This document shows, in pieces, positions 1 to 64,000 of a DNA stretch of 64,000 bases. Under the pieces are notes generated by a model. It worked only from the letters and a program-made list of their open reading frames with translations, was not told where the DNA came from and made no database searches. Made by a program: the position numbers and the translations under genes. This DNA comes from Alphaproteobacteria bacterium (GTDB taxonomy: Bacteria > Pseudomonadota > Alphaproteobacteria > Sphingomonadales > Kordiimonadaceae): positions 62,001 to 126,000 of the forward strand of contig SBGU01000046.1 of assembly GCA_006226495.1 (NCBI GenBank), given 5' to 3'. Each line of letters opens with the position of its first letter. Position 1 is the first letter of the stretch.

Positions 1-2
1 AA

Positions 3-1745
3 ATCTCGCCGATTTCCGGGTCGGGTGGCGAGGGGGTTAGGGCTGTGCGCATTGTCAATACAAGCGCGGTGGTCGACCGCCTGCCGGTTGGTGTCCTGAT
101 CTGCGGTATCGCGGCAGGCAATGCTGTCGAAGTGCTGTTCGTCAACGGTTTCGCCCGTGACATCTTCAATCTCGAGGACACAGCCACCCTGCCCTGCATG
201 CTTGATTCGATCTGGCCCGCCAGCGACAATCATGTCCTCGCCGGTCAGGTACTTGAAGTTTTCCGCACCGCGCGCGACGCCAATTTTGAATGGAGCATCC
301 GCTTCGGCGCTATTGAGCGCTTCCTCTCCAGCCACCTGATCCCGCTCAAGGATCATGAGGGCAATGTCTATCAGATCATCTGCACGATCGAGGACCAGAC
401 GGCTGAAAAGCTGGCCGAACGCAACCTGTTGCACCATGCCTTCCATGATGCGCTGACCGGCCAGCCAAACCGGGTGCTGTTCCGCAACAAGCTCGAGGAA
501 GCCGTGGCGGAATGCCAGCGCGCCGGCCATGGTTCCGGCTGCGCGGTGCTGATCGTCAATATCGACCGGTTCCAGCAGATCAACGAAAGTTTTGGCCATT
601 CCGCCGGCGACCGGTTCCTGATTTCCATGGCCTCGACATTGAGGCGCTGTATCCGGGCAACCGATACCCTGGCGCGCCTTTCGGGCGACGAATTCGCCAT
701 CCTGGTGTCGCGCTTCCATGAACTTGAGGAAGTGGAAATGATCTCCCGCCGCATTCATGAGGCGATGGAACAGCCCTATGACCTTGACGGCAATGAGGTT
801 TTTACCTCCGTATCGGTCGGTGTCGCCACCACGATTTCAAGCTCCACCCACCCCGAGGACCTGATCCGCGACGCCGACTTTGCCATGCACAGGGCCAAAT
901 CGGCCGGCAAGGCCCGCACGGAAATCTATCACCGCGATTCGCACCAGCGCGCCCGGTCGCAGTTCCATCTGGAAACCGAACTCCGCCGCGCGGTCGAACG
1001 CAATGACCTCGAGCTCTATTTCCAGCCGATCATCGATCTGAAAAGCCAGAAACTGCACGGTTTCGAGTGCCTGACACGCTGGATTCACAAGGAACGCGGC
1101 TTCGTTTCGCCCATCGAATTCATCCCGCTGGCTGAAGAGACGGGTATTATCGTCGCATTGGGTCGTTGGGCCGTACATGCGGCCTGCACCCAGATCCGGT
1201 CCTGGATCGATGAAGTTGGCGAAGCAAACGCCGTACCGGTGAATGTGAATGTCTCCGGCATCCAGTTTGCGCGCGACGATGTCGCCGCCATGGTCGAGGA
1301 AGCGTTGCGCGCCCACAATATCGAAGGCCGTTTCCTGCGTATCGAACTGACCGAGAGTGCCATCATGGCCAACCCGACCCGCATTTCCGAATCATTGTCT
1401 CGCATCCGCCGCCTTGGCGTGAAGGTCGCGCTCGACGATTTTGGTACGGGTTATTCGTCGCTCAATTACCTGCACCAGTTCCCGATCGACATCATCAAGA
1501 TCGACCGCAGCTTCATCAACCAGTTGCGCCGGGACAACGAGCCTTACAAGATCCTGCAGATGATCGGCATGCTGGCCCAGAGCCTGGGCCACGAAGTGGT
1601 TGCCGAGGGACTGGAGGATACCGACCATATCAATATGCTAAGAGATATGGGCTTTAGCTTCGCGCAAGGGTATTATTATTCGAAACCTGTTGAAAGCGCG
1701 TCCGCGAGCGAGATGGTGCGTGGCCACCTGCCCTGGGCGACCTGA
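3..1745 (+). CDS. GGDEF/EAL c-di-GMP protein with N-terminal PAS-like region, 5' end outside the window
   Basis: Predicted to make and/or degrade cyclic di-GMP. A possible GTG start lies at 45, but the frame is open to the window edge and reads smoothly into it, so the true start is probably upstream. Numbering from the GTG: residues about 8-110 look like a PAS domain. The diguanylate cyclase motif is SGDEF at residue 212, preceded at the right distance by RATD, an intact RxxD product-inhibition site. The EAL domain begins at residue 341 with ECL in place of EAL. Its other catalytic elements are present: IELTES, DDFGTGYSSL, IIKIDRSF and VVAEGLED. Both activities therefore look chemically possible. 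The next gene follows after about 60 bp. Confidence 0.9.
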   Translation: MSPISGSGGEGVRAVRIVNTSAVVDRLPVGVLICGIAAGNAVEVLFVNGFARDIFNLEDTATLPCMLDSIWPASDNHVLAGQVLEVFRTARDANFEWSIRFGAIERFLSSHLIPLKDHEGNVYQIICTIEDQTAEKLAERNLLHHAFHDALTGQPNRVLFRNKLEEAVAECQRAGHGSGCAVLIVNIDRFQQINESFGHSAGDRFLISMASTLRRCIRATDTLARLSGDEFAILVSRFHELEEVEMISRRIHEAMEQPYDLDGNEVFTSVSVGVATTISSSTHPEDLIRDADFAMHRAKSAGKARTEIYHRDSHQRARSQFHLETELRRAVERNDLELYFQPIIDLKSQKLHGFECLTRWIHKERGFVSPIEFIPLAEETGIIVALGRWAVHAACTQIRSWIDEVGEANAVPVNVNVSGIQFARDDVAAMVEEALRAHNIEGRFLRIELTESAIMANPTRISESLSRIRRLGVKVALDDFGTGYSSLNYLHQFPIDIIKIDRSFINQLRRDNEPYKILQMIGMLAQSLGHEVVAEGLEDTDHINMLRDMGFSFAQGYYYSKPVESASASEMVRGHLPWAT

Positions 1746-1810
1746 GGCTTGAATTCAGCCGTGCGCGCGCCCACATGGGATGAAGAAAACAACCCATTGA
1801 AGGTATGAGC

Positions 1811-2413
1811 ATGAGCGAGGAAACCGACCCCAAGAACGAACCCGGCACCCCGGAACCTGCGGCCAAAAAACCGGCCGCCCGCAAGCGTTCTGCCGCCAGC
1901 GCGGCAAAAGGCAAAACCGGCTCTACGACGGCTGGCGCCAAAAAAGCGGCACCCAGGAAAACCGGCACCACCGGCACGGCAAGCAAAAAGGCCGCGGCAC
2001 CAAAAGCCGCAGCAGCGCCCGCGCCGGAACCAGAGGTTTCCGAACCCGCCGCACAGGAAGAAACAGGTTTTGAAGCCGATGCCACAGCGTCGGATGCCGC
2101 CCAGCAAGGCGGCACCAAAACCGATGCGCAGGCCATTCTGTCCGATCTCAAGGAAAAAGACTGGGCCGGATACCTTGTGCGCGGCCTGTTCATGCTGCTG
2201 TTCGGCTTCCTGGCCTGGGTCGCCGTGATGTTCAGTTTTGTGCTGGCCGCCGTGCAATTTGTCGTCCTGGTGATCGCCGGCAGCCCCAATGGCCAGATTA
2301 CCCGCGCCATCGTCACGCTTGGCAATTATATCGCCGAGGTCATGGCCTATCTGAGCTTCAAATCCGACGACCGGCCCTTCCCGCTTGGCAAACCCCTGCC
2401 TGTGGACGATTAG
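1811..2413 (+). CDS. DUF4389 membrane protein with Ala/Lys/Pro-rich N-terminal tail
   Basis: About 200 residues. The first half (to about residue 110) is a low-complexity Lys/Ala/Pro tail resembling histone H1-like segments. The second half has two hydrophobic segments (around VRGLFMLLFGFLAWV and VQFVVLVIAGS) typical of DUF4389, a family of unknown function; the ending SDDRPFPLG fits it. Start chosen at ATG 1811 because AAGG lies 7 nt upstream; ATG 1805 is only 1 nt from that SD. Role unknown; the basic tail could bind nucleic acid or acidic lipid (inference). Confidence 0.8.
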   Translation: MSEETDPKNEPGTPEPAAKKPAARKRSAASAAKGKTGSTTAGAKKAAPRKTGTTGTASKKAAAPKAAAAPAPEPEVSEPAAQEETGFEADATASDAAQQGGTKTDAQAILSDLKEKDWAGYLVRGLFMLLFGFLAWVAVMFSFVLAAVQFVVLVIAGSPNGQITRAIVTLGNYIAEVMAYLSFKSDDRPFPLGKPLPVDD

Positions 2414-2433
2414 GCCGCGACACGGCAAACAAA

Positions 2434-2466
2434 AAACGGCGCCCACCATGGCGCCGTTTCTTTTTT
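2434..2466. terminator. bidirectional Rho-independent terminator
   Basis: A perfect 10-bp stem, AAACGGCGCC with GGCGCCGTTT, has a 6-nt loop. T-runs flank it on both strands, so it can end the DUF4389 gene from the left and the microprotein/GlpQ transcript from the right. Confidence 0.85.
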
Positions 2467-2480
2467 GGGCAACACCGCAA

Positions 2481-2576
2481 CTAAAGGCCGGCGGCAGTAA
2501 ACAGCGCCTCGCCGCCCAGACGGATCAACGCCAGGAATATGATCGCGGTTCCCAGGCCTTTCATCAGGTCAATCAT
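2481..2576 (-). CDS. 31-residue membrane microprotein translationally coupled to the GlpQ-type gene
   Basis: Not a recognised family. The frame begins MIDLMKGLGTAIIFLAL, is mostly one hydrophobic helix (residues about 6-20), and ends in TAAGL and a TAG. Its ATG overlaps the stop of the glycerophosphodiesterase gene by 8 nt. An AGGATG SD-like run lies 7 nt upstream inside that gene, the classic arrangement for translational coupling. The bidirectional terminator starts 15 nt after its stop. The tight fit between upstream stop, SD and terminator supports a real gene. Possible role: a partner or regulator of a membrane protein (inference). Confidence 0.55.
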   Translation of the reverse strand: MIDLMKGLGTAIIFLALIRLGGEALFTAAGL

Positions 2577-3576
2577 CTGTCATCCTTTCGGGGCTCACCA
2601 GACTGACATTATTTCTAACATCAATGGCCGTATCGGGGAAATCGGCAAATACACCATCGACGCCATGCGCGAACAGCCATTTCAGTTCCTGCCGGCTTGA
2701 GGCAATGCCCACCGGCACCTGATCGTCGCGGACCGTCCAGACATGCACCTGCATGCCCAGCCGGTGCGCTTCCGCCACCAGGCCGCTGTCTTCACCCTTG
2801 CTGTCGACCAACAGCGCCTTGTTCGGACCAATGCCGTCCACCTTGCCTGCCATCAGGTCCAGGGGCACCTCAAGGCTCCAGGTACCGTTCGAACGGTCTT
2901 CCTTGCCTTCGATCAGCCAGATCAGCGGCGCCGGCATGCGGCCCTTCACTTTCAGGATATAGTCGCTTTCAAAACATTGGAAATAAAGCGGCACGCCAGC
3001 ATCGGCGAGGCGTTTGAAACCCGCGATCAGCTTTTCGGTCGGGTCCAGGCCCCTTTCGGTAAACATGGCCGGCCGCTTCATCTCGATATAGAAACCAGCC
3101 GTTTTGCCGGCCTTGCGCGCCGCAATTGCAAAATCGACAATCTCGTCAAATGTGGGCACCGGTTCGATACCGTCGAACATGGTACCGCGCTTGGGACGTG
3201 GCTGGCGGGCCTTCAGGGTCCTGAGTTCCGCCAGGGTGAAGTCGAACACATACCAGTCGTCATGGCCTTCGAACACACGCTTGCGGTCGGCAAATTCCGG
3301 ATGCGCGGCGACATCTGTGCTGTCGGACAGGTAGATATCGTGCCGGGCCACCAGCACGCCGTCCTTGGTGACCACCAGGTCGGGCTCGACAAAGTCGGCA
3401 CCCTGTTCCATCGCCATGCTGTAGCTCATGAAAGTATGCTCGGGCCGGTAGCCGCTGGCGCCACGATGCGCGATCACGATCGGGCTTTTGTCTGCGGCCT
3501 CTGCTGCCGTGTTCATCACTGTTGCTCCTGCGAGCATGGCCATGCCGACAAGGGCACATGCAAAAACAGATTTCAT
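2569..3576 (-). CDS. glpQ: glycerophosphodiester phosphodiesterase (GlpQ-type), secreted
   Basis: Hydrolyses glycerophosphodiesters from deacylated phospholipids to glycerol-3-phosphate and an alcohol in the periplasm. 335 residues with a signal peptide (about 1-27, ending AAEA). The catalytic signature is intact: HRGASGYRPEHT with His37 and Glu46, metal ligands Glu64 and Asp66 in FVEPDL, and second catalytic His79 in ARHD. Length matches periplasmic GlpQ. Start supported by GGAGG 5-9 nt upstream. It is followed by the overlapping microprotein gene and a shared terminator. Specific substrate is not visible. Confidence 0.92.
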   Translation of the reverse strand: MKSVFACALVGMAMLAGATVMNTAAEAADKSPIVIAHRGASGYRPEHTFMSYSMAMEQGADFVEPDLVVTKDGVLVARHDIYLSDSTDVAAHPEFADRKRVFEGHDDWYVFDFTLAELRTLKARQPRPKRGTMFDGIEPVPTFDEIVDFAIAARKAGKTAGFYIEMKRPAMFTERGLDPTEKLIAGFKRLADAGVPLYFQCFESDYILKVKGRMPAPLIWLIEGKEDRSNGTWSLEVPLDLMAGKVDGIGPNKALLVDSKGEDSGLVAEAHRLGMQVHVWTVRDDQVPVGIASSRQELKWLFAHGVDGVFADFPDTAIDVRNNVSLVSPERMTDD

Positions 3577-3725
3577 ACTTCCTCCATGGGCGTTGGCACA
3601 TTTGCCATCATATCAGCTTGCCCGGTCGCCTCAAGGCGGCATGCTGATATCGTGATCACGACATTCAAGACTTGACGGTCCACTATATAAAGGGTCTTTA
3701 ATGACAAAAATGTTAGGACGTTCCC

Positions 3726-4151
3726 ATGGACCCCATTCAGTTGATCGGCTCGTTTGTTGCCATCGCGCTTCTGGCGCTTGTGGCCCGCTGGATGTTCCCG
3801 AACAAGGCCGACCTTGACGATGCCCGCGTGCTGAGGAATTTTGCCCGTCATTTTCCGGACGAGATGGCCAGTGGCGCCATCATTGGCGAAGACGGCAAGA
3901 CGGCGCTTGTACCGCTGGTGTCGGACTCCACCAGGGTCGGGCTTGTGATCGCCATGGGCGACCGCACGGTTTGCCGGCTGGTTGCGGGTGCCGACATCGC
4001 GGCAGTCATCCGCAAGGACGACGGCCTCCATATCCGTTTCCATGATTTCACCCAGCCGAACACCATGCTCCGGCTTTCAGGCGACACCTTGGAAAGTGCC
4101 AACAACCTTTTGACATCAATAACAATTCGGCCCGCAAAAGATGCTGCTTGA
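3726..4151 (+). CDS. hypothetical protein with N-terminal membrane anchor
   Basis: 141 residues, family not recognised. An N-terminal hydrophobic segment (residues about 4-22) is followed by a predicted soluble domain rich in short beta-like stretches (VGLVIAMGDRTVCRLVAG, LHIRFHDF). Its last codons overlap the start of the sterol desaturase-like gene by 11 nt, so the two are co-transcribed and probably work together at the membrane (inference). Confidence 0.7.
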   Translation: MDPIQLIGSFVAIALLALVARWMFPNKADLDDARVLRNFARHFPDEMASGAIIGEDGKTALVPLVSDSTRVGLVIAMGDRTVCRLVAGADIAAVIRKDDGLHIRFHDFTQPNTMLRLSGDTLESANNLLTSITIRPAKDAA

Positions 4152-5055
4152 TCTGCCCAAACCGACCGAACTGGCCGTACCGGCCTTTGTGCTTCTGTGT
4201 TTTGCCGAAATGTTCTACGGCTGGAAATCCGGCCGGGCGCGGTATGAAGGCAAGGATACCTTCACCTCGCTGGTGATGGGGCTGGGCAGCACCATCTCGG
4301 GGGCGCTGACCGCGTCCCTGTTCCTGGTGGCATCCTATTGGGTGTGGGACAATTTCCGCCTGTTCAACCTGGGCGCCGCGCCCTGGGTGTTTGTGCTGGC
4401 CTTTGTGCTGGACGACCTGGCCTATTACTGGATACACCGCTTCGGGCACCGCATGCGCTGGATGTGGGCCGCGCATGTGATCCATCATTCCAGCCAGCAT
4501 TATAACCTGTCGACGGCACTGAGGCAGACCTGGACCGGGCAATTCACGCCGGGTTTTTTCTTCAAACTGCCCTTGTTCATCATGGGGATAGAGCCCGCGA
4601 TTGTGGTGTTCGTCGCTGGCATAAACCTGATTTACCAGTTCTGGATTCACACCGAAGCCATCGGCCGCATGCCGCGCTGGTTCGAGGCGGTGATGAACAC
4701 ACCCAGCCACCACCGGGTGCACCATGCCACCAACCCCAAATATCTGGACGCCAACTATGCCGGCGTTTTCATCATCTGGGACAAGCTGTTCGGCACCTAC
4801 GTGCCGGAAGACGATGCCGAACCCTGCCGCTACGGCCTGGTGCGCGACCTGGGCACCTTCAACCCGCTTCGGGTGGCATTCCATGAATGGGTGGGTATTT
4901 TCAGGGATGTCTGGGGCGCGCGCACCTGGCGCGACCGGGCCCTGTTCCTTCTGGCCCCGCCGGGCTGGACACCGGACGGCAGCCGCAAAACCAGCGACAT
5001 GATCAAGGCCGAGTGGCGGGCACGCCAGCAAGCCGAGAGGCAGGCCGCGGAATAG
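4141..5055 (+). CDS. sterol desaturase / fatty acid hydroxylase family membrane protein
   Basis: Integral membrane di-iron enzyme of the fatty acid hydroxylase superfamily; it would hydroxylate or desaturate a lipid. 304 residues with several hydrophobic segments and the full set of histidine clusters: HRFGH near residue 100, HVIHH about 15 residues later, a His in the C-terminal half (WIHTEAIG), and HHRVHH at about residue 195. These bind the two irons in this family. It overlaps the preceding 141-residue gene. Substrate (sterol, carotenoid, hopanoid, fatty acid) cannot be told from sequence. Confidence 0.88.
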   Translation: MLLDLPKPTELAVPAFVLLCFAEMFYGWKSGRARYEGKDTFTSLVMGLGSTISGALTASLFLVASYWVWDNFRLFNLGAAPWVFVLAFVLDDLAYYWIHRFGHRMRWMWAAHVIHHSSQHYNLSTALRQTWTGQFTPGFFFKLPLFIMGIEPAIVVFVAGINLIYQFWIHTEAIGRMPRWFEAVMNTPSHHRVHHATNPKYLDANYAGVFIIWDKLFGTYVPEDDAEPCRYGLVRDLGTFNPLRVAFHEWVGIFRDVWGARTWRDRALFLLAPPGWTPDGSRKTSDMIKAEWRARQQAERQAAE

Positions 5056-5069
5056 ATTGGGCCAGGTAG

Positions 5070-5267
5070 CTAGTCCTGGTCCCGCTCGGTTTTGAAGTCG
5101 CGCTTCTTGCGGAAACTTGCGACCAGCCAGTCGATCAGGCCGCCCAGCACTGCGGCGATCACACCGCCGGCGATGGCCTCAACGGTGGCGACAAAGGGCA
5201 GCCACTGGCCGACATAGGCACCAACAATCAGACCGATGAACATATAAAAGCCGATACGGGTCGACAT
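5070..5267 (-). CDS. small two-helix membrane protein
   Basis: 65 residues, family not recognised. There are two hydrophobic helices (about residues 5-22 and 30-50) with glycine-rich faces and a strongly charged C-terminus (RKKRDFKTERDQD). Start at ATG 5267 is chosen because AGGAG lies about 8 nt upstream; a longer open frame upstream has no SD. It converges on the hydroxylase gene with only 14 bp between stops. Confidence 0.65.
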   Translation of the reverse strand: MSTRIGFYMFIGLIVGAYVGQWLPFVATVEAIAGGVIAAVLGGLIDWLVASFRKKRDFKTERDQD

Positions 5268-5337
5268 GGGCTGGCTCCTTCCAAAAACCGTCTGCGCCTT
5301 ATAGGGACAGGATGGCCCCGCCGTCAACGCCGGCCAA

Positions 5338-5359
5338 TTATTTTGCACTTGCGAAATAA
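5338..5359. promoter_or_regulatory. inverted repeat before the thiolase operon
   Basis: Arms TTATTTTGCA and TGCGAAATAA around a 2-nt centre match at 9 of 10 positions. It sits about 100 bp upstream of the thiolase start, in the gap shared with the small membrane protein gene. Its size suits a dimeric repressor; the regulator is unknown. Confidence 0.4.
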
Positions 5360-5460
5360 ACCGGTTTTGGCGACAGTGGCGGCGGGCAAGTCCAGCCCTT
5401 AAGCCCCATTCTGCCGCACGGCCCCCATGTGCCGGCATCAAAGATTATAAGGAGACCCAA

Positions 5461-6642
5461 ATGTCCCAGGACCCAATCGTCATTGTTGGCATGGCCCGCA
5501 CGCCCATGGGCGGCCTGCTGGGTGATCTGTCCAGCGTTCCCGCGTCCGAACTGGGCGCTACCGCGATCAAAGGCGCGCTCGCAAGCGCCGGCCTCGAGGC
5601 GGACGCTGTTGACGAGACGATCATGGGATGTGTGCTGCCCGCAGGGCAAGGCCAGGCCCCTGCCCGCCAGGCAAGCCGCAAGGCCGGCCTGCCGGACGGC
5701 GTGGGCGCCATGACGGTCAACAAGATGTGTGGCTCGGGCATGGCCGCGATGATGCAGGCACACGACAGCCTGGTGGCCGGGTCCTCGAACACAATCGTGG
5801 CCGGCGGCATGGAAAGCATGTCCCTGGCGCCGCACCTTTTGCCGAACAGCCGCACGGGCGTGAAATACGGTGCGATCCAGATGCTGGACCATATGGCGCT
5901 GGACGGCCTGACCGACGCCTACGGCGGCCAGCCGATGGGCGTGTATGCCGAACTGTGCGCCGAACAGTATCAGTTCAGCCGCGAGGCCCAGGACGCCTAT
6001 GCCATTGAATCGCTGCAGCGCGCCCAGCGCGCCATCGAGGACGGCAGCTTCGACGGTGAAGTTGTGGCGGTCAGCGTCAAATCCCGCGCGGGCGACGTCA
6101 GTGTCGGTACCGACGAGCAACCGGGCAAGGCGCGCCTGGACAAGATCCCCGGCCTGCGCCCCGCTTTCAAGAAAGACGGCACCATCACCGCCGCCAACGC
6201 CAGCTCCATCTCGGACGGCGCCGCTGCGGTCGTGATGATGAAAGCCTCGGAAGCCGAGAAACGCGGCCTCAAGCCGCTGGCCACCATCAAGGCACATGCC
6301 TTCCATGCCCAGGCGCCTGAATGGTTCACCACCGCGCCGGTGAAGGCCATCGAGAAGGTGCTGGACAAGGCCGGCTGGACCGTGGCCGATGTTGACCTGT
6401 TCGAAGTCAACGAAGCCTTTGCCGTGGTTGCCATGGCCGCGATCCAGGAACTGGGCCTCGACCATGACAAGGTGAACGTGAACGGCGGTGCCTGCGCGCT
6501 GGGCCACCCGATCGGCGCCTCCGGCACCCGTATCTGCGTGACGCTCATTAACGCGCTCAAAAAACGCGGCCTCAAGAAAGGCGTCGCCAGCCTGTGCATC
6601 GGCGGCGGTGAAGCCACCGCGCTCGCCATCGAACTGGCCTGA
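5461..6642 (+). CDS. acetyl-CoA C-acyltransferase (thiolase)
   Basis: Condenses two acetyl-CoA to acetoacetyl-CoA, or cleaves 3-ketoacyl-CoA in beta-oxidation. 393 residues, the usual thiolase length. Catalytic residues are present: acyl-accepting Cys90 in NKMCGSGM, His349 in GGACALGHPIGASG and base Cys379 in CIGGGEA. Start ATG 5461 has AAGGAG about 7 nt upstream. The acyl-CoA dehydrogenase gene follows after 14 bp, so this is a fatty or branched acyl-CoA catabolic operon. The absence of a neighbouring phaB argues mildly against a PHB role, though AtoB/PhaA-type biosynthesis is possible. Confidence 0.93.
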   Translation: MSQDPIVIVGMARTPMGGLLGDLSSVPASELGATAIKGALASAGLEADAVDETIMGCVLPAGQGQAPARQASRKAGLPDGVGAMTVNKMCGSGMAAMMQAHDSLVAGSSNTIVAGGMESMSLAPHLLPNSRTGVKYGAIQMLDHMALDGLTDAYGGQPMGVYAELCAEQYQFSREAQDAYAIESLQRAQRAIEDGSFDGEVVAVSVKSRAGDVSVGTDEQPGKARLDKIPGLRPAFKKDGTITAANASSISDGAAAVVMMKASEAEKRGLKPLATIKAHAFHAQAPEWFTTAPVKAIEKVLDKAGWTVADVDLFEVNEAFAVVAMAAIQELGLDHDKVNVNGGACALGHPIGASGTRICVTLINALKKRGLKKGVASLCIGGGEATALAIELA

Positions 6643-6656
6643 GGCGGACCCAGACC

Positions 6657-7790
6657 ATGATCTTCACCGAAGAACAGCGCATGGTGCGGGACATGGCCCG
6701 TGCCTTCGCGGTCGACCGCATTCAGCCAAACGCGCGTGACTGGGAAAAAGCCGGGGAAATCCCGGCCGAATTCCTGCGCGAAATGGGCGCGCTCGGCCTT
6801 CTGGGCATGACCGTGCCCGAAGAATGGGATGGTGCCGAAACCGATTATGTTTCCTACGCGCTGGCGCTGATGGAAATTGCAGCCGGTGATGGCGGCCTGT
6901 CGACCCTGATGAGCGTGAACAACGCGCCTGTGTGTGCGGCTGTGCTCGCAAACGGGACGACAAAACAGAAAGAACGCTTCCTGAAGCCGCTCGCCCGCGG
7001 TGAGATGATCGGCGCCTTTTGTCTTACGGAACCGCAAGCCGGCTCCGATGCTTCGATGCTGAAAACCAGGGCCGAACGCACCAACAGCGGCTGGAAGTTG
7101 AACGGCACCAAGCAGTTCATTACCTCGGGCAAGATCGCAGGGGCTGCTATCGTGTTTGCCGTCACCGATCCGTCGGCTGGCAAGCGCGGCATATCGGCCT
7201 TCCTGGTGCCGACCGACACGCCGGGCTACACTGTGGCCGGGCTTGAACACAAGCTGGGGCAAAAGTCGTCCGATACCTGCCAGATCGTGTTCGACGACAT
7301 GGAAGTGCCGACCGATTGCCTGTTAGGTGCAGAAGGTGCGGGCTATAAGGTCGCGCTCTCGAACCTTGAAACCGGTCGCATCGGCATCGCCGCCCAGTCG
7401 GTCGGCATGGCGCGCGCGGCCTATGACTATGCCCTCGCCTATGCACAGGAACGTGAAGCCTTCGGCAAGGCGATCATCGAGCATCAGGCTGTCGGCTTCC
7501 GCCTGGCGGACATGGCAACCAAGCTTCAGGCCGCCGAACTGATGGTGCTGAATGCCGCTGCCAAGAAGGACGCCGGCGAACCGTGCCTCAAGGAAGCCTG
7601 CATGGCCAAGCTGTTCGCCAGCGAAACGGCGGAGGAAATCTGCTCCGCCGCGATCCAGACCCTTGGCGGATATGGTTACCTGAGCGAATATCCGGTTGAG
7701 AAAATCTACCGCGATGTGCGGGTGTGCCAGATTTACGAAGGCACATCGGATATCCAGCGCATCGTCATTGCGCGCGAGATCAACCGCTGA
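6657..7790 (+). CDS. acyl-CoA dehydrogenase
   Basis: FAD enzyme that introduces the 2,3 double bond into acyl-CoA, the first step of beta-oxidation or of branched-chain acyl-CoA breakdown. 377 residues. Family landmarks: CLTEPQAGSDAS in the middle domain, LGGYGYLSEYPVEKIYRDVRVCQIYEGTSDIQ near the C-terminus, and catalytic base Glu361 in that YEGTSDIQ motif, the position used by short- and medium-chain enzymes. Electrons would go to ETF. Second gene of the operon with thiolase, ended by a terminator. Confidence 0.93.
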   Translation: MIFTEEQRMVRDMARAFAVDRIQPNARDWEKAGEIPAEFLREMGALGLLGMTVPEEWDGAETDYVSYALALMEIAAGDGGLSTLMSVNNAPVCAAVLANGTTKQKERFLKPLARGEMIGAFCLTEPQAGSDASMLKTRAERTNSGWKLNGTKQFITSGKIAGAAIVFAVTDPSAGKRGISAFLVPTDTPGYTVAGLEHKLGQKSSDTCQIVFDDMEVPTDCLLGAEGAGYKVALSNLETGRIGIAAQSVGMARAAYDYALAYAQEREAFGKAIIEHQAVGFRLADMATKLQAAELMVLNAAAKKDAGEPCLKEACMAKLFASETAEEICSAAIQTLGGYGYLSEYPVEKIYRDVRVCQIYEGTSDIQRIVIAREINR

Positions 7791-7797
7791 AAACAAC

Positions 7798-7827
7798 AAG
7801 CCCGGGCCAGATGGACCCGGGCTTTTC
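7798..7827 (+). terminator. Rho-independent terminator after the acyl-CoA dehydrogenase gene
   Basis: Stem AAGCCCGGG with CCCGGGCTT, 9-nt loop, followed by a short T-run. It lies 7 nt after the stop codon. Confidence 0.8.
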
Positions 7828-7848
7828 GCTCCTCGCAGCCGCGACCTG

Positions 7849-8523
7849 TTATAGGAATTCGGTCTTGCGGTTCTGGAAATAGAAGGTGGCGGCAATCAAT
7901 GCCGCGATGATCGCGACCTCGATGCCCAGTGCGGTGAACACCTCGGGCGTCCAGTGGGCTTCGGGTTCATTCTGGAAATTGCCGATGCCGTCAATCCGGC
8001 CCAAGCCCATGAACACAAGACTGAAACAGGTGTTCATCACCACCATCGACACAATGGTCCAGCCTTCGGATTCGGAAATCAGCGCCACGGTCAGCATCAC
8101 CAGATAGGCGATGAACATTTCGACCAGCATGATGGTGAAAACCGGGATCAGGCCGTTGGGCGCACTGTCCGTGCCCTTGATGAACTGCATCAAAGCGAAC
8201 GAGATCAGAAGCCAGGGCACCACGAAGGTGGTCAGGTTCGCGACCATCTTGGCCACCGTATAGTCGGTGATGGTGACCGGCAGGCTCATGACAAAGGGCA
8301 AGGTCTGGTTCTTGCGTTCTGCGACCACGGTGCCCATGACCAGATGGCAGCCGAAGGCGATGATGGCGGTCACCACCATGATGCTGCCGATGGCACTGGC
8401 CGCCTCGCTGCCCGAGAACATGAGCGTCAGGGCCGCCAGGCCGCCGACCGTATAGGCAATCAGGATATGGCGATTGAAATACCAGTCCTTGGCGACCAGT
8501 TTTTTGACCATGAACATGTTCAT
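7849..8523 (-). CDS. ABC-2 type transporter permease
   Basis: 224 residues with about six hydrophobic segments and no enzymatic motif; the N-terminus (KDWYFNRHILIAY) and the alternating membrane segments fit ABC-2 exporters of the YtrC/D kind. Its ATG overlaps the TGA of the ATPase gene (ATGA), so it is translated with it. It is the last gene of a gntR-ATPase-permease operon, probably an exporter responding to a cell-envelope compound (inference from YtrA-type operons). Confidence 0.82.
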   Translation of the reverse strand: MNMFMVKKLVAKDWYFNRHILIAYTVGGLAALTLMFSGSEAASAIGSIMVVTAIIAFGCHLVMGTVVAERKNQTLPFVMSLPVTITDYTVAKMVANLTTFVVPWLLISFALMQFIKGTDSAPNGLIPVFTIMLVEMFIAYLVMLTVALISESEGWTIVSMVVMNTCFSLVFMGLGRIDGIGNFQNEPEAHWTPEVFTALGIEVAIIAALIAATFYFQNRKTEFL

Positions 8524-9413
8524 TGCACGGTCCTCCCGCGGCTTGCCGAAATGTTGGACAGGAAAATTTCCTCGAGGGTCATATATTCGACCCCCAGCAC
8601 CCGCGTGCCGGCGGCTTCACACAGTGCCGGCAGGCCGGCATGGAAAGCGCTCGTGGTCAGCACCGACATATGGCCGCTGGCCTGCACGGTTTCCACGCCT
8701 TCGATGGCGGGCACGGCACGGCCTTCGGGGACCTCGAGCCGGATGCGGCGCCAGCGATCCAGGAAACTTTCCTTCTCGTCGCTTGCGACCACCTGCCCCC
8801 GGTCGATGAACATCACATTGTCGGCCAGTTGTTCGACATCCTGGGTATTGTGGGACGAAAACAGGATGGTGCGCTCCTCGTCCTGCATCACATCCATGAA
8901 GGCCGCCAGCACTTCCTGCCGCGCGACCGGGTCGAGGCCCGTGGTCGGTTCGTCCAGGATCAGGAGCTTCGGCATGCGCGCCAGCACCAGCAAAAGGGCG
9001 GCTTTCACGCGCTGGCCGTGCGACATGCCCTTGATCTTCTGATCCGCCTTCAGGTCGAAGCGCCGCAAGAGGTCGGCGGCATAGGCTGCATTCCAGGCCG
9101 GGTAGATGGAGGCAATGAAATCCATATGCCACTGCAGCGACACCCCGCCATAAAGACGCAGATCGTCAGACATATAGCCGATGTCGGACTTGGCGGCGAC
9201 CTGGCCTTCCGGCATCGCGTGGCCCAGAACACTCACCTCGCCCGCGTCTTGTTGCACAAGGCCCATCAGGATACGAATGCTGGTGGATTTGCCGGCACCG
9301 TTCGGGCCAATGAGGCCCATCACCTGCCCCGATGGCAGGTCGAAGTCGATATGGTCGAGGGTGAAATGCTTGTAGGCCTTTGTCACACCCCTGAATGTTG
9401 CTGCTGTCGTCAC
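8520..9413 (-). CDS. ABC transporter ATP-binding protein
   Basis: 297 residues. Walker A is GPNGAGKST (residues 36-44) and Walker B LILDEP (about 151-156), followed by the usual TTGLDP. The signature is MSHGQR instead of LSGGQR (130-135), and the Q-loop region reads GYMSDD without a clear glutamine. Both are tolerated in exporters of this branch. Start is GTG 9413, overlapping the stop of the GntR gene. It pairs with the downstream permease. Confidence 0.9.
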   Translation of the reverse strand: MTTAATFRGVTKAYKHFTLDHIDFDLPSGQVMGLIGPNGAGKSTSIRILMGLVQQDAGEVSVLGHAMPEGQVAAKSDIGYMSDDLRLYGGVSLQWHMDFIASIYPAWNAAYAADLLRRFDLKADQKIKGMSHGQRVKAALLLVLARMPKLLILDEPTTGLDPVARQEVLAAFMDVMQDEERTILFSSHNTQDVEQLADNVMFIDRGQVVASDEKESFLDRWRRIRLEVPEGRAVPAIEGVETVQASGHMSVLTTSAFHAGLPALCEAAGTRVLGVEYMTLEEIFLSNISASRGRTVQ

Positions 9414-9799
9414 TCGGTTTCTTCCTTGTTTTTCAATTGCTTCAGGCGCGCGATCAGCGCTCCTTCATCCAACCCCTGCGCCCTGGCAAGCGCTGCCGCC
9501 TGCTGAAGCAGCACATCGAGTGCCTGATCCGCTCCGGGCTGTGCGCGTTCTGTTGCATCTGCAACAAAACTGCCCTTGCCATGCTGGGTGACGATCACCC
9601 CGGCGTGCTCCAATTCCAGATAGGCGCGCTTGACCGTGATCACGCTGATTTTCAGGCTGACAGCCAGTTCGCGGATCGAGGGCAACTGGTCGCCCGCGCG
9701 CCAGTCCCCGATTTCGATCTTCTGGCGGATATGGTCCATGATCTGGACATACATCGGTCGCCGGTCTGTTTGCGAAAGCACAAAGGTCATAGGGTCCAT
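9410..9799 (-). CDS. GntR-family (YtrA subfamily) transcriptional regulator
   Basis: About 129 residues: a GntR winged helix (PMYVQIMDHIRQKIEIGDWRAGDQLPSIRELA onward) with a short C-terminal helical tail instead of a large effector domain, the YtrA pattern. It heads an operon with an ABC exporter, and such regulators normally repress their own operon. Start choice is uncertain: GTG 9805, ATG 9799 and ATG 9790 are all possible and none has a strong SD. The left operator arm covers the start, which suggests a very short leader or leaderless message. Confidence 0.85.
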   Translation of the reverse strand: MDPMTFVLSQTDRRPMYVQIMDHIRQKIEIGDWRAGDQLPSIRELAVSLKISVITVKRAYLELEHAGVIVTQHGKGSFVADATERAQPGADQALDVLLQQAAALARAQGLDEGALIARLKQLKNKEETE

Positions 9800-9849
9800 A
9801 TTCACTGTATATACACACTCAACAAGCTGTATATATACAGTGAATATGG
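9796..9849. promoter_or_regulatory. operator of the gntR-ABC operon: perfect 18-bp inverted repeat
   Basis: Two perfect 18-bp arms, CCATATTCACTGTATATA at 9796-9813 and its reverse complement at 9832-9849, are separated by 18 bp. The right half contains the 14-bp palindrome CTGTATATATACAG, and the left a near copy (CTGTATATACAC). Two dimers of the adjacent YtrA-type regulator could bind on one DNA face and block the operon promoter. Confidence 0.7.
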
Positions 9850-9873
9850 GGAGTCAAGGGGCGCAAAAGAAAA

Positions 9874-9894
9874 CGGGCCGGAAAATCCGGCCCG
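9874..9894 (-). terminator. terminator of the patatin gene
   Basis: Stem CGGGCCGG/CCGGCCCG with a 5-nt loop. On the minus strand it is followed by TTTTCTTTT. It lies about 33 nt after the patatin stop. Confidence 0.75.
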
Positions 9895-9927
9895 CCCTGT
9901 CATGTCACGCACAAAACCCTGCGTTTC

Positions 9928-10758
9928 TCAGGCTTCCATGCGTTCGCCGCGTCCTGTCGCCGCCAGGATCAATGGCAAGGCTTCTTCCGCCGCCTGCCGG
10001 CCCAGCGCGATCAGTTCGTCGGCCCGGGTGAAGTCGGCCATGTCGATATGGCCGATGCGCGGCGTGATGGTGATCTCGGGCCGGTCAATTTCCAGCCGGG
10101 CGCGGCTGAGTGCCTGCAAGGCCAACGACCAGCCGGCGCGCGCCATACGGATGGCGGCAATATGGTTGCGCTGCAGGGCCGGATCGAAACCCATGCGCCG
10201 CGCCCTGCCCTGATAGTCGCCCTGCAGGTCAACCGCGATCACCAGGTCGGCCCCCAGGTCGCGCGCAGCCTGCACCGGCACGGGGTCGACCATACCGCCG
10301 TCTGCCAGCAGCAGGCGGTCGGTTTTCACGGGCGGCAGCACTCCGGGCACCGCCGACGATGCCCTGACCGCCGTGACCACATCGCCTTCATCCAGCACGA
10401 TGCGCGCGCCGGTGTAGATATCGGCGGCGATGGCGGCAAAGGGCTTGGGCATCTGTTCGATCAGCAAGAGCCCAAAATGGTCGCGCAGGCGTTTTTCGAT
10501 CTTGCCGGCGCCAATGAGGCCACCCGAGCCGATACCAAATTCACCCAGCGCCAGCATTTCCCTGAGTGTGATATCGCGGGCGATGCTCTCGAGCTCGTCC
10601 AGAAGGCCGGCCGCGACACAGGCGCCGACAATCGAACCGATGCTGGTGCCGGAAACGGTATCGACCTCGATCCCCTCTTCTTCCAGTACCCTGACGACGC
10701 CAATATGCGCCCAGCCAAGGCCCGCACCGCCCCCGAGGGCCAAACCAATCCGTGTCAC
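9928..10758 (-). CDS. patatin-like phospholipase (RssA/YchK type)
   Basis: Predicted lipid acyl hydrolase with a Ser-Asp dyad. 276 residues from the GTG start at 10758, chosen because CAGGAG lies 8-9 nt upstream. The longer open frame adds an unlikely 39 residues. Landmarks: oxyanion loop GGGAGLG (9-15), nucleophile Ser39 in GTSIG and Asp153 in ADGGMVDPVPV. Length fits the single-domain bacterial RssA family, with no signal peptide or membrane segment. Substrate unknown. Transcribed alone between two terminators. Confidence 0.9.
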   Translation of the reverse strand: MTRIGLALGGGAGLGWAHIGVVRVLEEEGIEVDTVSGTSIGSIVGACVAAGLLDELESIARDITLREMLALGEFGIGSGGLIGAGKIEKRLRDHFGLLLIEQMPKPFAAIAADIYTGARIVLDEGDVVTAVRASSAVPGVLPPVKTDRLLLADGGMVDPVPVQAARDLGADLVIAVDLQGDYQGRARRMGFDPALQRNHIAAIRMARAGWSLALQALSRARLEIDRPEITITPRIGHIDMADFTRADELIALGRQAAEEALPLILAATGRGERMEA

Positions 10759-10854
10759 GCTGCCTGTCTCCTGTTTCGTTATATCAGTTGGATATAGTGA
10801 ACAGCGGGCGTGGCAACAAGATGTCGCCCCGTCCCGGCCCAATTGCACGGCACA

Positions 10855-10888
10855 AGAAAAAAGGGCGCAGACCATGCCTGCGCCCTTT
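10855..10888 (-). terminator. ssb terminator
   Basis: An 11-bp stem (AAAGGGCGCAG with CTGCGCCCTTT) has a 7-nt loop and, on the minus strand, a six-T run. It lies just after the ssb stop. Confidence 0.85.
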
Positions 10889-10910
10889 CAGAATTGCCAC
10901 TGGCAAAAAA

Positions 10911-11438
10911 TCAGAACGGGATTTCGTCGTCCAGATCGGCTGCGCCGGCACCGAAACCAACGGCCGCGCCACCTTGCGCGCCGCCACGGCCACCGCCAAA
11001 ACCGCCACCCGAGGACGGACCGCCGAAGTCGCCCGAGCCGTAATCGCCCTGGCTGCTGTCGCCAAAGCCGCCGCCCATGTTGTCGCCACGGCCGCCCAGC
11101 ATGGTCAGTTCACCACGGTAGCGCTGCAACACGATTTCGGTGGTGTATTTTTCCTGGCCCGACTGGTCGGTCCATTTGCGGGTCTGCAACTGGCCTTCGA
11201 CATAGATGGTCGAACCCTTCTTAAGATACTGCTGGGCAACCTTGGCCAGATTCTCGTTGAAAATGACAACACGGTGCCATTCGGTGCGCTCCTTGCGCTC
11301 GCCCGACGCGCGGTCGCGCCAGGTTTCCGAGGTCGCGATCGACAGGTTCACCACCGGCGAGCCGTCCTGCATGGTGCGGACCTCGGGGTCGCGGCCCAGA
11401 TTGCCAACCAAAATTACCTTGTTCACACTACCGGCCAT
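10911..11438 (-). CDS. ssb: single-stranded DNA-binding protein
   Basis: Binds single-stranded DNA in replication, repair and recombination and recruits partners through its tail. 175 residues: OB fold (about 1-112, starting [18 protein letters not shown]), a Gly-rich disordered linker (about 113-165), and the conserved acidic tip DLDDEIPF. A perfect LexA box lies about 107 bp upstream. As in many proteobacteria it is in the uvrA region, though here five genes lie between. Confidence 0.97.
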
Positions 11439-11544
11439 CTTGAGCCCCCTTGTTCTTGTTGGTTTCCGGTGCCAGGCGGCACCCGCGTTCTGGCGAACAT
11501 AGCCATTGAAGCGGCACCTGCCAAGCGCAAAGGAAAAAGATTTT

Positions 11545-11559
11545 GTTCCTTTTTTGTTC
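11545..11559. promoter_or_regulatory. LexA (SOS) box upstream of ssb
   Basis: GTTC-N7-GTTC with a T-rich spacer, exact match to the alphaproteobacterial LexA consensus. The surrounding 11439-11758 gap (320 bp) holds this box, the ssb promoter region and the leader of the secreted-protein gene; I see no gene in it. Confidence 0.8.
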
Positions 11560-11758
11560 TCATGCGCCTATTCTGTCCGGCACCACGGGCAACGGGCCAT
11601 TCTAAACCTTTGTACAGGCTGGCAAACGGCTTGCCGTACCGAAAGGGCGCCCCGTCGCTTGCATCTGTCTGGCCTGTGCCGGGTAGCATACTATCAGGCC
11701 ATCGTTTGCAGTTCGGTTTTGTGTCCTTCTGGGGTTAACGGGAACAGGAGCCGCGACC

Positions 11759-12289
11759 ATGCGCACCTTCCACTTCATTTCTGCTACTTTTGCTGCAGCG
11801 CTTTCCATCGGCGCCAACGCGGCCACACCGCAACCCACGGCCTGCGAGACCGATCCGGGTTTTCGCGCCTTCGATTTCTGGCTGGGCGACTGGTCGGTAT
11901 CATCCAGCAAAAGCGGCAAATATGCCGGCGAAAACCATATCAAGGCCATCGAAGGCGGCTGTGCGATATCCGAGGACTGGCACGGCCAGGGCGGCAGCAC
12001 CGGCAAAAGCGTGAATTATTATAATCCTGTCACCGGCAAATGGCGGCAGGTCTGGGTTGCGGCCGGCGCCTACAGCCTTGATATCGAAGGCGGCCTCAAG
12101 GATGGCTCCATGGTGCTGGAGGGTACCATCTGGTATTATAGCACCGGCGGCGCCGTGCCGTTCCGCGGCACCTGGACCCCGAACGCAGATGGCAGCGTGC
12201 GCCAGTTTTTCGAACAGTATGACGCCGAAAAAAAACAGTGGCAGCCCTGGTTCGATGGGCACTATGTTAAAGCGAGCCAAGACAACTAG
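11759..12289 (+). CDS. secreted DUF1579-like beta-rich protein of unknown function
   Basis: 176 residues with a signal peptide (about 1-21, ending ANA). The mature part begins with a Cys-containing segment and FDFWLGDWSV. It continues with alternating beta-strand-like stretches (NYYNPVTGKWRQVWV, FRGTWTPNADGSVRQFFEQYD), the pattern of lipocalin-like DUF1579-type proteins. AGGAG lies 8 nt before the ATG. It is 9 bp upstream of the DUF1624 gene, so they are probably co-transcribed. No catalytic residues can be named. Confidence 0.75.
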   Translation: MRTFHFISATFAAALSIGANAATPQPTACETDPGFRAFDFWLGDWSVSSSKSGKYAGENHIKAIEGGCAISEDWHGQGGSTGKSVNYYNPVTGKWRQVWVAAGAYSLDIEGGLKDGSMVLEGTIWYYSTGGAVPFRGTWTPNADGSVRQFFEQYDAEKKQWQPWFDGHYVKASQDN

Positions 12290-12298
12290 GGGTCAGCC

Positions 12299-13477
12299 AT
12301 GTCAGAACCTGCCACGCCGGCGCGCGCCTGGCGCCTGAATTCGATCGATTTCCTGCGTGGCCTTGTCATGGTGATCATGGCGCTTGACCATGTGCGGGAT
12401 TATTTCACCGATGCGCGCTTCGACCCGCTGGACCTGAGCCAGACCGACGGCGCGCTGTTTTTCACCCGCTGGATCACCCATTTCTGCGCGCCGATCTTTG
12501 TGCTGCTGGCCGGCATGAGCGCGGGCCTGATGGCGGCGCGGCGCAGCACGGCGGAGCTCAGCCGCTTCCTGTTCACACGCGGCATCTGGCTCCTGTTCAT
12601 CGAAATGACGGTGGTCAGCGTCGGATGGACCTTCTCGATTTTCGAAGGTTTCCTGTTTGTCATGCAGGTTATCTGGGCCATCGGTGCCTCGATGCTGGTG
12701 ATGGCCGTGCTGGTGTGGCTGCCGAAGCCGGCGATCCTGGCGTTCGGCCTGATCCTGATCTTCGGCCATAATATCCTGGATAATCCGGCGCTGTTCCCGG
12801 TGCAGGACTGGTCCCGGCCCATGCCGGTCTGGCATGTATTGCACAACGGCGGCATGGTCATGCTGGGTTCGACCCCGATGATGCTGGCCTACCCCATCAT
12901 TCCCTGGGTCGCCATCATGCCGATCGGTTATGTGCTGGCCGACCTATACAGCAAGGACGCGGCCCTGCGCCAACGCATCCTGATGCGCCTTGGCCTCGGG
13001 GCCATTATCCTGTTCGCCGTGTTGCGCAGCGTCAATATTTACGGCGAACCGGCCTCCTGGGCCCTGCAGGACACAGCGCTGAAAAGCCTGATGTCCTTTG
13101 TGAACCTGCAGAAATACCCGCCGTCCCTGCAGTATCTTCTGGTCATGCTGGGCGGCGGCCTGATAGTGCTGTCGCTCGCAGAAAAATGGCGCGGCCGCTT
13201 TGTCGACTGGATGGTCACCTTCGGGCGCGTGCCGTTTTTCTATTATATCCTGCACATCTACCTGATCCATGCCTTCGGGCTGCTGGCCGCCGAACTGCAG
13301 GGCTTTGGCTGGCGTTCGCTGGCCACCATGTTCTTCGGCTTCCCGCAGGGATATGGTTTCAACCTCTGGGTCGTTTATGGTGTCTGGGTCGCCACCATTG
13401 TCATCCTGTATCCGCCCAGCAAATGGTTCGCGGGCGTCAAGGCCCGGCGCAAGGACTGGTGGCTCAGTTACCTCTGA
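12299..13477 (+). CDS. DUF1624 (heparan-alpha-glucosaminide acetyltransferase-like) membrane protein
   Basis: 392 residues with around ten hydrophobic segments. The N-terminal RLNSIDFLRGLVMVIMALDHVRDYF is the hallmark of the DUF1624/YeiB acyltransferase superfamily; members related to human HGSNAT move an acyl group across the membrane using an Asp-His pair, here D and H of LDHVRD. Second gene after the secreted DUF1579-like protein, which may be linked in function (inference). The natural acceptor is unknown. Confidence 0.85.
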   Translation: MSEPATPARAWRLNSIDFLRGLVMVIMALDHVRDYFTDARFDPLDLSQTDGALFFTRWITHFCAPIFVLLAGMSAGLMAARRSTAELSRFLFTRGIWLLFIEMTVVSVGWTFSIFEGFLFVMQVIWAIGASMLVMAVLVWLPKPAILAFGLILIFGHNILDNPALFPVQDWSRPMPVWHVLHNGGMVMLGSTPMMLAYPIIPWVAIMPIGYVLADLYSKDAALRQRILMRLGLGAIILFAVLRSVNIYGEPASWALQDTALKSLMSFVNLQKYPPSLQYLLVMLGGGLIVLSLAEKWRGRFVDWMVTFGRVPFFYYILHIYLIHAFGLLAAELQGFGWRSLATMFFGFPQGYGFNLWVVYGVWVATIVILYPPSKWFAGVKARRKDWWLSYL

Positions 13478-13504
13478 GCCCCGCGCCCTGCGCCCGGGGC
13501 CGCC

Positions 13505-13909
13505 TCAATACTGGCTGGTGCCGCCCTCATACTGGCGCGCACCCGGCACCGGCGGCAGGCCGGCCCAGCGGCTGCGGGTGAATATCTCGTAGCTGATGGC
13601 AAGGCCTGACGGGTCATCCAGGGTGCCGGTGCTGACATTGTTATTGTCATTTTCGCCACCGTCCCAGGTCATTGGCGTGCCGCAGTGCGAGCAGAAACGC
13701 CGCACGGCCTTGTTGCTGGCCCGTGCGGCCCCGTCGGGGCGCGACAGCCAGCGCAACTGACCCTGCGGCACGGTGGTGAAGGTCATGAACGGCCCGCCGC
13801 CATTTTTCTGGCAATCCCGGCAGTGGCAATTGCCGGTGCGGTGCCCATCCAGATTGATTTCATAGCGCACGGCGCCACACAGGCAGCTCCCTGCTCTGAG
13901 GTCGACCAT
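13505..13909 (-). CDS. GFA-domain (CENP-V/GFA) zinc protein with a LexA-boxed promoter
   Basis: 134 residues of the GFA superfamily, named after glutathione-dependent formaldehyde-activating enzyme but mostly of unproven function. Zinc-binding cysteines are in place: Cys9 and Cys11 in SCLCGAVRY, Cys28/Cys30/Cys33 in CHCRDC, and Cys73/Cys76 in FCSHCG. Start ATG 13909 has AAGGAG 6 nt upstream. Unusually, a perfect LexA box lies 22 bp upstream of the start, next to a consensus TTGACA, so this gene is a candidate SOS member. Possible role in detoxifying a carbonyl or damaged thiol adduct (inference). Confidence 0.88.
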   Translation of the reverse strand: MVDLRAGSCLCGAVRYEINLDGHRTGNCHCRDCQKNGGGPFMTFTTVPQGQLRWLSRPDGAARASNKAVRRFCSHCGTPMTWDGGENDNNNVSTGTLDDPSGLAISYEIFTRSRWAGLPPVPGARQYEGGTSQY

Positions 13910-13930
13910 CTCGCTCTCCTTATCCTGTTT

Positions 13931-13945
13931 GTTCTATATTTGTTC
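13931..13945. promoter_or_regulatory. LexA (SOS) box at the GFA gene promoter
   Basis: Exact GTTC-N7-GTTC with spacer TATATTT. On the minus strand a perfect TTGACA -35 lies at 13965-13960, and the box covers the expected -10 region, the classic repressor position. Confidence 0.7.
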
Positions 13946-14007
13946 CACCACCCTGTGCCTGTCAAGCCCTGACACTATCACACAGGAATATGAGGCATTT
14001 GATGACG

Positions 14008-14053
14008 CCTGCTGACATTTCACCAAATCCTCCTGACAGCTTCTGTCAGCAGG
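14008..14053. repeat. nested inverted repeats upstream of uvrA
   Basis: A perfect 10-bp inverted repeat (CCTGCTGACA at 14008-14017, TGTCAGCAGG at 14044-14053) encloses a second one (CTGACAG-CTT-CTGTCAG, 14033-14049) that shares its right arm. The two alternative hairpins are mutually exclusive. It ends 10 bp before the uvrA LexA box. Confidence 0.5.
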
Positions 14054-14062
14054 GTCGACTAT

Positions 14063-14077
14063 GTTCTTTTTTTGTTC
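14063..14077. promoter_or_regulatory. LexA (SOS) box upstream of uvrA
   Basis: Exact GTTC-N7-GTTC with an all-T spacer, about 105 bp before the uvrA start; matches the known LexA control of uvrA. Confidence 0.85.
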
Positions 14078-14182
14078 CGGTATCCGCGCTATGGTCCCAC
14101 GCACAAAATTGTGCGGTATCCAAATGGCGCCGGATGCCGTAGAAAAAGCCCCTGGTATTGGTTCAGTTTGCAAGAGACAGTC

Positions 14183-17044
14183 ATGCTCACACAGATTTCG
14201 GTGCGCGGCGCGCGGGAACATAATCTCAAATCCGTGGATGTGGACATTCCGCGCGACAAACTGGTGGTGATCACCGGGCTTTCGGGTTCCGGCAAATCGT
14301 CACTGGCGTTCGACACCATCTATGCCGAAGGCCAACGCCGGTATGTCGAATCGCTGAGCGCCTATGCCCGCCAGTTCCTGGAACTGATGCAAAAGCCCGA
14401 TGTCGACCATATCGAGGGCCTGTCGCCCGCCATTTCCATCGAGCAGAAAACCACCAGCAAGAATCCGCGGTCGACCGTCGGCACGGTGACCGAGATTTAC
14501 GATTATATGCGCCTTCTGTGGGCACGCATCGGCATCCCCTATTCGCCGGCCACCGGCCTGCCGATCGAAAGCCAGACGGTGACCCAGATGGTGGACCGCA
14601 TTCTGGACATGCCCGAAGGCACACGCCTGTACCTGATGGCGCCCATCGTGCGTGGCCGCAAGGGCGAGTATAAAAAGGAATTTGCCGAGCTGCAGAAACG
14701 CGGTTTCCAGCGCGTGAAGGTGGATGGCGAGTTTTACCTGATCGAAGAAGCCCCGACCCTCGACAAAAAATTCAAGCATGACATCGATGTGGTGGTGGAC
14801 CGGCTGGTGCTGAAGGAAGGCCTGGCGCAGCGGCTGGCCGACAGTGTGGAGACCGCGCTCGAGCTTTCGGACGGCCTTGTGGTCACCGAAACCGTGGCCG
14901 GCGAAGGCGAAACGGCGGAACGTACCATGATGTCGGCCAAGTTCGCCTGCCCGGTGTCGGGCTTCACCATCGAGGAAATCGAACCGCGCCTGTTTTCCTT
15001 CAACAGCCCGCACGGCGCCTGCCCGGCCTGCGATGGCCTTGGCAGCAAGCTGTATTTCGATCCGGAACTGGCGGTACCCGACACCAAAAAGACCATCCGG
15101 CAAGGTGCCCTCGCGCCCTGGGCCAACAAGGCCAACAACCCCTCGCCCTTCTATTTCCAGGCGCTTGAGGCGGTTGCCGACCATTTTGGCGTTTCCATCG
15201 ACACGGCATGGGAAAAGATCCCCGAAGCCGCCCAGAAAGCCTTCCTCTATGGCACCGGCACCAAGCCCATCACCATCATCTATGCTGACGGCAAACGCCG
15301 GTTCGAGGTCAACAAGCCCTTCGAAGGTGTATTGAACAACATCGAACGCCGCTGGCGGGAAACCGACAGCGCCTGGATGCGGGAGGAACTGTCCAAATAC
15401 CAGTCCTCCACCGCCTGCACCGACTGTGGCGGCGCCCGACTGAAACCCGAAGCCCGGGCGGTGAAGATCGACGGCACCGACATCACCATGGTCACCGACC
15501 TGTCGGTGCGCGCGGCGTTCGACTGGTTCACGGCACTGCCGGTCAAGCTGACCGAAAAACAGCAGGCGATTGCCGAAAAGGTCCTGAAGGAAATCCAGGA
15601 ACGCCTTGGTTTCCTCAATAACGTCGGCCTGTCGTACCTGACCCTCAGCCGCGCGTCCGGCACCCTGTCGGGCGGTGAAAGCCAGCGTATCCGGCTCGCG
15701 TCCCAGATCGGCTCCGGCCTCACCGGCGTTCTGTATGTGCTCGACGAACCGTCCATCGGACTGCATCAGCGCGACAATGACCGGCTGCTGGAGACGCTCA
15801 AGAACCTGCGCGACATCGGCAACACCGTGCTGGTGGTCGAGCATGACGAGGACGCCATCCGCGCCGCCGATTATGTGATCGACATGGGCCCCGGTGCCGG
15901 TGAACATGGCGGTACCATTGTCGCCGAAGGCACACCGACGGACATTATGTCCAACAAAAAAAGCCTGACTGGCCAGTATCTTACCGGCGCCCGTGCGGTG
16001 CCTGTGCCCAGCCTGCGCCGCCCCGGCCACAAGAAGAAGTTCCTGACCGTGAAGGGCGCGCGTGCCAACAACTTGAAGGATGTTTCGGCGTCTGTGCCCT
16101 TGGGTACGCTCACTTGCATCACCGGTGTGTCGGGCTCGGGCAAGTCCACTTTCACCATCGAAACCCTCTATAAGGCCGTGGCCAAACATCTGAACGGCAG
16201 CCGCATCACCCCGGGCGCGCACGACGCCATTGAGGGGCTCGAACACCTGGACAAGATTGTCGATATCGACCAGTCGCCCATCGGGCGCACGCCGCGTTCG
16301 AACCCGGCCACCTACACCGGCGCCTTCGGCCCGATCCGGGACTGGTTCGCCGGGCTGCCGGAAGCGCAGGCGCGTGGCTACAAGGCCGGGCGCTTCAGCT
16401 TCAACGTGAAAGGCGGTCGCTGCGAAGCCTGCAAGGGCGACGGCATGATCAAGATCGAGATGCATTTCCTGCCGGATGTTTATGTGCAGTGCGACCAGTG
16501 CAAGGGCAAACGCTATAACCGAGAAACCTTGGAAATCCGCTTTAAAGACAAATCGATATCCGATGTTCTTGATATGACGGTTGAAGATGGGGTCGAGTTT
16601 TTCAAAGCCGTGCCGGCCATCCGCAACAAGCTGGAGATGCTGGACAAGGTGGGCCTTTCCTACATCCGGGTCGGCCAGCAGGCCACAACGCTTTCGGGCG
16701 GCGAAGCACAGCGGGTGAAGCTGGCCAAGGAACTGTCCAAACGCTCGACCGGCAAAACGCTCTATATCCTCGACGAACCGACAACCGGCCTGCATTTCGA
16801 GGACGTCAGGAAGCTGATGGAAGTGCTGCAGGCGCTCGTGGACCAGGGCAATACCGTGGTGGTGATCGAACATAACCTCGAGGTCATCAAGACCGCCGAC
16901 TGGATTGTCGATCTGGGCCCCGAAGGCGGCGATGGCGGCGGCGAAATTGTCGCGACCGGCACGCCAGAGGATGTCGCCAAGAACCCGCGCAGCTACACCG
17001 GCCAGTATCTGAAGCCCGTGCTGTCGCGGCAGGCGGCGGAGTAA
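14183..17044 (+). CDS. uvrA: excinuclease ABC subunit A
   Basis: Damage-recognition ATPase of nucleotide excision repair, acting with UvrB. 953 residues from ATG 14183 ([18 protein letters not shown]), the normal UvrA start; the longer frame upstream would include the LexA box and is rejected. Two ABC modules: Walker [10 protein letters not shown] (about 31) and GVSGSGKST (about 650), signatures LSGGESQRI and LSGGEAQRV. Zinc ligands are CP..CPAC and CEAC..CDQC. The C-terminus (TGQYL) is complete. LexA box upstream. Confidence 0.97.
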
Positions 17045-17056
17045 GAGGAGACGACA

Positions 17057-17800
17057 ATGCGTTATGCCGTGCTGTCGGATATCCATGCCAATGTCTGGGC
17101 GCTGGAAGCCGTGCTGGAGGACGCCGAAAAATGCGGCGCCGGCGCGCTTCTGAACCTGGGGGATATTCTCTATGGCCCGCTGGCACCACGCGAAACCTAT
17201 GAGCTTCTGATGCGGCATACCTTCGCCGCCACCATTCAGGGCAACCAGGACCGGGATATTTTTGATGCGTCGGATGAAAGCCGCGCCGTGATCCCGACCC
17301 TGGATTTTGTCTGCCGCGACCTGGGCGAAGAACCGGTCAAATGGCTGAAAAGCCTGCCCAAAACCGCGGAACTGGATGATATCCTGCTCTGCCACGGGTC
17401 GCCAACCAGCGACATGATCTACCTGCTCGAAGATGTCTCGACCGGGCACGCCACCCTCAGGCCCGACGCGCAGATCGCGGCCAGCATGGCAAAGGTTGAA
17501 AACCCGCTCACCCTGTGTGGCCACACCCATATCCCGCGCCATGTGCGGCTGGCCGACGGGCGCATGGTTGCCAACCCGGGCAGCGCCGGCCTGCCCGCCT
17601 ATTCGGACGACCTGCCCTATCCGCATGTCATGGAAACCGGCAGCCCGCACGCGCGCTATCTGCTGATTGACGTGGCAGGGGACGGTTTCGAGCTTTCGTT
17701 CCGCCAGGTTGCCTACGATTGGGGGGCTGCCGCCCGGCGCGCAGCCTTCATGGGGCGCGACGATTGGGCGCAGGCCCTCAGGACCGGTCGCATCCGCTAG
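17057..17800 (+). CDS. calcineurin-like metallophosphoesterase (YfcE-like)
   Basis: 247 residues. The metallophosphoesterase motifs are all present: SDIHAN (Asp8, His10), NLGDILYGP, GNQD, LLCHGSP and CGHTHIPR near residue 155. This subgroup contains small phosphodiesterases acting on nucleotides or model substrates; the true substrate is unknown. It begins 12 bp after uvrA, so it probably shares the SOS-controlled transcript, though no repair role is established. Confidence 0.88.
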   Translation: MRYAVLSDIHANVWALEAVLEDAEKCGAGALLNLGDILYGPLAPRETYELLMRHTFAATIQGNQDRDIFDASDESRAVIPTLDFVCRDLGEEPVKWLKSLPKTAELDDILLCHGSPTSDMIYLLEDVSTGHATLRPDAQIAASMAKVENPLTLCGHTHIPRHVRLADGRMVANPGSAGLPAYSDDLPYPHVMETGSPHARYLLIDVAGDGFELSFRQVAYDWGAAARRAAFMGRDDWAQALRTGRIR

Positions 17801-18007
17801 GCCCGGAAAACCGCGAAAATCACGCCTGACCGTTGCACCGGCTGCGGGCATTTATCATATCTGAAGTTGCCCGGACTATTGCCCCGCCGCCGGCGACGCT
17901 TTAGCCTTTAACGAAATATAGACGGATTCGCGCTATTTTTCAGGCTGTCAGCACCATGCCGCCAATGGACCAAACCGCTGCCTAAACAGGAATTGAACAT
18001 ACCCTTG

Positions 18008-18802
18008 ATGCCGACCCTATTCCGACATGCCGCTGCGATCGTCCTGAGCCTGACGGCCGCGACAGTCAGTGCCGTACCGACATCAGCCGCCGAACCGCAT
18101 GCTGCACCGCATGTGCGGCTCGCTGTGCGCGAATTCCTGCCGCCCTATGTCTATGAAAATGCCGAAACCGGTATCGAGATCGATCTGGTGCGCGCCATTT
18201 TCCGCGAGGCCGGCCTGCAGGTGGATTTTGTGCAACTGCCGCGCATCCGCATGATCCAGACCTTCGACGACGGGCGGGTCGATGGTGTACTGACCCAGAA
18301 TGTGAGCGCCTCGACCGAAGGCTGCGCGACCGTGCCTTATATCACGCACCGCAATGTCGCCTTCACCCTGAAGGAACGCAGGCTGCCGCTGGATACCCTG
18401 ACCGACCTTGAGAAATATGCCGTGGTGTCCTTTTCGGGCGCCACACGCTATCTGGGCCGCGATTTTGCGGATGCCGTTACGACGAGCCCGCGCTACACGG
18501 AATCAGGCGACCAGGGCACGCATATTGCGCTCCTCTACAAACAGCGGTTCGATGTCGTGGTGGGGGACGAATGGATCTTGCGGCTGGCCCAGCGCCGGCA
18601 TTTTGAACGCACCGGCGAATATATGGAACTAGACAGCCATGCCATCATGCCGGCGTCGCATTATGTCGCCCGGTTTCGCGACCAGAATCTGTGCGATGCC
18701 TTCAACAAGGCCTATCTGACCCTGGACACCTCAGGCGCGCTCGCGGAAATCTGGTCCGGTTACCGCGCCAGCATCCTGGTGATGAACACCACCCCCAACT
18801 GA
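18008..18802 (+). CDS. periplasmic amino acid-type solute-binding protein (SBP_bac_3)
   Basis: About 264 residues. Signal peptide (about 1-28), then a type-II periplasmic binding fold: LAVREFLPPYVYENAETGIEIDLVRAIFREAGL and DGRVDGVLTQNVSAS match the family-3 opening. No permease or ATPase gene is adjacent, so it may serve as a sensor or an orphan receptor. Start uncertain: ATG 18008, TTG 18005 and TTG 17993 are in frame, and the nearest AGGA (17988) fits none well. The 17801-18007 gap holds only this leader. Confidence 0.78.
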   Translation: MPTLFRHAAAIVLSLTAATVSAVPTSAAEPHAAPHVRLAVREFLPPYVYENAETGIEIDLVRAIFREAGLQVDFVQLPRIRMIQTFDDGRVDGVLTQNVSASTEGCATVPYITHRNVAFTLKERRLPLDTLTDLEKYAVVSFSGATRYLGRDFADAVTTSPRYTESGDQGTHIALLYKQRFDVVVGDEWILRLAQRRHFERTGEYMELDSHAIMPASHYVARFRDQNLCDAFNKAYLTLDTSGALAEIWSGYRASILVMNTTPN

Positions 18803-18803
18803 G

Positions 18804-19349
18804 CTAGAAGCTGCTGCCCGGCTGTTTGAGGAAGGCTGTTTCCTCGGCCGTACTTTGGCGCCCCAGAACCGCATTCCGGTGCGGATAGCGGCCGAAGCGG
18901 TCGACGATATCCTTGTGGGCATGGGCGAATTTCAGGTTTTCCGCCAGTTCCGGCGCGCTGCCGAACAGCGTGATACTGTCCTCATGCACCTTGCGGCTTT
19001 CGCTATGCATATAGGGCATATAGAGGAACGCGCGCCAGCCCGGCAGCAGCGCCTTGTCGGCACCCGCCCGCACGGCTTCCTGCGCCAGCGCCAGCGCCAT
19101 CGGATCGGCAGCAAAAGCGCGCGGGCTGTCGCGGAACATGTTGCGCGGGAACTGGTCCAGGACAATGATTTCGGCGAGCCGGCCGCGCGGGCTGTTGCGC
19201 CAGGCCGCAAGTTCGCCCGCCGCTGCGGTTTCATAGGTCGCCATGAAACGCCGTGTCAGCAGGGCATCGAAACGCGCATCCTTGCGGAACCAGGATGCCG
19301 CATCGATTTCCGTGAACCAGAAATAAAGAATATCCTCGGCGCGCATCAT
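18804..19349 (-). CDS. DUF924 family protein
   Basis: 181 residues matching DUF924, an all-helical family of unknown biochemical role. Diagnostic segments: FWFTEIDAASWFRKDARFD near the start, IIVLDQFPRNMFRDSPRAFA and LYMPYMHSES in the middle, and FGRYPHRNAVLGR near the end. Its start overlaps the stop of the upstream M28 peptidase gene by 4 nt (ATGA), so the two are co-translated. Confidence 0.87.
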   Translation of the reverse strand: MMRAEDILYFWFTEIDAASWFRKDARFDALLTRRFMATYETAAAGELAAWRNSPRGRLAEIIVLDQFPRNMFRDSPRAFAADPMALALAQEAVRAGADKALLPGWRAFLYMPYMHSESRKVHEDSITLFGSAPELAENLKFAHAHKDIVDRFGRYPHRNAVLGRQSTAEETAFLKQPGSSF

Positions 19350-20518
19350 GGTTTTTTCTCCTTATTTTCCAAAGGCGTGGGCAACAGGCGCAACAACGCC
19401 TCCGCATATTCGACAGCGTCCTCAACAAGGCCCAGATCGACATGGACCGCCCGGTCGTCCTGCGTATGGATATGCGGCATAAGCCCATCCTTGTCATAGG
19501 CTGCGAGGGTCAGCGCCGAGATGCCGTCACGCACGAACCACACGCTGTCGAAATCGCCCACCTTGTGGACCACGGGCCGGACGCCGGCATAGCGCGGGTT
19601 CAACTGGCTGAGCGCCGCGGCGGCCCGCATCAGGGCGGTATCGTAATAAACCCTTGTGAAACCGCCACTTTCACCAACGATGGCCAGTTTGCCGGCACCA
19701 ACCGTATCGATATTCAGCACATGGGTGTCCCGCGCCTTCAGTTCGTCCTGGTGCTGGCGCCAGTAATGCTGGGCCCCCAGCATGCCGGCTTCTTCGGCGC
19801 TGGTAATGACAAGGCGCACCTCGGTATCGGCGGGCAACTGGTCCCACATTCGGGTCGCCACTTCTGTTGCACATGCAACACCTGTCAGGTTGTCGTTGGC
19901 GCCCGGTGTAAAGCCGTGGCGCCAGAAATCGACACTGGCCAGAACCACCTGCCCCACCAGCACCAGCGCAAAAATACCCCTGAGCCACAGGGGCAGGTCA
20001 AGCCCGGCCGCGACCGCCAGCGGCACCAGCACACCAAAGGCCACGATACCGGTCGACAGCCATACCGACAGGCCAAAATGGCGCACCTGGTCGGCCCTAT
20101 AGGCGAAGGATGCCGGCGCGCTATCGAGATGCGCCATCAGGATCAGAAGCCGCCGGCCCGCCCCCTTGCGCGCCACCAGGTTGGCGCTGACCGTATTGCC
20201 GCCCAGCCAGATAAGCGGGCTGACCCGCCAGTCGAAATACAGCACATGGCTGGCAAACAGCAGGAACGCCGCACCGGCGAAGGCCATCGGCGCCAGCGGC
20301 GCCACCATCACAAACACGGCCTGGCATAGTGCAATGGTCCAGAAAAACGGCAGGTAACTGCGGGGGGTGGTGAAACCTTCTTCGGTGATGTCAAGGTCCG
20401 GGATGCCGGTCAGTTCGGCGACCAGCGCCTCGCGGGCTTCCATCTCCTCCTCGGTGCCGGCACCCCGGTGCGGCCATTCCCTCAGGAGATTGAAGATATC
20501 GCGTGCGGCAAGGGCCAT
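19346..20518 (-). CDS. membrane-anchored M28 family metallopeptidase
   Basis: 390 residues. The zinc peptidase parts are split by membrane helices: LMAHLDSAP (His, Asp), GANDNLTGVA (bridging Asp), ITSAEEAGMLG (catalytic Glu pair), KVGDFDSVWF (Asp) and LMPHIHTQDD (His). At least four hydrophobic segments lie between residues about 55-95 and 140-195, so the peptidase is embedded in or held at the membrane. First gene of a two-gene unit with DUF924. Peptide substrate unknown. Confidence 0.85.
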   Translation of the reverse strand: MALAARDIFNLLREWPHRGAGTEEEMEAREALVAELTGIPDLDITEEGFTTPRSYLPFFWTIALCQAVFVMVAPLAPMAFAGAAFLLFASHVLYFDWRVSPLIWLGGNTVSANLVARKGAGRRLLILMAHLDSAPASFAYRADQVRHFGLSVWLSTGIVAFGVLVPLAVAAGLDLPLWLRGIFALVLVGQVVLASVDFWRHGFTPGANDNLTGVACATEVATRMWDQLPADTEVRLVITSAEEAGMLGAQHYWRQHQDELKARDTHVLNIDTVGAGKLAIVGESGGFTRVYYDTALMRAAAALSQLNPRYAGVRPVVHKVGDFDSVWFVRDGISALTLAAYDKDGLMPHIHTQDDRAVHVDLGLVEDAVEYAEALLRLLPTPLENKEKKP

Positions 20519-20640
20519 GGCTTCCCCGGAGTTTCAGCAAGGTTTCTGCACCGCGCGGGGCGCATTTGCCCGCGCTTTTTCGCTTACAATCCTGTCCCGC
20601 CTCGGCTAAACAGGCGGCCTGAGTATGACGAGGTGACGGT

Positions 20641-21978
20641 ATGACACAAGCTGTAAAAGCAATTCACATCATCGGCGGCGGCATGGCCGGCAGCGAAGCG
20701 GCCTGGCAGGCGGCGGAACTGGGCGTGCCCGTGGTGCTGCATGAAATGCGCCCGGTGCGCAAAACCGACGCGCACCAGACCGACGGTCTGGCCGAACTCG
20801 TCTGCTCGAACAGTTTCCGCTCCGACGATCATGAAAACAATGCCGTCGGCCTGTTGCATGAAGAAATGCGCCGCATGAATTCGCTGGTGATGGCGGCGGC
20901 CAAGGAACACCGGGTACCGGCGGGCTCTGCCCTCGCGGTTGACCGGGACGCCTTCTCGGCCCATGTCACCCATGTGCTGGAAAACCACCCGCTGATCACC
21001 ATCGAACGCGGTGAGGTTGACGGCCTGCCGCCCGCGGACTGGGACAGCGTGATTGTCGCCACCGGCCCGCTGACCTCACCCGCCCTGTCAAAAGCCGTGC
21101 TGGAGCTGTGCGGCGAAGACAGCCTGGCGTTCTTCGACGCCATCGCGCCCATCGTCTACAAGGACAGTATCGATTTTGGCACCGCCTGGTTCCAGAGCCG
21201 CTATGACAAAGGCGACGGCGCCGACTATATCAACCTGCCCCTGACCCGCGAACAATATTACGAATTTGTCGAGGACCTGAACACGGGCGAAAAAACCGAC
21301 TTCAAGGAATGGGAAAAGGACACACCCTATTTCGAAGGCTGCATGCCCATTGAGGTGATGGCCGAACGGGGCCCCGAAACCCTGCGTTTCGGCCCGATGA
21401 AGCCCGTGGGCCTGACCTGCCCGCACTGGGAACAGCGCCAGTATGCCGTGGTGCAACTGAGACAGGATAACAAGCTCGGCACGCTCTACAACATGGTCGG
21501 GTTCCAGACCAAGCTGAAATATGCCGAACAGACCCGCATCTTCAAGAAGATCCCGGGCCTGCAGGATGCCCAGTTCGCCCGCTTGGGCGGCCTGCACCGC
21601 AACACCTTCCTGAACAGCCCCAAGGTGCTGGACGGCACCATGCGCATGAAGGCCGATCCGCGCCTTCGCTTCGCCGGCCAGATCACCGGGGTTGAAGGCT
21701 ATGTGGAAAGTGCTGCCATGGGCCTGATGGCCGGCCGTTTTGCCGCCTACGAGCGCCTGGGCCACACGCCTTCCGTGCCGCCGATCACCACGGCGTTCGG
21801 CGCGCTCATCAACCACATCACCGGCGGCGCCGATGCCAAGACATTCCAGCCGATGAACATCAACTTCGGCCTGATGCCGCCGCCCGACGGCAAGGTGCGC
21901 AAGAACGAGCGCAAGCAGGTACAAAGCCGCCGCGCGCTCGCCGATCTCGCCACCTGGATCGAGGGTCTGCCGGCCTGA
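20641..21978 (+). CDS. trmFO: FADH2/folate-dependent tRNA (uracil-54-C5)-methyltransferase
   Basis: Makes ribothymidine at position 54 of tRNA with methylenetetrahydrofolate as carbon donor. 445 residues, normal TrmFO length. N-terminal FAD-binding [19 protein letters not shown] and the family signature [29 protein letters not shown] are intact, with the catalytic Cys in LVCSNS. Single-gene unit. Confidence 0.96.
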
Positions 21979-22057
21979 TCGCCTGCCCGCGCAGGCACTG
22001 TTCACAATTGCCGTGAGGGGCTTGACGGCCCCTTATATTCCCGCCACTGTCCGACCG

Positions 22058-22072
22058 GAACATTTGCAGAAC
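22058..22072. promoter_or_regulatory. candidate LexA box upstream of the secreted M28 peptidase gene
   Basis: GAAC-ATTTGCA-GAAC, exact match to the reverse form of the LexA consensus, ending 25 bp before the ATG. The spacer is less A/T-rich than in the other boxes, so this is the least certain of the exact matches. Confidence 0.45.
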
Positions 22073-22097
22073 AACAAATGCAGTCAGGGAGGCAGCG

Positions 22098-23495
22098 ATG
22101 CGCAGATTTTCTTTCATGGGGGCCGCCACGGGCGTGGCCCTGGCCCTTTCGTCCATGGGTGTGTCGGCTGAAGCGCCGCCGGTTGATGCGGACAGTATTG
22201 CCACGGCAACGGCACTCAGGGAAACCGCGCTCAAATCCGATCTCGCCTGGGACCTATTGGAAGGCCTGACCACCGAAGTGGGCCAGCGCCTGGCGGGCAC
22301 CGCCAAGGAACGCGAGGCCATCGACTGGGCCGTAGCCCGCATGCAGGCCATGGGCTTCGACAAGGTCTGGACCGAACCCGTGACCGTGCAGCATTGGGAG
22401 CGCGTTTCCGAAACCGCCGAAATCGTTGGCGCGCATGCGCAGAAACTGACGGTCACCGCGCTCGGGAAATCGGTCGCGACGCCTGAAGGTGGTGTCACCG
22501 CCGAAATCGTGCCCTTTGCCACGGTTGAGGACCTTGAGGCCGCCGACCCTGCCCTCGTCAAAGGCAAGATCGTCTTTATCGCCAACCGCATGGAACGCCA
22601 CCGGGACGGTTCGGGTTATGGCCCTGCCGTGAAGGCACGCGGCGCCGGGGCATCGATTGCCGCAGGCAAAGGCGCGCTGGCGATCGTGATCCGCTCGATC
22701 GGGACCGACAGCCACCGGGTGCCGCACACGGGTGGTGTGACCTACAAGGAAGACCAGCCAAAAATCGCGGCAGCAGCCCTGTCGAACCCGGACGCCGACC
22801 AACTGGAACGCCTGCTGGCGCGCGGCAAACCCGTGAAGCTGCATCTGGATATCCAGACCGTCGACCACGGCCCGGTTGAAAGCGCCAACGTGATTGGCGA
22901 GATCACCGGCAGCGAACGGCCGGACGAGCTGGTGCTGATCGGCGGCCATATCGACAGTTGGGACCTGGGCACCGGTGCCATTGACGATGCGTCGGGCTGT
23001 GCGCTCACCATGGCGGCGGCCAAACTGATTGCCGACCAGCCGGATCGGCCACGCCGCACCATCCGGGTTGTGCTGTTTGCCGCCGAGGAGCCTGGCCTTG
23101 TCGGCGCCCGCGCCTATGCCGCGGCACACGAGAAGGACCTGGACAAACATGTCATCGGTGCAGAATCGGACTTTGGCGCCGGCCGCATCTGGGCCCTGAA
23201 AGCCAGTGTGAACCCGGAGGCCCTGCCCGTTATCGACACCATGGCGCAACTGATGGGGCCCCTTGATGTGGTCCGGCTGGCCGGCACGGCCCATGGTGGC
23301 CCGGACGTGGGCCAGATGGCCCGCCTCGGCATGCCTGCGGTCGACCTGGAACAGGACGGCACCGACTATTTCGACCTGCACCACACGGCAGACGACACGC
23401 TCGACAAGGTCGACCCTGCCGCCCTGAAGCAGAACCTGGCCGCCTGGGTCGTGTTCAGCTATCTGGCCGCAGACTGGCCCGGCAGCTTCAAATAG
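22098..23495 (+). CDS. secreted M28 family peptidase (carboxypeptidase Q-like)
   Basis: 465 residues with a signal peptide (about 1-26). A PA-like insert (about residues 110-235) precedes the catalytic core: GGHIDSWDLGTGAIDDASG (His, Asp ligands), LFAAEEPGLVGARAY (Glu base), ESDFGAG (Asp) and FDLHHTADD (His). The architecture resembles plasma glutamate carboxypeptidase / aminopeptidases with a PA domain. AGGGAGG lies about 6 nt before the ATG. Likely periplasmic or secreted peptide scavenging. Confidence 0.9.
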   Translation: MRRFSFMGAATGVALALSSMGVSAEAPPVDADSIATATALRETALKSDLAWDLLEGLTTEVGQRLAGTAKEREAIDWAVARMQAMGFDKVWTEPVTVQHWERVSETAEIVGAHAQKLTVTALGKSVATPEGGVTAEIVPFATVEDLEAADPALVKGKIVFIANRMERHRDGSGYGPAVKARGAGASIAAGKGALAIVIRSIGTDSHRVPHTGGVTYKEDQPKIAAAALSNPDADQLERLLARGKPVKLHLDIQTVDHGPVESANVIGEITGSERPDELVLIGGHIDSWDLGTGAIDDASGCALTMAAAKLIADQPDRPRRTIRVVLFAAEEPGLVGARAYAAAHEKDLDKHVIGAESDFGAGRIWALKASVNPEALPVIDTMAQLMGPLDVVRLAGTAHGGPDVGQMARLGMPAVDLEQDGTDYFDLHHTADDTLDKVDPAALKQNLAAWVVFSYLAADWPGSFK

Positions 23496-23520
23496 GCCCG
23501 GTGCAACACCGCAGAAACAG

Positions 23521-23551
23521 AAAGAGCGCCAGATCGGCGCTCTTTTCTTTT
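23521..23551 (+). terminator. Rho-independent terminator after the M28 gene
   Basis: Stem AAAGAGCGCC/GGCGCTCTTT, 5-nt loop, T-rich tail TCTTTT. The TPR gene converges on it from the other side. Confidence 0.85.
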
Positions 23552-23574
23552 GGGCTGCAGGTCAGGCCAGCGGC

Positions 23575-24078
23575 TTATTCGCCGTCCTTGCTGGCCTCGG
23601 CATGCTGGCTGGTGCCGGCATCGGCCTTCTGGGCGTGATAGGCCTCAAGCGCACTGTCCACCTCGTCAAGGGCGTCACAGCCGGTGCTGCACAGGCGTGC
23701 CAGCTTGTCTCTGTTCGTGGTGGCCCGGTCAACCATGTCGCGCTTCAGGAACGCCAACGCCTGCGCCTCAAGCGCCGGTTTGTCATTGGGTTCGATTTCC
23801 AGCGCCTGGCGGTAATATTTCAGGCTCTTGCCCAGCTTGCCTTTGGCTTCGCTGGCCATGCCAAGGCCCACAAGGGCCTGCACGTTCGACGGGTCGGCGA
23901 CCAGGGCACGTTCGAACAGGGCGGTCGCCTCGTCGGTCTTCTCGCCCTTCATGGCCACTTTGCCGGCTGCGGCGAGCTCACGCGACAGCGACTGGTATTT
24001 ATTGGCTGTCTGCGCCACCGCCGGCAGGCTGAGCGCCGCCACAGTTACACAGATCGTCATCAGTTTTGCGAATGCCAT
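23575..24078 (-). CDS. periplasmic tetratricopeptide repeat protein
   Basis: About 167 residues: signal peptide (about 1-23, ending AVAQ), then two to three TPR helices (ATALFERALVADPSNVQALVGLGMASEAKGKLGKSLKYYRQALEIEPND), and a low-complexity charged tail. ATG 24078 preferred because AGGA lies 6 nt upstream; the in-frame ATG 24090 sits right against its own SD. Presumably a scaffold in the periplasm; no partner visible. Confidence 0.8.
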   Translation of the reverse strand: MAFAKLMTICVTVAALSLPAVAQTANKYQSLSRELAAAGKVAMKGEKTDEATALFERALVADPSNVQALVGLGMASEAKGKLGKSLKYYRQALEIEPNDKPALEAQALAFLKRDMVDRATTNRDKLARLCSTGCDALDEVDSALEAYHAQKADAGTSQHAEASKDGE

Positions 24079-24142
24079 GTTCTTCCTCATCCCTTGTCAG
24101 AGCAGACCATGCTAGCGGCTTTTTGGCTGAATGCCACGCCTT

Positions 24143-25471
24143 TTAGGCAGTCCGTTCCAGTATCGCGACAAAAAAGCCGTCTGTCTGGTGGACGTGGGGC
24201 GCCAGTTGCAACGCGCCATCCAGAAGCGACAGGCTTTTGGGCGCGGCGCCCTGCAAAACCCTGGGCCAAACCGCGCGATAATCCACCATGGTCCAGCTTT
24301 TTGCCGATTCCGTGGCCAGAAAACGGCTGACCACATCCTCATTTTCCGCCGGCAGAGATGAACAGGTCATGTACAGGAGCCGGCCGCCCACTTTCACAAG
24401 CGATGCCCCTTCTGCCAGCAGGCCAGACTGAGTTTGCACGAGAGCGGTTAAGGAATCGTCATCAAAACGCCAGCGCTGGTCCGGGCTGCGGCGCCAGGTG
24501 CCGCTGCCGGTGCAGGGAACATCCAGCACCACACGGTCGGCCTTGCCGACAAATTCGACCAGCATGTCCTGCCGGGCCGGGCCTTCAACCGGCAAGCGGT
24601 GGCTCTGGATATTATGGGCGCCGGCACGCTGGCTGCGGGCCTTCAATTCGTGCAGGCGCTTGCCCGCAATATCGAAGGCATGCAACTGACCTTTGCCGGC
24701 CATTGTCGCGGCGATCAGCAGGCTTTTGCCACCGGCCCCCGCGCACAGGTCAATCACCTGCTGGCCCGGCATGGCCTCGACCAGCAGGCTGGCGATCTGG
24801 GCGGCTTCGTCCTGCACCTCAATGAGGCCATCCTTGTAACTGGCGGCACCGCCGAGGTTTACATGTTTCGCGGACCGAAATCCAAACGGTGAATATTTTG
24901 TTTTTTCAAAGTCTTCCAGATCACCCTTAAGCTTGTTTGTCAGCTTTTCAGGATCGGCTTTCAAGGGGTTCAGGCGCACATCCAGGGGCGCATGGCCACG
25001 AAGCGCAACAGCCGCATCGGCCCAGCCGGCGGGATATCGGCGTTCGAACCCCGTGCGGGCCCAGGCCGGCAGGTTGGCCGCCGCCGCATTGGGTGCTTCG
25101 GCCCACACCAGCGCCTGCAGGGCCTCGATCATGGCGCCTTCGGCTTCATCAAGTGCAGCGGGGCCAAAACGGTCGTCAGCCCCGAACAGGTCCAGCTCAG
25201 CCGGGTCGGTATGTACAAGATGCGCGATCAACAGCGCGCGGGCGCTGACGCCCTGCCCGACCTTGCCAAGGGCCCACAGGTACAGTTCCCTGACCCGCAG
25301 GATATCATAGACAATCTGGGATACGGCGCGCCGGTCCTTGGAGCCGGCATAACGGCGGGCACGGAAATAATCGCCCACCAGCACATCCGCAGGCGCACCG
25401 CGCGCCGCCATGGCTGCTTCTACGGCTTCCAGAAGCTCGAGAGCGGCGGCAAGGCGCGCGGCGGGCTGCAT
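24143..25471 (-). CDS. RsmB/NOP2-family rRNA (cytosine-C5)-methyltransferase
   Basis: 442 residues. An N-terminal NusB-like helical region (about 1-140) is followed by the SAM-dependent catalytic domain: SAM loop DLCAGAGGKSLL, motif IV DVPCTGSGTWRRSPD with one catalytic Cys, and motif VI TCSSLPAENE with the second. This is the two-cysteine mechanism of m5C RNA methylases. RsmB (C967 of 16S rRNA) is the closest recognised role, but related paralogues exist, so no symbol is given. guaB lies 15 bp upstream. Confidence 0.87.
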   Translation of the reverse strand: MQPAARLAAALELLEAVEAAMAARGAPADVLVGDYFRARRYAGSKDRRAVSQIVYDILRVRELYLWALGKVGQGVSARALLIAHLVHTDPAELDLFGADDRFGPAALDEAEGAMIEALQALVWAEAPNAAAANLPAWARTGFERRYPAGWADAAVALRGHAPLDVRLNPLKADPEKLTNKLKGDLEDFEKTKYSPFGFRSAKHVNLGGAASYKDGLIEVQDEAAQIASLLVEAMPGQQVIDLCAGAGGKSLLIAATMAGKGQLHAFDIAGKRLHELKARSQRAGAHNIQSHRLPVEGPARQDMLVEFVGKADRVVLDVPCTGSGTWRRSPDQRWRFDDDSLTALVQTQSGLLAEGASLVKVGGRLLYMTCSSLPAENEDVVSRFLATESAKSWTMVDYRAVWPRVLQGAAPKSLSLLDGALQLAPHVHQTDGFFVAILERTA

Positions 25472-25486
25472 GATCCTGGCCCTGCC

Positions 25487-27025
<1,539 letters not shown>

Positions 27026-27162
27026 TCAGGGGTTCATTTGATATTCGCCGTCCAATACCGCGAAAACGGCATCGAATGCAACGCGTATTTTCGAAAAGAT
27101 TCGCCCGACGATTCACCTCGGGCAAAATGCGGCGGCAGCCCCCGTGCAGGGCCGCCTGCCCC

Positions 27163-27900
27163 TTATTCTGCGTTGTCGTCCGCGGCTTCGTCGGCGCGCG
27201 CCGATTTGGCATGGCGGAAACCCTGCGCCACCACGAACCATTCCTTGCTGTCGGCGCGGCTTGATGGCGGCTTCAAGTGCTTGACGCTGGAGAAATGCGT
27301 CTGCAGGCGCCGCATCAGGTCGTTATCAGCGCCGCCCTGCAGCACCTTGGCGACAAAGGTGCCGCCTTCGGCCAGAACCTTGATGGCGAAATCGAGCGCG
27401 GCTTCACACAGCGCCATGGTGCGCATCTGGTCGGTCTTCCTGTGCCCGGTGGCCGAGTTGGCCATGTCGGAGAGCACGATATCGGCCGGGCCGTTCAGTT
27501 CGGCCATCAGTTCTTCTTCGGCACCTTCCGACAGGAAATCCAGCACCCACATTTTGGCGCCGGCAATCGGCTCCACTTCCTGCAGGTCGATACCGATGAT
27601 CTGGGTGGTCTCAGGCAGGCGCTGGGTCAGGACCTGGGTCCAGCCGCCCGGCGCACAGCCAAGGTCAACCACCCGGGTCGCGCCCTTAAGTATCTGGTAG
27701 CGGTCGTCGATTTCCGCCAGCTTGAAGGCCGCGCGGGAGCGGTAACCCAGACGCTGGGCCTCGGCCACATAAGGATCGTTCAATTGCCGCTGCAGCCAGC
27801 GGGTCGAAGACGGCTTGCGGCCCCGCGCGGTTTTCACCCGCACCTTGGCACCACGCGCCCGGCTTCTGGTATTCGATTGGTTGTTCCAGCCTTTTGCCAT
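27163..27900 (-). CDS. rlmE: 23S rRNA (uridine-2552-2'-O)-methyltransferase
   Basis: Methylates U2552 in the A-loop late in 50S assembly. 245 residues. A basic N-terminal tail (about 1-40) is followed by the RrmJ fold: LGYRSRAAFKLAEID with catalytic Lys, SAM motif VVDLGCAPGGWTQVL, Asp in VLSDMA, and Lys in FVAKVLQGG, then Glu in SKEWFVVAQGF (K-D-K-E tetrad). An acidic tail ends the protein. It lies 15 bp downstream of ppx/gppA, a common alphaproteobacterial pair. Confidence 0.95.
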   Translation of the reverse strand: MAKGWNNQSNTRSRARGAKVRVKTARGRKPSSTRWLQRQLNDPYVAEAQRLGYRSRAAFKLAEIDDRYQILKGATRVVDLGCAPGGWTQVLTQRLPETTQIIGIDLQEVEPIAGAKMWVLDFLSEGAEEELMAELNGPADIVLSDMANSATGHRKTDQMRTMALCEAALDFAIKVLAEGGTFVAKVLQGGADNDLMRRLQTHFSSVKHLKPPSSRADSKEWFVVAQGFRHAKSARADEAADDNAE

Positions 27901-27915
27901 GCTTTTTGCCTCTGT

Positions 27916-29061
27916 TTATCTGCGGCCGGCACCGGCACGGAGCGGTTCCTGCTCGGTCTGCATCAGGCTCCTGAGGATACCCTCGCGAATGCCCCGGTCG
28001 GCCACCCTGAGGCTCGGCACATTCCACATGCCCAGGATCGCCTCGAGGATAGCACAGCCGGCCACCACCAGGTCGGCCCTTTCTTCACCGATGCAGGGCT
28101 GTGCCGCGCGCTCGGTGTGGCTCATGTGCGCCACACGCTGCGACAGCGCATAAATATCGCGGGATTTCATCCAGGCGCCGTCGACCTTGTCGCGCTGGTA
28201 CCTGGGCAGGTTGAGATGCAGGCTCGCAAGCGTGGTCACGGTGCCTGACGTGCCCAAGAACTGGGTATGGCGCTTCCTGATCACATCACCGACCCGGTGC
28301 GCTTCCTCGAAGGCCTTCAGGTGGTTTTCGACCACGCCGACCATGGCCTGATACTGGTCGGGCGGCGGGGTCACACCCGGGCAGGCAAACCGTTCGGACA
28401 GGTTCACCACACCCCAGGGGATCGACATCCAGCCGGTGATTTCCGTGCGCCGGCCCGACAGCACACGCACCCAGATAAGCTCGGTGCTGCCGCCGCCGAT
28501 ATCGAACACCAGCGCATGTTTGTTGCCGGGCGCGATCAGGGACTGGCAGCCCATGACCGCCAGCCGCGCTTCTTCGCGCGCCGAAATGATATCCAGGTTG
28601 ATGCCGGTTTCCGCCTTCACGCGCAGCAGGAATTCGGGCGCGTTTTCCGCCACCCGGCAGGCTTCGGTCGCCACATGGCGCATGCAGGTAACGCCGCGGC
28701 GATTGATCTTGTCGGCGCAGACCTTCAGCGCCTCGACGGCGCGGTCCATCGCTTCTTCGGACAGGCGGTTGTTGGCGGAAACGCCCTCACCCAGCCGCAC
28801 GATGCGGGAAAAGGCGTCAATGACACGAAAGCCCTGGCGCGTGGGCCGGGCGATCAGAAGACGACAATTGTTGGTACCAAGATCGATGGCGCTGTATACG
28901 CCGCGCGAGAACGCGCCGCCATCGGGATAGACCTTGCGCTGCGGCTCGCGCGCCGGCGCATCCTGTTGCTGCCTGCCTCGTGCGTCCGCTTGCCTGGCAG
29001 GACGCCCCGAGCGGCTACCGGGCTTTTTGCCCTGGCGTGCCCGCCCTTCTTCCAACGACAT
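27916..29061 (-). CDS. Ppx/GppA phosphatase family protein
   Basis: 381 residues. A basic, probably disordered N-terminal tail (about 1-50) is followed by an actin-like ATPase fold: phosphate 1 loop SAIDLGTNNCRLLIA, phosphate 2 loop VFDIGGGSTELIWV and LGTSGTVTTLASL. Members hydrolyse inorganic polyphosphate or convert pppGpp to ppGpp; this short single-module form without an HD domain does not show which. Co-transcribed with rlmE. Confidence 0.9.
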   Translation of the reverse strand: MSLEEGRARQGKKPGSRSGRPARQADARGRQQQDAPAREPQRKVYPDGGAFSRGVYSAIDLGTNNCRLLIARPTRQGFRVIDAFSRIVRLGEGVSANNRLSEEAMDRAVEALKVCADKINRRGVTCMRHVATEACRVAENAPEFLLRVKAETGINLDIISAREEARLAVMGCQSLIAPGNKHALVFDIGGGSTELIWVRVLSGRRTEITGWMSIPWGVVNLSERFACPGVTPPPDQYQAMVGVVENHLKAFEEAHRVGDVIRKRHTQFLGTSGTVTTLASLHLNLPRYQRDKVDGAWMKSRDIYALSQRVAHMSHTERAAQPCIGEERADLVVAGCAILEAILGMWNVPSLRVADRGIREGILRSLMQTEQEPLRAGAGRR

Positions 29062-29185
29062 AGATTTTTCTCTTTTTCATTTTTTTTGCCGCTCCCAGCC
29101 AGGAACGGATCACTTGCTTTCTCCATACCACCCGGCGCCCTGCCCGTGCAAAACAATTGCGCCGGGGCCCTGCGAAATTTGAAAT

Positions 29186-29200
29186 GTTCTATTTTTGTTC
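29186..29200. promoter_or_regulatory. LexA box 1 of the small SOS membrane protein gene
   Basis: Exact GTTC-N7-GTTC with an A/T-only spacer, ending immediately before the -35 hexamer TTGACG (29201-29206). Confidence 0.8.
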
Positions 29201-29229
29201 TTGACGCAACAAGGCGGCAGATGTAGAAG
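29201..29229 (+). promoter_or_regulatory. predicted sigma-70 promoter between two LexA boxes
   Basis: TTGACG at 29201, 17-bp spacer, TAGAAG at 29224. LexA boxes abut both ends, so repression should be tight. Confidence 0.55.
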
Positions 29230-29243
29230 AACAAAAAAGGAAC
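29229..29243. promoter_or_regulatory. LexA box 2 of the small SOS membrane protein gene
   Basis: Exact GAAC-N7-GAAC (reverse form), overlapping the end of the -10 and the start-site region, and ending just before the GGAGG SD (29244-29248). Confidence 0.8.
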
Positions 29244-29253
29244 GGAGGCGGAC

Positions 29254-29478
29254 ATGCTGACACTTGCGCATCTTGGTACTATCCTGGCATTTGTTTTGAT
29301 CGGTGGTCTTGGCATGGCCGCAATGCAAGATGGCCTGACCACCATCTGGCGCCATCTTGTGGCCCCCAAGGGTGTCGCAAATGACGTGCAGGCCGCCGAA
29401 CCCCGGCGCCAGCCGCGCCGCACCGGCGACAGCCATGTGCCGGCCCGCGTTCGCTGGGCGCGCCCTTCCCTGCACTGA
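29254..29478 (+). CDS. small single-pass membrane protein under double LexA control (SidA-like candidate)
   Basis: 74 residues, family not recognised. An N-terminal hydrophobic helix (about residues 4-25, LAHLGTILAFVLIGGLGMA) is followed by an Arg/Pro-rich soluble tail, so it should sit in the inner membrane. GGAGG lies 5 nt before the ATG. Two perfect LexA boxes flank its promoter, the strongest SOS architecture in the window. Known alphaproteobacterial precedent: Caulobacter SidA, a tiny LexA-controlled inner-membrane protein that blocks division. There is no sequence identity claim here; the analogy rests on size, topology and regulation. Divergent from ppx/gppA. Confidence 0.75.
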   Translation: MLTLAHLGTILAFVLIGGLGMAAMQDGLTTIWRHLVAPKGVANDVQAAEPRRQPRRTGDSHVPARVRWARPSLH

Positions 29479-29659
29479 GAACAACCCGCACCCGGACCTG
29501 CCCGTCCGGGCATACCCGGCATCAGGAATTGATGGCACCCGGACCTGCCAACCCTGAACACGCCTGCGGCAAAAGCGCACAGATGTGCACTTTGGCTGGG
29601 CGGTTCACCAAATTGACATATTCTGTTGGGATAAAGTCTGAAGTTTGGACAGGTGTGCC

Positions 29660-29830
29660 AAAAAATAAGAGGCGCGGCGAACAGATCCGAAAAATGGACT
29701 GATACACCGCGCCTAATCCGAGCGAACCCCCAGGTATGCCCGGCCTCCTGCTGTAGCGGCTGCCGTGTGGCGCCTCGGTTGATCTCACCTCCCCAAGTTG
29801 ATCAACACATCTACAATTTGCCGAAGGTCG
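29660..29830 (-). ncRNA. candidate structured small RNA
   Basis: The 29479-29960 gap (482 bp) has no convincing gene. On the minus strand it shows TTGACA (29863-29858), a weak -10 17 bp on, then about 168 nt with three foldable parts: GTTGATC/GATCAAC with a loop holding GGGGAGGTG, a CCGAG..CTCGG-closed domain, and a final 8-bp stem (AGGCGCGG/CCGCGCCT) with inner pairing, followed by CTTATTTTTT. Size and terminal hairpin suit an sRNA. I could not match it to 6S, SRP RNA or tmRNA. Confidence 0.35.
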
Positions 29831-29960
29831 AAGCATCGGACAGGATTTGCCGCCTGCTGTCAAGTAGCCTTCGGAAAATAAACAATTTTATCGAAGTGCA
29901 ACAGCCGTGCAATCGGTTGTCCTGTCAGGGACCGTTTCAGGCGAAACGGATGAACCGGCC

Positions 29961-30794
29961 TTATTCGACCGGTTCGCCCTGATATTCGGACACGCGGCAA
30001 TATTGTTCGCTGGCGTTCTTGCGAATCCGTGCGCACAGGGATTCAGCTTCATCCTCGGTAATCAGCGGGCCCACGATCAGACGCAGGAAGGTGCCGATGC
30101 CGTCCTGGCTTTGCACATACACCAGCGGGGTCAGGCCATCGAGGTCGGTGCCGAAGGCGCGCGTCAGGCTGCGCCAGCCGCCGGAAACCTGGTCCTTGCT
30201 GCGGTAGGACGCCAGATGCACACCATAGAAGGTCTGGTCGGGCGCCGCCTTGTTGGCGGCCGGCGTGGCAGCAGCAACGGCCGCACCGGTGTCGGCACCC
30301 GAAACGGCCGTACCCGTGGGCGCGCTGTCGGTGGCGGGTTTCTGCTGCACGGGCACGCTGGTCTGGCGCAGGCTGTTGTCGCTCACTTCAACCGAATAGA
30401 TGCGGCCTTCGAGGCTTTTCATCTGCTGGCGGAAGGTCGAGACATCGCCTTTCAGCTTGCTCAGTTCCATCTCGGTTGCCGGGTCTTTCCTGAAATTGCC
30501 CAACTGGGCTTCAAGGGTGGCAAGCTTGGCATCCTGTTCGCGGCTGTGGCGCACCAGATCGACATACAGCCGTTCCAGCGAATTGAAACGGTCCTTCAGT
30601 TCCCGGTGGTCTTCCGAGACCGTACCGACACTGCGTTCAAGGTTGGTCTGGCGGGCTTCCACCAGGACTTCTTCCCCCTGCCACAGGCTGCCCGACGACT
30701 GGCACGCACCAAGGGTCAGGGCAAAACCGGCAATTGTTGCCCGCGAAAGCACCGCCCGAAGGCGCGTCTGGCTGGATGTTGCGATCTGTTTCAT
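29961..30794 (-). CDS. SPOR-domain lipoprotein
   Basis: About 277 residues from ATG 30794, chosen because AGGAAGGG lies upstream and a lipoprotein signal follows at once. The lipobox is LGAC (Cys near residue 29). A coiled-coil stretch (about 45-135, heptad-like LERLYVDLVRHSREQDAKLATLEAQL) leads into an Ala/Thr/Pro linker. The C-terminus has a SPOR-like domain (VHLASYRSKDQVSGGWRSL to the end), which in this family binds denuded peptidoglycan at division sites. Probable envelope or septum-associated protein. Confidence 0.8.
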   Translation of the reverse strand: MKQIATSSQTRLRAVLSRATIAGFALTLGACQSSGSLWQGEEVLVEARQTNLERSVGTVSEDHRELKDRFNSLERLYVDLVRHSREQDAKLATLEAQLGNFRKDPATEMELSKLKGDVSTFRQQMKSLEGRIYSVEVSDNSLRQTSVPVQQKPATDSAPTGTAVSGADTGAAVAAATPAANKAAPDQTFYGVHLASYRSKDQVSGGWRSLTRAFGTDLDGLTPLVYVQSQDGIGTFLRLIVGPLITEDEAESLCARIRKNASEQYCRVSEYQGEPVE

Positions 30795-31015
30795 TCTGGT
30801 ACCCTTCCTGCTCAAGCGACCGGAAACGCTGGAAATCTGCTTGTTTGCGCCAATGTTCCGGCATTCTTGCCGGCTGTATGGCCCATTCTCTCGCGACATT
30901 ATAAGCAAAAGGAATGCCAATATGGTTGCATGGCGAATATTTGCCCGGGCCGGTCTTTACAAGCGCTGCCCTGCCCCCATCTTATAAAGTCTATAATAAT
31001 ATCAGAGACAGCCGA

Positions 31016-31546
31016 ATGGATATCCGCACTTTATGCCTTGGCATCCTCAGTCTTGGGGAAGCCACGGGCTACGAAATCAAAAAAATGGTCACAGAGGGCC
31101 GCTTCAGCTTTTTCAGCGAAGCCAGCTTCGGCTCCATCTATCCGGCGCTGACGCAGATGACCGGCGAAGGCCTTGTTGCCTGTCGCACCGAAGCCCAGGG
31201 CAATCGTCCCGACAAGAAAGTCTACAGCCTGACAGACGCCGGCCGTGCGTATCTTGAGGAACAACTGGCAGAAGCCCCGAGGCCGGACCGCAACCGGTCG
31301 GACTTCCTGGCCGCCCTCCTGTTCGCGGAAGCCGTGAGCCCCGAACGCATCGAAGACCTGATCATCGAACGGGTGTCCCTGCATGACGAACAGATTGCGC
31401 TTCTTAAAGCGCACCTGAAGGATGAACAGGGTACGGTGTCGCGTTTTGTGCTGGAATATGGCCTGGCGATGCAGCAGGCCGCGCGCCGGTTCCTGGCGGA
31501 AAACCGTGCCCGACTGACCGCCCAGCCCGACAAGCGCACAGGCTGA
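31016..31546 (+). CDS. PadR-family transcriptional regulator
   Basis: 176 residues from ATG 31016. PadR winged helix: RTLCLGILSLGEATGYEIKKM, FGSIYPALTQMTGEGLVACR and KKVYSLTDAGRAYL. A helical C-terminal dimerisation part (about 95-176) completes it. A TATAAT-like element sits at about 30992. It has no adjacent transporter or enzyme gene in the same direction, so its target is unclear. The 30795-31015 gap holds the divergent leaders of this gene and the SPOR lipoprotein. Confidence 0.88.
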   Translation: MDIRTLCLGILSLGEATGYEIKKMVTEGRFSFFSEASFGSIYPALTQMTGEGLVACRTEAQGNRPDKKVYSLTDAGRAYLEEQLAEAPRPDRNRSDFLAALLFAEAVSPERIEDLIIERVSLHDEQIALLKAHLKDEQGTVSRFVLEYGLAMQQAARRFLAENRARLTAQPDKRTG

Positions 31547-31551
31547 AGAAT

Positions 31552-31582
31552 ACGCCCCGGGCCTTCCGGGCGGGGCGTTTTT
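31552..31582 (+). terminator. terminator of padR
   Basis: Stem ACGCCCC/GGGGCGT with further inner pairing, followed by TTTTT. Confidence 0.8.
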
Positions 31583-31588
31583 GTATAT

Positions 31589-32356
31589 TCAGATACTTTT
31601 TTTCTGGTTCAGTCGCCTGCGGAACGCCATGAAGGTGAAGGGCATGGTGCCCAGATAGACGATTGCGATCAGGATCAGCACTTCCCAGGTGCGGGCAAAC
31701 AGCCCGGCGATCACAGCGCCGATGATCAGCATCACCGGCACAAACCATTCCTTCGGCACCCTGAGCGCCTTCAGGGATATGGTCGGCAGGGTCGATACCA
31801 TCAGCACCGCAACCACCAGCGAATAGGCCGCGACAAAATACTGCAGCTTGCGGATAAACTCGACCTCGAAGGCGAATTCCACCATCAGCGGCACCAAAAG
31901 GAGCGCTGCCCCCATGGGTGCCGGCACACCGGTCAGGAAACCATAGCGCTTGCGCGGCTCGTCATCATCCTCGAGCCGGGAATTGAAGCGCGCCAGCCGA
32001 AGTGCCATGGCAATGGCATAAATCAGCGCCGCGGCCCAGCCCAGCCGGTCCAGGGTCTGCAAGCCCCAAAGATACAGGATCACCGCCGGCGCGACACCAA
32101 AGGCCACGATATCCGAGAGGGAATCCAGCTCCGCACCAAATTTGCTGGTGCTTTTGAGAAGCCGGGCAACCGTGCCGTCAAGGCCGTCGAACACACCGGC
32201 CAAGAGGATGCCGGCCACCGCCAGTTCCCATTTGCCAGCCAGCGCAAAGCGGATTGAGGTCAGGCCCGCCATGAAGGCAAACAGGGTCACCACATTCGGC
32301 AGGATGGTGCGAATGGAAATAGACTTGAACAGCAGTGCCTTCTTTTCTTCGGCCAT
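31589..32356 (-). CDS. pssA: CDP-diacylglycerol-serine O-phosphatidyltransferase
   Basis: Makes phosphatidylserine from CDP-diacylglycerol and serine. 255 residues, six to eight hydrophobic segments. The CDP-alcohol phosphotransferase motif is complete near residue 57: DGLDGTVARLLKSTSKFGAELDSLSD (D..DG..AR, G...D...D). Directly downstream of psd (12 bp), so phosphatidylserine made here is decarboxylated by its neighbour to phosphatidylethanolamine. Confidence 0.94.
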   Translation of the reverse strand: MAEEKKALLFKSISIRTILPNVVTLFAFMAGLTSIRFALAGKWELAVAGILLAGVFDGLDGTVARLLKSTSKFGAELDSLSDIVAFGVAPAVILYLWGLQTLDRLGWAAALIYAIAMALRLARFNSRLEDDDEPRKRYGFLTGVPAPMGAALLLVPLMVEFAFEVEFIRKLQYFVAAYSLVVAVLMVSTLPTISLKALRVPKEWFVPVMLIIGAVIAGLFARTWEVLILIAIVYLGTMPFTFMAFRRRLNQKKSI

Positions 32357-32368
32357 GGACCGTGCCCG

Positions 32369-33028
32369 TCAGATCTTGCGGGCGATGACGGTTTCACCGC
32401 CAATCATGGTCTGGCCAACCTTCACCATCGGCACCAGGCCGTCGTCAAGATAGATGTCGGTCCGGCTGCCAAAGCGGATCAGGCCAAAACGGTCGCCCCG
32501 CGCCACCGTCTGGTCGTCCGACAGGTCGCACAGGATGCGACGGGCCACAAGGCCGGCCACTTGCGCGAACGCAATGTCATGGCCGTCTTCGGTGGTCATG
32601 CGCACGAGTTGGCGTTCGTTTTCTTCACTGGCATTCTCGTCAGCGGCATTCAGGTATTTGCCAGGCACATAGGCGAGCCTGGTGACCTTGCCCGCGGCAG
32701 GAACCCGGTTCACATGCACGTTGAAAACGGACAGGAAGATCGAGATGCGGGTGCGTGGCGCGTCGCCCATATCCAGTTCGGCCGGCGGCAGCGCTTCGGT
32801 GATCAGGCACACGGTGCCATCGGCAGGGCTGACGAGCACGCCCGGCTCATCCGGCACAACCCGTTCGGGGTCGCGGAAGAAATACAGGCACCAGGCGGTC
32901 AGCACCAGACCGATCCAGCCCAGCGGGTCGGCGACCCAGAAAAGCGCGAGCGACGCGACAAAGAAAATCGCGACAAAAATATGCCCCTCGCGGTTGATCG
33001 GGGTCATCACTACGTCCAGAGCCTTCAT
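32369..33028 (-). CDS. psd: phosphatidylserine decarboxylase proenzyme
   Basis: Converts phosphatidylserine to phosphatidylethanolamine. 219 residues, the short alphaproteobacterial (PSD-A type) form. Hydrophobic N-terminal segments (about 17-48), then SPADGTV and SVFNVHVNR. The self-cleavage site GS is in IRFGSRTD near residue 190, producing the pyruvoyl group on the small C-terminal subunit. First gene of the psd-pssA operon. Confidence 0.95.
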   Translation of the reverse strand: MKALDVVMTPINREGHIFVAIFFVASLALFWVADPLGWIGLVLTAWCLYFFRDPERVVPDEPGVLVSPADGTVCLITEALPPAELDMGDAPRTRISIFLSVFNVHVNRVPAAGKVTRLAYVPGKYLNAADENASEENERQLVRMTTEDGHDIAFAQVAGLVARRILCDLSDDQTVARGDRFGLIRFGSRTDIYLDDGLVPMVKVGQTMIGGETVIARKI

Positions 33029-33253
33029 GGGCCTTGCCTTCTTCCTGTAACTTCAAAAACTGCCACACACTGGCGATTTGCCGGTCCGTCGTCAAGGTCG
33101 GCACAACGCACCGGGCAGCAAATACAGCTATTATATGCCAAGCCGTTCGGGCAAAAGAAAATTCCACCGCTTTTACACTTGTTTAAACCTGTTCGGCGAT
33201 GCTTATATCGCGGACCGGTACTTTATTATTAGCATGGGAATACACGGGGCACC

Positions 33254-33664
33254 ATGAAACTTCAGGACAAGCTTGCCAAAGTCCAGGGCCACCTTGAACG
33301 CCTGGAAGATCCGGCTTTTGACCAGCTCGACTTTGATTGGGAAGGCATCCAGTTCCATGCCCGCGCGGAAGAAGAACATGATGGCGGTGGCAAAATCCAC
33401 CTGAGCGCGACCCTTGGCCGCCTGTATTTCACCGTCGAAAATGCCGCCCAGCGTGCCATGGCAATCGAACGGGTTTATACCACAAACCGGGGCATCGACG
33501 GCGCCTACCAGATCAGCCGCACGGGCGACGTGCGTTTCAACAGTGTCACCCTCACGGACCAGCCGCTCACCGGCTCGGCGCTCATGGGCGCCTTGACCCT
33601 GATCCTTCTGGAAGCCGAAACCCACCTGCGCGCGCTCCGGTCGCACCTGAAGCCGCTGAACTAA
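33254..33664 (+). CDS. hypothetical protein
   Basis: 136 residues, not recognised. A charged helical start (KLQDKLAKVQGHLERLED) is followed by beta-rich segments (IHLSATLGRLYFTVE, DVRFNSVTLTDQPLTG) and a final helix (LILLEAETHLRALRSHL). No signal peptide or membrane segment, so probably cytoplasmic. It is alone between psd and the LysM gene. The 33029-33253 gap (225 bp) holds its leader and the psd leader; I see only A/T-rich promoter-like sequence there. Confidence 0.7.
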   Translation: MKLQDKLAKVQGHLERLEDPAFDQLDFDWEGIQFHARAEEEHDGGGKIHLSATLGRLYFTVENAAQRAMAIERVYTTNRGIDGAYQISRTGDVRFNSVTLTDQPLTGSALMGALTLILLEAETHLRALRSHLKPLN

Positions 33665-33699
33665 CATTCTGAAACCGGGAAATTGGACGGGCGACCAGC

Positions 33700-34731
33700 T
33701 TACTGGTCGTCATCACCCTTGTTTGGCAGGCGGAAAATCTGGCCAGGGTAAATCAGGTCCGGGTCTTTGATCTGTTCGCTGTTTTCCCGGAAGATCACGG
33801 TATAGCGCACACCCGAGCCATATAGCTGGCGTGCAATCTGCCACAAGGTATTGCCCGGGCGGATAAACACGCCCCCTTCCGCAGTCGACGGATCGATAGG
33901 TTCGCCGGTCGCAAACGGCTGTTCGATTCGCAACTGTACCTGGCCTTCGCTGATGGTCTGGTCGACCCGCAGAGTATGCTGGCCCATGCTGATGGCACCG
34001 TCGCGGGTGATAGTCCAGCGGCCCTGGTCGTCGGCGCGGGTACTGCCCACAAATTCGCCGTCCAGATACAGCCGCACCTCGACCCGCGGCAGCGAGCGAC
34101 CGGTGATCACCGGTTTGCCGCCATCACCATAATCGATGGTATCGACACTCAGACTTTCGCCCACTTCCGCAAGCGCGGCCACGCCCGGTTTCTGCAGCAC
34201 CTTGCTGGCACCCTCCCCGCTTTTGGGGGTCAGCACCGCAACCACACCATTCTGCTGGCGTTCCAGGAAGCGCTGGTTGTCGCGTTCGGGTACCGAAACC
34301 ACGACCACGTCATCGGCCTCGGTCACCGCACCATCCGCAGTCTGGCGGCCTTTGAGGTTGAGCTCGACCGAACCGGCCTCAAGCGGTTCCTCGAGGATCA
34401 TGACCCATTCGCCATTCTGGTCGGCGGTAACTTCGGAGATTTTCTTGCCGTTGGCATACAGTTCGACCACGGCGCCCGGCGCCATACGCCCGGCGATCAC
34501 ACCGGTGCCGCCACGCGAGATGCGCACAAGGTCAAATGCCGGTACGGGGTTTTGCTGTTGTTCTGCGGCGGGTTTGCTGTCACCGGCCACCGTGGCCGGT
34601 GCCGCCGGGCTGCCCGCCTCGTCGTCAGAGCCCCCGAAAACATATATCAGCGCGCCGATGGCGATGGCTGCACTGGCGATACCGATGACGATGCGGCGCA
34701 TGTCATCATTTTTGCTTTCGAGTGCGGGCAT
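33700..34731 (-). CDS. LysM-domain envelope protein with Ig-like repeats
   Basis: 343 residues. A membrane anchor (about 12-33, RRIVIGIASAAIAIGALIYVFG) leads to an Ala/Pro linker. Two bacterial Ig-like beta domains follow (about 70-135, with GRMAPGAVVELYANGKKI, and about 205-260, with GRSLPRVEVRLYLDGEFVG). A C-terminal LysM (about 288-337, GNTLWQIARQLYGSG..YPGQIFRLP) should bind peptidoglycan. Typical of alphaproteobacterial envelope proteins. Divergent from the LOG gene across an A/T-rich region with a palindrome. Confidence 0.87.
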   Translation of the reverse strand: MPALESKNDDMRRIVIGIASAAIAIGALIYVFGGSDDEAGSPAAPATVAGDSKPAAEQQQNPVPAFDLVRISRGGTGVIAGRMAPGAVVELYANGKKISEVTADQNGEWVMILEEPLEAGSVELNLKGRQTADGAVTEADDVVVVSVPERDNQRFLERQQNGVVAVLTPKSGEGASKVLQKPGVAALAEVGESLSVDTIDYGDGGKPVITGRSLPRVEVRLYLDGEFVGSTRADDQGRWTITRDGAISMGQHTLRVDQTISEGQVQLRIEQPFATGEPIDPSTAEGGVFIRPGNTLWQIARQLYGSGVRYTVIFRENSEQIKDPDLIYPGQIFRLPNKGDDDQ

Positions 34732-34789
34732 GAAAGGACCTTACAAACCGTTCAACAATGCCTTAACAATCAAGGCTGTATATTGAAAG

Positions 34790-34808
34790 ATGATTTTACA
34801 AAAATCAT
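34790..34808. promoter_or_regulatory. palindrome between the LysM and LOG genes
   Basis: Perfect arms ATGATTTT and AAAATCAT with a 3-nt centre, midway in the 120-bp divergent promoter region. Symmetry and position suggest an operator; the regulator is not in the window. Confidence 0.45.
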
Positions 34809-34851
34809 GTCAATAGTTTGGCATAAATGTCCTCAGGAAGAAGGTTTTTCT

Positions 34852-35442
34852 ATGAAAATGCGGCATCCCATCAAAACTGTGTGTGTTTATTGCGGTTCGC
34901 GGATGGGAAACAAACCGGAATATGCGGCATTGGCGGGTGATGTCGGCCGCCTGATCGCTGACAACGGCATGTCCCTCGTGTATGGCGCCGGTTCGATCGG
35001 GTTGATGGGGGTGGTCGCCCGCGCGGCCCGGGATGGCGGCGCGCCGGTGATCGGCATTATCCCCGAACATCTGGACGCGGTGGAGATCACGCAGGATGGC
35101 CTTGCCGAACTGCATGTCACCAAAAACATGCATGAACGCAAGCTGATGATGTTCGACCGGTCGGACGCCTTCATCGTGCTGCCGGGTGGCCTTGGCACCC
35201 TTGACGAAACCCTGGAGATCATGACCTGGGCGCAGCTCAGCCTGCATGAAAAGCCGATCATCCTCTTGAACCACGAGAATTACTGGAGCCCGCTTCTGGA
35301 ACTGATCGACCATGTGGTCGAAGGCGGTTTTGCGGCCCCCGAAAACGCCCGGCTGCTGCATGTGGTGGAAAGTGCCGAGGAAGCGATCGATTTCCTGGCG
35401 CGCCATACCACCAGCGACGCCAGCAAAAGCCAGCTTTTCTAG
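34852..35442 (+). CDS. LOG family (TIGR00730) Rossmann-fold protein
   Basis: 196 residues. The LOG/lysine-decarboxylase-like signature PGGLGTLDE is present near residue 108, with the opening VCVYCGSRMGNKPEYAALA and GLVYGAGS-type loop (LVYGAGSIGLMG). Characterised members are phosphoribohydrolases that release adenine-type bases from nucleoside monophosphates (cytokinin activation in plants). AGGAAGAAGG lies upstream of the chosen ATG; the longer open frame is antisense to the LysM gene. Confidence 0.9.
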   Translation: MKMRHPIKTVCVYCGSRMGNKPEYAALAGDVGRLIADNGMSLVYGAGSIGLMGVVARAARDGGAPVIGIIPEHLDAVEITQDGLAELHVTKNMHERKLMMFDRSDAFIVLPGGLGTLDETLEIMTWAQLSLHEKPIILLNHENYWSPLLELIDHVVEGGFAAPENARLLHVVESAEEAIDFLARHTTSDASKSQLF

Positions 35443-35538
35443 ATCAAAAGCACGTCATTCGGGGTCGGAAATGGTCATTTTCAGCGCGTAGGCTCTTCAA
35501 CAATTGCAAAACAGGTGATAGTGTGCGCGCAAATTCAC

Positions 35539-35557
35539 GCCGGGGGCCTACCCCGGC
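35539..35557 (+). other. hairpin in the icd leader
   Basis: Stem GCCGGGG/CCCCGGC with a 5-nt loop, 43 bp before the icd start. No T-run follows, so either a weak end signal for the LOG gene or a leader structure. Confidence 0.3.
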
Positions 35558-35599
35558 ATCCAATAGGCCTGTCTGGCTATCAGCTAATTTGAGGGACCA

Positions 35600-36814
35600 A
35601 TGAGCAAGATTAAGGTAAAAAATCCCATTGTTGAGATCGACGGCGACGAGATGACCCGCATCATCTGGCAGTGGATTCGCGAACGTCTGATCCAGCCCTA
35701 TCTCGATGTGGAACTGCTCTATTACGACCTGTCGGTCGAAAAGCGTGACGAAACCAACGACCAGATCACCATCGATTCCGCAAATGCGATCAAGGAACAT
35801 GGCGTTGGCGTGAAATGCGCCACCATCACCCCCGACGAACAGCGCGTCGAGGAATTCAGCCTCAAGAAAATGTGGAAAAGCCCGAACGGCACCATCCGCA
35901 ACATCCTGGGCGGCACCGTGTTCCGCGAGCCGATCATCATCAAGAACGTACCGCGCCTGGTGCCCGGCTGGACCCAGCCGATCGTCATCGGCCGTCATGC
36001 GTTTGGCGACCAGTATCGCGCGACCGACTTCAAGGTTCCGGGCGCCGGCAAGCTGACCATGAAATTCACCCCGGCCGACGGCGGTGAAGCCATCGAGCAT
36101 GAAGTCTACGAATTTGCAGAATCCGGCGTTGCCATGGGCATGTATAACGTCGACGAAAGCATCCGCGATTTCGCCCGCGCCAGCATGAACTATGGCCTGA
36201 TGCGCAAATACCCGGTTTACCTGTCGACCAAGAACACCATCCTGAAGGCCTATGACGGTCGCTTCAAGGACCTGTTCATGGAAGTGTTCGAAGCCGAATT
36301 CAAAGACAAGTTCAAGGATGCCGGCATCACCTACGAACACCGCCTGATCGACGACATGGTTGCCTGCGCGCTCAAGTGGGCCGGCGGTTTTGTCTGGGCC
36401 TGCAAAAACTATGACGGCGACGTGCAGTCCGACACCGTGGCCCAGGGCTTCGGTTCGCTCGGCCTGATGACCTCGGTTCTGATGACCCCCGATGGGAAAA
36501 CGGTTGAAGCCGAAGCCGCACACGGCACGGTGACCCGTCACTACCGCCAGCACCAGCAGGGCAAAGAAACCTCCACGAACCCGATTGCGTCGATCTTCGC
36601 CTGGACCCGTGGCCTGCAGTATCGCGGCAAGATGGACGGCACGCCGGAAGTCATCGAGTTCGCCAAGACGCTCGAGCGCGTCTGCATCGAGACCGTCGAG
36701 CGCGGCGCGATGACCAAAGACCTGGCGCTGCTGATCGGCCCGAACCAGAGCTGGATGACCACCGGCCAGTTCTTCGACAAGATCGACGAGAACCTGAAAG
36801 CCAAACTGGCCTGA
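35600..36814 (+). CDS. icd: NADP-dependent isocitrate dehydrogenase
   Basis: TCA-cycle enzyme converting isocitrate to 2-oxoglutarate with NADPH formation. 404 residues of the homodimeric, eukaryote-like (type II) class common in Alphaproteobacteria: [32 protein letters not shown] (substrate-binding Ser and Arg), ATDFKVPG and [15 protein letters not shown] (NADP region). Gene order icd-channel-alaS-recA keeps a familiar alphaproteobacterial neighbourhood. Ended by a strong terminator. Confidence 0.96.
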
Positions 36815-36835
36815 GCCAGCCGGCATCCAAACAAG

Positions 36836-36866
36836 AAAAGCCGCCCTGTCCGGGCGGCTTTTTTAT
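36836..36866 (+). terminator. icd terminator
   Basis: 11-bp stem AAAAGCCGCCC/GGGCGGCTTTT with a 5-nt loop and T-run. Confidence 0.9.
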
Positions 36867-36893
36867 TAGCTGTCAAACAGTTACAGCGCCTTG

Positions 36894-38126
36894 TTAAGAC
36901 GCGGCCCGATCCAGCCAATCCTGCCGGTTGGCCAACATCGCCACCCGTTCCTCGGCGCTCAGGAAGCCTTCCTCCACCAGTTCGGCCAGGCGTTCTTCGC
37001 TATAGGCCATGATCTGGCCCACGAGGTCCGGATATAGCGACAGGATCATCAGCATGTCCGGATTTTCAAGCCACAGCACGCGGCAGCGCGTGCGCGCAAT
37101 CGCCGCCACCTGGTGCCGCCCTTCCGAGATCAGGCCACATTCGCCCAACAGGTCGCCAGACCGCACAGGGATGGTTCGGTGTTTGAAAAAGGCGCTGATT
37201 TCACCCGACATAACAAAATAGAGCCCGTTGTCCATATCCGCCTTGTGCGCAAGCACAGTGCCGGGCGCAATGGCGAGGGAGCGCACGCGCATGGCAACCT
37301 CGTGCGCCACTTCGCGCGGCAGGCGGGCGAAGACCGGGAAATCGTCCACCACCTCGACCGGCACGGCAAATTCGCGCCGGTGTACTTCATCCGAGAAACC
37401 CGACGCCACGATACCGATGGGCAGCGCAAAAAACGCAAGGCCGAAAATCATCACAAACCCACCGACGATCTTGCCGGCAACCGTGATCGGCACGACATCG
37501 CCGTAGCCCACAGTTGTCAGGGTCGCAAGCGCCCACCAGAGCGCGGCAGGTATGCTGCCGAACTTGTCGGGCTGGGCCTCGTGTTCGACATGGTGCATCA
37601 CGGTCGCGGCCAGGAACAGAAGCCCCATCATCACGATAAGCGCCGCGAACAATGCCCGGCGCTCAGCAAAAATCACCCGGCCGAGCGAAGCCAGCGCCGG
37701 CGAATAGCGCACCAGTTTGAGAAGCCTGAGCAGGCGGAAAACCCTGAGTTCACGCAAATCGACGCTGACAAAGGCACCCAGATAGAAAGGCAAAATGGCC
37801 ATAAGGTCAATGAGCGCAAGGGGCGAGAATATATAACGCAGGCGCCGTTTCGCCGGGCTGTCGCCGGCAACGGCTTCGCGTTCGGCGCTGGCCCATACGC
37901 GCGCCAGATATTCCCCGGTGAAAATGATCACCGATACCGTATCGAACACATGGAACCATGGGCCGTAAGCCGCCCAGAATTCCGGCACGGTTTCAAGGGC
38001 GACCATCGCCAGATTGACGAGGATCAGCCCGATCATGAAATATTCGAAGAAGGCGGCCGCGCGCCCGGCAAAACTGCCAAGCTCGAGGAAATCGTAGGTC
38101 CGGCGCCTGAGGCCCGCTGCTTTCAT
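36894..38126 (-). CDS. voltage-sensor K+ channel with cyclic nucleotide-binding domain
   Basis: 410 residues. Six membrane segments: the S4-like helix RELRVFRLLRLLKLVRY carries regular arginines, and the pore loop has the K+ filter TVGYGD. A C-linker and cyclic nucleotide-binding domain follow (about 270-390, with AHKADMDNGLYFVMSGEIS and the phosphate-cassette region GDLLGECGLI..RTRCRVLWL), as in MlotiK1. ATG 38126 is chosen over a longer frame that overlaps alaS; it begins 40 bp after the alaS stop, so it probably shares the alaS transcript. Confidence 0.92.
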   Translation of the reverse strand: MKAAGLRRRTYDFLELGSFAGRAAAFFEYFMIGLILVNLAMVALETVPEFWAAYGPWFHVFDTVSVIIFTGEYLARVWASAEREAVAGDSPAKRRLRYIFSPLALIDLMAILPFYLGAFVSVDLRELRVFRLLRLLKLVRYSPALASLGRVIFAERRALFAALIVMMGLLFLAATVMHHVEHEAQPDKFGSIPAALWWALATLTTVGYGDVVPITVAGKIVGGFVMIFGLAFFALPIGIVASGFSDEVHRREFAVPVEVVDDFPVFARLPREVAHEVAMRVRSLAIAPGTVLAHKADMDNGLYFVMSGEISAFFKHRTIPVRSGDLLGECGLISEGRHQVAAIARTRCRVLWLENPDMLMILSLYPDLVGQIMAYSEERLAELVEEGFLSAEERVAMLANRQDWLDRAAS

Positions 38127-38166
38127 GGTTGTCCCCTGTCGCTGCGGTGCCTCATGCCGGTTTCCT

Positions 38167-40830
38167 TCAGGCCGACGCCAGCGCGGCTTCGATGGCGGTG
38201 ATGGCGGCATCCGCCTTGTCGCCGTCCGGGCCACCGGCCTGCGCCATGTCCGGGCGGCCACCGCCGCCCTTGCCGCCGATGGCATCGGCGCCCACACGCA
38301 CCAGGTCGACCGCGCTGATGCGGCCGGTCAGGTCGTCGGTCACCCCCACGAGCACGGCGGCCTTGCCGTCATTGACCGCGATATAGGCCACAACACCCGA
38401 ACCGAGCTTTTTCTTGGCTTCGTCCGCAAGGCCACGCAGGTCCTTCGGGTTGATGCCGTCCAGCACCTGGCCGATGAATTTGACACCGCCAATGTCCTTT
38501 GCGGTCGGGCCCGCAACGCTACCGCCACCAAGAGCGGCTTTTTTGCGGGCGTCGGCCAGTTCTTTCTCCAGGCTCTTGCGTTCGGCCTGCAGGCTGGCGA
38601 TACGCTCGCCCAGGTCGGCCGGGCCGATCTTGAGGCTTGAGGCGGCATCCTTCAGAAGCCGCTGCTGTGCCAGCAGATGATCAAGTGCCGCCGCACCGGT
38701 CAGCGCCTCGATCCGGCGCACGCCCGCCGATACGGCACTTTCGGACACAATGGTGAAAGTGCCGATGTCGCCCAGGCGATTCACATGGGTACCACCACAC
38801 AGCTCGACCGAATAATGTTTGCGGCCTTCGCCGAAATTGTCACCCATCGAGACAACACGAACCTCGTCGCCGTATTTTTCACCGAACAGCGCCATGGCGC
38901 CGGCTTCAATGGCTTCGTCATAGCTGAGGAGATGGGTTTCGACGGCAGCGTTTTCGCGCACGACGCGGTTTACTTCACGCTCCACATCCAGGAGTTCGGC
39001 ATCAGACAGCGCCTTCTGGTGCGAGATATCGAACCGCAGGCGGTCTGGTGCCACCAGCGAGCCTTTCTGCGTGACATGTTCACCCAGGCGGCGGCGCAGC
39101 ACTTCATGCAGCACGTGGGTGGCCGAATGGTTCGCGCGCAGCTTGGTGCGACGCTCGCCGTCTACCTTCATATCCAGCGCGTCGCCAACCTTCAGGCTGC
39201 CGTCGGTGACCTTGGCACGGTGCACATGCAGGGCCGCAACCATCTTATGGGTGTCGGTCACTTCGGCCACACCCGCGGCGGCCTTCAGGCTGCCGGTATC
39301 GCCCATCTGGCCACCGGATTCACCATAGAAAGGTGTCTGGTTGGTGATGATGGATACTTCGTCGCCAGCCTTGGCTTCAGTCACCTGCGCACCGTCCTTG
39401 ACGATGGCAACGATCTGGCCTTCGGCGCGTTCGGTCGAATAACCGACAAATTCTGTGGCACCCGACTTGTCGAGAATGTCGAACCAGACCTTTTCGGTGG
39501 CGGCATCGCCGGAGCCGGCCCAGGCGGCACGTGCCTGCGCGCGCTGGCGCTCCATGGCGGCATTGAAGCCGGCAACCTCGACCGCACGGCCTTGCGAGCG
39601 CAGGGCGTCCTGCGTCAGATCAAGCGGGAAGCCATAGGTGTCATACAGCTTGAAGGCAACTTCGCCCGGCAGGTCGGCCTTGTCGCCAATCTTGCCCAGT
39701 TCGTCGTCCAGGAGCTTCAGGCCCTTGTCCAGCATCTGGCGGAACTTGGATTCTTCAAGCTTCAGGGTTTCTTCGATCAGCTTCTGCGCGCGACCCAGTT
39801 CCGGGAACGCCTGGCCCATTTCGCCCACCAGGGTCGGGGCAAGCCGGTACATCACCAGATCCTTGGCGCCCAGCAGGTGTGCATGGCGCATGGCACGGCG
39901 CATGATACGGCGGAGCACATAACCCCTGCCCTCGTTGGACGGCAGCACACCGTCGGCGATCAGGAAGCTGCAGGCGCGCAGGTGGTCGGCAATCACCCGG
40001 TGCGAAGCGCGGGTCTTGTCGGTCTCCGGCGCCTTGGTTGCGTCGACCGAAGCTTCGATCAGGCGGCGGAAGGTGTCGATTTCATAATTGTCGTGCGTGC
40101 CCTGCATCACGGCGGAGATACGCTCCAGGCCCATGCCGGTGTCGATGCTGGGTTTCGGCAGGCTGATACGTTCGCCCGACGCCAGTTGTTCGAACTGCAT
40201 GAACACCAGGTTCCAGATTTCGACAAAACGGTCGCCATCTTCTTCCGGGCTGCCCGGAGGGCCGCCCCAGATATGGTCGCCATGGTCATAGAAGATTTCC
40301 GAGCACGGACCGCACGGGCCGGTGTCACCCATCGACCAGAAATTGTCGCTGGTGGCAATGCGGATGATACGGTCTTCGCTAAGGCCGGCAATCTTGCGCC
40401 ACAGGCCAAAAGCCTCGTCATCCTCGTGATAGACGGTGACGGTCAGCTTGTCCTTGTTGATCCCGTATTCTTTGGTGATCAGGTTCCAGGCGAACTCGAT
40501 GGCGTTTTCCTTGAAATAGTCGCCGAACGAAAAGTTGCCGAGCATTTCGAAGAAAGTATGGTGGCGCGCCGTGTAACCGACATTGTCCAAGTCGTTATGC
40601 TTGCCGCCCGCGCGTACACATTTCTGCGACGAAGCCGCGCGGTTGTAGGACCGGGTTTCGGTGCCGGTGAACAGGTTCTTGAACGGCACCATGCCGGCAT
40701 TGGTGAACATGAGCGTCGGGTCGTTGATGGGCACCAGGGGCGCCGACGGCACGACCTCGTGCCCGTGGCTCCCGAAAAAGTCCAGAAATGCCTTACGAAT
40801 ATCGTTGGCGCCCGTCATTGTACCAGCCAT
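38167..40830 (-). CDS. alaS: alanyl-tRNA synthetase
   Basis: Charges tRNA-Ala. 887 residues, full length. Class II core motifs ([31 protein letters not shown]), then the editing domain with zinc ligands NHSATHVLH and CGGTHV, then a coiled-coil and the C-Ala domain ([19 protein letters not shown]). AGAGG lies about 10 nt before ATG 40830. Downstream of recA in the common alphaproteobacterial order. Confidence 0.97.
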
Positions 40831-41033
40831 GAAATCAGCCTCTGTTGCTGCAAATACCTACTGTCCGGTGCTGACCATGTGGCCGCCCGGTTTCAGGCCC
40901 TTGTAGCGCCCGGTCAGGCCGGTGTCCAGCCTATGCGGCGTGCGGGCCGCCAAAATGCGCAAGCTGTGGTGGCATCGGCACAAATCGGCACGCACGGGCA
41001 CCCTCGCCGCACGCAAATGATGGCCCCGCCCGA

Positions 41034-41064
41034 ACAAAAAAGGCGGCCCCCAGGACCGCCTTTT
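41034..41064 (-). terminator. recA terminator
   Basis: Stem AAAAGGCGG/CCGCCTTTT; on the minus strand a T6 run follows. It sits in the 271-bp recA-alaS gap; the rest of the gap shows no gene. Confidence 0.85.
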
Positions 41065-41101
41065 GATACCCGGCCAAAAGGCCCGGATTATTCGTCCCGG
41101 A

Positions 41102-42181
<1,080 letters not shown>

Positions 42182-42232
42182 TTGTCGGGTCTCCTTATTC
42201 CACAGGCGTTCGTCCCTTGCAATGCAAGTTTT

Positions 42233-42247
42233 GTACTATGTTTGTTC
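42233..42247. promoter_or_regulatory. LexA-like box A upstream of recA
   Basis: GTAC-N7-GTTC, one mismatch from consensus, 52 bp before the recA start. Confidence 0.6.
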
Positions 42248-42264
42248 CTGTGACGCAAGGCAAT

Positions 42265-42279
42265 ATTCCCCTTTTGTTC
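42265..42279. promoter_or_regulatory. LexA-like box B upstream of recA
   Basis: ATTC-N7-GTTC, one mismatch, 84 bp before the recA start and about three helical turns from box A. Confidence 0.5.
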
Positions 42280-42320
42280 TCATGCCGGTTCCGGGGCAAA
42301 AGAACAGGCAATCCGGGGCC

Positions 42321-44714
42321 TCAGCCCAGGATCGTCTTCACCTGTTCCGCAAGGTCCTTGAGGGAGAAGGGTTTTGGCAGGAACTGGAATTCTTCGGCTT
42401 CCAGGTTCTTGCGGATCATGTCTTCGGCATAACCCGAGACAAAGATCACCGGCAGGTCCGGCCGGTCTTTCCTGGCTTCCTTCACCAGGGTCGGCCCGTC
42501 CATGTTGGGCATGATGACATCCGAGATGAGGAGGTCGATATGTTCCCGCGTGGTGTTCAGTATTTCAAGCCCCGCTTCGCCCGACGCGGCCTCCAGCACC
42601 TTGTAGCCCTTGTTCACCAGGGCCCGGCTCGCGAACATGCGCACGGGGTCTTCGTCCTCGACGATCAGGATCGTGCCCTTTCCGGTCAGGTCGCGGGCCG
42701 GTGCTTCGGGTTTCTGGCTGTCCTTGCGTTCGGCGGCTTCGGCTGCGTGCGCCTTGAAGAACAACAGGAAGGTGGTGCCCTGCCCGACCTGGCTTTCAAC
42801 GAACACAAACCCACCGGTCTGTTTGACGATACCATAAACGGTGGCAAGGCCCAGGCCCGTTCCCTGCCCCACTTCCTTGGTGGTGAAGAAGGGTTCGAAG
42901 ATCTTGTTCAGGTTATCCTTGGGGATGCCGCAGCCGGTGTCTTCCACTTCCACCAGCACATAATCGTCCGGCACGATAACGTCGTAGCGTTCCACAAGCG
43001 GATGGTCGGGCCCGATCATGCTGGTGCGCACCTCGAGCTTGCCGCCATTTGGCATGGCATCGCGCGCATTCACCGCCAGGTTGATGATCACCTGCTCAAG
43101 CTGGCCCTGGTCCACTTTCACCGGCTTGAGGTCGCGGCCATGCACGACCCTGAGCTCGATATTTTCGCCGATCAGACGCCGGATCAGGTTCGAAAGCTCG
43201 GCCAGCACGTCGGTCATCATCAGGACCTTCGGCCTGAGCGTCTGCTGGCGCGAGAAAGCCAGCAACTGCCGCACAAGGTTCGCGGCCCGATTGGCGTTCT
43301 GCTTGATCTGGATAATGTCGGAGAAAGACTGGTCGCCGGCATCGTGTCGCACCAGCAACAAATCACAGAAGCCGATGATGGCGGTCAGCAGGTTGTTGAA
43401 ATCGTGCGCCACCCCGCCCGCAAGCTGGCCAACGGCCTGCATCTTCTGGGCCTGCACGAACTGGCGCTCGAGGCTTTTTTCCTGCGTGGTATCAATCAGA
43501 TACAGGATCGCATAATGCTCGTCACCCTTGGTGATCGAGGAGGAGAACACCTGCCCCACCCGTTCCGGCTGGGTGTTATAGACCACATCCAGGGGGTGCG
43601 ACGCCGGTTTGCCGTCATAGGCATAGGCGATCAGTTGGGTCAGTTCATCCCGGTCGTCGATCTTCACAAGGGTCTGAACGGAATCGCCCTGTTTTATATT
43701 CTTGCCGGACGGATGCCGCTTGAGCGGCTGGTTGAATTCCTGCACCACACCTTCACGGTTGGTGATGGCGATAGCCACAGGGGCCGCATCGAAGATCGGG
43801 TCGATCAGGAACTGGCGTTCCACGGGAACCAGCCGGCCGCGGATCTGGTCCAGCCGGCGGATGAAACGGTAGCGACCGATATCCCGGTTCTGTTCGCGGG
43901 TCTTCAAGGGCATATCGACCACATCAACATCGATGCGGCGCTTCTTGCCAACCAGAAGCTGGCTTTCGCCGGCCTTGAGCTGGATACGCGACGGCAGGGG
44001 TGCGTCTTCGTCCAGCTCCAGCCAATCCCTGAGGGTCTTGTTGATATATTGGATGCGGCCATTATTGTCTTCGAGCGAGATGCCGCAGCCCAGGCGTTCG
44101 AACAAGGGGTCGCCCCAGTCCTCGATCAGCCGGCGTTCGTTCTGCAGCCGTTCGCCGTCGGTTTCAGACACCACCTGCCACAGCGCATGTTGTCCGACCC
44201 TGCGGCCCGATATGGTCAGGTCGACACCATCGTCACCGCTGCCGCTGAAGCTCATTTGCCCGACACCGGACTGGCGCACGCCGGCGATCAGCCGCTGCAG
44301 CGCATTGCGGGCATTCTCGTCGCCCACCAGCGCCTGCAGGCCACCGGCACGACCGCGCATCAGACGTTCGAATGCCGGGTTCGAGGCAATGGCCTGGCCG
44401 CCAAGGTCGGTGACCAGCAGCGCCCGCCGCTCCAGCCCCACCAGCGCCTGCAACAGCTCGCGGTCCAGAAGGTCGCGCCGGGTCATGGGTTCGTCAAGGG
44501 CGGACAGGGACTTGAGAAGCGTGAAGGCCGTTGCCACAAGAACCAGGCTGCCTGCCCCCAGTGCGCCCGTGAGGCCCCATGCGATCCAGGCCATGAAACC
44601 CGCGCCAGCCGCCCCCAAAAGGCCGGCAAGGGCAATCGCCATCAGGCGCAGGCCGGACTTGGCTTCGCTTTGAATGAGCGCATCCCGGAACGGCTGCGGC
44701 AGTCTGCTTTCCAT
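42321..44714 (-). CDS. cckA: cell-cycle hybrid histidine kinase CckA
   Basis: Master sensor kinase/phosphatase that feeds CtrA through ChpT. 797 residues: two N-terminal membrane helices (about 22-68), tandem PAS-like regions (about 75-395), the HisKA box with phospho-acceptor His437 in [21 protein letters not shown], HATPase (ITPDHPL.. to [15 protein letters not shown]), and a C-terminal receiver with phospho-acceptor Asp732 in [13 protein letters not shown]. The architecture and the HDFNNLL box are diagnostic. Upstream of flhB in the same direction but separated by 83 bp. Confidence 0.95.
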
Positions 44715-44797
44715 ATAAACCCACCCATGTTTTGCCCGAGCTTAGCGGGCTGGCGCAGAATATTGCAAGCGCCCAAAGAAACCGCGCAGAATGCCGC

Positions 44798-45880
44798 CTA
44801 CCTGGTGCGCGGGCGAATGCCGACCCGGCGCAGCTTCAGCACATAACTGATGACTTCCGCGACCGCCTTATAGTGATCCGGCGGGATTTCCTCATCCAGT
44901 TCCACGGCGGCGTGCAGGGCCCTGGCAAGCGGCGGGTTCTCGACGATCGGGATATTGTTTTCCTGCGCGATTTCGCGGATTTTTGCGGCAATGCCATCAA
45001 CACCCTTGGCGATCAGCCGCGGCACTTCCATCTGGCCATGCTTGTATTCAAGTGCAACGGCATAATGGGTCGGGTTGGTGATCACCACATCGGCCTTGGG
45101 CACATTGGCCATCATGCGCTGGCGCGCGCGCTCCATCCGGATCGACCGCAGGCGGCCCTTGACCTTGGGGTCACCGTCCGTCTGTTTATATTCATCCTTC
45201 ACTTCCTGCTTGGTCATGCGCAGCTTCTTGTGATGCTGGTAGCGCTGGAAGGAAAAGTCGAATACAGCGATGAAGGTCAGCACGATAATGACGCCGACCA
45301 GAAGCTTCAGGACCATCACCTTGATAAGGATCAGTATATCCATCATCGACAGCAGCATCATGGTATCGAGCCGGCCGCGTTCGGGATAGACGATCAGCAC
45401 GATAACCCCACCGACAGCAATAAGCTTCGCAACGATTTTCAGGAATTCGACCGGCATCCGCGATGAAAACATGCGCTTCAGGCCTGCCATGGGCGAGATT
45501 TTCTTGAGGTCCGGCTTCAGCTTTTCAAAGGAAAAAACGCCACCATGCTGCATGCGGTTCGCCGCAATCGCCACCAGGAGGAAGGTGCCGAAGGGAATGA
45601 GCAGCACATAAAAAACCTGCTGGACCGCGCCCATGATCGGCTCCAGCGCGCCGGTCTGGTCGGCATCGATATTATGCAGGTTCGACAGGAACCCGACAAA
45701 GGGCATGGAAATATGCGACCCGATATATCCGCCCATGCCGGCCAGAAGACCGGCAGCCGCCATCAGCATGGCCCAGGTCTTGACTTCCTGGCTGGAGACA
45801 ACTTCGCCCTTCTCCCGCGCGTCCTGCAGTTTTTTGGGCGTGGGCTCTTCGGTTTTCTGGGCGTCGTCTTCTTCTGCCAT
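44798..45880 (-). CDS. flhB: flagellar export switch protein FlhB
   Basis: Sets export specificity of the flagellar type III secretion apparatus. 360 residues: cytoplasmic start AEEDDAQKTEEPTPKKLQDAREKGEV, four membrane helices (about 30-210), and a cytoplasmic domain with the autocleavage motif NPTH at residue 269. Starts 3 bp after fliR. Last gene of the flgB-flgC-fliE-fliQ-fliR-flhB run. Confidence 0.96.
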   Translation of the reverse strand: MAEEDDAQKTEEPTPKKLQDAREKGEVVSSQEVKTWAMLMAAAGLLAGMGGYIGSHISMPFVGFLSNLHNIDADQTGALEPIMGAVQQVFYVLLIPFGTFLLVAIAANRMQHGGVFSFEKLKPDLKKISPMAGLKRMFSSRMPVEFLKIVAKLIAVGGVIVLIVYPERGRLDTMMLLSMMDILILIKVMVLKLLVGVIIVLTFIAVFDFSFQRYQHHKKLRMTKQEVKDEYKQTDGDPKVKGRLRSIRMERARQRMMANVPKADVVITNPTHYAVALEYKHGQMEVPRLIAKGVDGIAAKIREIAQENNIPIVENPPLARALHAAVELDEEIPPDHYKAVAEVISYVLKLRRVGIRPRTR

Positions 45881-45883
45881 GGC

Positions 45884-46642
45884 CTATCCCACAAAATCCA
45901 GAAGCAGCACGCGGAACTGGTCGAGGAACAGGTTCATCATCGACCCCATAAGCAGCATGATCAGGGTGAAACCGAGGAAAAGGTTGATCGGCATGCCGAT
46001 GAAAAAAACCTGGAAACCCTGCACCATGCGCGCAACCAGACCAAGCCCGACGTTATAGACGATGCCGAACACGATGAAAGGCAGCGCCATCTGCGAGCCC
46101 AGCATGAAACTGCTGGAAACATAGCGCACGGTCACGGTGGCAAAATCGGCCACCGGCAACGCCATGCCTGCCGGGAACCGCACATAACTGTTGGCCATGC
46201 CCATGATCAAAAGATGATGCAGGTCGGTAACCGTGATCAAGGTAACGGCAATGAGGGTCATGAAGGTGGCGACAATCACGCTTTGGCTGCCCTGGCTCGG
46301 GTCGAAGCTCTGGGCTGCGGCAAGGCCGGTCTGGAACGCGATCAGCGAGCCGGCAACGTGGGTCGAGGTCAGGAGGATGCGGGTCACAAGCCCCATCATC
46401 AGGCCGATGGTCAACTCCCGGATCATCAGCGCGGCCAGGTCGAAGATATTGCCGGGCATCGGCGGCAACTGCGTGCGCACGGTGCCATAAACGATGATCG
46501 ACACCATCATGGCAAAGGCCACGCGCATGCGGGCGGGCACCGAATGGTCGCCCAGGACCGGCATGATCATCACAAGCGCGGCCATGCGAACGGTGACAAG
46601 CAGGAAACCGAAGGCTTCGGCGGGAAGGATGTCGCCCAGCAC
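45884..46642 (-). CDS. fliR: flagellar export protein FliR
   Basis: Membrane component of the export gate with FliP and FliQ. 252 residues with about five hydrophobic segments and family stretches such as RELTIGLMMGLVTRILLTSTHVAGSLIAFQTGLA. Starts 4 bp after fliQ. Confidence 0.95.
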   Translation of the reverse strand: MLGDILPAEAFGFLLVTVRMAALVMIMPVLGDHSVPARMRVAFAMMVSIIVYGTVRTQLPPMPGNIFDLAALMIRELTIGLMMGLVTRILLTSTHVAGSLIAFQTGLAAAQSFDPSQGSQSVIVATFMTLIAVTLITVTDLHHLLIMGMANSYVRFPAGMALPVADFATVTVRYVSSSFMLGSQMALPFIVFGIVYNVGLGLVARMVQGFQVFFIGMPINLFLGFTLIMLLMGSMMNLFLDQFRVLLLDFVG

Positions 46643-46646
46643 GGCC

Positions 46647-46913
46647 TTATCCGCCCGCGATGATGCGTTCGACGATACGTTCCATGAAACTGTTCAGCAC
46701 CCGGCCCATATAGGGCAGCGAGAACAGGAGCATGGTGAAGATGGCGAGGATCTTGGGCACGAAGGTCAGGGTCATTTCCTGAAGCTGGGTCAGCGCCTGG
46801 AAAAAGGCAATGAACAAACCGACCGCCAGCCCGACGCCCATAATGGGCCCGCAAACAAGCAGCAGGGTCTGCACCGCGTCGCGGCCTACCTCAAGGACTT
46901 CGGGTCCTGTCAT
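46647..46913 (-). CDS. fliQ: flagellar export protein FliQ
   Basis: 88-residue, two-helix export-gate subunit. Family features: ALQTLLLVCGPIMGVGLAVGLFIAFFQALTQLQEMTLTFVPKI, the standard FliQ layout. Between fliE and fliR. Confidence 0.94.
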   Translation of the reverse strand: MTGPEVLEVGRDAVQTLLLVCGPIMGVGLAVGLFIAFFQALTQLQEMTLTFVPKILAIFTMLLFSLPYMGRVLNSFMERIVERIIAGG

Positions 46914-46937
46914 CTGCTTCCCCCTCCGCCCAAACGG

Positions 46938-47264
46938 TCAGATCGGCATTTTCAGGATGTCGTTATAGGCGGAAATTACCTTGTCGCGCACCGTGACCAC
47001 GGTTTCGACCACCATTTCGGCATTGGTGACGGCGGTAACCACATCCACCATGTCGGCCTGGTCCACGAGCGCCCTGGCGCCAATGGCTTCCGACGCCCCT
47101 GTTGCCTTGGCAACATCACCGAGGGTTTCGGTCACGAGCGCGGAAAAGGCGGATTTGTCGGCCATGCCGTCCGGGCCGTTACGACCACCAAGACCGGCAC
47201 TGTCCTGAAGCTGTTTGCTGGCCTGCGAATAGGCGTTTACGGCATCAAGCTGTTTTATGTTCAT
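46938..47264 (-). CDS. fliE: flagellar hook-basal body adaptor FliE
   Basis: Joins the MS ring to the rod. 108 residues; C-terminal VDVVTAVTNAEMVVETVVTVRDKVISAYNDILKMPI is the FliE signature. Follows flgC closely. Confidence 0.93.
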   Translation of the reverse strand: MNIKQLDAVNAYSQASKQLQDSAGLGGRNGPDGMADKSAFSALVTETLGDVAKATGASEAIGARALVDQADMVDVVTAVTNAEMVVETVVTVRDKVISAYNDILKMPI

Positions 47265-47274
47265 TCAGCCCTCC

Positions 47275-47682
47275 TCAGCGCAGCAGGTCGAGGGTCATGG
47301 TCGCCATGCGGCGCGACGCCTCAAGCGCGTTCAGGTTGGATTGGTAGGTCCGCTGGGCCTGGCGCATGTCCATCAGTTCGATGAGACCATTGACGTTCGA
47401 GGTCTTGATATAACCAGCCGAGTCAGCCGCCGGGTTGCCGGGGTCGTATTTTTTGCCGAATTCCTTCTGGTCGAATTCAACCCCGGTCGCCTTGACCGTC
47501 TCGACACCGTTTGCGCGGTCCATTTCGGTCTGGAACGTCACGATCTTGCGGCGGTAAGGGTCGGCGCCCGGATCGGTCGCGACCGAATCCTGGTTGGCAA
47601 TGTTTTCGGAAATAACGCGCATGCGCACGGACTGGGCCCGAAGCCCCGCCGCAGATGCCATCATCGCTTTTTGAAGGTCCAT
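47275..47682 (-). CDS. flgC: flagellar proximal rod protein FlgC
   Basis: 135 residues. N-terminal rod motif (LQKAMMASAAGLRAQSVRMRVISENIANQDS) and C-terminal NVNGLIELMDMRQAQRTYQSNLNALEASRRM pair as coiled coils in the rod. Between flgB and fliE. Confidence 0.95.
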   Translation of the reverse strand: MDLQKAMMASAAGLRAQSVRMRVISENIANQDSVATDPGADPYRRKIVTFQTEMDRANGVETVKATGVEFDQKEFGKKYDPGNPAADSAGYIKTSNVNGLIELMDMRQAQRTYQSNLNALEASRRMATMTLDLLR

Positions 47683-47725
47683 CGCCTGGTCCTTTTAAAT
47701 CGGGTTCAAGCCCGGAGCCGCGTTT

Positions 47726-48148
47726 CTACGCCCCGTTCTTGCCGAGGGCAATCTTCAACAGCCCCATGTTCTTTTTATAGAGATTGACCATCATACCATA
47801 TTTCATCTGGTTGTTGGCCACCATCATCATCTGTTCTTCAAGCACGACCGAGTTGCCGTTCGGGGCTTCTTCGGCATGTTTCATCTCGACGATATTCGCG
47901 GGACCGAAACCGGAATTGGTTCCCATATGGCCCGGCTTCGAACCGCGCAGCGATACGCTGCCCATGCCTTTGCCCTTGCCGGTCAGGTCGTCGACGATAC
48001 TGGAAAAATCCTGCGATTCCAGTTCCCTGGCCTTGAAACCCGGCGTGTTGGCATTGGCGATATTCTCGCTCAGCACCTGCTGGTTCTGGTTCAGCCAATG
48101 CATGCGCCGGCGAAGCGCCGCCATGATCGGTATATTGGTTAAATCCAT
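47726..48148 (-). CDS. flgB: flagellar proximal rod protein FlgB
   Basis: 140 residues from ATG 48148 (MDLTNIPIMAALRRRMHWLNQNQQVLSENIANANTPGF has the rod motif). A longer frame upstream lacks family similarity. First gene of the minus-strand flagellar operon; its upstream region carries a CtrA-like site. Confidence 0.93.
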   Translation of the reverse strand: MDLTNIPIMAALRRRMHWLNQNQQVLSENIANANTPGFKARELESQDFSSIVDDLTGKGKGMGSVSLRGSKPGHMGTNSGFGPANIVEMKHAEEAPNGNSVVLEEQMMMVANNQMKYGMMVNLYKKNMGLLKIALGKNGA

Positions 48149-48191
48149 GTGCCTGCCTGTTCCTAAACCGTGCCCATCAGAGCTTCCAGAG

Positions 48192-48229
48192 AGCATAACA
48201 TGACCCGAATCAGGTTAACAAGTTGCAAA
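48192..48229 (-). promoter_or_regulatory. candidate CtrA-associated promoter of the flgB operon
   Basis: On the minus strand TTGTTA (48221-48216) and TATGCT (48197-48192) are 18 bp apart. A half-conserved CtrA box (TTAA-N7-CAAA in plus orientation, 48215-48229) overlaps the -35, and a GANTC (GAATC, 48207-48211) lies in the spacer. This is the layout of CtrA/GcrA-type cell-cycle promoters, but the box has only one intact half. Confidence 0.35.
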
Positions 48230-48305
48230 CATAAGAAGTTTTTTTGGGCCTCTGCCCCATGGGCATTCGCTTGCAATTTTGCCGCATCTGTCGCTCAATG
48301 CAGTC

Positions 48306-48665
48306 ATGAGCGACAACAGGAACATACCGGTACCCACCACCAAGGCGGTGGCCATCAAGGACAATGCCGAGGGGGCGCCCCCCAGCATTACCGCCAAGGG
48401 GCACGGTTTTGTCGCCGAAAAGATTCTCGATATCGCGTTCGCCGAAGGTGTGAAGGTGCGCCAGGACAGCGACCTGATCGAGCTTCTGGACGCCTTCGAG
48501 GTCGAAAGCCCGGTACCCCTTGAGGCCCTGCATGCGGTTTCCCTGATCCTGGAACGGGTCTATGCCGAAAACAAGCGCATGGAAGCGGCCACCACGGTTG
48601 ACACGGCACCTCTGCCCCAAAGCCCGCAAACCCCACAGGATACGGACAAGAAGAATGTTAGGTGA
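48306..48665 (+). CDS. stand-alone FlhB C-terminal homologue (FhlB-like)
   Basis: 119 residues from ATG 48306. Matches the cytoplasmic domain of FlhB/EscU (AVAIKDNAEGAPPSITAKGHGFVAEKILDIAFAEGVKVRQDSDLIELLDAFEVESPVPLEAL) but has no membrane part and no NPTH. Separate genes of this kind are known beside flagellar export genes and are thought to tune or partly replace FlhB-C. It overlaps fliO by 11 nt and faces the flgB operon. Confidence 0.82.
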   Translation: MSDNRNIPVPTTKAVAIKDNAEGAPPSITAKGHGFVAEKILDIAFAEGVKVRQDSDLIELLDAFEVESPVPLEALHAVSLILERVYAENKRMEAATTVDTAPLPQSPQTPQDTDKKNVR

Positions 48666-48978
48666 AATGACCGGCGCCTTTGCCGCGCTTCTGTTCGTGC
48701 TCGGGCTTCTGGGCCTGATGGTCTGGGCCATGAAACGTTTTGGCCTGGCACCCGGCCAGCCGCGCTTTCCCACAAAAGGCGGCAAGCAGATCACCATTGT
48801 CGAAAACCGCATGCTGGACGGACGCAACCGGCTGGTTATTGTACGCTGGCGTGGCCGGGAGTATCTTCTCGGCAGCGGCGCCAATGGCATCAGCCTGATC
48901 GGGACAGAAGACAGTGACTTTGAAAAAATGCTGGAAGCAGCAGGGGACGAAACCGGTGACGACCAGAAAAGCCTTTAG
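48655..48978 (+). CDS. fliO: flagellar biosynthesis protein FliO
   Basis: Assembly factor for the FliP ring. 107 residues: one N-terminal membrane helix (about 4-25, GAFAALLFVLGLLGLMVWAM) and a FliO/MopB beta-rich tail (ITIVENRMLDGRNRLVIVRWRGREYLLG). Sits between fhlB and fliP, overlapping both. Confidence 0.85.
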   Translation: MLGEMTGAFAALLFVLGLLGLMVWAMKRFGLAPGQPRFPTKGGKQITIVENRMLDGRNRLVIVRWRGREYLLGSGANGISLIGTEDSDFEKMLEAAGDETGDDQKSL

Positions 48979-49765
48979 TTTTGTGTTTCACCGGCGCCTG
49001 ACCGTCCGCACACTGTTGCTGTTGCTGCCCGTCTTCATGGCGGTGGTGATTGCAGGTGCCGGCCCCGCGTTCGCCCAGTCCCTGAACCTGAACCTCGGTG
49101 AAGACGGCTCCCTGTCCGGGCGCGTGGTGCAGATGATCCTGCTTCTTACCGTGCTCAGCCTCGCGCCGTCGATCCTGATCATGATGACCAGTTTCACCCG
49201 CATGGTGATCGTGTTTTCCCTGCTCAGAAGTGCCATGGGCACCCAGCAGACACCACCCAACATCGTGCTGGTGTCGCTGTCGATGTTCCTGACCGCCTAT
49301 GTGATGGCCCCGACCCTGACCCAGGCCTGGGACCAGGGCATCCAGCCGCTGATTGACGAGCAGATCGACCAGAAACAGGCGTATGAGCGCGCATCGGTGC
49401 CGTTCCGCAATTTCATGCTGTCGCAGGTGCGGGAGAAGGACCTTGAGCTGTTCATGAACCTGTCGAACGCCGACCCGGTCGCGAACGCGCAGGACGTGCC
49501 CATGACCACCCTGGTGCCGGCCTTCATGATCAGCGAGCTTCGCCGCGCCTTCGAGATCGGCTTCCTCTTGTACATCCCCTTCATCGTGATCGACATGGTC
49601 GTGGCCTCGATCCTCATGTCCATGGGCATGATGATGTTGCCGCCGGTGATGATCGCCATGCCCTTCAAGCTGATATTCTTCGTATTGGTGGACGGCTGGA
49701 ACCTGATCGCCGGTTCGCTGGTGCAAAGCTTCGGCACCACACCGCCACCAGGGGTCGGCGGATAG
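48956..49765 (+). CDS. fliP: flagellar export protein FliP
   Basis: Core of the export gate. About 269 residues from GTG 48956, overlapping fliO by 23 nt. Signal peptide (about 17-41), then IMMTSFTRMVIVFSLLRSAMGTQQTPPNIVLVSLSMFLT and IPFIVIDMVVASILMSMGMMMLPPVMIAMPFKLIFFVLVDGW, both FliP signatures. Separated from fliQ-fliR, which lie on the opposite strand nearby. Confidence 0.95.
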   Translation: MTTRKAFSFVFHRRLTVRTLLLLLPVFMAVVIAGAGPAFAQSLNLNLGEDGSLSGRVVQMILLLTVLSLAPSILIMMTSFTRMVIVFSLLRSAMGTQQTPPNIVLVSLSMFLTAYVMAPTLTQAWDQGIQPLIDEQIDQKQAYERASVPFRNFMLSQVREKDLELFMNLSNADPVANAQDVPMTTLVPAFMISELRRAFEIGFLLYIPFIVIDMVVASILMSMGMMMLPPVMIAMPFKLIFFVLVDGWNLIAGSLVQSFGTTPPPGVGG

Positions 49766-49772
49766 CCCTGCC

Positions 49773-50363
49773 CTAATCCTGCAGCCCTTTGCCTTCGTAG
49801 ATTTTCGGCGCCAGCTTTTCGATGCGGGCGGCGCGGGTTTTTGACTGTTTTGCCCCAGCGAAATGCAGCAGATAGCCGCGCTGGCGACCGGGTGTCAGGG
49901 CTTCGAACGCGACCTTGAACGCGGGCTCGGCCTCAAAGCGGGCCGCCAGTTCCTCGGGCACCGGGAAGTCCCGGGTTTCGCGATACTCGACCTTCAGGCC
50001 GGCTTTTTCCACGGCGATGGCTTCTTCCACATATGCCTTAAGCACGGCTTCCCTGCCCTCAATTTCCGTAATGCCGTCAAAGCGTATCTGCCGCCCGGCC
50101 TGCACATTTTCGGTCTGCTGGATCAGGATGCCTTCGGGGTCCTTCATCAAGGCACCCTTGAAGAACAAAAGCGCACAATAGTCCTTGAACCCGTGGATCA
50201 ACAGCACATTGGCCTTGCCGTCCGTGTAACAGGGCACGCCCCACTTCAGGTCCTCGGTCAGGCCGCAGCCCAGCACAATGGCGCGCAGCGCGCGATATTC
50301 CGCCGCCCACTGGTTCGATTTGGCGATAACGCCATCAACCTTCGGATTGGTCTTGCCTGTCAC
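49773..50363 (-). CDS. YdeI/OmpD-associated family protein (DUF1801)
   Basis: 196 residues. DUF1801-like N-terminal part (VLGCGLTEDLKWGVPCYTDGKANVLLIHGFKDYCALLFFKGALM) and YdeI C-terminal part (TPGRQRGYLLHFAGAKQSKTRAARIEKLAPKIYEGKGLQD). YdeI-type proteins have been linked to resistance to antimicrobial peptides, but the mechanism is unproven. Last gene of an operon with SMP-30 and VOC genes. Confidence 0.87.
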   Translation of the reverse strand: MTGKTNPKVDGVIAKSNQWAAEYRALRAIVLGCGLTEDLKWGVPCYTDGKANVLLIHGFKDYCALLFFKGALMKDPEGILIQQTENVQAGRQIRFDGITEIEGREAVLKAYVEEAIAVEKAGLKVEYRETRDFPVPEELAARFEAEPAFKVAFEALTPGRQRGYLLHFAGAKQSKTRAARIEKLAPKIYEGKGLQD

Positions 50364-50401
50364 TTTCTCATCCTGTCTGTCGTGATGGTTTCTTGTCGTT
50401 T

Positions 50402-51478
50402 TCAGTCCAGCGTCAGCCGCACGATCTGCGGCGCGTCCAGGCTGCCGAGATACAGCATGTCGCCCACCTGTTCGGCGGACGTGACCATGTAAACCGGGTT
50501 GCCGTCGCCGTCATGATAGACCTGGGTAATGGCACCGGCTTCATTCAGCCCCAGCACGATGCCGCGCTTGATGGCAGACGGCTGCATCCAGGTCGGCAGC
50601 TTGCTGTAGATTTTCTTGAGCCACGGTTTCGGGTGCGCATCGTCAATCTTCGGGTTGCGCGGCGACGGGATCGCCAGCCAGAAGGTGCCGGTGCGGTTCG
50701 CGGAAATGTCGTCCGGGAAGCCCGGCAGGTTATCGACAAAAATGTCGCTGTTACCGGCCTTGTCGCCCTTCAGCCAATAGCGGCTGATACGGTACCGACC
50801 GGTTTCGTTCACCAGCACGAAACTTTCATCCTGCGACAGTGCCACACCGTTCGCGAAATAGAGCCCGTCCATGAGGGTACGGGTCTCGCCGGTTGCGGGG
50901 TCATGTACCAGAAGCCGGCCATGGGCGCGCGCTTCCAGGATATCCAGCCGATAATCGGGCTGGCTGTAGGTGTCGCTGGCGTCGGAGAAATAGATTTTGC
51001 CGTCGGATGCGATATCCACATCGTCGGTGAATTTGAACGGCCGGCCATCGGTTTCGGTGGCAAGCACAGTGATGCTGCCGTCCGGCGCCACAGACAACAG
51101 GCCCTTGTAGGCGTCACAGACAATCAGGTTGCCTTGCGCATCAAAATGCAGGCCCAGCGGGCGCCCGCCGTCGATGGTCGCGAAGGTTTCCTGCACCAGG
51201 CCGTCGGGCGACAGGCGGATGATGCGCCCGTCCTGCAGTCCGCCATAGATGCGGCCTTCAGCGTCCACCGCCACATCCTCGGGCCCATGGCCATCCTTGA
51301 GGGAGATAACTTCGGCGCCTTCCAGCCGGTCATTCGCGGCGAGAAGCCCCACAAGGCCAGCCGATTTGGGCGGGTTCCAGGCAACGGGATCAAGTTTCGC
51401 GGGTGCAAGCCACAGCCACAACACCACCAGTGCCGCCAGGCCCACAAGCCCGAGCACAACCCGGATCAGTCCTTTCAT
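50402..51478 (-). CDS. SMP-30/strictosidine synthase-like six-bladed propeller, membrane-anchored
   Basis: 358 residues with an N-terminal membrane anchor (about 5-26). The rest fits the strictosidine synthase/gluconolactonase propeller: GHGPEDVAVDAEGRIYGG, GGRPLGLHFDAQGNLIVCDAYKGLL, KFTDDVDIASDGKIYFSDAS and LYFANGVALSQDESFVLVNET. Family members are lactonases or aryl esterases; activity here is open. Its start overlaps the VOC gene stop (ATGA). Confidence 0.86.
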   Translation of the reverse strand: MKGLIRVVLGLVGLAALVVLWLWLAPAKLDPVAWNPPKSAGLVGLLAANDRLEGAEVISLKDGHGPEDVAVDAEGRIYGGLQDGRIIRLSPDGLVQETFATIDGGRPLGLHFDAQGNLIVCDAYKGLLSVAPDGSITVLATETDGRPFKFTDDVDIASDGKIYFSDASDTYSQPDYRLDILEARAHGRLLVHDPATGETRTLMDGLYFANGVALSQDESFVLVNETGRYRISRYWLKGDKAGNSDIFVDNLPGFPDDISANRTGTFWLAIPSPRNPKIDDAHPKPWLKKIYSKLPTWMQPSAIKRGIVLGLNEAGAITQVYHDGDGNPVYMVTSAEQVGDMLYLGSLDAPQIVRLTLD

Positions 51479-51909
51479 GCGTCGTCTCCGCCTTCAGGAT
51501 CGACCACTTCTTCGGCGGGCGGCGGGTCCTTCTGTTCCCAAAGTTCGATCTTGGTGCCTTCAGGGTCCATGATCCAGGCAAACCGGCCATAGTCATATTC
51601 CTCGGTCTCGCCTACCTGTTCAACCCCCGCGGCCTTGAGGCGCGCAAGCAGGGCATCAAGCCCCCTGACCCTGAGGTTGATCATGTAATCCTTGCCGGAG
51701 GGGCGGAAATATTCACTTTCCTTGCGGAACGGTCCCCAGACCAGATAACCTTCCTGTGTGGGGTCGGCATGTTCCCGGAACGGGAAGCTGGCGCCGATGC
51801 CATCATAGGGAAACCCGAGCTTTTTCTGGTACCACTCAGCCAGTGCGTCGCGGTCCTGGCATTTGAAAAAAATGCCCCCGACGCCGGTGATGATGCCCTC
51901 TTCCGCCAT
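51475..51909 (-). CDS. VOC/glyoxalase family protein
   Basis: 144 residues, one vicinal-oxygen-chelate domain: GVGGIFFKCQDRDALAEWYQKKLGFP at the start and VEQVGETEEYDYGRFAWIMDPEGTKIELWEQ at the end, with probable metal ligand Glu in IELWE. Enzymes of this fold isomerise, cleave or sequester small molecules; none can be chosen here. First gene of the three-gene operon. Confidence 0.88.
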   Translation of the reverse strand: MAEEGIITGVGGIFFKCQDRDALAEWYQKKLGFPYDGIGASFPFREHADPTQEGYLVWGPFRKESEYFRPSGKDYMINLRVRGLDALLARLKAAGVEQVGETEEYDYGRFAWIMDPEGTKIELWEQKDPPPAEEVVDPEGGDDA

Positions 51910-52036
51910 GTTGCCCTCCCTTTCCGTGACCTGAGTTCCGGTGGGACAACTTTAACGGCTGTACAAAAGTTTGGCGATGGCTTTATTTCCCGGGCACCGA
52001 TGTCGGGACGACCAAAATGCAGGGAAGCTGCGGCAA

Positions 52037-52063
52037 CCGCAGGACAGCAGGGCCATCCTGCGG
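52037..52063 (-). terminator. possible prfC terminator hairpin
   Basis: 8-bp stem CCGCAGGA/TCCTGCGG with an 11-nt loop, 12 nt after the prfC stop. There is no T-run, so its function is doubtful. Confidence 0.3.
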
Positions 52064-52074
52064 CTGAAGCCGGA

Positions 52075-53658
52075 TCAGTAGACTTCTTCCTTGGTCTTGA
52101 GGAAGCGTAGGCTGGGGAAGGTTTCCTTGGCCTTGTCCAGGTGCCAACTGTTGCGCGCCAGGTAAACCGGTGCGCCGGCATGATCGACCGCCATCGAGGC
52201 GCGGTTCTGGTCGGTGAACTGCTTCACTTCCCGCGGGTCGCCCTCGATCCATTCTGCGGTCATCAAAGTGGTCGGCTCGAACTTGCAGGGGATCTGGTAT
52301 TCCGTGCGGATACGGTCCGCCAGCACGTCGAACTGCAAGGGGCCCACAACGCCCACAACCCAGTCGCTGCCCAGGTTGGGCTTGAACACCCGTGCCGCCC
52401 CCTCTTCCGCGAGCTGCTCGAGCGCGCGGCCAAGGTGCTTGGCTTTCATCGGGTCTTCGGCCCGCACCTTCTGCAGGATTTCGGGCGCGAACGACGGTAC
52501 GCCGGTGAAGCGCACGATTTCGCCCTCGGTCAGGGTATCCCCGATCCTGAGGTTGCCATGGTTCGGGATGCCGATAATGTCGCCCGCATAGGCTTCTTCG
52601 GCGATTTCGCGGTCCTGCGCCAGGAACAGTTGGGCATTATGGATCGCCAGGATCTTGCCGCTCCTGACATGTTTCATCTTGATGCCCTTGCGGAACCGGC
52701 CGGACACAAGGCGCAGGAAGGCAATCCGGTCCCGGTGTTTGGGGTCCATGTTCGCCTGGATCTTGAAGACAAAACCGCTGACCTTCTCTTCGGTCGGCAC
52801 CACTTCGCGTTCCAGCGCCTTGCCCGGACGCGGTTTTGGCGCAAAATCGCCAATACCACGCAGGATTTCCTGCACACCGAAGTTGTTGATGGCCGAACCG
52901 AAAAACACCGGCGTCTGTGTGCCTTCCAGATAGGCTTCGATATCGAAGGCCGGGCACAGCTCGCGCACCATCTCGACATCCGCCTTCAGTTTCTCAAGCG
53001 CATAATCCGGCAGCAGTTCGACCAGTTTCGGATCGTCAAGGCCCGAACATTTGATGCCTTCACTGATGGCATCGCCCTTGCCGCGATCGAACAGGATCAA
53101 CTGGTCATGGATCAGGTCGTAACAGCCCAGGAAGTCGCGGCCCATGCCGATCGGCCAACTGGCCGGCGACACATCAAGCGCCAGGGTCTGTTCGATTTCG
53201 TCCAAAAGCTCGAACGGGTCCTTGGTTTCCCGGTCCATCTTGTTGATGAAGGTGGCAATGGGCATGTCACGCAGCCGGCAGACTTCAAACAGCTTGCGGG
53301 TCTGGGCCTCGATACCCTTGGCGGCATCCAGCACCATGACCGCGCTGTCGACGGCGGAAAGCGTGCGGTAGGTATCTTCCGAAAAATCCTCGTGGCCCGG
53401 CGTGTCCAGAAGGTTGAAGGTGCAGCCCGAATAATCGAAGGTCATCACCGACGACGCCACCGAAATACCGCGTTCCTGTTCCACTTTCATCCAGTCCGAG
53501 CGGGCGCGGCGGCGTTCGCCGCGTGCCTTCACCTCACCGGCCATCTGGATGGCACCGCCGAACAGCAGCAGTTTTTCGGTCAGGGTGGTTTTACCGGCGT
53601 CCGGGTGCGAAATGATCGCGAAGGTCCGGCGCTTATCGATTTCCTCGGCCAGTGCCAT
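52075..53658 (-). CDS. prfC: peptide chain release factor 3
   Basis: GTPase that recycles RF1/RF2 after termination. 527 residues from ATG 53658 (MALAEEIDKRRTFAIISHPDAGKTTLTEKLL). GTPase motifs: HPDAGKTT, DTPGHEDFS and NKMD. The RF3 length and the C-terminal domain (VVGVVGPLQFDVLADRI) separate it from EF-G. A longer frame upstream has no support. Single gene, divergent from the alpha/beta hydrolase. Confidence 0.96.
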   Translation of the reverse strand: MALAEEIDKRRTFAIISHPDAGKTTLTEKLLLFGGAIQMAGEVKARGERRRARSDWMKVEQERGISVASSVMTFDYSGCTFNLLDTPGHEDFSEDTYRTLSAVDSAVMVLDAAKGIEAQTRKLFEVCRLRDMPIATFINKMDRETKDPFELLDEIEQTLALDVSPASWPIGMGRDFLGCYDLIHDQLILFDRGKGDAISEGIKCSGLDDPKLVELLPDYALEKLKADVEMVRELCPAFDIEAYLEGTQTPVFFGSAINNFGVQEILRGIGDFAPKPRPGKALEREVVPTEEKVSGFVFKIQANMDPKHRDRIAFLRLVSGRFRKGIKMKHVRSGKILAIHNAQLFLAQDREIAEEAYAGDIIGIPNHGNLRIGDTLTEGEIVRFTGVPSFAPEILQKVRAEDPMKAKHLGRALEQLAEEGAARVFKPNLGSDWVVGVVGPLQFDVLADRIRTEYQIPCKFEPTTLMTAEWIEGDPREVKQFTDQNRASMAVDHAGAPVYLARNSWHLDKAKETFPSLRFLKTKEEVY

Positions 53659-53830
53659 GGTGCTCGTATCTCTCAGACAGGATGACAGAGACCCGGGCAA
53701 AACCCCGGGCCGGTTGGCAGCGCACCCTAGCGATTTTTTGGCCAAAATAAAGAGGAAATGCCGGGAGGCACCGCAAAAGAGTGTCTTTTCCGCAACAGTT
53801 GCGGACAATTTTACACACTTATGGTTAAAG

Positions 53831-53845
53831 TTAATTGCAGCTTAA
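53831..53845. promoter_or_regulatory. CtrA box before the alpha/beta hydrolase gene
   Basis: Exact TTAA-N7-TTAA. Two further TTAA lie at 53825 and 53848, forming a 12-bp direct repeat (10 of 12 identical, 17 bp apart). It lies about 87 bp upstream of the start. Confidence 0.55.
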
Positions 53846-53931
53846 GGTTAACACGTGTAAACCGCGCCGCAAAATCATCAGGCAAACTAAACAGTCCAGT
53901 ATTTAACGAACCAAACCCAAGGGAGTGGCAC

Positions 53932-54801
53932 GTGTCCGACCTGCATAGTTTGCCCAAAGACAGCAATTTTCATTGCTTTTCTTTTGAAGGCTTTCCGATC
54001 CATGTGAAAGAATATTCGCGTGGACTTACCGAAACCCCGCTTGTTTTTATCGGCGGCGCTTTCCAGAACATCAACCAGATCGAAAAGGTCAGCCTGGCGC
54101 TTGCCAAGGAAACCTGGGTCATTGCCATCGACACGCCCGGCAATGGCGATACCGGTGTGCTGCCGCACAATTACGGTTTCGATTTCATCTGCCGCGCCAT
54201 CCATAGCGCGGTGAAGAAGCTGGGTATCGATGTCATCAACCTTCTTGGTTGCAGCTATGGCAGCATCGTCGCCATGCGCTATGCCCAGATGTATCTGGGC
54301 GTCGACAAGCTGATCCTGGGTTCCGCCATGGACCGCCTGCCCGAACGGCTGGAATATGAATTCAACCTGCTGCTGTTCCTTCTGGAATGGAACCGCATGG
54401 AAGATTTCGCCGACGGTTTCACCAATTTGCTGACCAACCCGGCGTTCCGGGCCGAAAACCGCCTCGCGCGCCTCACCGCCGACAAGCTTCGCCATGCGCT
54501 CCTGAATGCCAGCACCGGCATGAAGGAACAGTTCAAGCACAATACCATGCGTATCCTGCGCCACGGCCAGACCGACCTGAGCCTGATGCCGGACGTGGAC
54601 GCCACCGTATTCACCGGCGAGCATGACCATTTCCTGCCCATCGAGGATAACAAGCGTGTTGCCGCTTCGTTCAAGCGCGCCCGGTTTGTCGCCCTCAAGG
54701 ACGCGGACCATATGTTCCATGTCGAACAGTTCCGCCAGACGGTCGAAACCATCCTGGACGGCCTGCGCGGCGAGCGCGAGCAACTGCCGCTCGCGGCCTG
54801 A
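53932..54801 (+). CDS. alpha/beta hydrolase
   Basis: 289 residues from GTG 53932, where GGGAG is 7 nt upstream. Alpha/beta-hydrolase features: LVFIGGAFQNINQ (oxyanion side), nucleophile elbow LLGCSYGSIVA (Ser near residue 105), acid in FTGEHDHFLP and His in KDADHMFH. The middle (RLEYEFNLLLFLLEWNRMEDF) is a helical cap. Substrate unknown; an exact CtrA box upstream suggests cell-cycle timing. Ends at a 14-bp-stem terminator. Confidence 0.85.
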   Translation: MSDLHSLPKDSNFHCFSFEGFPIHVKEYSRGLTETPLVFIGGAFQNINQIEKVSLALAKETWVIAIDTPGNGDTGVLPHNYGFDFICRAIHSAVKKLGIDVINLLGCSYGSIVAMRYAQMYLGVDKLILGSAMDRLPERLEYEFNLLLFLLEWNRMEDFADGFTNLLTNPAFRAENRLARLTADKLRHALLNASTGMKEQFKHNTMRILRHGQTDLSLMPDVDATVFTGEHDHFLPIEDNKRVAASFKRARFVALKDADHMFHVEQFRQTVETILDGLRGEREQLPLAA

Positions 54802-54826
54802 TGTCCTGCCAATTTTCCCGAAAAGA

Positions 54827-54868
54827 AAAGCCGGGAGACATATTGCCCTGTCTCCCGGCTTTATATTT
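54827..54868. terminator. strong bidirectional terminator
   Basis: A perfect 14-bp stem (AAAGCCGGGAGACA and complement) with an 8-nt loop has T-rich flanks on both strands. It ends the hydrolase gene; its minus-strand use would fit a transcript from the 55004 side. Confidence 0.85.
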
Positions 54869-55004
54869 GGTCGCCTGGTCCCGCCTGAGGGGTCTGGGGA
54901 GGGAGGGAAGGAAGAACCGCCCCGGCCGAACCCTGCGAACCATAATCGGTTGATTTGCCAATCACCGTGGCGCCCGAATACCGGGCCTTGCACACGCCGT
55001 CAAC
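54861..55004 (-). CDS. possible 47-residue leaderless small protein
   Basis: Minus-strand frame MVDGVCKARYSGATVIGKST to GPGDQI in the otherwise empty 54869-55191 gap. Its stop falls inside the base of the bidirectional terminator. A TATAGT -10-like element lies 10-15 nt before the ATG, with no SD, which would give a nearly leaderless message. The sequence is not recognised and no homology can be claimed; chance is not excluded. Confidence 0.3.
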   Translation of the reverse strand, partial: VDGVCKARYSGATVIGKSTDYGSQGSAGAVLPSLPPQTPQAGPGDQI

Positions 55005-55010
55005 CATTAT

Positions 55011-55026
55011 TGGACTATATAGTCCA
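55011..55026. promoter_or_regulatory. perfect 16-bp palindrome
   Basis: TGGACTATATAGTCCA, symmetric with no spacer, covers the candidate -10 of the small minus-strand frame and lies 166 bp before the SemiSWEET gene. A likely dimer-binding operator. Confidence 0.45.
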
Positions 55027-55191
55027 GAAAAAGGAAACCACAAGAGGTGGCGGCGCATTTTCGCGCCCTTTGTGCATTTTTTGACAGCGCAGTCATTTTC
55101 CCGCTACCCGTCCGTGCCGAAGCGGTGATAATGAGGCGGGCAATGGCGGCGTGTGCGCCCCTGCCCTCTATGGATTCGCGGAGACAAGCCC

Positions 55192-55446
55192 ATGGAAATG
55201 GTGACCCTGATCGGCCTGATGGCCGCGACCCTGACGACGGTCTCGTTTGTGCCGCAGGTGGTGCGCGCCTGGCGCAGCCAGTCCACCAAGGACGTGTCCC
55301 TGGCCATGTTCACCATCCTGTGCACCGGTGTGGCCATGTGGCTCCTGTATGGCATCATCATCGGCGACCTGCCGATCATTGTCGCCAATTCGGTTACCCT
55401 GGTGCTGGCGGGCTCGATCATCGTCGCCAAGCTGCGCTTCGGCTGA
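55192..55446 (+). CDS. SemiSWEET sugar transporter (PQ-loop)
   Basis: 84 residues, three membrane helices, the size of bacterial SemiSWEETs that act as dimers to pass sugars. PQ-loop signature is at residues about 10-25 (TLTTVSFVPQVVRAWRSQSTKDVSLAMF), with the characteristic Asn in VANSVTLVLAG. GGAGA lies upstream of ATG 55192. Transcribed alone, converging on the DPP-IV gene. Confidence 0.9.
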   Translation: MEMVTLIGLMAATLTTVSFVPQVVRAWRSQSTKDVSLAMFTILCTGVAMWLLYGIIIGDLPIIVANSVTLVLAGSIIVAKLRFG

Positions 55447-55455
55447 GGCCAAAAG

Positions 55456-55480
55456 AAAACCGGCGCCAGATGGCGCCGGT
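55456..55480 (-). terminator. terminator of the DPP-IV gene
   Basis: Stem ACCGGCGCC/GGCGCCGGT, 4-nt loop; on the minus strand followed by TTTCTTTT. Serves the DPP-IV gene; on the plus strand the T-run is absent. Confidence 0.75.
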
Positions 55481-55506
55481 CCCTGATCCCCGTTGTCCGG
55501 AAATCG

Positions 55507-57723
55507 TTACTTGAGCGTGCGGTTGAAGAATTCGAGCGCCATGTGCCACAGGTGCGCGCGGGTATCCTCGCCCCGGATGCCATGTTTCTTGCCCGGATAG
55601 GTCATCAGCTCGAACGGCTTGCGCTTGTTCTGCAATACCGACATCAGCTTGACCGAATTGTCGAAAAACACATTGTCGTCGGCCATGCCATGCACAAGGA
55701 GCAGCTTGCCGTTGAAATTGTCGACATATTTGAACACGCTTGAATTTTCGTACACATTGCCCGGCGCTGACGGCAGGCCCAGGTACCGTTCGGTATAGGC
55801 CGTGTCATACAGCCGCCAGTCGGTCACGGGCGCGACCGCAACACCGGCCTTGAACACATCCGGCGCCTTGAAAAGGTTCATCAGGGTCATGTAACCGCCA
55901 TAGGACCAGCCCCACATGCCGACCTTGTCGCCATCTACGAACGAAAGCGTTTTCAGATAGTTGACACCAGATACCTGATCTTCAACTTCAACAGTGCCCA
56001 TGGCATTCTTGATATGGCCCTCGAACTTCAGGCCCCGGTTCCACATGCCCCGGTTATCCAGCACCATGACCACAAAACCCTGCTGTGCCAGGATGTCGTT
56101 GAAGTCGACCGACCAGCCATATTTCACGCGCTGGCCATGGGGGCCGCCGTAAGGCGCCATGATCGCGGGGTAACGTTTGCCGGCCTGCATATCGTTCGGC
56201 AGATAGAGGCGGTAATAGAGGTCCGTGCCATCACCGGCCTTGATGGTGCCGAACTCCTGTTTCACCTGCGACGACGCATAGGCATGGAACGGATGGCTGG
56301 CGTCCAGCTTGTTCGCGAGCACCGCCGACAGGGTCGAACCATCCACAAGCGAGCGCACCATCACCTGCGGCGGCTGTTCGGGGCTCGAGAATTTGTCGAT
56401 GAACACACCCTCGCCCACCGTTACATCGTGCCAGCCCTTTTCCTGGCTGATGCGGGCGACAGCGCCGTCCGCGCCCAGCTTGTAGAGGTGCTTCTCGATC
56501 GGGCCATCCTTGTAGCCCGAGAAATAGACCGTGTCGGTGTCGGCATCATATTTCTCGATACTGTCGACCACCCAGTCGCCGCTCGTGAGCGTGGCCACAG
56601 ACCCATCCGACAGGTCGTAACGGTACAGGTGCCGGTAGCCAGTGCGTTCACTGGTCCAGAACATGGACTTGCCGTCACTCGTGAACCTGAGGTCATTGGT
56701 CAGGTTGACCCAGATATCGGATTCTTCACTCAGGAAGGTCGTCTGCACATCGCGGTCGGCTTCCGCGAACACTAAGTCCAGGCGGGTCTGGGCACGGTTG
56801 AGGCGCTGGTACGCCACGGTCTGGCTGTCCGGCAGCCAGTTCACACGCGCGAGATAGATATCCATATCGTCGCCCAGGTCGATCCAGTTGACCGACTGGT
56901 CGGCCAGCGCAACCACACCCAGCCGCACGGTCACATTGGCGCTGCCGGCTTCGGGGTAACGCTGCTTCAGCGCCACGACGCCGCCGTCCGGCTGCACTTC
57001 ATAACGGTCCTTCACCAGCACCTTGGATTCGTCGAACTGTTCGAAGGCGATCTTGCTTTCGTCGGGCGACCACCAGTAGCCGGTGAAACGGCCCAGTTCT
57101 TCTTGGGCCGCAAACTCGGCCATGCCGTTCGCAACTGTGGCCGATGCACCTTCGGTCAGGCGCACTTCCTTGCCGGACGCGACCTCGACCGCATACAGCT
57201 CGCGCGAGCGAATGAAGGAAACATAATTGCCCTTGGGGCTGAATTTGATGTCGGTTTCATATTCCGGGGTTTCGGTCAGGCGCTTGACCGTGCCGCCCAG
57301 CGGCAGCACATAAACGTCGCCGCCCAGCGGGAACAGGAGCATGCTGCCGTCCGCGGACCAGAAATAGTCGACAATACCGGATTTGCCGGCGATCGCGCGG
57401 TTGCGTTCGCGCCGGGCTTTTTCCTCTTCGCTCAGTTCTTCGGCGCCGCCGTCCAGCAGTTTGGCCGAATCGACCAAGAGGCTGGCGTTGCCGCTCGCCA
57501 CGTCAAATTCCCACAGGTCCAACTGGGCCTGGTTTTCTTCCTTGCCACGCAGGAAGGTGATGCGCTTGCCGTCCGGCGACATCTTGAGGCCCTGCACCGC
57601 CGGCCCGTCGATGCTGGGGCTGGCCACCAGCCGTTCAATCGTCAGGTTTTCCGCCGTGGCACCCTGTGCCCCCACAAGCCCCGTGCCCATCATCAGGGCT
57701 GCAATCACAGTCGCTTTATTCAT
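55507..57723 (-). CDS. secreted dipeptidyl peptidase IV (S9 family)
   Basis: 738 residues. Signal peptide (about 1-24), an eight-bladed propeller-type DPP-IV N-terminal domain (repeats such as FAEADRDVQTTFLSEESDIWVNL) with the EE motif candidate NGMAEFAAQEELGRFTGYWWSPD, and a C-terminal prolyl oligopeptidase domain: nucleophile in GWSYGGYM, Asp in GMADDNVFFDNS, His in PGKKHGIRG. It removes X-Pro or X-Ala dipeptides in the periplasm. Ended by a terminator; upstream is the TetR gene in the same direction. Confidence 0.95.
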   Translation of the reverse strand: MNKATVIAALMMGTGLVGAQGATAENLTIERLVASPSIDGPAVQGLKMSPDGKRITFLRGKEENQAQLDLWEFDVASGNASLLVDSAKLLDGGAEELSEEEKARRERNRAIAGKSGIVDYFWSADGSMLLFPLGGDVYVLPLGGTVKRLTETPEYETDIKFSPKGNYVSFIRSRELYAVEVASGKEVRLTEGASATVANGMAEFAAQEELGRFTGYWWSPDESKIAFEQFDESKVLVKDRYEVQPDGGVVALKQRYPEAGSANVTVRLGVVALADQSVNWIDLGDDMDIYLARVNWLPDSQTVAYQRLNRAQTRLDLVFAEADRDVQTTFLSEESDIWVNLTNDLRFTSDGKSMFWTSERTGYRHLYRYDLSDGSVATLTSGDWVVDSIEKYDADTDTVYFSGYKDGPIEKHLYKLGADGAVARISQEKGWHDVTVGEGVFIDKFSSPEQPPQVMVRSLVDGSTLSAVLANKLDASHPFHAYASSQVKQEFGTIKAGDGTDLYYRLYLPNDMQAGKRYPAIMAPYGGPHGQRVKYGWSVDFNDILAQQGFVVMVLDNRGMWNRGLKFEGHIKNAMGTVEVEDQVSGVNYLKTLSFVDGDKVGMWGWSYGGYMTLMNLFKAPDVFKAGVAVAPVTDWRLYDTAYTERYLGLPSAPGNVYENSSVFKYVDNFNGKLLLVHGMADDNVFFDNSVKLMSVLQNKRKPFELMTYPGKKHGIRGEDTRAHLWHMALEFFNRTLK

Positions 57724-57830
57724 TCCACCCTCTTTGGTTTTTTATGGCCGCATGATCAGCGGCAGTCCCGTCCCCTGCCTAGCAAATTTGCCGGGCCCGG
57801 CACAGTAACATTCTCGCGGGGTTCACGCGT

Positions 57831-58496
57831 TCAGGATTTGCCCGACTTGTCGCACAGGTTCCGGAAGCCGGCGGCGACAAAGGGCACCATACGTTTGTAG
57901 GCACCCACCATATCGTCCGAATGGCAGACACCGTTCGACAGATGGTCGATACGGCCCGTGCGCGCAAACGTGAGGGTCAGCGCCCCTGACAGGAAATGGT
58001 AACACCAGTACATGTCGGCCGGGTCCGCGTCCGGCAGCGCCTTTTCCAAGGCCTCGATAAAGCGGCGCACCAGCGGGTCGAAATAGCGGGTCATCAAGAC
58101 ACCACCCCATTCGGTGGAGCTGTTCACCTGGCCGATCAGTTCAAAATAATGGCGCCAGCCCTCGTCGTCTTCATAGCCATGCGCCAGCATCGGGTTCAGG
58201 AAGGCATCGATGATGGCTTCGACAGTCGGGCCATTTGGCCCCGCTGTGCGCTGGCATTCCTCAAGCGCGGCCTTGCGCGCCTTGTTCAGCACTTCGGCGC
58301 GCCTGAGCAGCACGGCATCGAACAGCCCCTGCTTGCTGCCAAAATGATAACTGGCGAGCGCCAGGTCCACGCTCGCGCGTTCGGCGACCATGCGCATGGA
58401 CACGCCTTCGAAGCCATGGCGGGCAAACAAGGCCTCTGCCGCATCGAGAATCCGTTCCTTGCGGGTCTGTCGCCGCTTCTTTTCCTGCTCAGCCAC
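57831..58496 (-). CDS. TetR-family transcriptional regulator
   Basis: 221 residues from GTG 58496, which has GGAGGGGAGA just upstream. N-terminal HTH: RKERILDAAEALFARHGFEGVSMRMVAERASVDLALASYHFGSKQGLFDAVL. The C-terminal ligand domain resembles FadR/AcrR-like acyl-CoA or hydrophobic-ligand sensors (inference). Divergent from the TonB receptor gene, with two copies of a 16-bp operator between them; it probably represses the receptor-ligase operon. Confidence 0.92.
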   Translation of the reverse strand: MAEQEKKRRQTRKERILDAAEALFARHGFEGVSMRMVAERASVDLALASYHFGSKQGLFDAVLLRRAEVLNKARKAALEECQRTAGPNGPTVEAIIDAFLNPMLAHGYEDDEGWRHYFELIGQVNSSTEWGGVLMTRYFDPLVRRFIEALEKALPDADPADMYWCYHFLSGALTLTFARTGRIDHLSNGVCHSDDMVGAYKRMVPFVAAGFRNLCDKSGKS

Positions 58497-58569
58497 TCGG
58501 TCTCCCCTCCTGGTGATGCTCTTTTGTAGCCCAATAAAAACATGGGCGTAAATCCATATTCCGCCATTT

Positions 58570-58585
58570 TTCAATGACCGTTGAA
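58570..58585. promoter_or_regulatory. TetR operator copy 1
   Basis: TTCAAT-N4-GTTGAA, one mismatch from perfect symmetry, 74 bp upstream of the tetR start. Confidence 0.6.
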
Positions 58586-58593
58586 TTTTTGAA

Positions 58594-58622
58594 TTGACTT
58601 TTCAACGGTTGTTGAATTTACT
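58594..58622 (+). promoter_or_regulatory. predicted promoter of the TonB receptor gene
   Basis: TTGACT (58594-58599), 17-bp spacer, TTTACT (58617-58622). The second operator exactly fills the spacer. Confidence 0.55.
58601..58616. promoter_or_regulatory. TetR operator copy 2
   Basis: TTCAAC-N4-GTTGAA, perfect arms, lying between the -35 and -10. It is 31 bp from copy 1 (about three turns), so dimers would sit on the same face. Confidence 0.65.
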
Positions 58623-58670
58623 CCGGATCAAGGTCTACGATTCCAACCAAAAACCCTGGGGAGGGAAATT

Positions 58671-60905
<2,235 letters not shown>

Positions 60906-60922
60906 TAAACCCCAGGATGCCC

Positions 60923-60945
60923 GGGGAGAGCAATCCGCTCTCCCC
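60923..60945 (+). other. intercistronic hairpin between receptor and ligase genes
   Basis: 9-bp stem GGGGAGAGC/GCTCTCCCC with a 5-nt loop and no T-run. It could stabilise the receptor mRNA or lower expression of the downstream genes. Confidence 0.4.
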
Positions 60946-60971
60946 CATGGCCCGCAACACAGGAATATCAA

Positions 60972-62507
60972 ATGTCGCCGTTTGATACCAAAGCCCCGCT
61001 GCTGCCTGAAATCCTGTCCCTGCACGGCAAGTGGAAAGGCAAGAAAACCGCCGTCAAATGCGGCGACCGCAGCCTGAGCTGGGCCGAATTCGACCGGGAG
61101 ACCAACCGGCTGGCCAATGCCTTCATCGATGCCGGCATCAGCCGGGGTGCATCGGTTGGCGTGGTCATGCTGAACGGCCTTGAGATGGTTGAAACCCTGA
61201 TCGGCATCATGAAATCAGGCGCCTCATCCGTACCGATCAACCTGTCGGTCACCGACGAGGCGCTTTATGCCATGCTGAACGACGCGGGCGTTGCCGCTGT
61301 TGTGGTAACGCCCGACCAGGCGCCGCGCCTCGCTGCCTACCAGGCGCAGAAACGCGACCTCAGGCTGATCGTGGCCGGCCAGAATTACGATGCCTTCAAG
61401 ACGTCGGGCGCCAATAGCAAACCCGCCGTCACCATCCAGGACGATGATGCCCTGAACGTGATCTACAGCTCGGGCACCACCGGGCTGCCAAAAGGCATCC
61501 TGCACACCCACAAGGGCCGGCGCGACTGGGCCTATGACCTGGCGATTGCGCTTCGCTACACGCCGTCGTCGCGCACCCTTTTCACCATCGGGCTATATTC
61601 CAACATCAGTTGGGTCGGCATGGTCACCACCTTACTAGCTGGCGGCACCATGGTGGTGCATGAAAAATTCGATGCCCGCGAGGCGCTGGCCACCATCGAA
61701 CGCGAACGCATCACCAACATGGCCATGGTGCCGATCCAGTACCAGCGCCTGATGGAGGTGAAGGACCAGGAGAAATTCGACCTCTCGAGTATTCGTGCGG
61801 TCATGAGCTGCGGTTCGCCCCTGCACGCAGACCTCAAGGGTGCGCTGATCGAACGGCTTGGTCCTACCGTGATCGAACTCTACGGCCTGACCGAAGGCAT
61901 TATCACCACCCTTGAGCCCGAAGAGGCCGAAGGCCGGCTGGCATCGGTCGGCAAGCCGCTTATTGGCACCGATATCCGCATCGTCGGCGACGACGACCGG
62001 GAGGTACCCACGGGCCAGCCCGGCGAAGTGCTCGGCTGCGGCCGCATTGTCATGCCCGGCTACCTGAACCGCCCAGACGCCACCGCGGACAGCACCTGGA
62101 CCGACGCCGACGGCCGCGCCTGGTTGCGCACAGGCGACATTGGACAACTGGACGAAGAAGGCTATCTCTATATTGTGGACCGCAAGAAGGACATGATCCT
62201 GTCGGGCGGGCAGAATATCTATCCACAGGATATCGAGGCTGTCTTGATCAAACACCCGGATATCAACGATGTTGCCGTCATTGGCGGCAAAAGCAGCCGC
62301 TGGGGCGAAACCCCGGTCGCCATCGTGGTACTGGAAGCCGGTACCGGAATCGGTGCCGACGAGATCAAGGCCTGGGCAAACGCCCTTCTTGGTAAACAGC
62401 AGCGCCTGAGCGCGGTGGAATTCATCGATGCCCTGCCCCGCAACCCGAACGGCAAAATCCTGAAACGCGAGCTACGCCAACATTATGGGGACAAGGATTA
62501 TGGCTGA
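60972..62507 (+). CDS. acyl-CoA ligase (AMP-binding enzyme)
   Basis: 511 residues of the adenylate-forming superfamily. P-loop YSSGTTGLPKGILHTH (about 170-185), YGLTEGIITTL, ligand Asp in the hinge region LRTGDIGQLDEEGYLYIVDRKKDMILSGGQNIYP, and C-terminal catalytic Lys in LPRNPNGKILKREL. It should activate a carboxylic acid to its CoA thioester; which acid is open. It shares the TonB receptor operon and overlaps the following hydrolase by 8 nt. Confidence 0.92.
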   Translation: MSPFDTKAPLLPEILSLHGKWKGKKTAVKCGDRSLSWAEFDRETNRLANAFIDAGISRGASVGVVMLNGLEMVETLIGIMKSGASSVPINLSVTDEALYAMLNDAGVAAVVVTPDQAPRLAAYQAQKRDLRLIVAGQNYDAFKTSGANSKPAVTIQDDDALNVIYSSGTTGLPKGILHTHKGRRDWAYDLAIALRYTPSSRTLFTIGLYSNISWVGMVTTLLAGGTMVVHEKFDAREALATIERERITNMAMVPIQYQRLMEVKDQEKFDLSSIRAVMSCGSPLHADLKGALIERLGPTVIELYGLTEGIITTLEPEEAEGRLASVGKPLIGTDIRIVGDDDREVPTGQPGEVLGCGRIVMPGYLNRPDATADSTWTDADGRAWLRTGDIGQLDEEGYLYIVDRKKDMILSGGQNIYPQDIEAVLIKHPDINDVAVIGGKSSRWGETPVAIVVLEAGTGIGADEIKAWANALLGKQQRLSAVEFIDALPRNPNGKILKRELRQHYGDKDYG

Positions 62508-63381
62508 CAGCGCGGCACGCCCGACGGCACGTTTTACCGACGAATATTTCACCAATGGCGACGGCCTCAGGCAGCATTACCGCGACTATAATACGGCAGG
62601 GCCGGACGCGCCTGTGGTGCTGTGCATGCCGGGCCTGACGCGCAACGCCAGGGATTTCGAGGAAATTGCCGCCCATATGGCCGACCGCTGCCGCGTGATC
62701 GCGGTTGAACAGCGCGGGCGTGGCCTGTCAGACTGGGACCCCGACCCCGCGCGCTACCTGCCCATCACCTATGTCGGCGACATGCTCACCCTCATAGACA
62801 CGCTTGGCCTCAAGGATGTCATCGCCTTCGGCACATCGCTTGGCGGGTTGATGACCATGATCCTGCAGGCGCTCAAGCCCGGCGTGTGGCGCGCGGCCAT
62901 CATCAATGATATCGGGCCTGAGATAGACAAGAACGGCATCGAGCGCATCAAAAGCTTCGTGGGCAAAACCACCGCGCCGGCAAGCTGGGAAGAAGCCGTT
63001 GCCACCACGCGCCGGCTGGGCACGCCGATGTTCCCGAACTTCACAGATGCCCAGTGGGTTGCCATGGCCCACAAGCTGTATGCCGATGTGGACGGCAAAC
63101 CGGTCATCCAGTATGACCCCGACATTTCGAAAAACTTCGAAGGCCAGCCTGACCAGGCCGCGCCGGACCTGTGGCCGGTGTTCACCGCCATGAAAAGCCT
63201 GCCCATGCTGGTGCTGAGGGGTGAACTGTCGGACATCCTGTCAGCCGCGACCCTTGAGAAGATGGCATCCGGGCATCCGGACCTCACCGCAGTGACCATC
63301 CCCGGCGTCGGGCATGCGCCCATGCTGTGGGAACAGGAAAGCTACGATGCGGTGGATGCCTTCCTCGCCCGCTTCCTGTAG
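62500..63381 (+). CDS. alpha/beta hydrolase
   Basis: 293 residues from ATG 62500, with AAGGAT just upstream and overlapping the ligase stop. Features: VVLCMPGLTRNARDFEEIAAHMADRCRVIAVEQRGRG, nucleophile AFGTSLGGLM (Ser near 114), acid in LRGELSDILS and His in PGVGHAPML. Coupling to the ligase suggests it frees the carboxylic acid from an ester before activation (inference). Confidence 0.9.
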   Translation: MADSAARPTARFTDEYFTNGDGLRQHYRDYNTAGPDAPVVLCMPGLTRNARDFEEIAAHMADRCRVIAVEQRGRGLSDWDPDPARYLPITYVGDMLTLIDTLGLKDVIAFGTSLGGLMTMILQALKPGVWRAAIINDIGPEIDKNGIERIKSFVGKTTAPASWEEAVATTRRLGTPMFPNFTDAQWVAMAHKLYADVDGKPVIQYDPDISKNFEGQPDQAAPDLWPVFTAMKSLPMLVLRGELSDILSAATLEKMASGHPDLTAVTIPGVGHAPMLWEQESYDAVDAFLARFL

Positions 63382-63514
63382 CACCGGGCGACGCAGGACC
63401 CGCCAAAACACACGCTTTTTCAAGGAAATCCGCGCGATTTCCAACCTTGCGCTGGACACAGGCGCCGGCCTGTGGCAAAGCTGCCGCTTGTTGTTTTATT
63501 TCAAGGAGTCCGGC

Positions 63515-64000
63515 GTGCACGAACAATTATTGCCGATATCAGCCAAGGAAGTTTTCGAAGCGGAAAGGGCAATCCAGGGCGCGGTCAAACGTACCCAGAC
63601 CGTGGTTTCGCGCACTTTGTCGGACATTACCGGCGCCGAATGCTGGCTGAAGTTCGAGATTTTCCAGTTCACCGCCGCCTACAAGGAACGCGGTGCCCTG
63701 AACAAGCTTCTGTCGCTGCCGAAGGATACCAAGGGCGTGATTGCGGCATCGGCCGGCAACCATGCCCAGGGCATCAGCTATCATGCTGCCCGCCTTGGCA
63801 TTCCGGCCACCATTGTCATGCCGGAAGGCACGCCCTTCAACAAGGTGAAGCGCACCGAAGAACTGGGCGCGCGTGTGGTGCTGACCGGCAGCAATTTCGA
63901 ACTGGCCACCCAGGCAGCCTATGAACTGGCGGAACGCGAACACCTGACCTTCATCCATCCGTTTGACGACCCGCTGGTGATGGCGGGGCAAGGCACCGTG
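63515..64000 (+). CDS. threonine ammonia-lyase-like PLP enzyme, 3' end outside the window
   Basis: The first 162 codons, open to the right edge. GTG 63515 has AAGGAG 6 nt upstream. Family signatures: WLKFEIFQFTAAYKERGALNKL with the PLP-binding Lys near residue 57 (FTAAYKERGA in place of the more common SFKxRGA), the phosphate-loop lead-in VIAASAGNHAQGISYHAARLGIPATIVMPEGTPFNKVKR, and HPFDDPLVMAGQGTV. Threonine/serine dehydratase is most likely; the ACT domain that would separate biosynthetic from catabolic forms is beyond the edge. Confidence 0.85.
   Translation, partial: MHEQLLPISAKEVFEAERAIQGAVKRTQTVVSRTLSDITGAECWLKFEIFQFTAAYKERGALNKLLSLPKDTKGVIAASAGNHAQGISYHAARLGIPATIVMPEGTPFNKVKRTEELGARVVLTGSNFELATQAAYELAEREHLTFIHPFDDPLVMAGQGTV

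What the first reader, a model, noticed from the sequence alone, without database searches (positions are those of the whole stretch)
29186..29478. Double LexA-boxed 74-residue membrane protein: possible new SOS division inhibitor or checkpoint protein
Two perfect LexA boxes bracket a TTGACG-N17-TAGAAG promoter, followed by GGAGG and a short single-pass membrane protein. The closest known model is Caulobacter SidA, an SOS-induced inner-membrane inhibitor of division, but the sequence is not recognised and the Arg/Pro-rich cytosolic or periplasmic tail is different.
Basis: partly seen in the sequence, partly recalled or inferred. Interest (0 to 1): 0.78.

Follow-up and report, generated by a model that had tools for sequence, protein, structure and literature searches.

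The report
SOS-controlled mini membrane protein, probable division brake
In marine Kordiimonas bacteria a tiny membrane protein sits behind an unusually tight DNA-damage switch that is kept across its bacterial family, and it is probably a brake that stops cells dividing while their DNA is repaired.

Summary
Two exact GTTC-N7-GTTC LexA operators (29186-29200; 29229-29243, inverted) bracket TTGACG-N17-TAGAAG ahead of a 74-codon gene (29254-29478). The genome is a Kordiimonas. The paired operator occurs exactly once per genome in 24 of 29 family genomes (reversed-pattern control: 1 of 29), each time before a 34-77-residue single-helix protein and beside ppx. Two more genomes keep it with one mismatch; in the other three no ppx orthologue was found, so they cannot be judged. 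The frame is conserved: helix motif F-x3-G-x2-G-x4-Q, pN/pS 0.10 and 0.25 in two close pairs. lexA, ssb and uvrA of this genome carry the same operator. Some genomes of five sister families carry a related LexA-boxed protein (profile probability 89-93%). No significant Pfam, NCBIfam, PHROG, phage or plasmid match; no SulA in 29 genomes. Predicted topology is N-out/C-in, the reverse of 30-residue LexA-boxed peptides from another order that resemble Caulobacter SidA in size and control. Best reading: an undescribed family of SOS-induced bitopic proteins, probably checkpoint division inhibitors acting on the late divisome. Regulation is strongly supported by sequence; the division function and FtsW target are inferred by analogy and untested.

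The parts
29186..29200 (+). LexA operator 1, GTTC-N7-GTTC, abutting the -35
   Evidence: Exact match; exact inverted pair in 24 of 29 family genomes, pair with one mismatch in G003 and G026.
29201..29229 (+). Predicted sigma-70 promoter TTGACG-N17-TAGAAG; transcription would start inside operator 2 (inference)
   Evidence: Read; -35 conserved in position in 24 of 24 family promoters; not listed by the strict consensus scan.
29229..29243 (-). LexA operator 2, inverted relative to operator 1, overlapping the last base of the -10 and the predicted start site
   Evidence: Exact match; conserved as for operator 1.
29244..29248 (+). Shine-Dalgarno GGAGG directly after operator 2; leader about 18 nt if transcription starts 7 nt after the -10 (inference)
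   Evidence: Read; purine-rich stretches between operator 2 and the start codon in many relatives.
29254..29478 (+). 74-aa single-helix membrane protein; helix residues 2-35, cytosolic basic disordered tail (predicted)
   Evidence: ORF; homologues; pN/pS 0.10 and 0.25 in two close pairs, K/R distribution; AlphaFold2 helix 2-35.
27916..29061 (-). Divergent neighbour, Ppx/GppA phosphatase (context only)
   Evidence: PF02541, E 1.1e-51; ppx motifs within the fetched flank of about 1.5 kb in all 24 exact double-box family loci.
29961..30920 (-). Convergent downstream neighbour with a SPOR domain (context only)
   Evidence: PF05036, E 9.1e-6; a similar C-terminus is visible in 7 of the 8 family loci printed (the eighth, L037, is cut short by its contig end).

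Best explanation
This is an SOS-regulon gene of Kordiimonas. LexA dimers on the two operators block both the -35 and the -10/start of a strong promoter. After DNA damage RecA filaments trigger LexA self-cleavage, and a short leader with a strong ribosome site gives fast synthesis of a 74-aa inner-membrane protein. Its single helix (N-terminus outside, basic tail inside) would use a conserved face (F13, G17, with G20 and Q25 at its edges) to dock onto a membrane partner in the late divisome, most likely FtsW or its complex with FtsI/FtsN. That would hold septal wall synthesis until repair is done and LexA recovers. Shown by sequence: operators, their conservation, a LexA gene with the same operator, gene and frame conservation. 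Predicted: promoter, topology, helix. Inferred by analogy or established SOS knowledge only: induction by damage, division inhibition and the target.
For: Operators exact. A paired inverted operator occurs once per genome in 24 of 29 family genomes, each before a small TM ORF (the 34-aa G024 version is read). G003 and G026 keep it with one mismatch; in G001, G004 and G009 no ppx orthologue was found. The own genome has one LexA match with the operator about 30 nt before its start codon; ssb and uvrA in the window have it upstream too. Protein profile hits in 23 of 29 genomes. Purifying selection in two close pairs. Conserved helix face, permutation p 0.0071. Helix 2-35. SulA 0 of 29. Published pattern: SidA binds FtsW, DidA binds FtsN (PMC4211646); YneA binds FtsW through its TM helix, and small membrane proteins that block late division are called a seemingly widespread SOS mechanism (PMC13396833).
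Against: No expression, binding, filamentation or interaction data exist for any member here. The step from LexA-controlled TM peptide to division inhibitor is analogy, and other SOS-induced small membrane peptides (DinQ; TisB, recalled) do something else. The tail is poorly conserved. The helix face does not hold every conserved residue: Q25 lies at 85 degrees and A22 at 145 degrees from its centre. Three family genomes lack the gene in the assembly, one of them (G004) rated 100% complete. The exact double operator is rare outside the family and its neighbours (1 of 387 class genomes, our own). Predicted topology differs from the SidA-sized peptides found in another order.
Confidence: 0.6

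Rival explanations
1. An SOS-induced membrane-active peptide of the TisB/DinQ sort, which lowers membrane potential and slows or parks cells rather than binding the divisome.
For: Same size class and SOS-type control. DinQ is described as an SOS-regulated toxic single-TM peptide (search listing); TisB as a dormancy-inducing membrane toxin (listing; its SOS link is recalled).
Against: No room for a long regulatory leader (about 18 nt by position). No promoter-like site on the - strand in 29050-29960 and no Rfam match in 28900-30000. The helix has a conserved glycine/aromatic face, which suits helix packing. The family sits at a fixed chromosomal locus, and the window protein has no phage or plasmid match.
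Confidence: 0.17
2. An SOS-induced membrane adaptor that modulates another envelope process, such as a protease, transporter, or the neighbouring Ppx or SPOR proteins.
For: ppx is beside the gene in all 24 exact family loci; a SPOR gene lies downstream.
Against: In the seven f4 and f8 loci fetched (L088-L094) no ppx motif was found within about 1.5 kb, so the neighbours are not obligatory partners.
Confidence: 0.18
3. A regulatory accident: the LexA boxes serve another gene or RNA, and the ORF is not translated.
For: The C-terminal tail varies in length and sequence.
Against: Frame, start position and helix motif conserved; pN/pS 0.10 and 0.25; no Rfam match.
Confidence: 0.03

Closest known systems
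SidA (Caulobacter crescentus)
   Same: SOS-induced, tiny, inner-membrane, alphaproteobacterial; LexA consensus GTTCN7GTTC (PMC4211646, abstract and passages).
   Different: 29 aa against 53-77 aa with a basic tail in 23 of 24 members (34 aa in one). Its sequence was not obtainable. SidA-sized LexA-boxed peptides from another order (A4) gave 0.5% profile probability and the opposite charge asymmetry. The double operator was found in 1 of 100 genomes sampled from that order, the seed genome itself; whether Caulobacter was among them is not known.
DidA (C. crescentus)
   Same: Small damage-induced division inhibitor with one predicted TM domain (tagged about 11 kDa).
   Different: SOS-independent, driven by DriD, and binds FtsN (PMC4211646).
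YneA / SosA / ChiZ
   Same: Damage-induced small membrane division inhibitors acting late; YneA uses its TM helix to bind FtsW (PMC13396833, passages).
   Different: From B. subtilis, S. aureus and M. tuberculosis; YneA and ChiZ have LysM domains, SosA an extended region. Here the tail is predicted cytosolic, with no recognised domain.
TisB / DinQ (E. coli)
   Same: Small membrane peptides; DinQ is SOS-regulated (listings).
   Different: Antisense-RNA-controlled toxins (DinQ: listing; TisB: recalled). No such parts were found here.

Membership tests
LexA (SOS) regulon of Alphaproteobacteria | GTTC-N7-GTTC operator over the promoter | tested here: met
   Two exact operators; conserved across the family.
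LexA (SOS) regulon of Alphaproteobacteria | LexA present and using this operator in the same genome | tested here: met
   One PF01726 match over cut-off; exact operator about 30 nt before its start codon; operators upstream of ssb and uvrA. Met by sequence; binding itself was not measured.
LexA (SOS) regulon of Alphaproteobacteria | Induction by DNA damage depending on RecA and LexA | not testable with these tools
   Needs expression data; no held paper joins Kordiimonas with LexA or SOS response.
SidA family | Sequence homology to Caulobacter SidA | not testable with these tools
   The 2011 SidA paper is not held and no SidA sequence was seen. A proxy set of 30-31 aa LexA-boxed peptides (A4) gave 0.5%.
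SidA-like small SOS division inhibitors (by function) | Small bitopic inner-membrane protein under LexA | tested here: met
   Hydropathy and charge, AlphaFold2 helix 2-35, operators. Localisation is predicted only.
SidA-like small SOS division inhibitors (by function) | Blocks division and binds FtsW/FtsI/FtsN | not testable with these tools
   Needs overexpression, deletion and interaction assays.
SulA | PF03846 domain, cytosolic FtsZ inhibitor | tested here: not met
   0 of 29 family genomes; the E. coli control rings.
Type I toxins (TisB/DinQ) | Antisense RNA and structured leader | tested here: not met
   No - strand promoter-like site in 29050-29960, no Rfam match, leader about 18 nt by position. 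An undescribed RNA is not excluded.

The most novel reading that the evidence does not exclude
Alphaproteobacteria keep at least two unrelated, topologically opposite lineages of LexA-controlled mini membrane division brakes. One is N-out/C-in and at root linked to ppx (Kordiimonadaceae and sister families). The other is N-in/C-out and about 30 aa (the order of Robiginitomaculum). If both act on the septal synthase they would press on it from opposite orientations, so SOS division arrest evolved repeatedly by inserting one helix next to the same enzyme. The double-operator promoter makes the Kordiimonas version a very tight switch.
Probability: 0.35. Interest if true: 0.72.

Novelty: new variant of a known kind. 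Interest (0 to 1): 0.55.

Why it matters
[quoted passage not shown] This gives a defined, conserved candidate with a recognisable promoter signature that can be found without any protein homology. It also gives a set of orthologues to test how a single helix can switch off septal wall synthesis.

Tried and rejected
Chance operators: rejected and its reversed control. Non-coding ORF: rejected by frame conservation and pN/pS. SulA: 0 of 29. Mobile-element origin: no tblastn match of the window protein in phages or plasmids at E 0.01; PHROG gave 5 families, each matching 1 of 11 members, best E 0.039. Pfam and NCBIfam: nothing over a cut-off for 3 members (best Pfam bits 13.8 against 22.4) or for a further 10 peptides from this and other lineages. 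Fold search of the model was not run, since a single helix would give meaningless matches. Neighbours as partners: weakened because the f4 and f8 loci fetched show no ppx within about 1.5 kb.

Results against the reading: a class-wide sample gave the promoter pattern in only 1 of 387 genomes, our own (our genome was its only Kordiimonadaceae member), and the order of Robiginitomaculum in 1 of 100. So the exact double operator marks Kordiimonadaceae and neighbours, not the class. In the order sample 45 of 396 genomes have it; the reversed control has 4 of 396. By my count of that table the 45 are f1 24 of 29, f2 2 of 8, f4 2 of 4, f6 4 of 7, f8 5 of 32 and f5 8 of 313; f3 (0 of 1) and f7 (0 of 2) have none. 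None of the 8 f5 sites has TTGAC after operator 1. Of the 13 hits in f2, f4, f6 and f8, 12 precede a small TM ORF; for G036 none was found (L100). In one search, 19 of 35 loci carry this family, 5 carry 38-40 aa TM peptides, 1 a 34-aa peptide, 4 a radical-SAM-like gene, 1 an ImuA/RecA-like ORF, and 5 were not resolved (names of the last two kinds recalled from sequence). A single-protein scan of the named genomes confirmed nothing among 598 stretches.

The first profile comparison A2 against A5 (93.3%) had one Kordiimonadaceae row (G026) in A5. Without it 92.1%, and without G024 and G025 in A2 as well 89.3%; trimmed to 36 columns 70.8%. With columns shuffled inside head, core and tail, 2 of 300 reached the trimmed score. 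Earlier, with that row in, 1 of 200 did, and one shuffle reached 89% probability. A5 rows were chosen by LexA box, position and a visible TM, not at random: of 17 non-f1 rows 12 have two exact boxes, 1 a pair with a mismatch, 1 an overlapping pair and 3 a single box. One search examined 25 of the ppx loci; 18 of the 25 have no exact box upstream of ppx; 13 loci, of which 12 had an exact box near the peptide and 1 none; A4 uses 9 of the 13 (L177, L178, L179 and L184 dropped).

Full report
Observation. The two operators, promoter, ribosome site and 74-codon ORF are present as described. Operator 1 ends at 29200 and the -35 starts at 29201. Operator 2 begins on the last base of the -10 (29229) and covers the expected start site. 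The leader would be about 18 nt.

Where it is. The window lies in a 4.32 Mb genome of 60 contigs. Relatives in its genus sit on contigs of the same length as named records of Kordiimonas gwangyangensis, K. marina and K. laminariae (L109, L110 and L122, against G010, G011 and G016), so I take the genus as Kordiimonas. NCBI places Kordiimonas in Kordiimonadales, Kordiimonadaceae. The gene lies between a divergent Ppx/GppA phosphatase gene and a convergent SPOR-domain gene.

Is the operator real here? The genome has one LexA match. An exact operator lies about 30 nt before its start codon. In the window exact operators also lie upstream of ssb (11545) and uvrA (14063) (gene names recalled from sequence). 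These are classical SOS genes (recalled), so GTTC-N7-GTTC is very probably the working operator here.

Conservation. A protein search found matches in 11 of 59 genomes, our own included, and a profile in 23 of 29 family genomes. A sequence-blind search for the inverted operator pair found exactly one site per genome in 24 of 29, against 1 of 29 for the reversed pattern. Every one of the 24 sites precedes a small ORF with one hydrophobic helix (G024, 34 aa), and every one of the 24 loci has ppx in its flank. G003 and G026 keep the arrangement with one mismatch. In G001, G004 and G009 no ppx orthologue was found (none, or only a weak paralogue), so they cannot be judged, although G004 is rated 100% complete. 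That makes 26 of 26 assessable genomes.

The protein. Members run 34-77 aa (24 members). The helix carries F13 and G17 in all 23 aligned rows and G20 and Q25 in at least 90%. Conservation has a helical period (moment permutation p 0.0071, 10,000 shuffles) centred on I10, F13, G17, M24 and L28, with G20 towards the edge and Q25 and A22 off it. No K or R precedes the helix in 24 of 24 members, and the tail has more K/R than D/E in 23 of 24. By the positive-inside rule (recalled) the tail is cytosolic. AlphaFold2 gives one helix, residues 2-35, and an unstructured tail (mean pLDDT 75.4). Two close pairs give pN/pS 0.10 and 0.25.

Beyond the family. In the order sample, 45 of 396 genomes have the pair, reversed control 4 of 396. 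By my count of that table the hits fall as f1 24, f2 2, f4 2, f6 4, f8 5, and f5 8 of 313; none of the f5 ones has TTGAC after operator 1. ppx-linked small TM genes with a LexA box occur in some genomes of f2, f6 and f7; 18 of the 25 ppx loci examined have no exact box. In the f4 and f8 loci fetched the gene is not near ppx. The profile of these 17 sister proteins matches ours over 40 columns (93.3%, or 89.3% after removing rows that could bias it), with 2 of 300 shuffles that keep the head-core-tail make-up reaching the trimmed score. The rows were picked by operator and a visible helix, so this tests sequence relatedness, not how common LexA control is. All 17 also lack K/R before the helix.

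A separate lineage. A named scan returned 35 loci. One, from a Robiginitomaculum MAG (L138), has the double operator before a 34-aa peptide. Relatives at E 0.05 or better turned up in 13 of 200 genomes of that order, 12 of the 13 loci with an exact operator near the peptide. The nine aligned are 30-31 aa, with K/R only before the helix (9 of 9), and show no profile similarity to ours (0.5%). They match SidA in size and control, but I could not compare them with SidA itself. Five Rhodobacteraceae-type loci carry yet another 38-40 aa set (profile probability to ours 1.6%).

How it likely works. See Best explanation. Regulation is well supported by sequence. The division role rests on the published pattern: SidA and DidA act on FtsW/FtsI/FtsN (PMC4211646: abstract and passages), loss of LexA in Caulobacter causes filamentation through sidA (PMC12700426: passages), and YneA uses its TM helix on FtsW (PMC13396833: passages). 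No SulA was found in the 29 family genomes, so that role is open.

Novelty. No held paper joins Kordiimonas with LexA, with SOS response, or with small protein and membrane (0 papers each). Searches on SidA, LexA and small membrane inhibitors listed no paper that by title or abstract start describes this family. The library lacks most subscription journals, so this is not proof of absence from print. I rate it a new variant of a known kind.

Noticed in passing
window 11545-11559, 13931-13945, 14063-14077: Further exact LexA operators: 11545 upstream of ssb (10911-11438, -), 14063 upstream of uvrA, and 13931 upstream of a small GFA-like gene (13505-13909, -) (gene names recalled from sequence).
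   Followed up: partly
L138, L176-L188: A mostly LexA-boxed family of about 30-aa single-TM peptides in the order of Robiginitomaculum, consensus ending W-M-M-V-L-G-G, charge only at the N-terminus; possibly SidA or a relative.
   Followed up: partly
L106, L114, L117, L126, L137: Rhodobacteraceae-type genomes carry 38-40 aa single-TM peptides (EDAxGLxALF consensus) behind the same double LexA promoter.
   Followed up: partly
L104, L112, L124, L125: In Acetobacteraceae-type genomes the double LexA promoter precedes a radical-SAM-like gene (CEHGCIYCYARP-type motif; name recalled), an apparently SOS-controlled gene of unclear role.
   Followed up: no
L101 (G177:C9:105200-108400): In one f5 genome an exact inverted operator pair, without TTGAC, lies just upstream of a 418-codon integrase-like ORF (name recalled from sequence).
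   Followed up: no
G000:C38:10359-10384: Two overlapping exact LexA operators in direct orientation elsewhere in this genome; target gene not examined.
   Followed up: no
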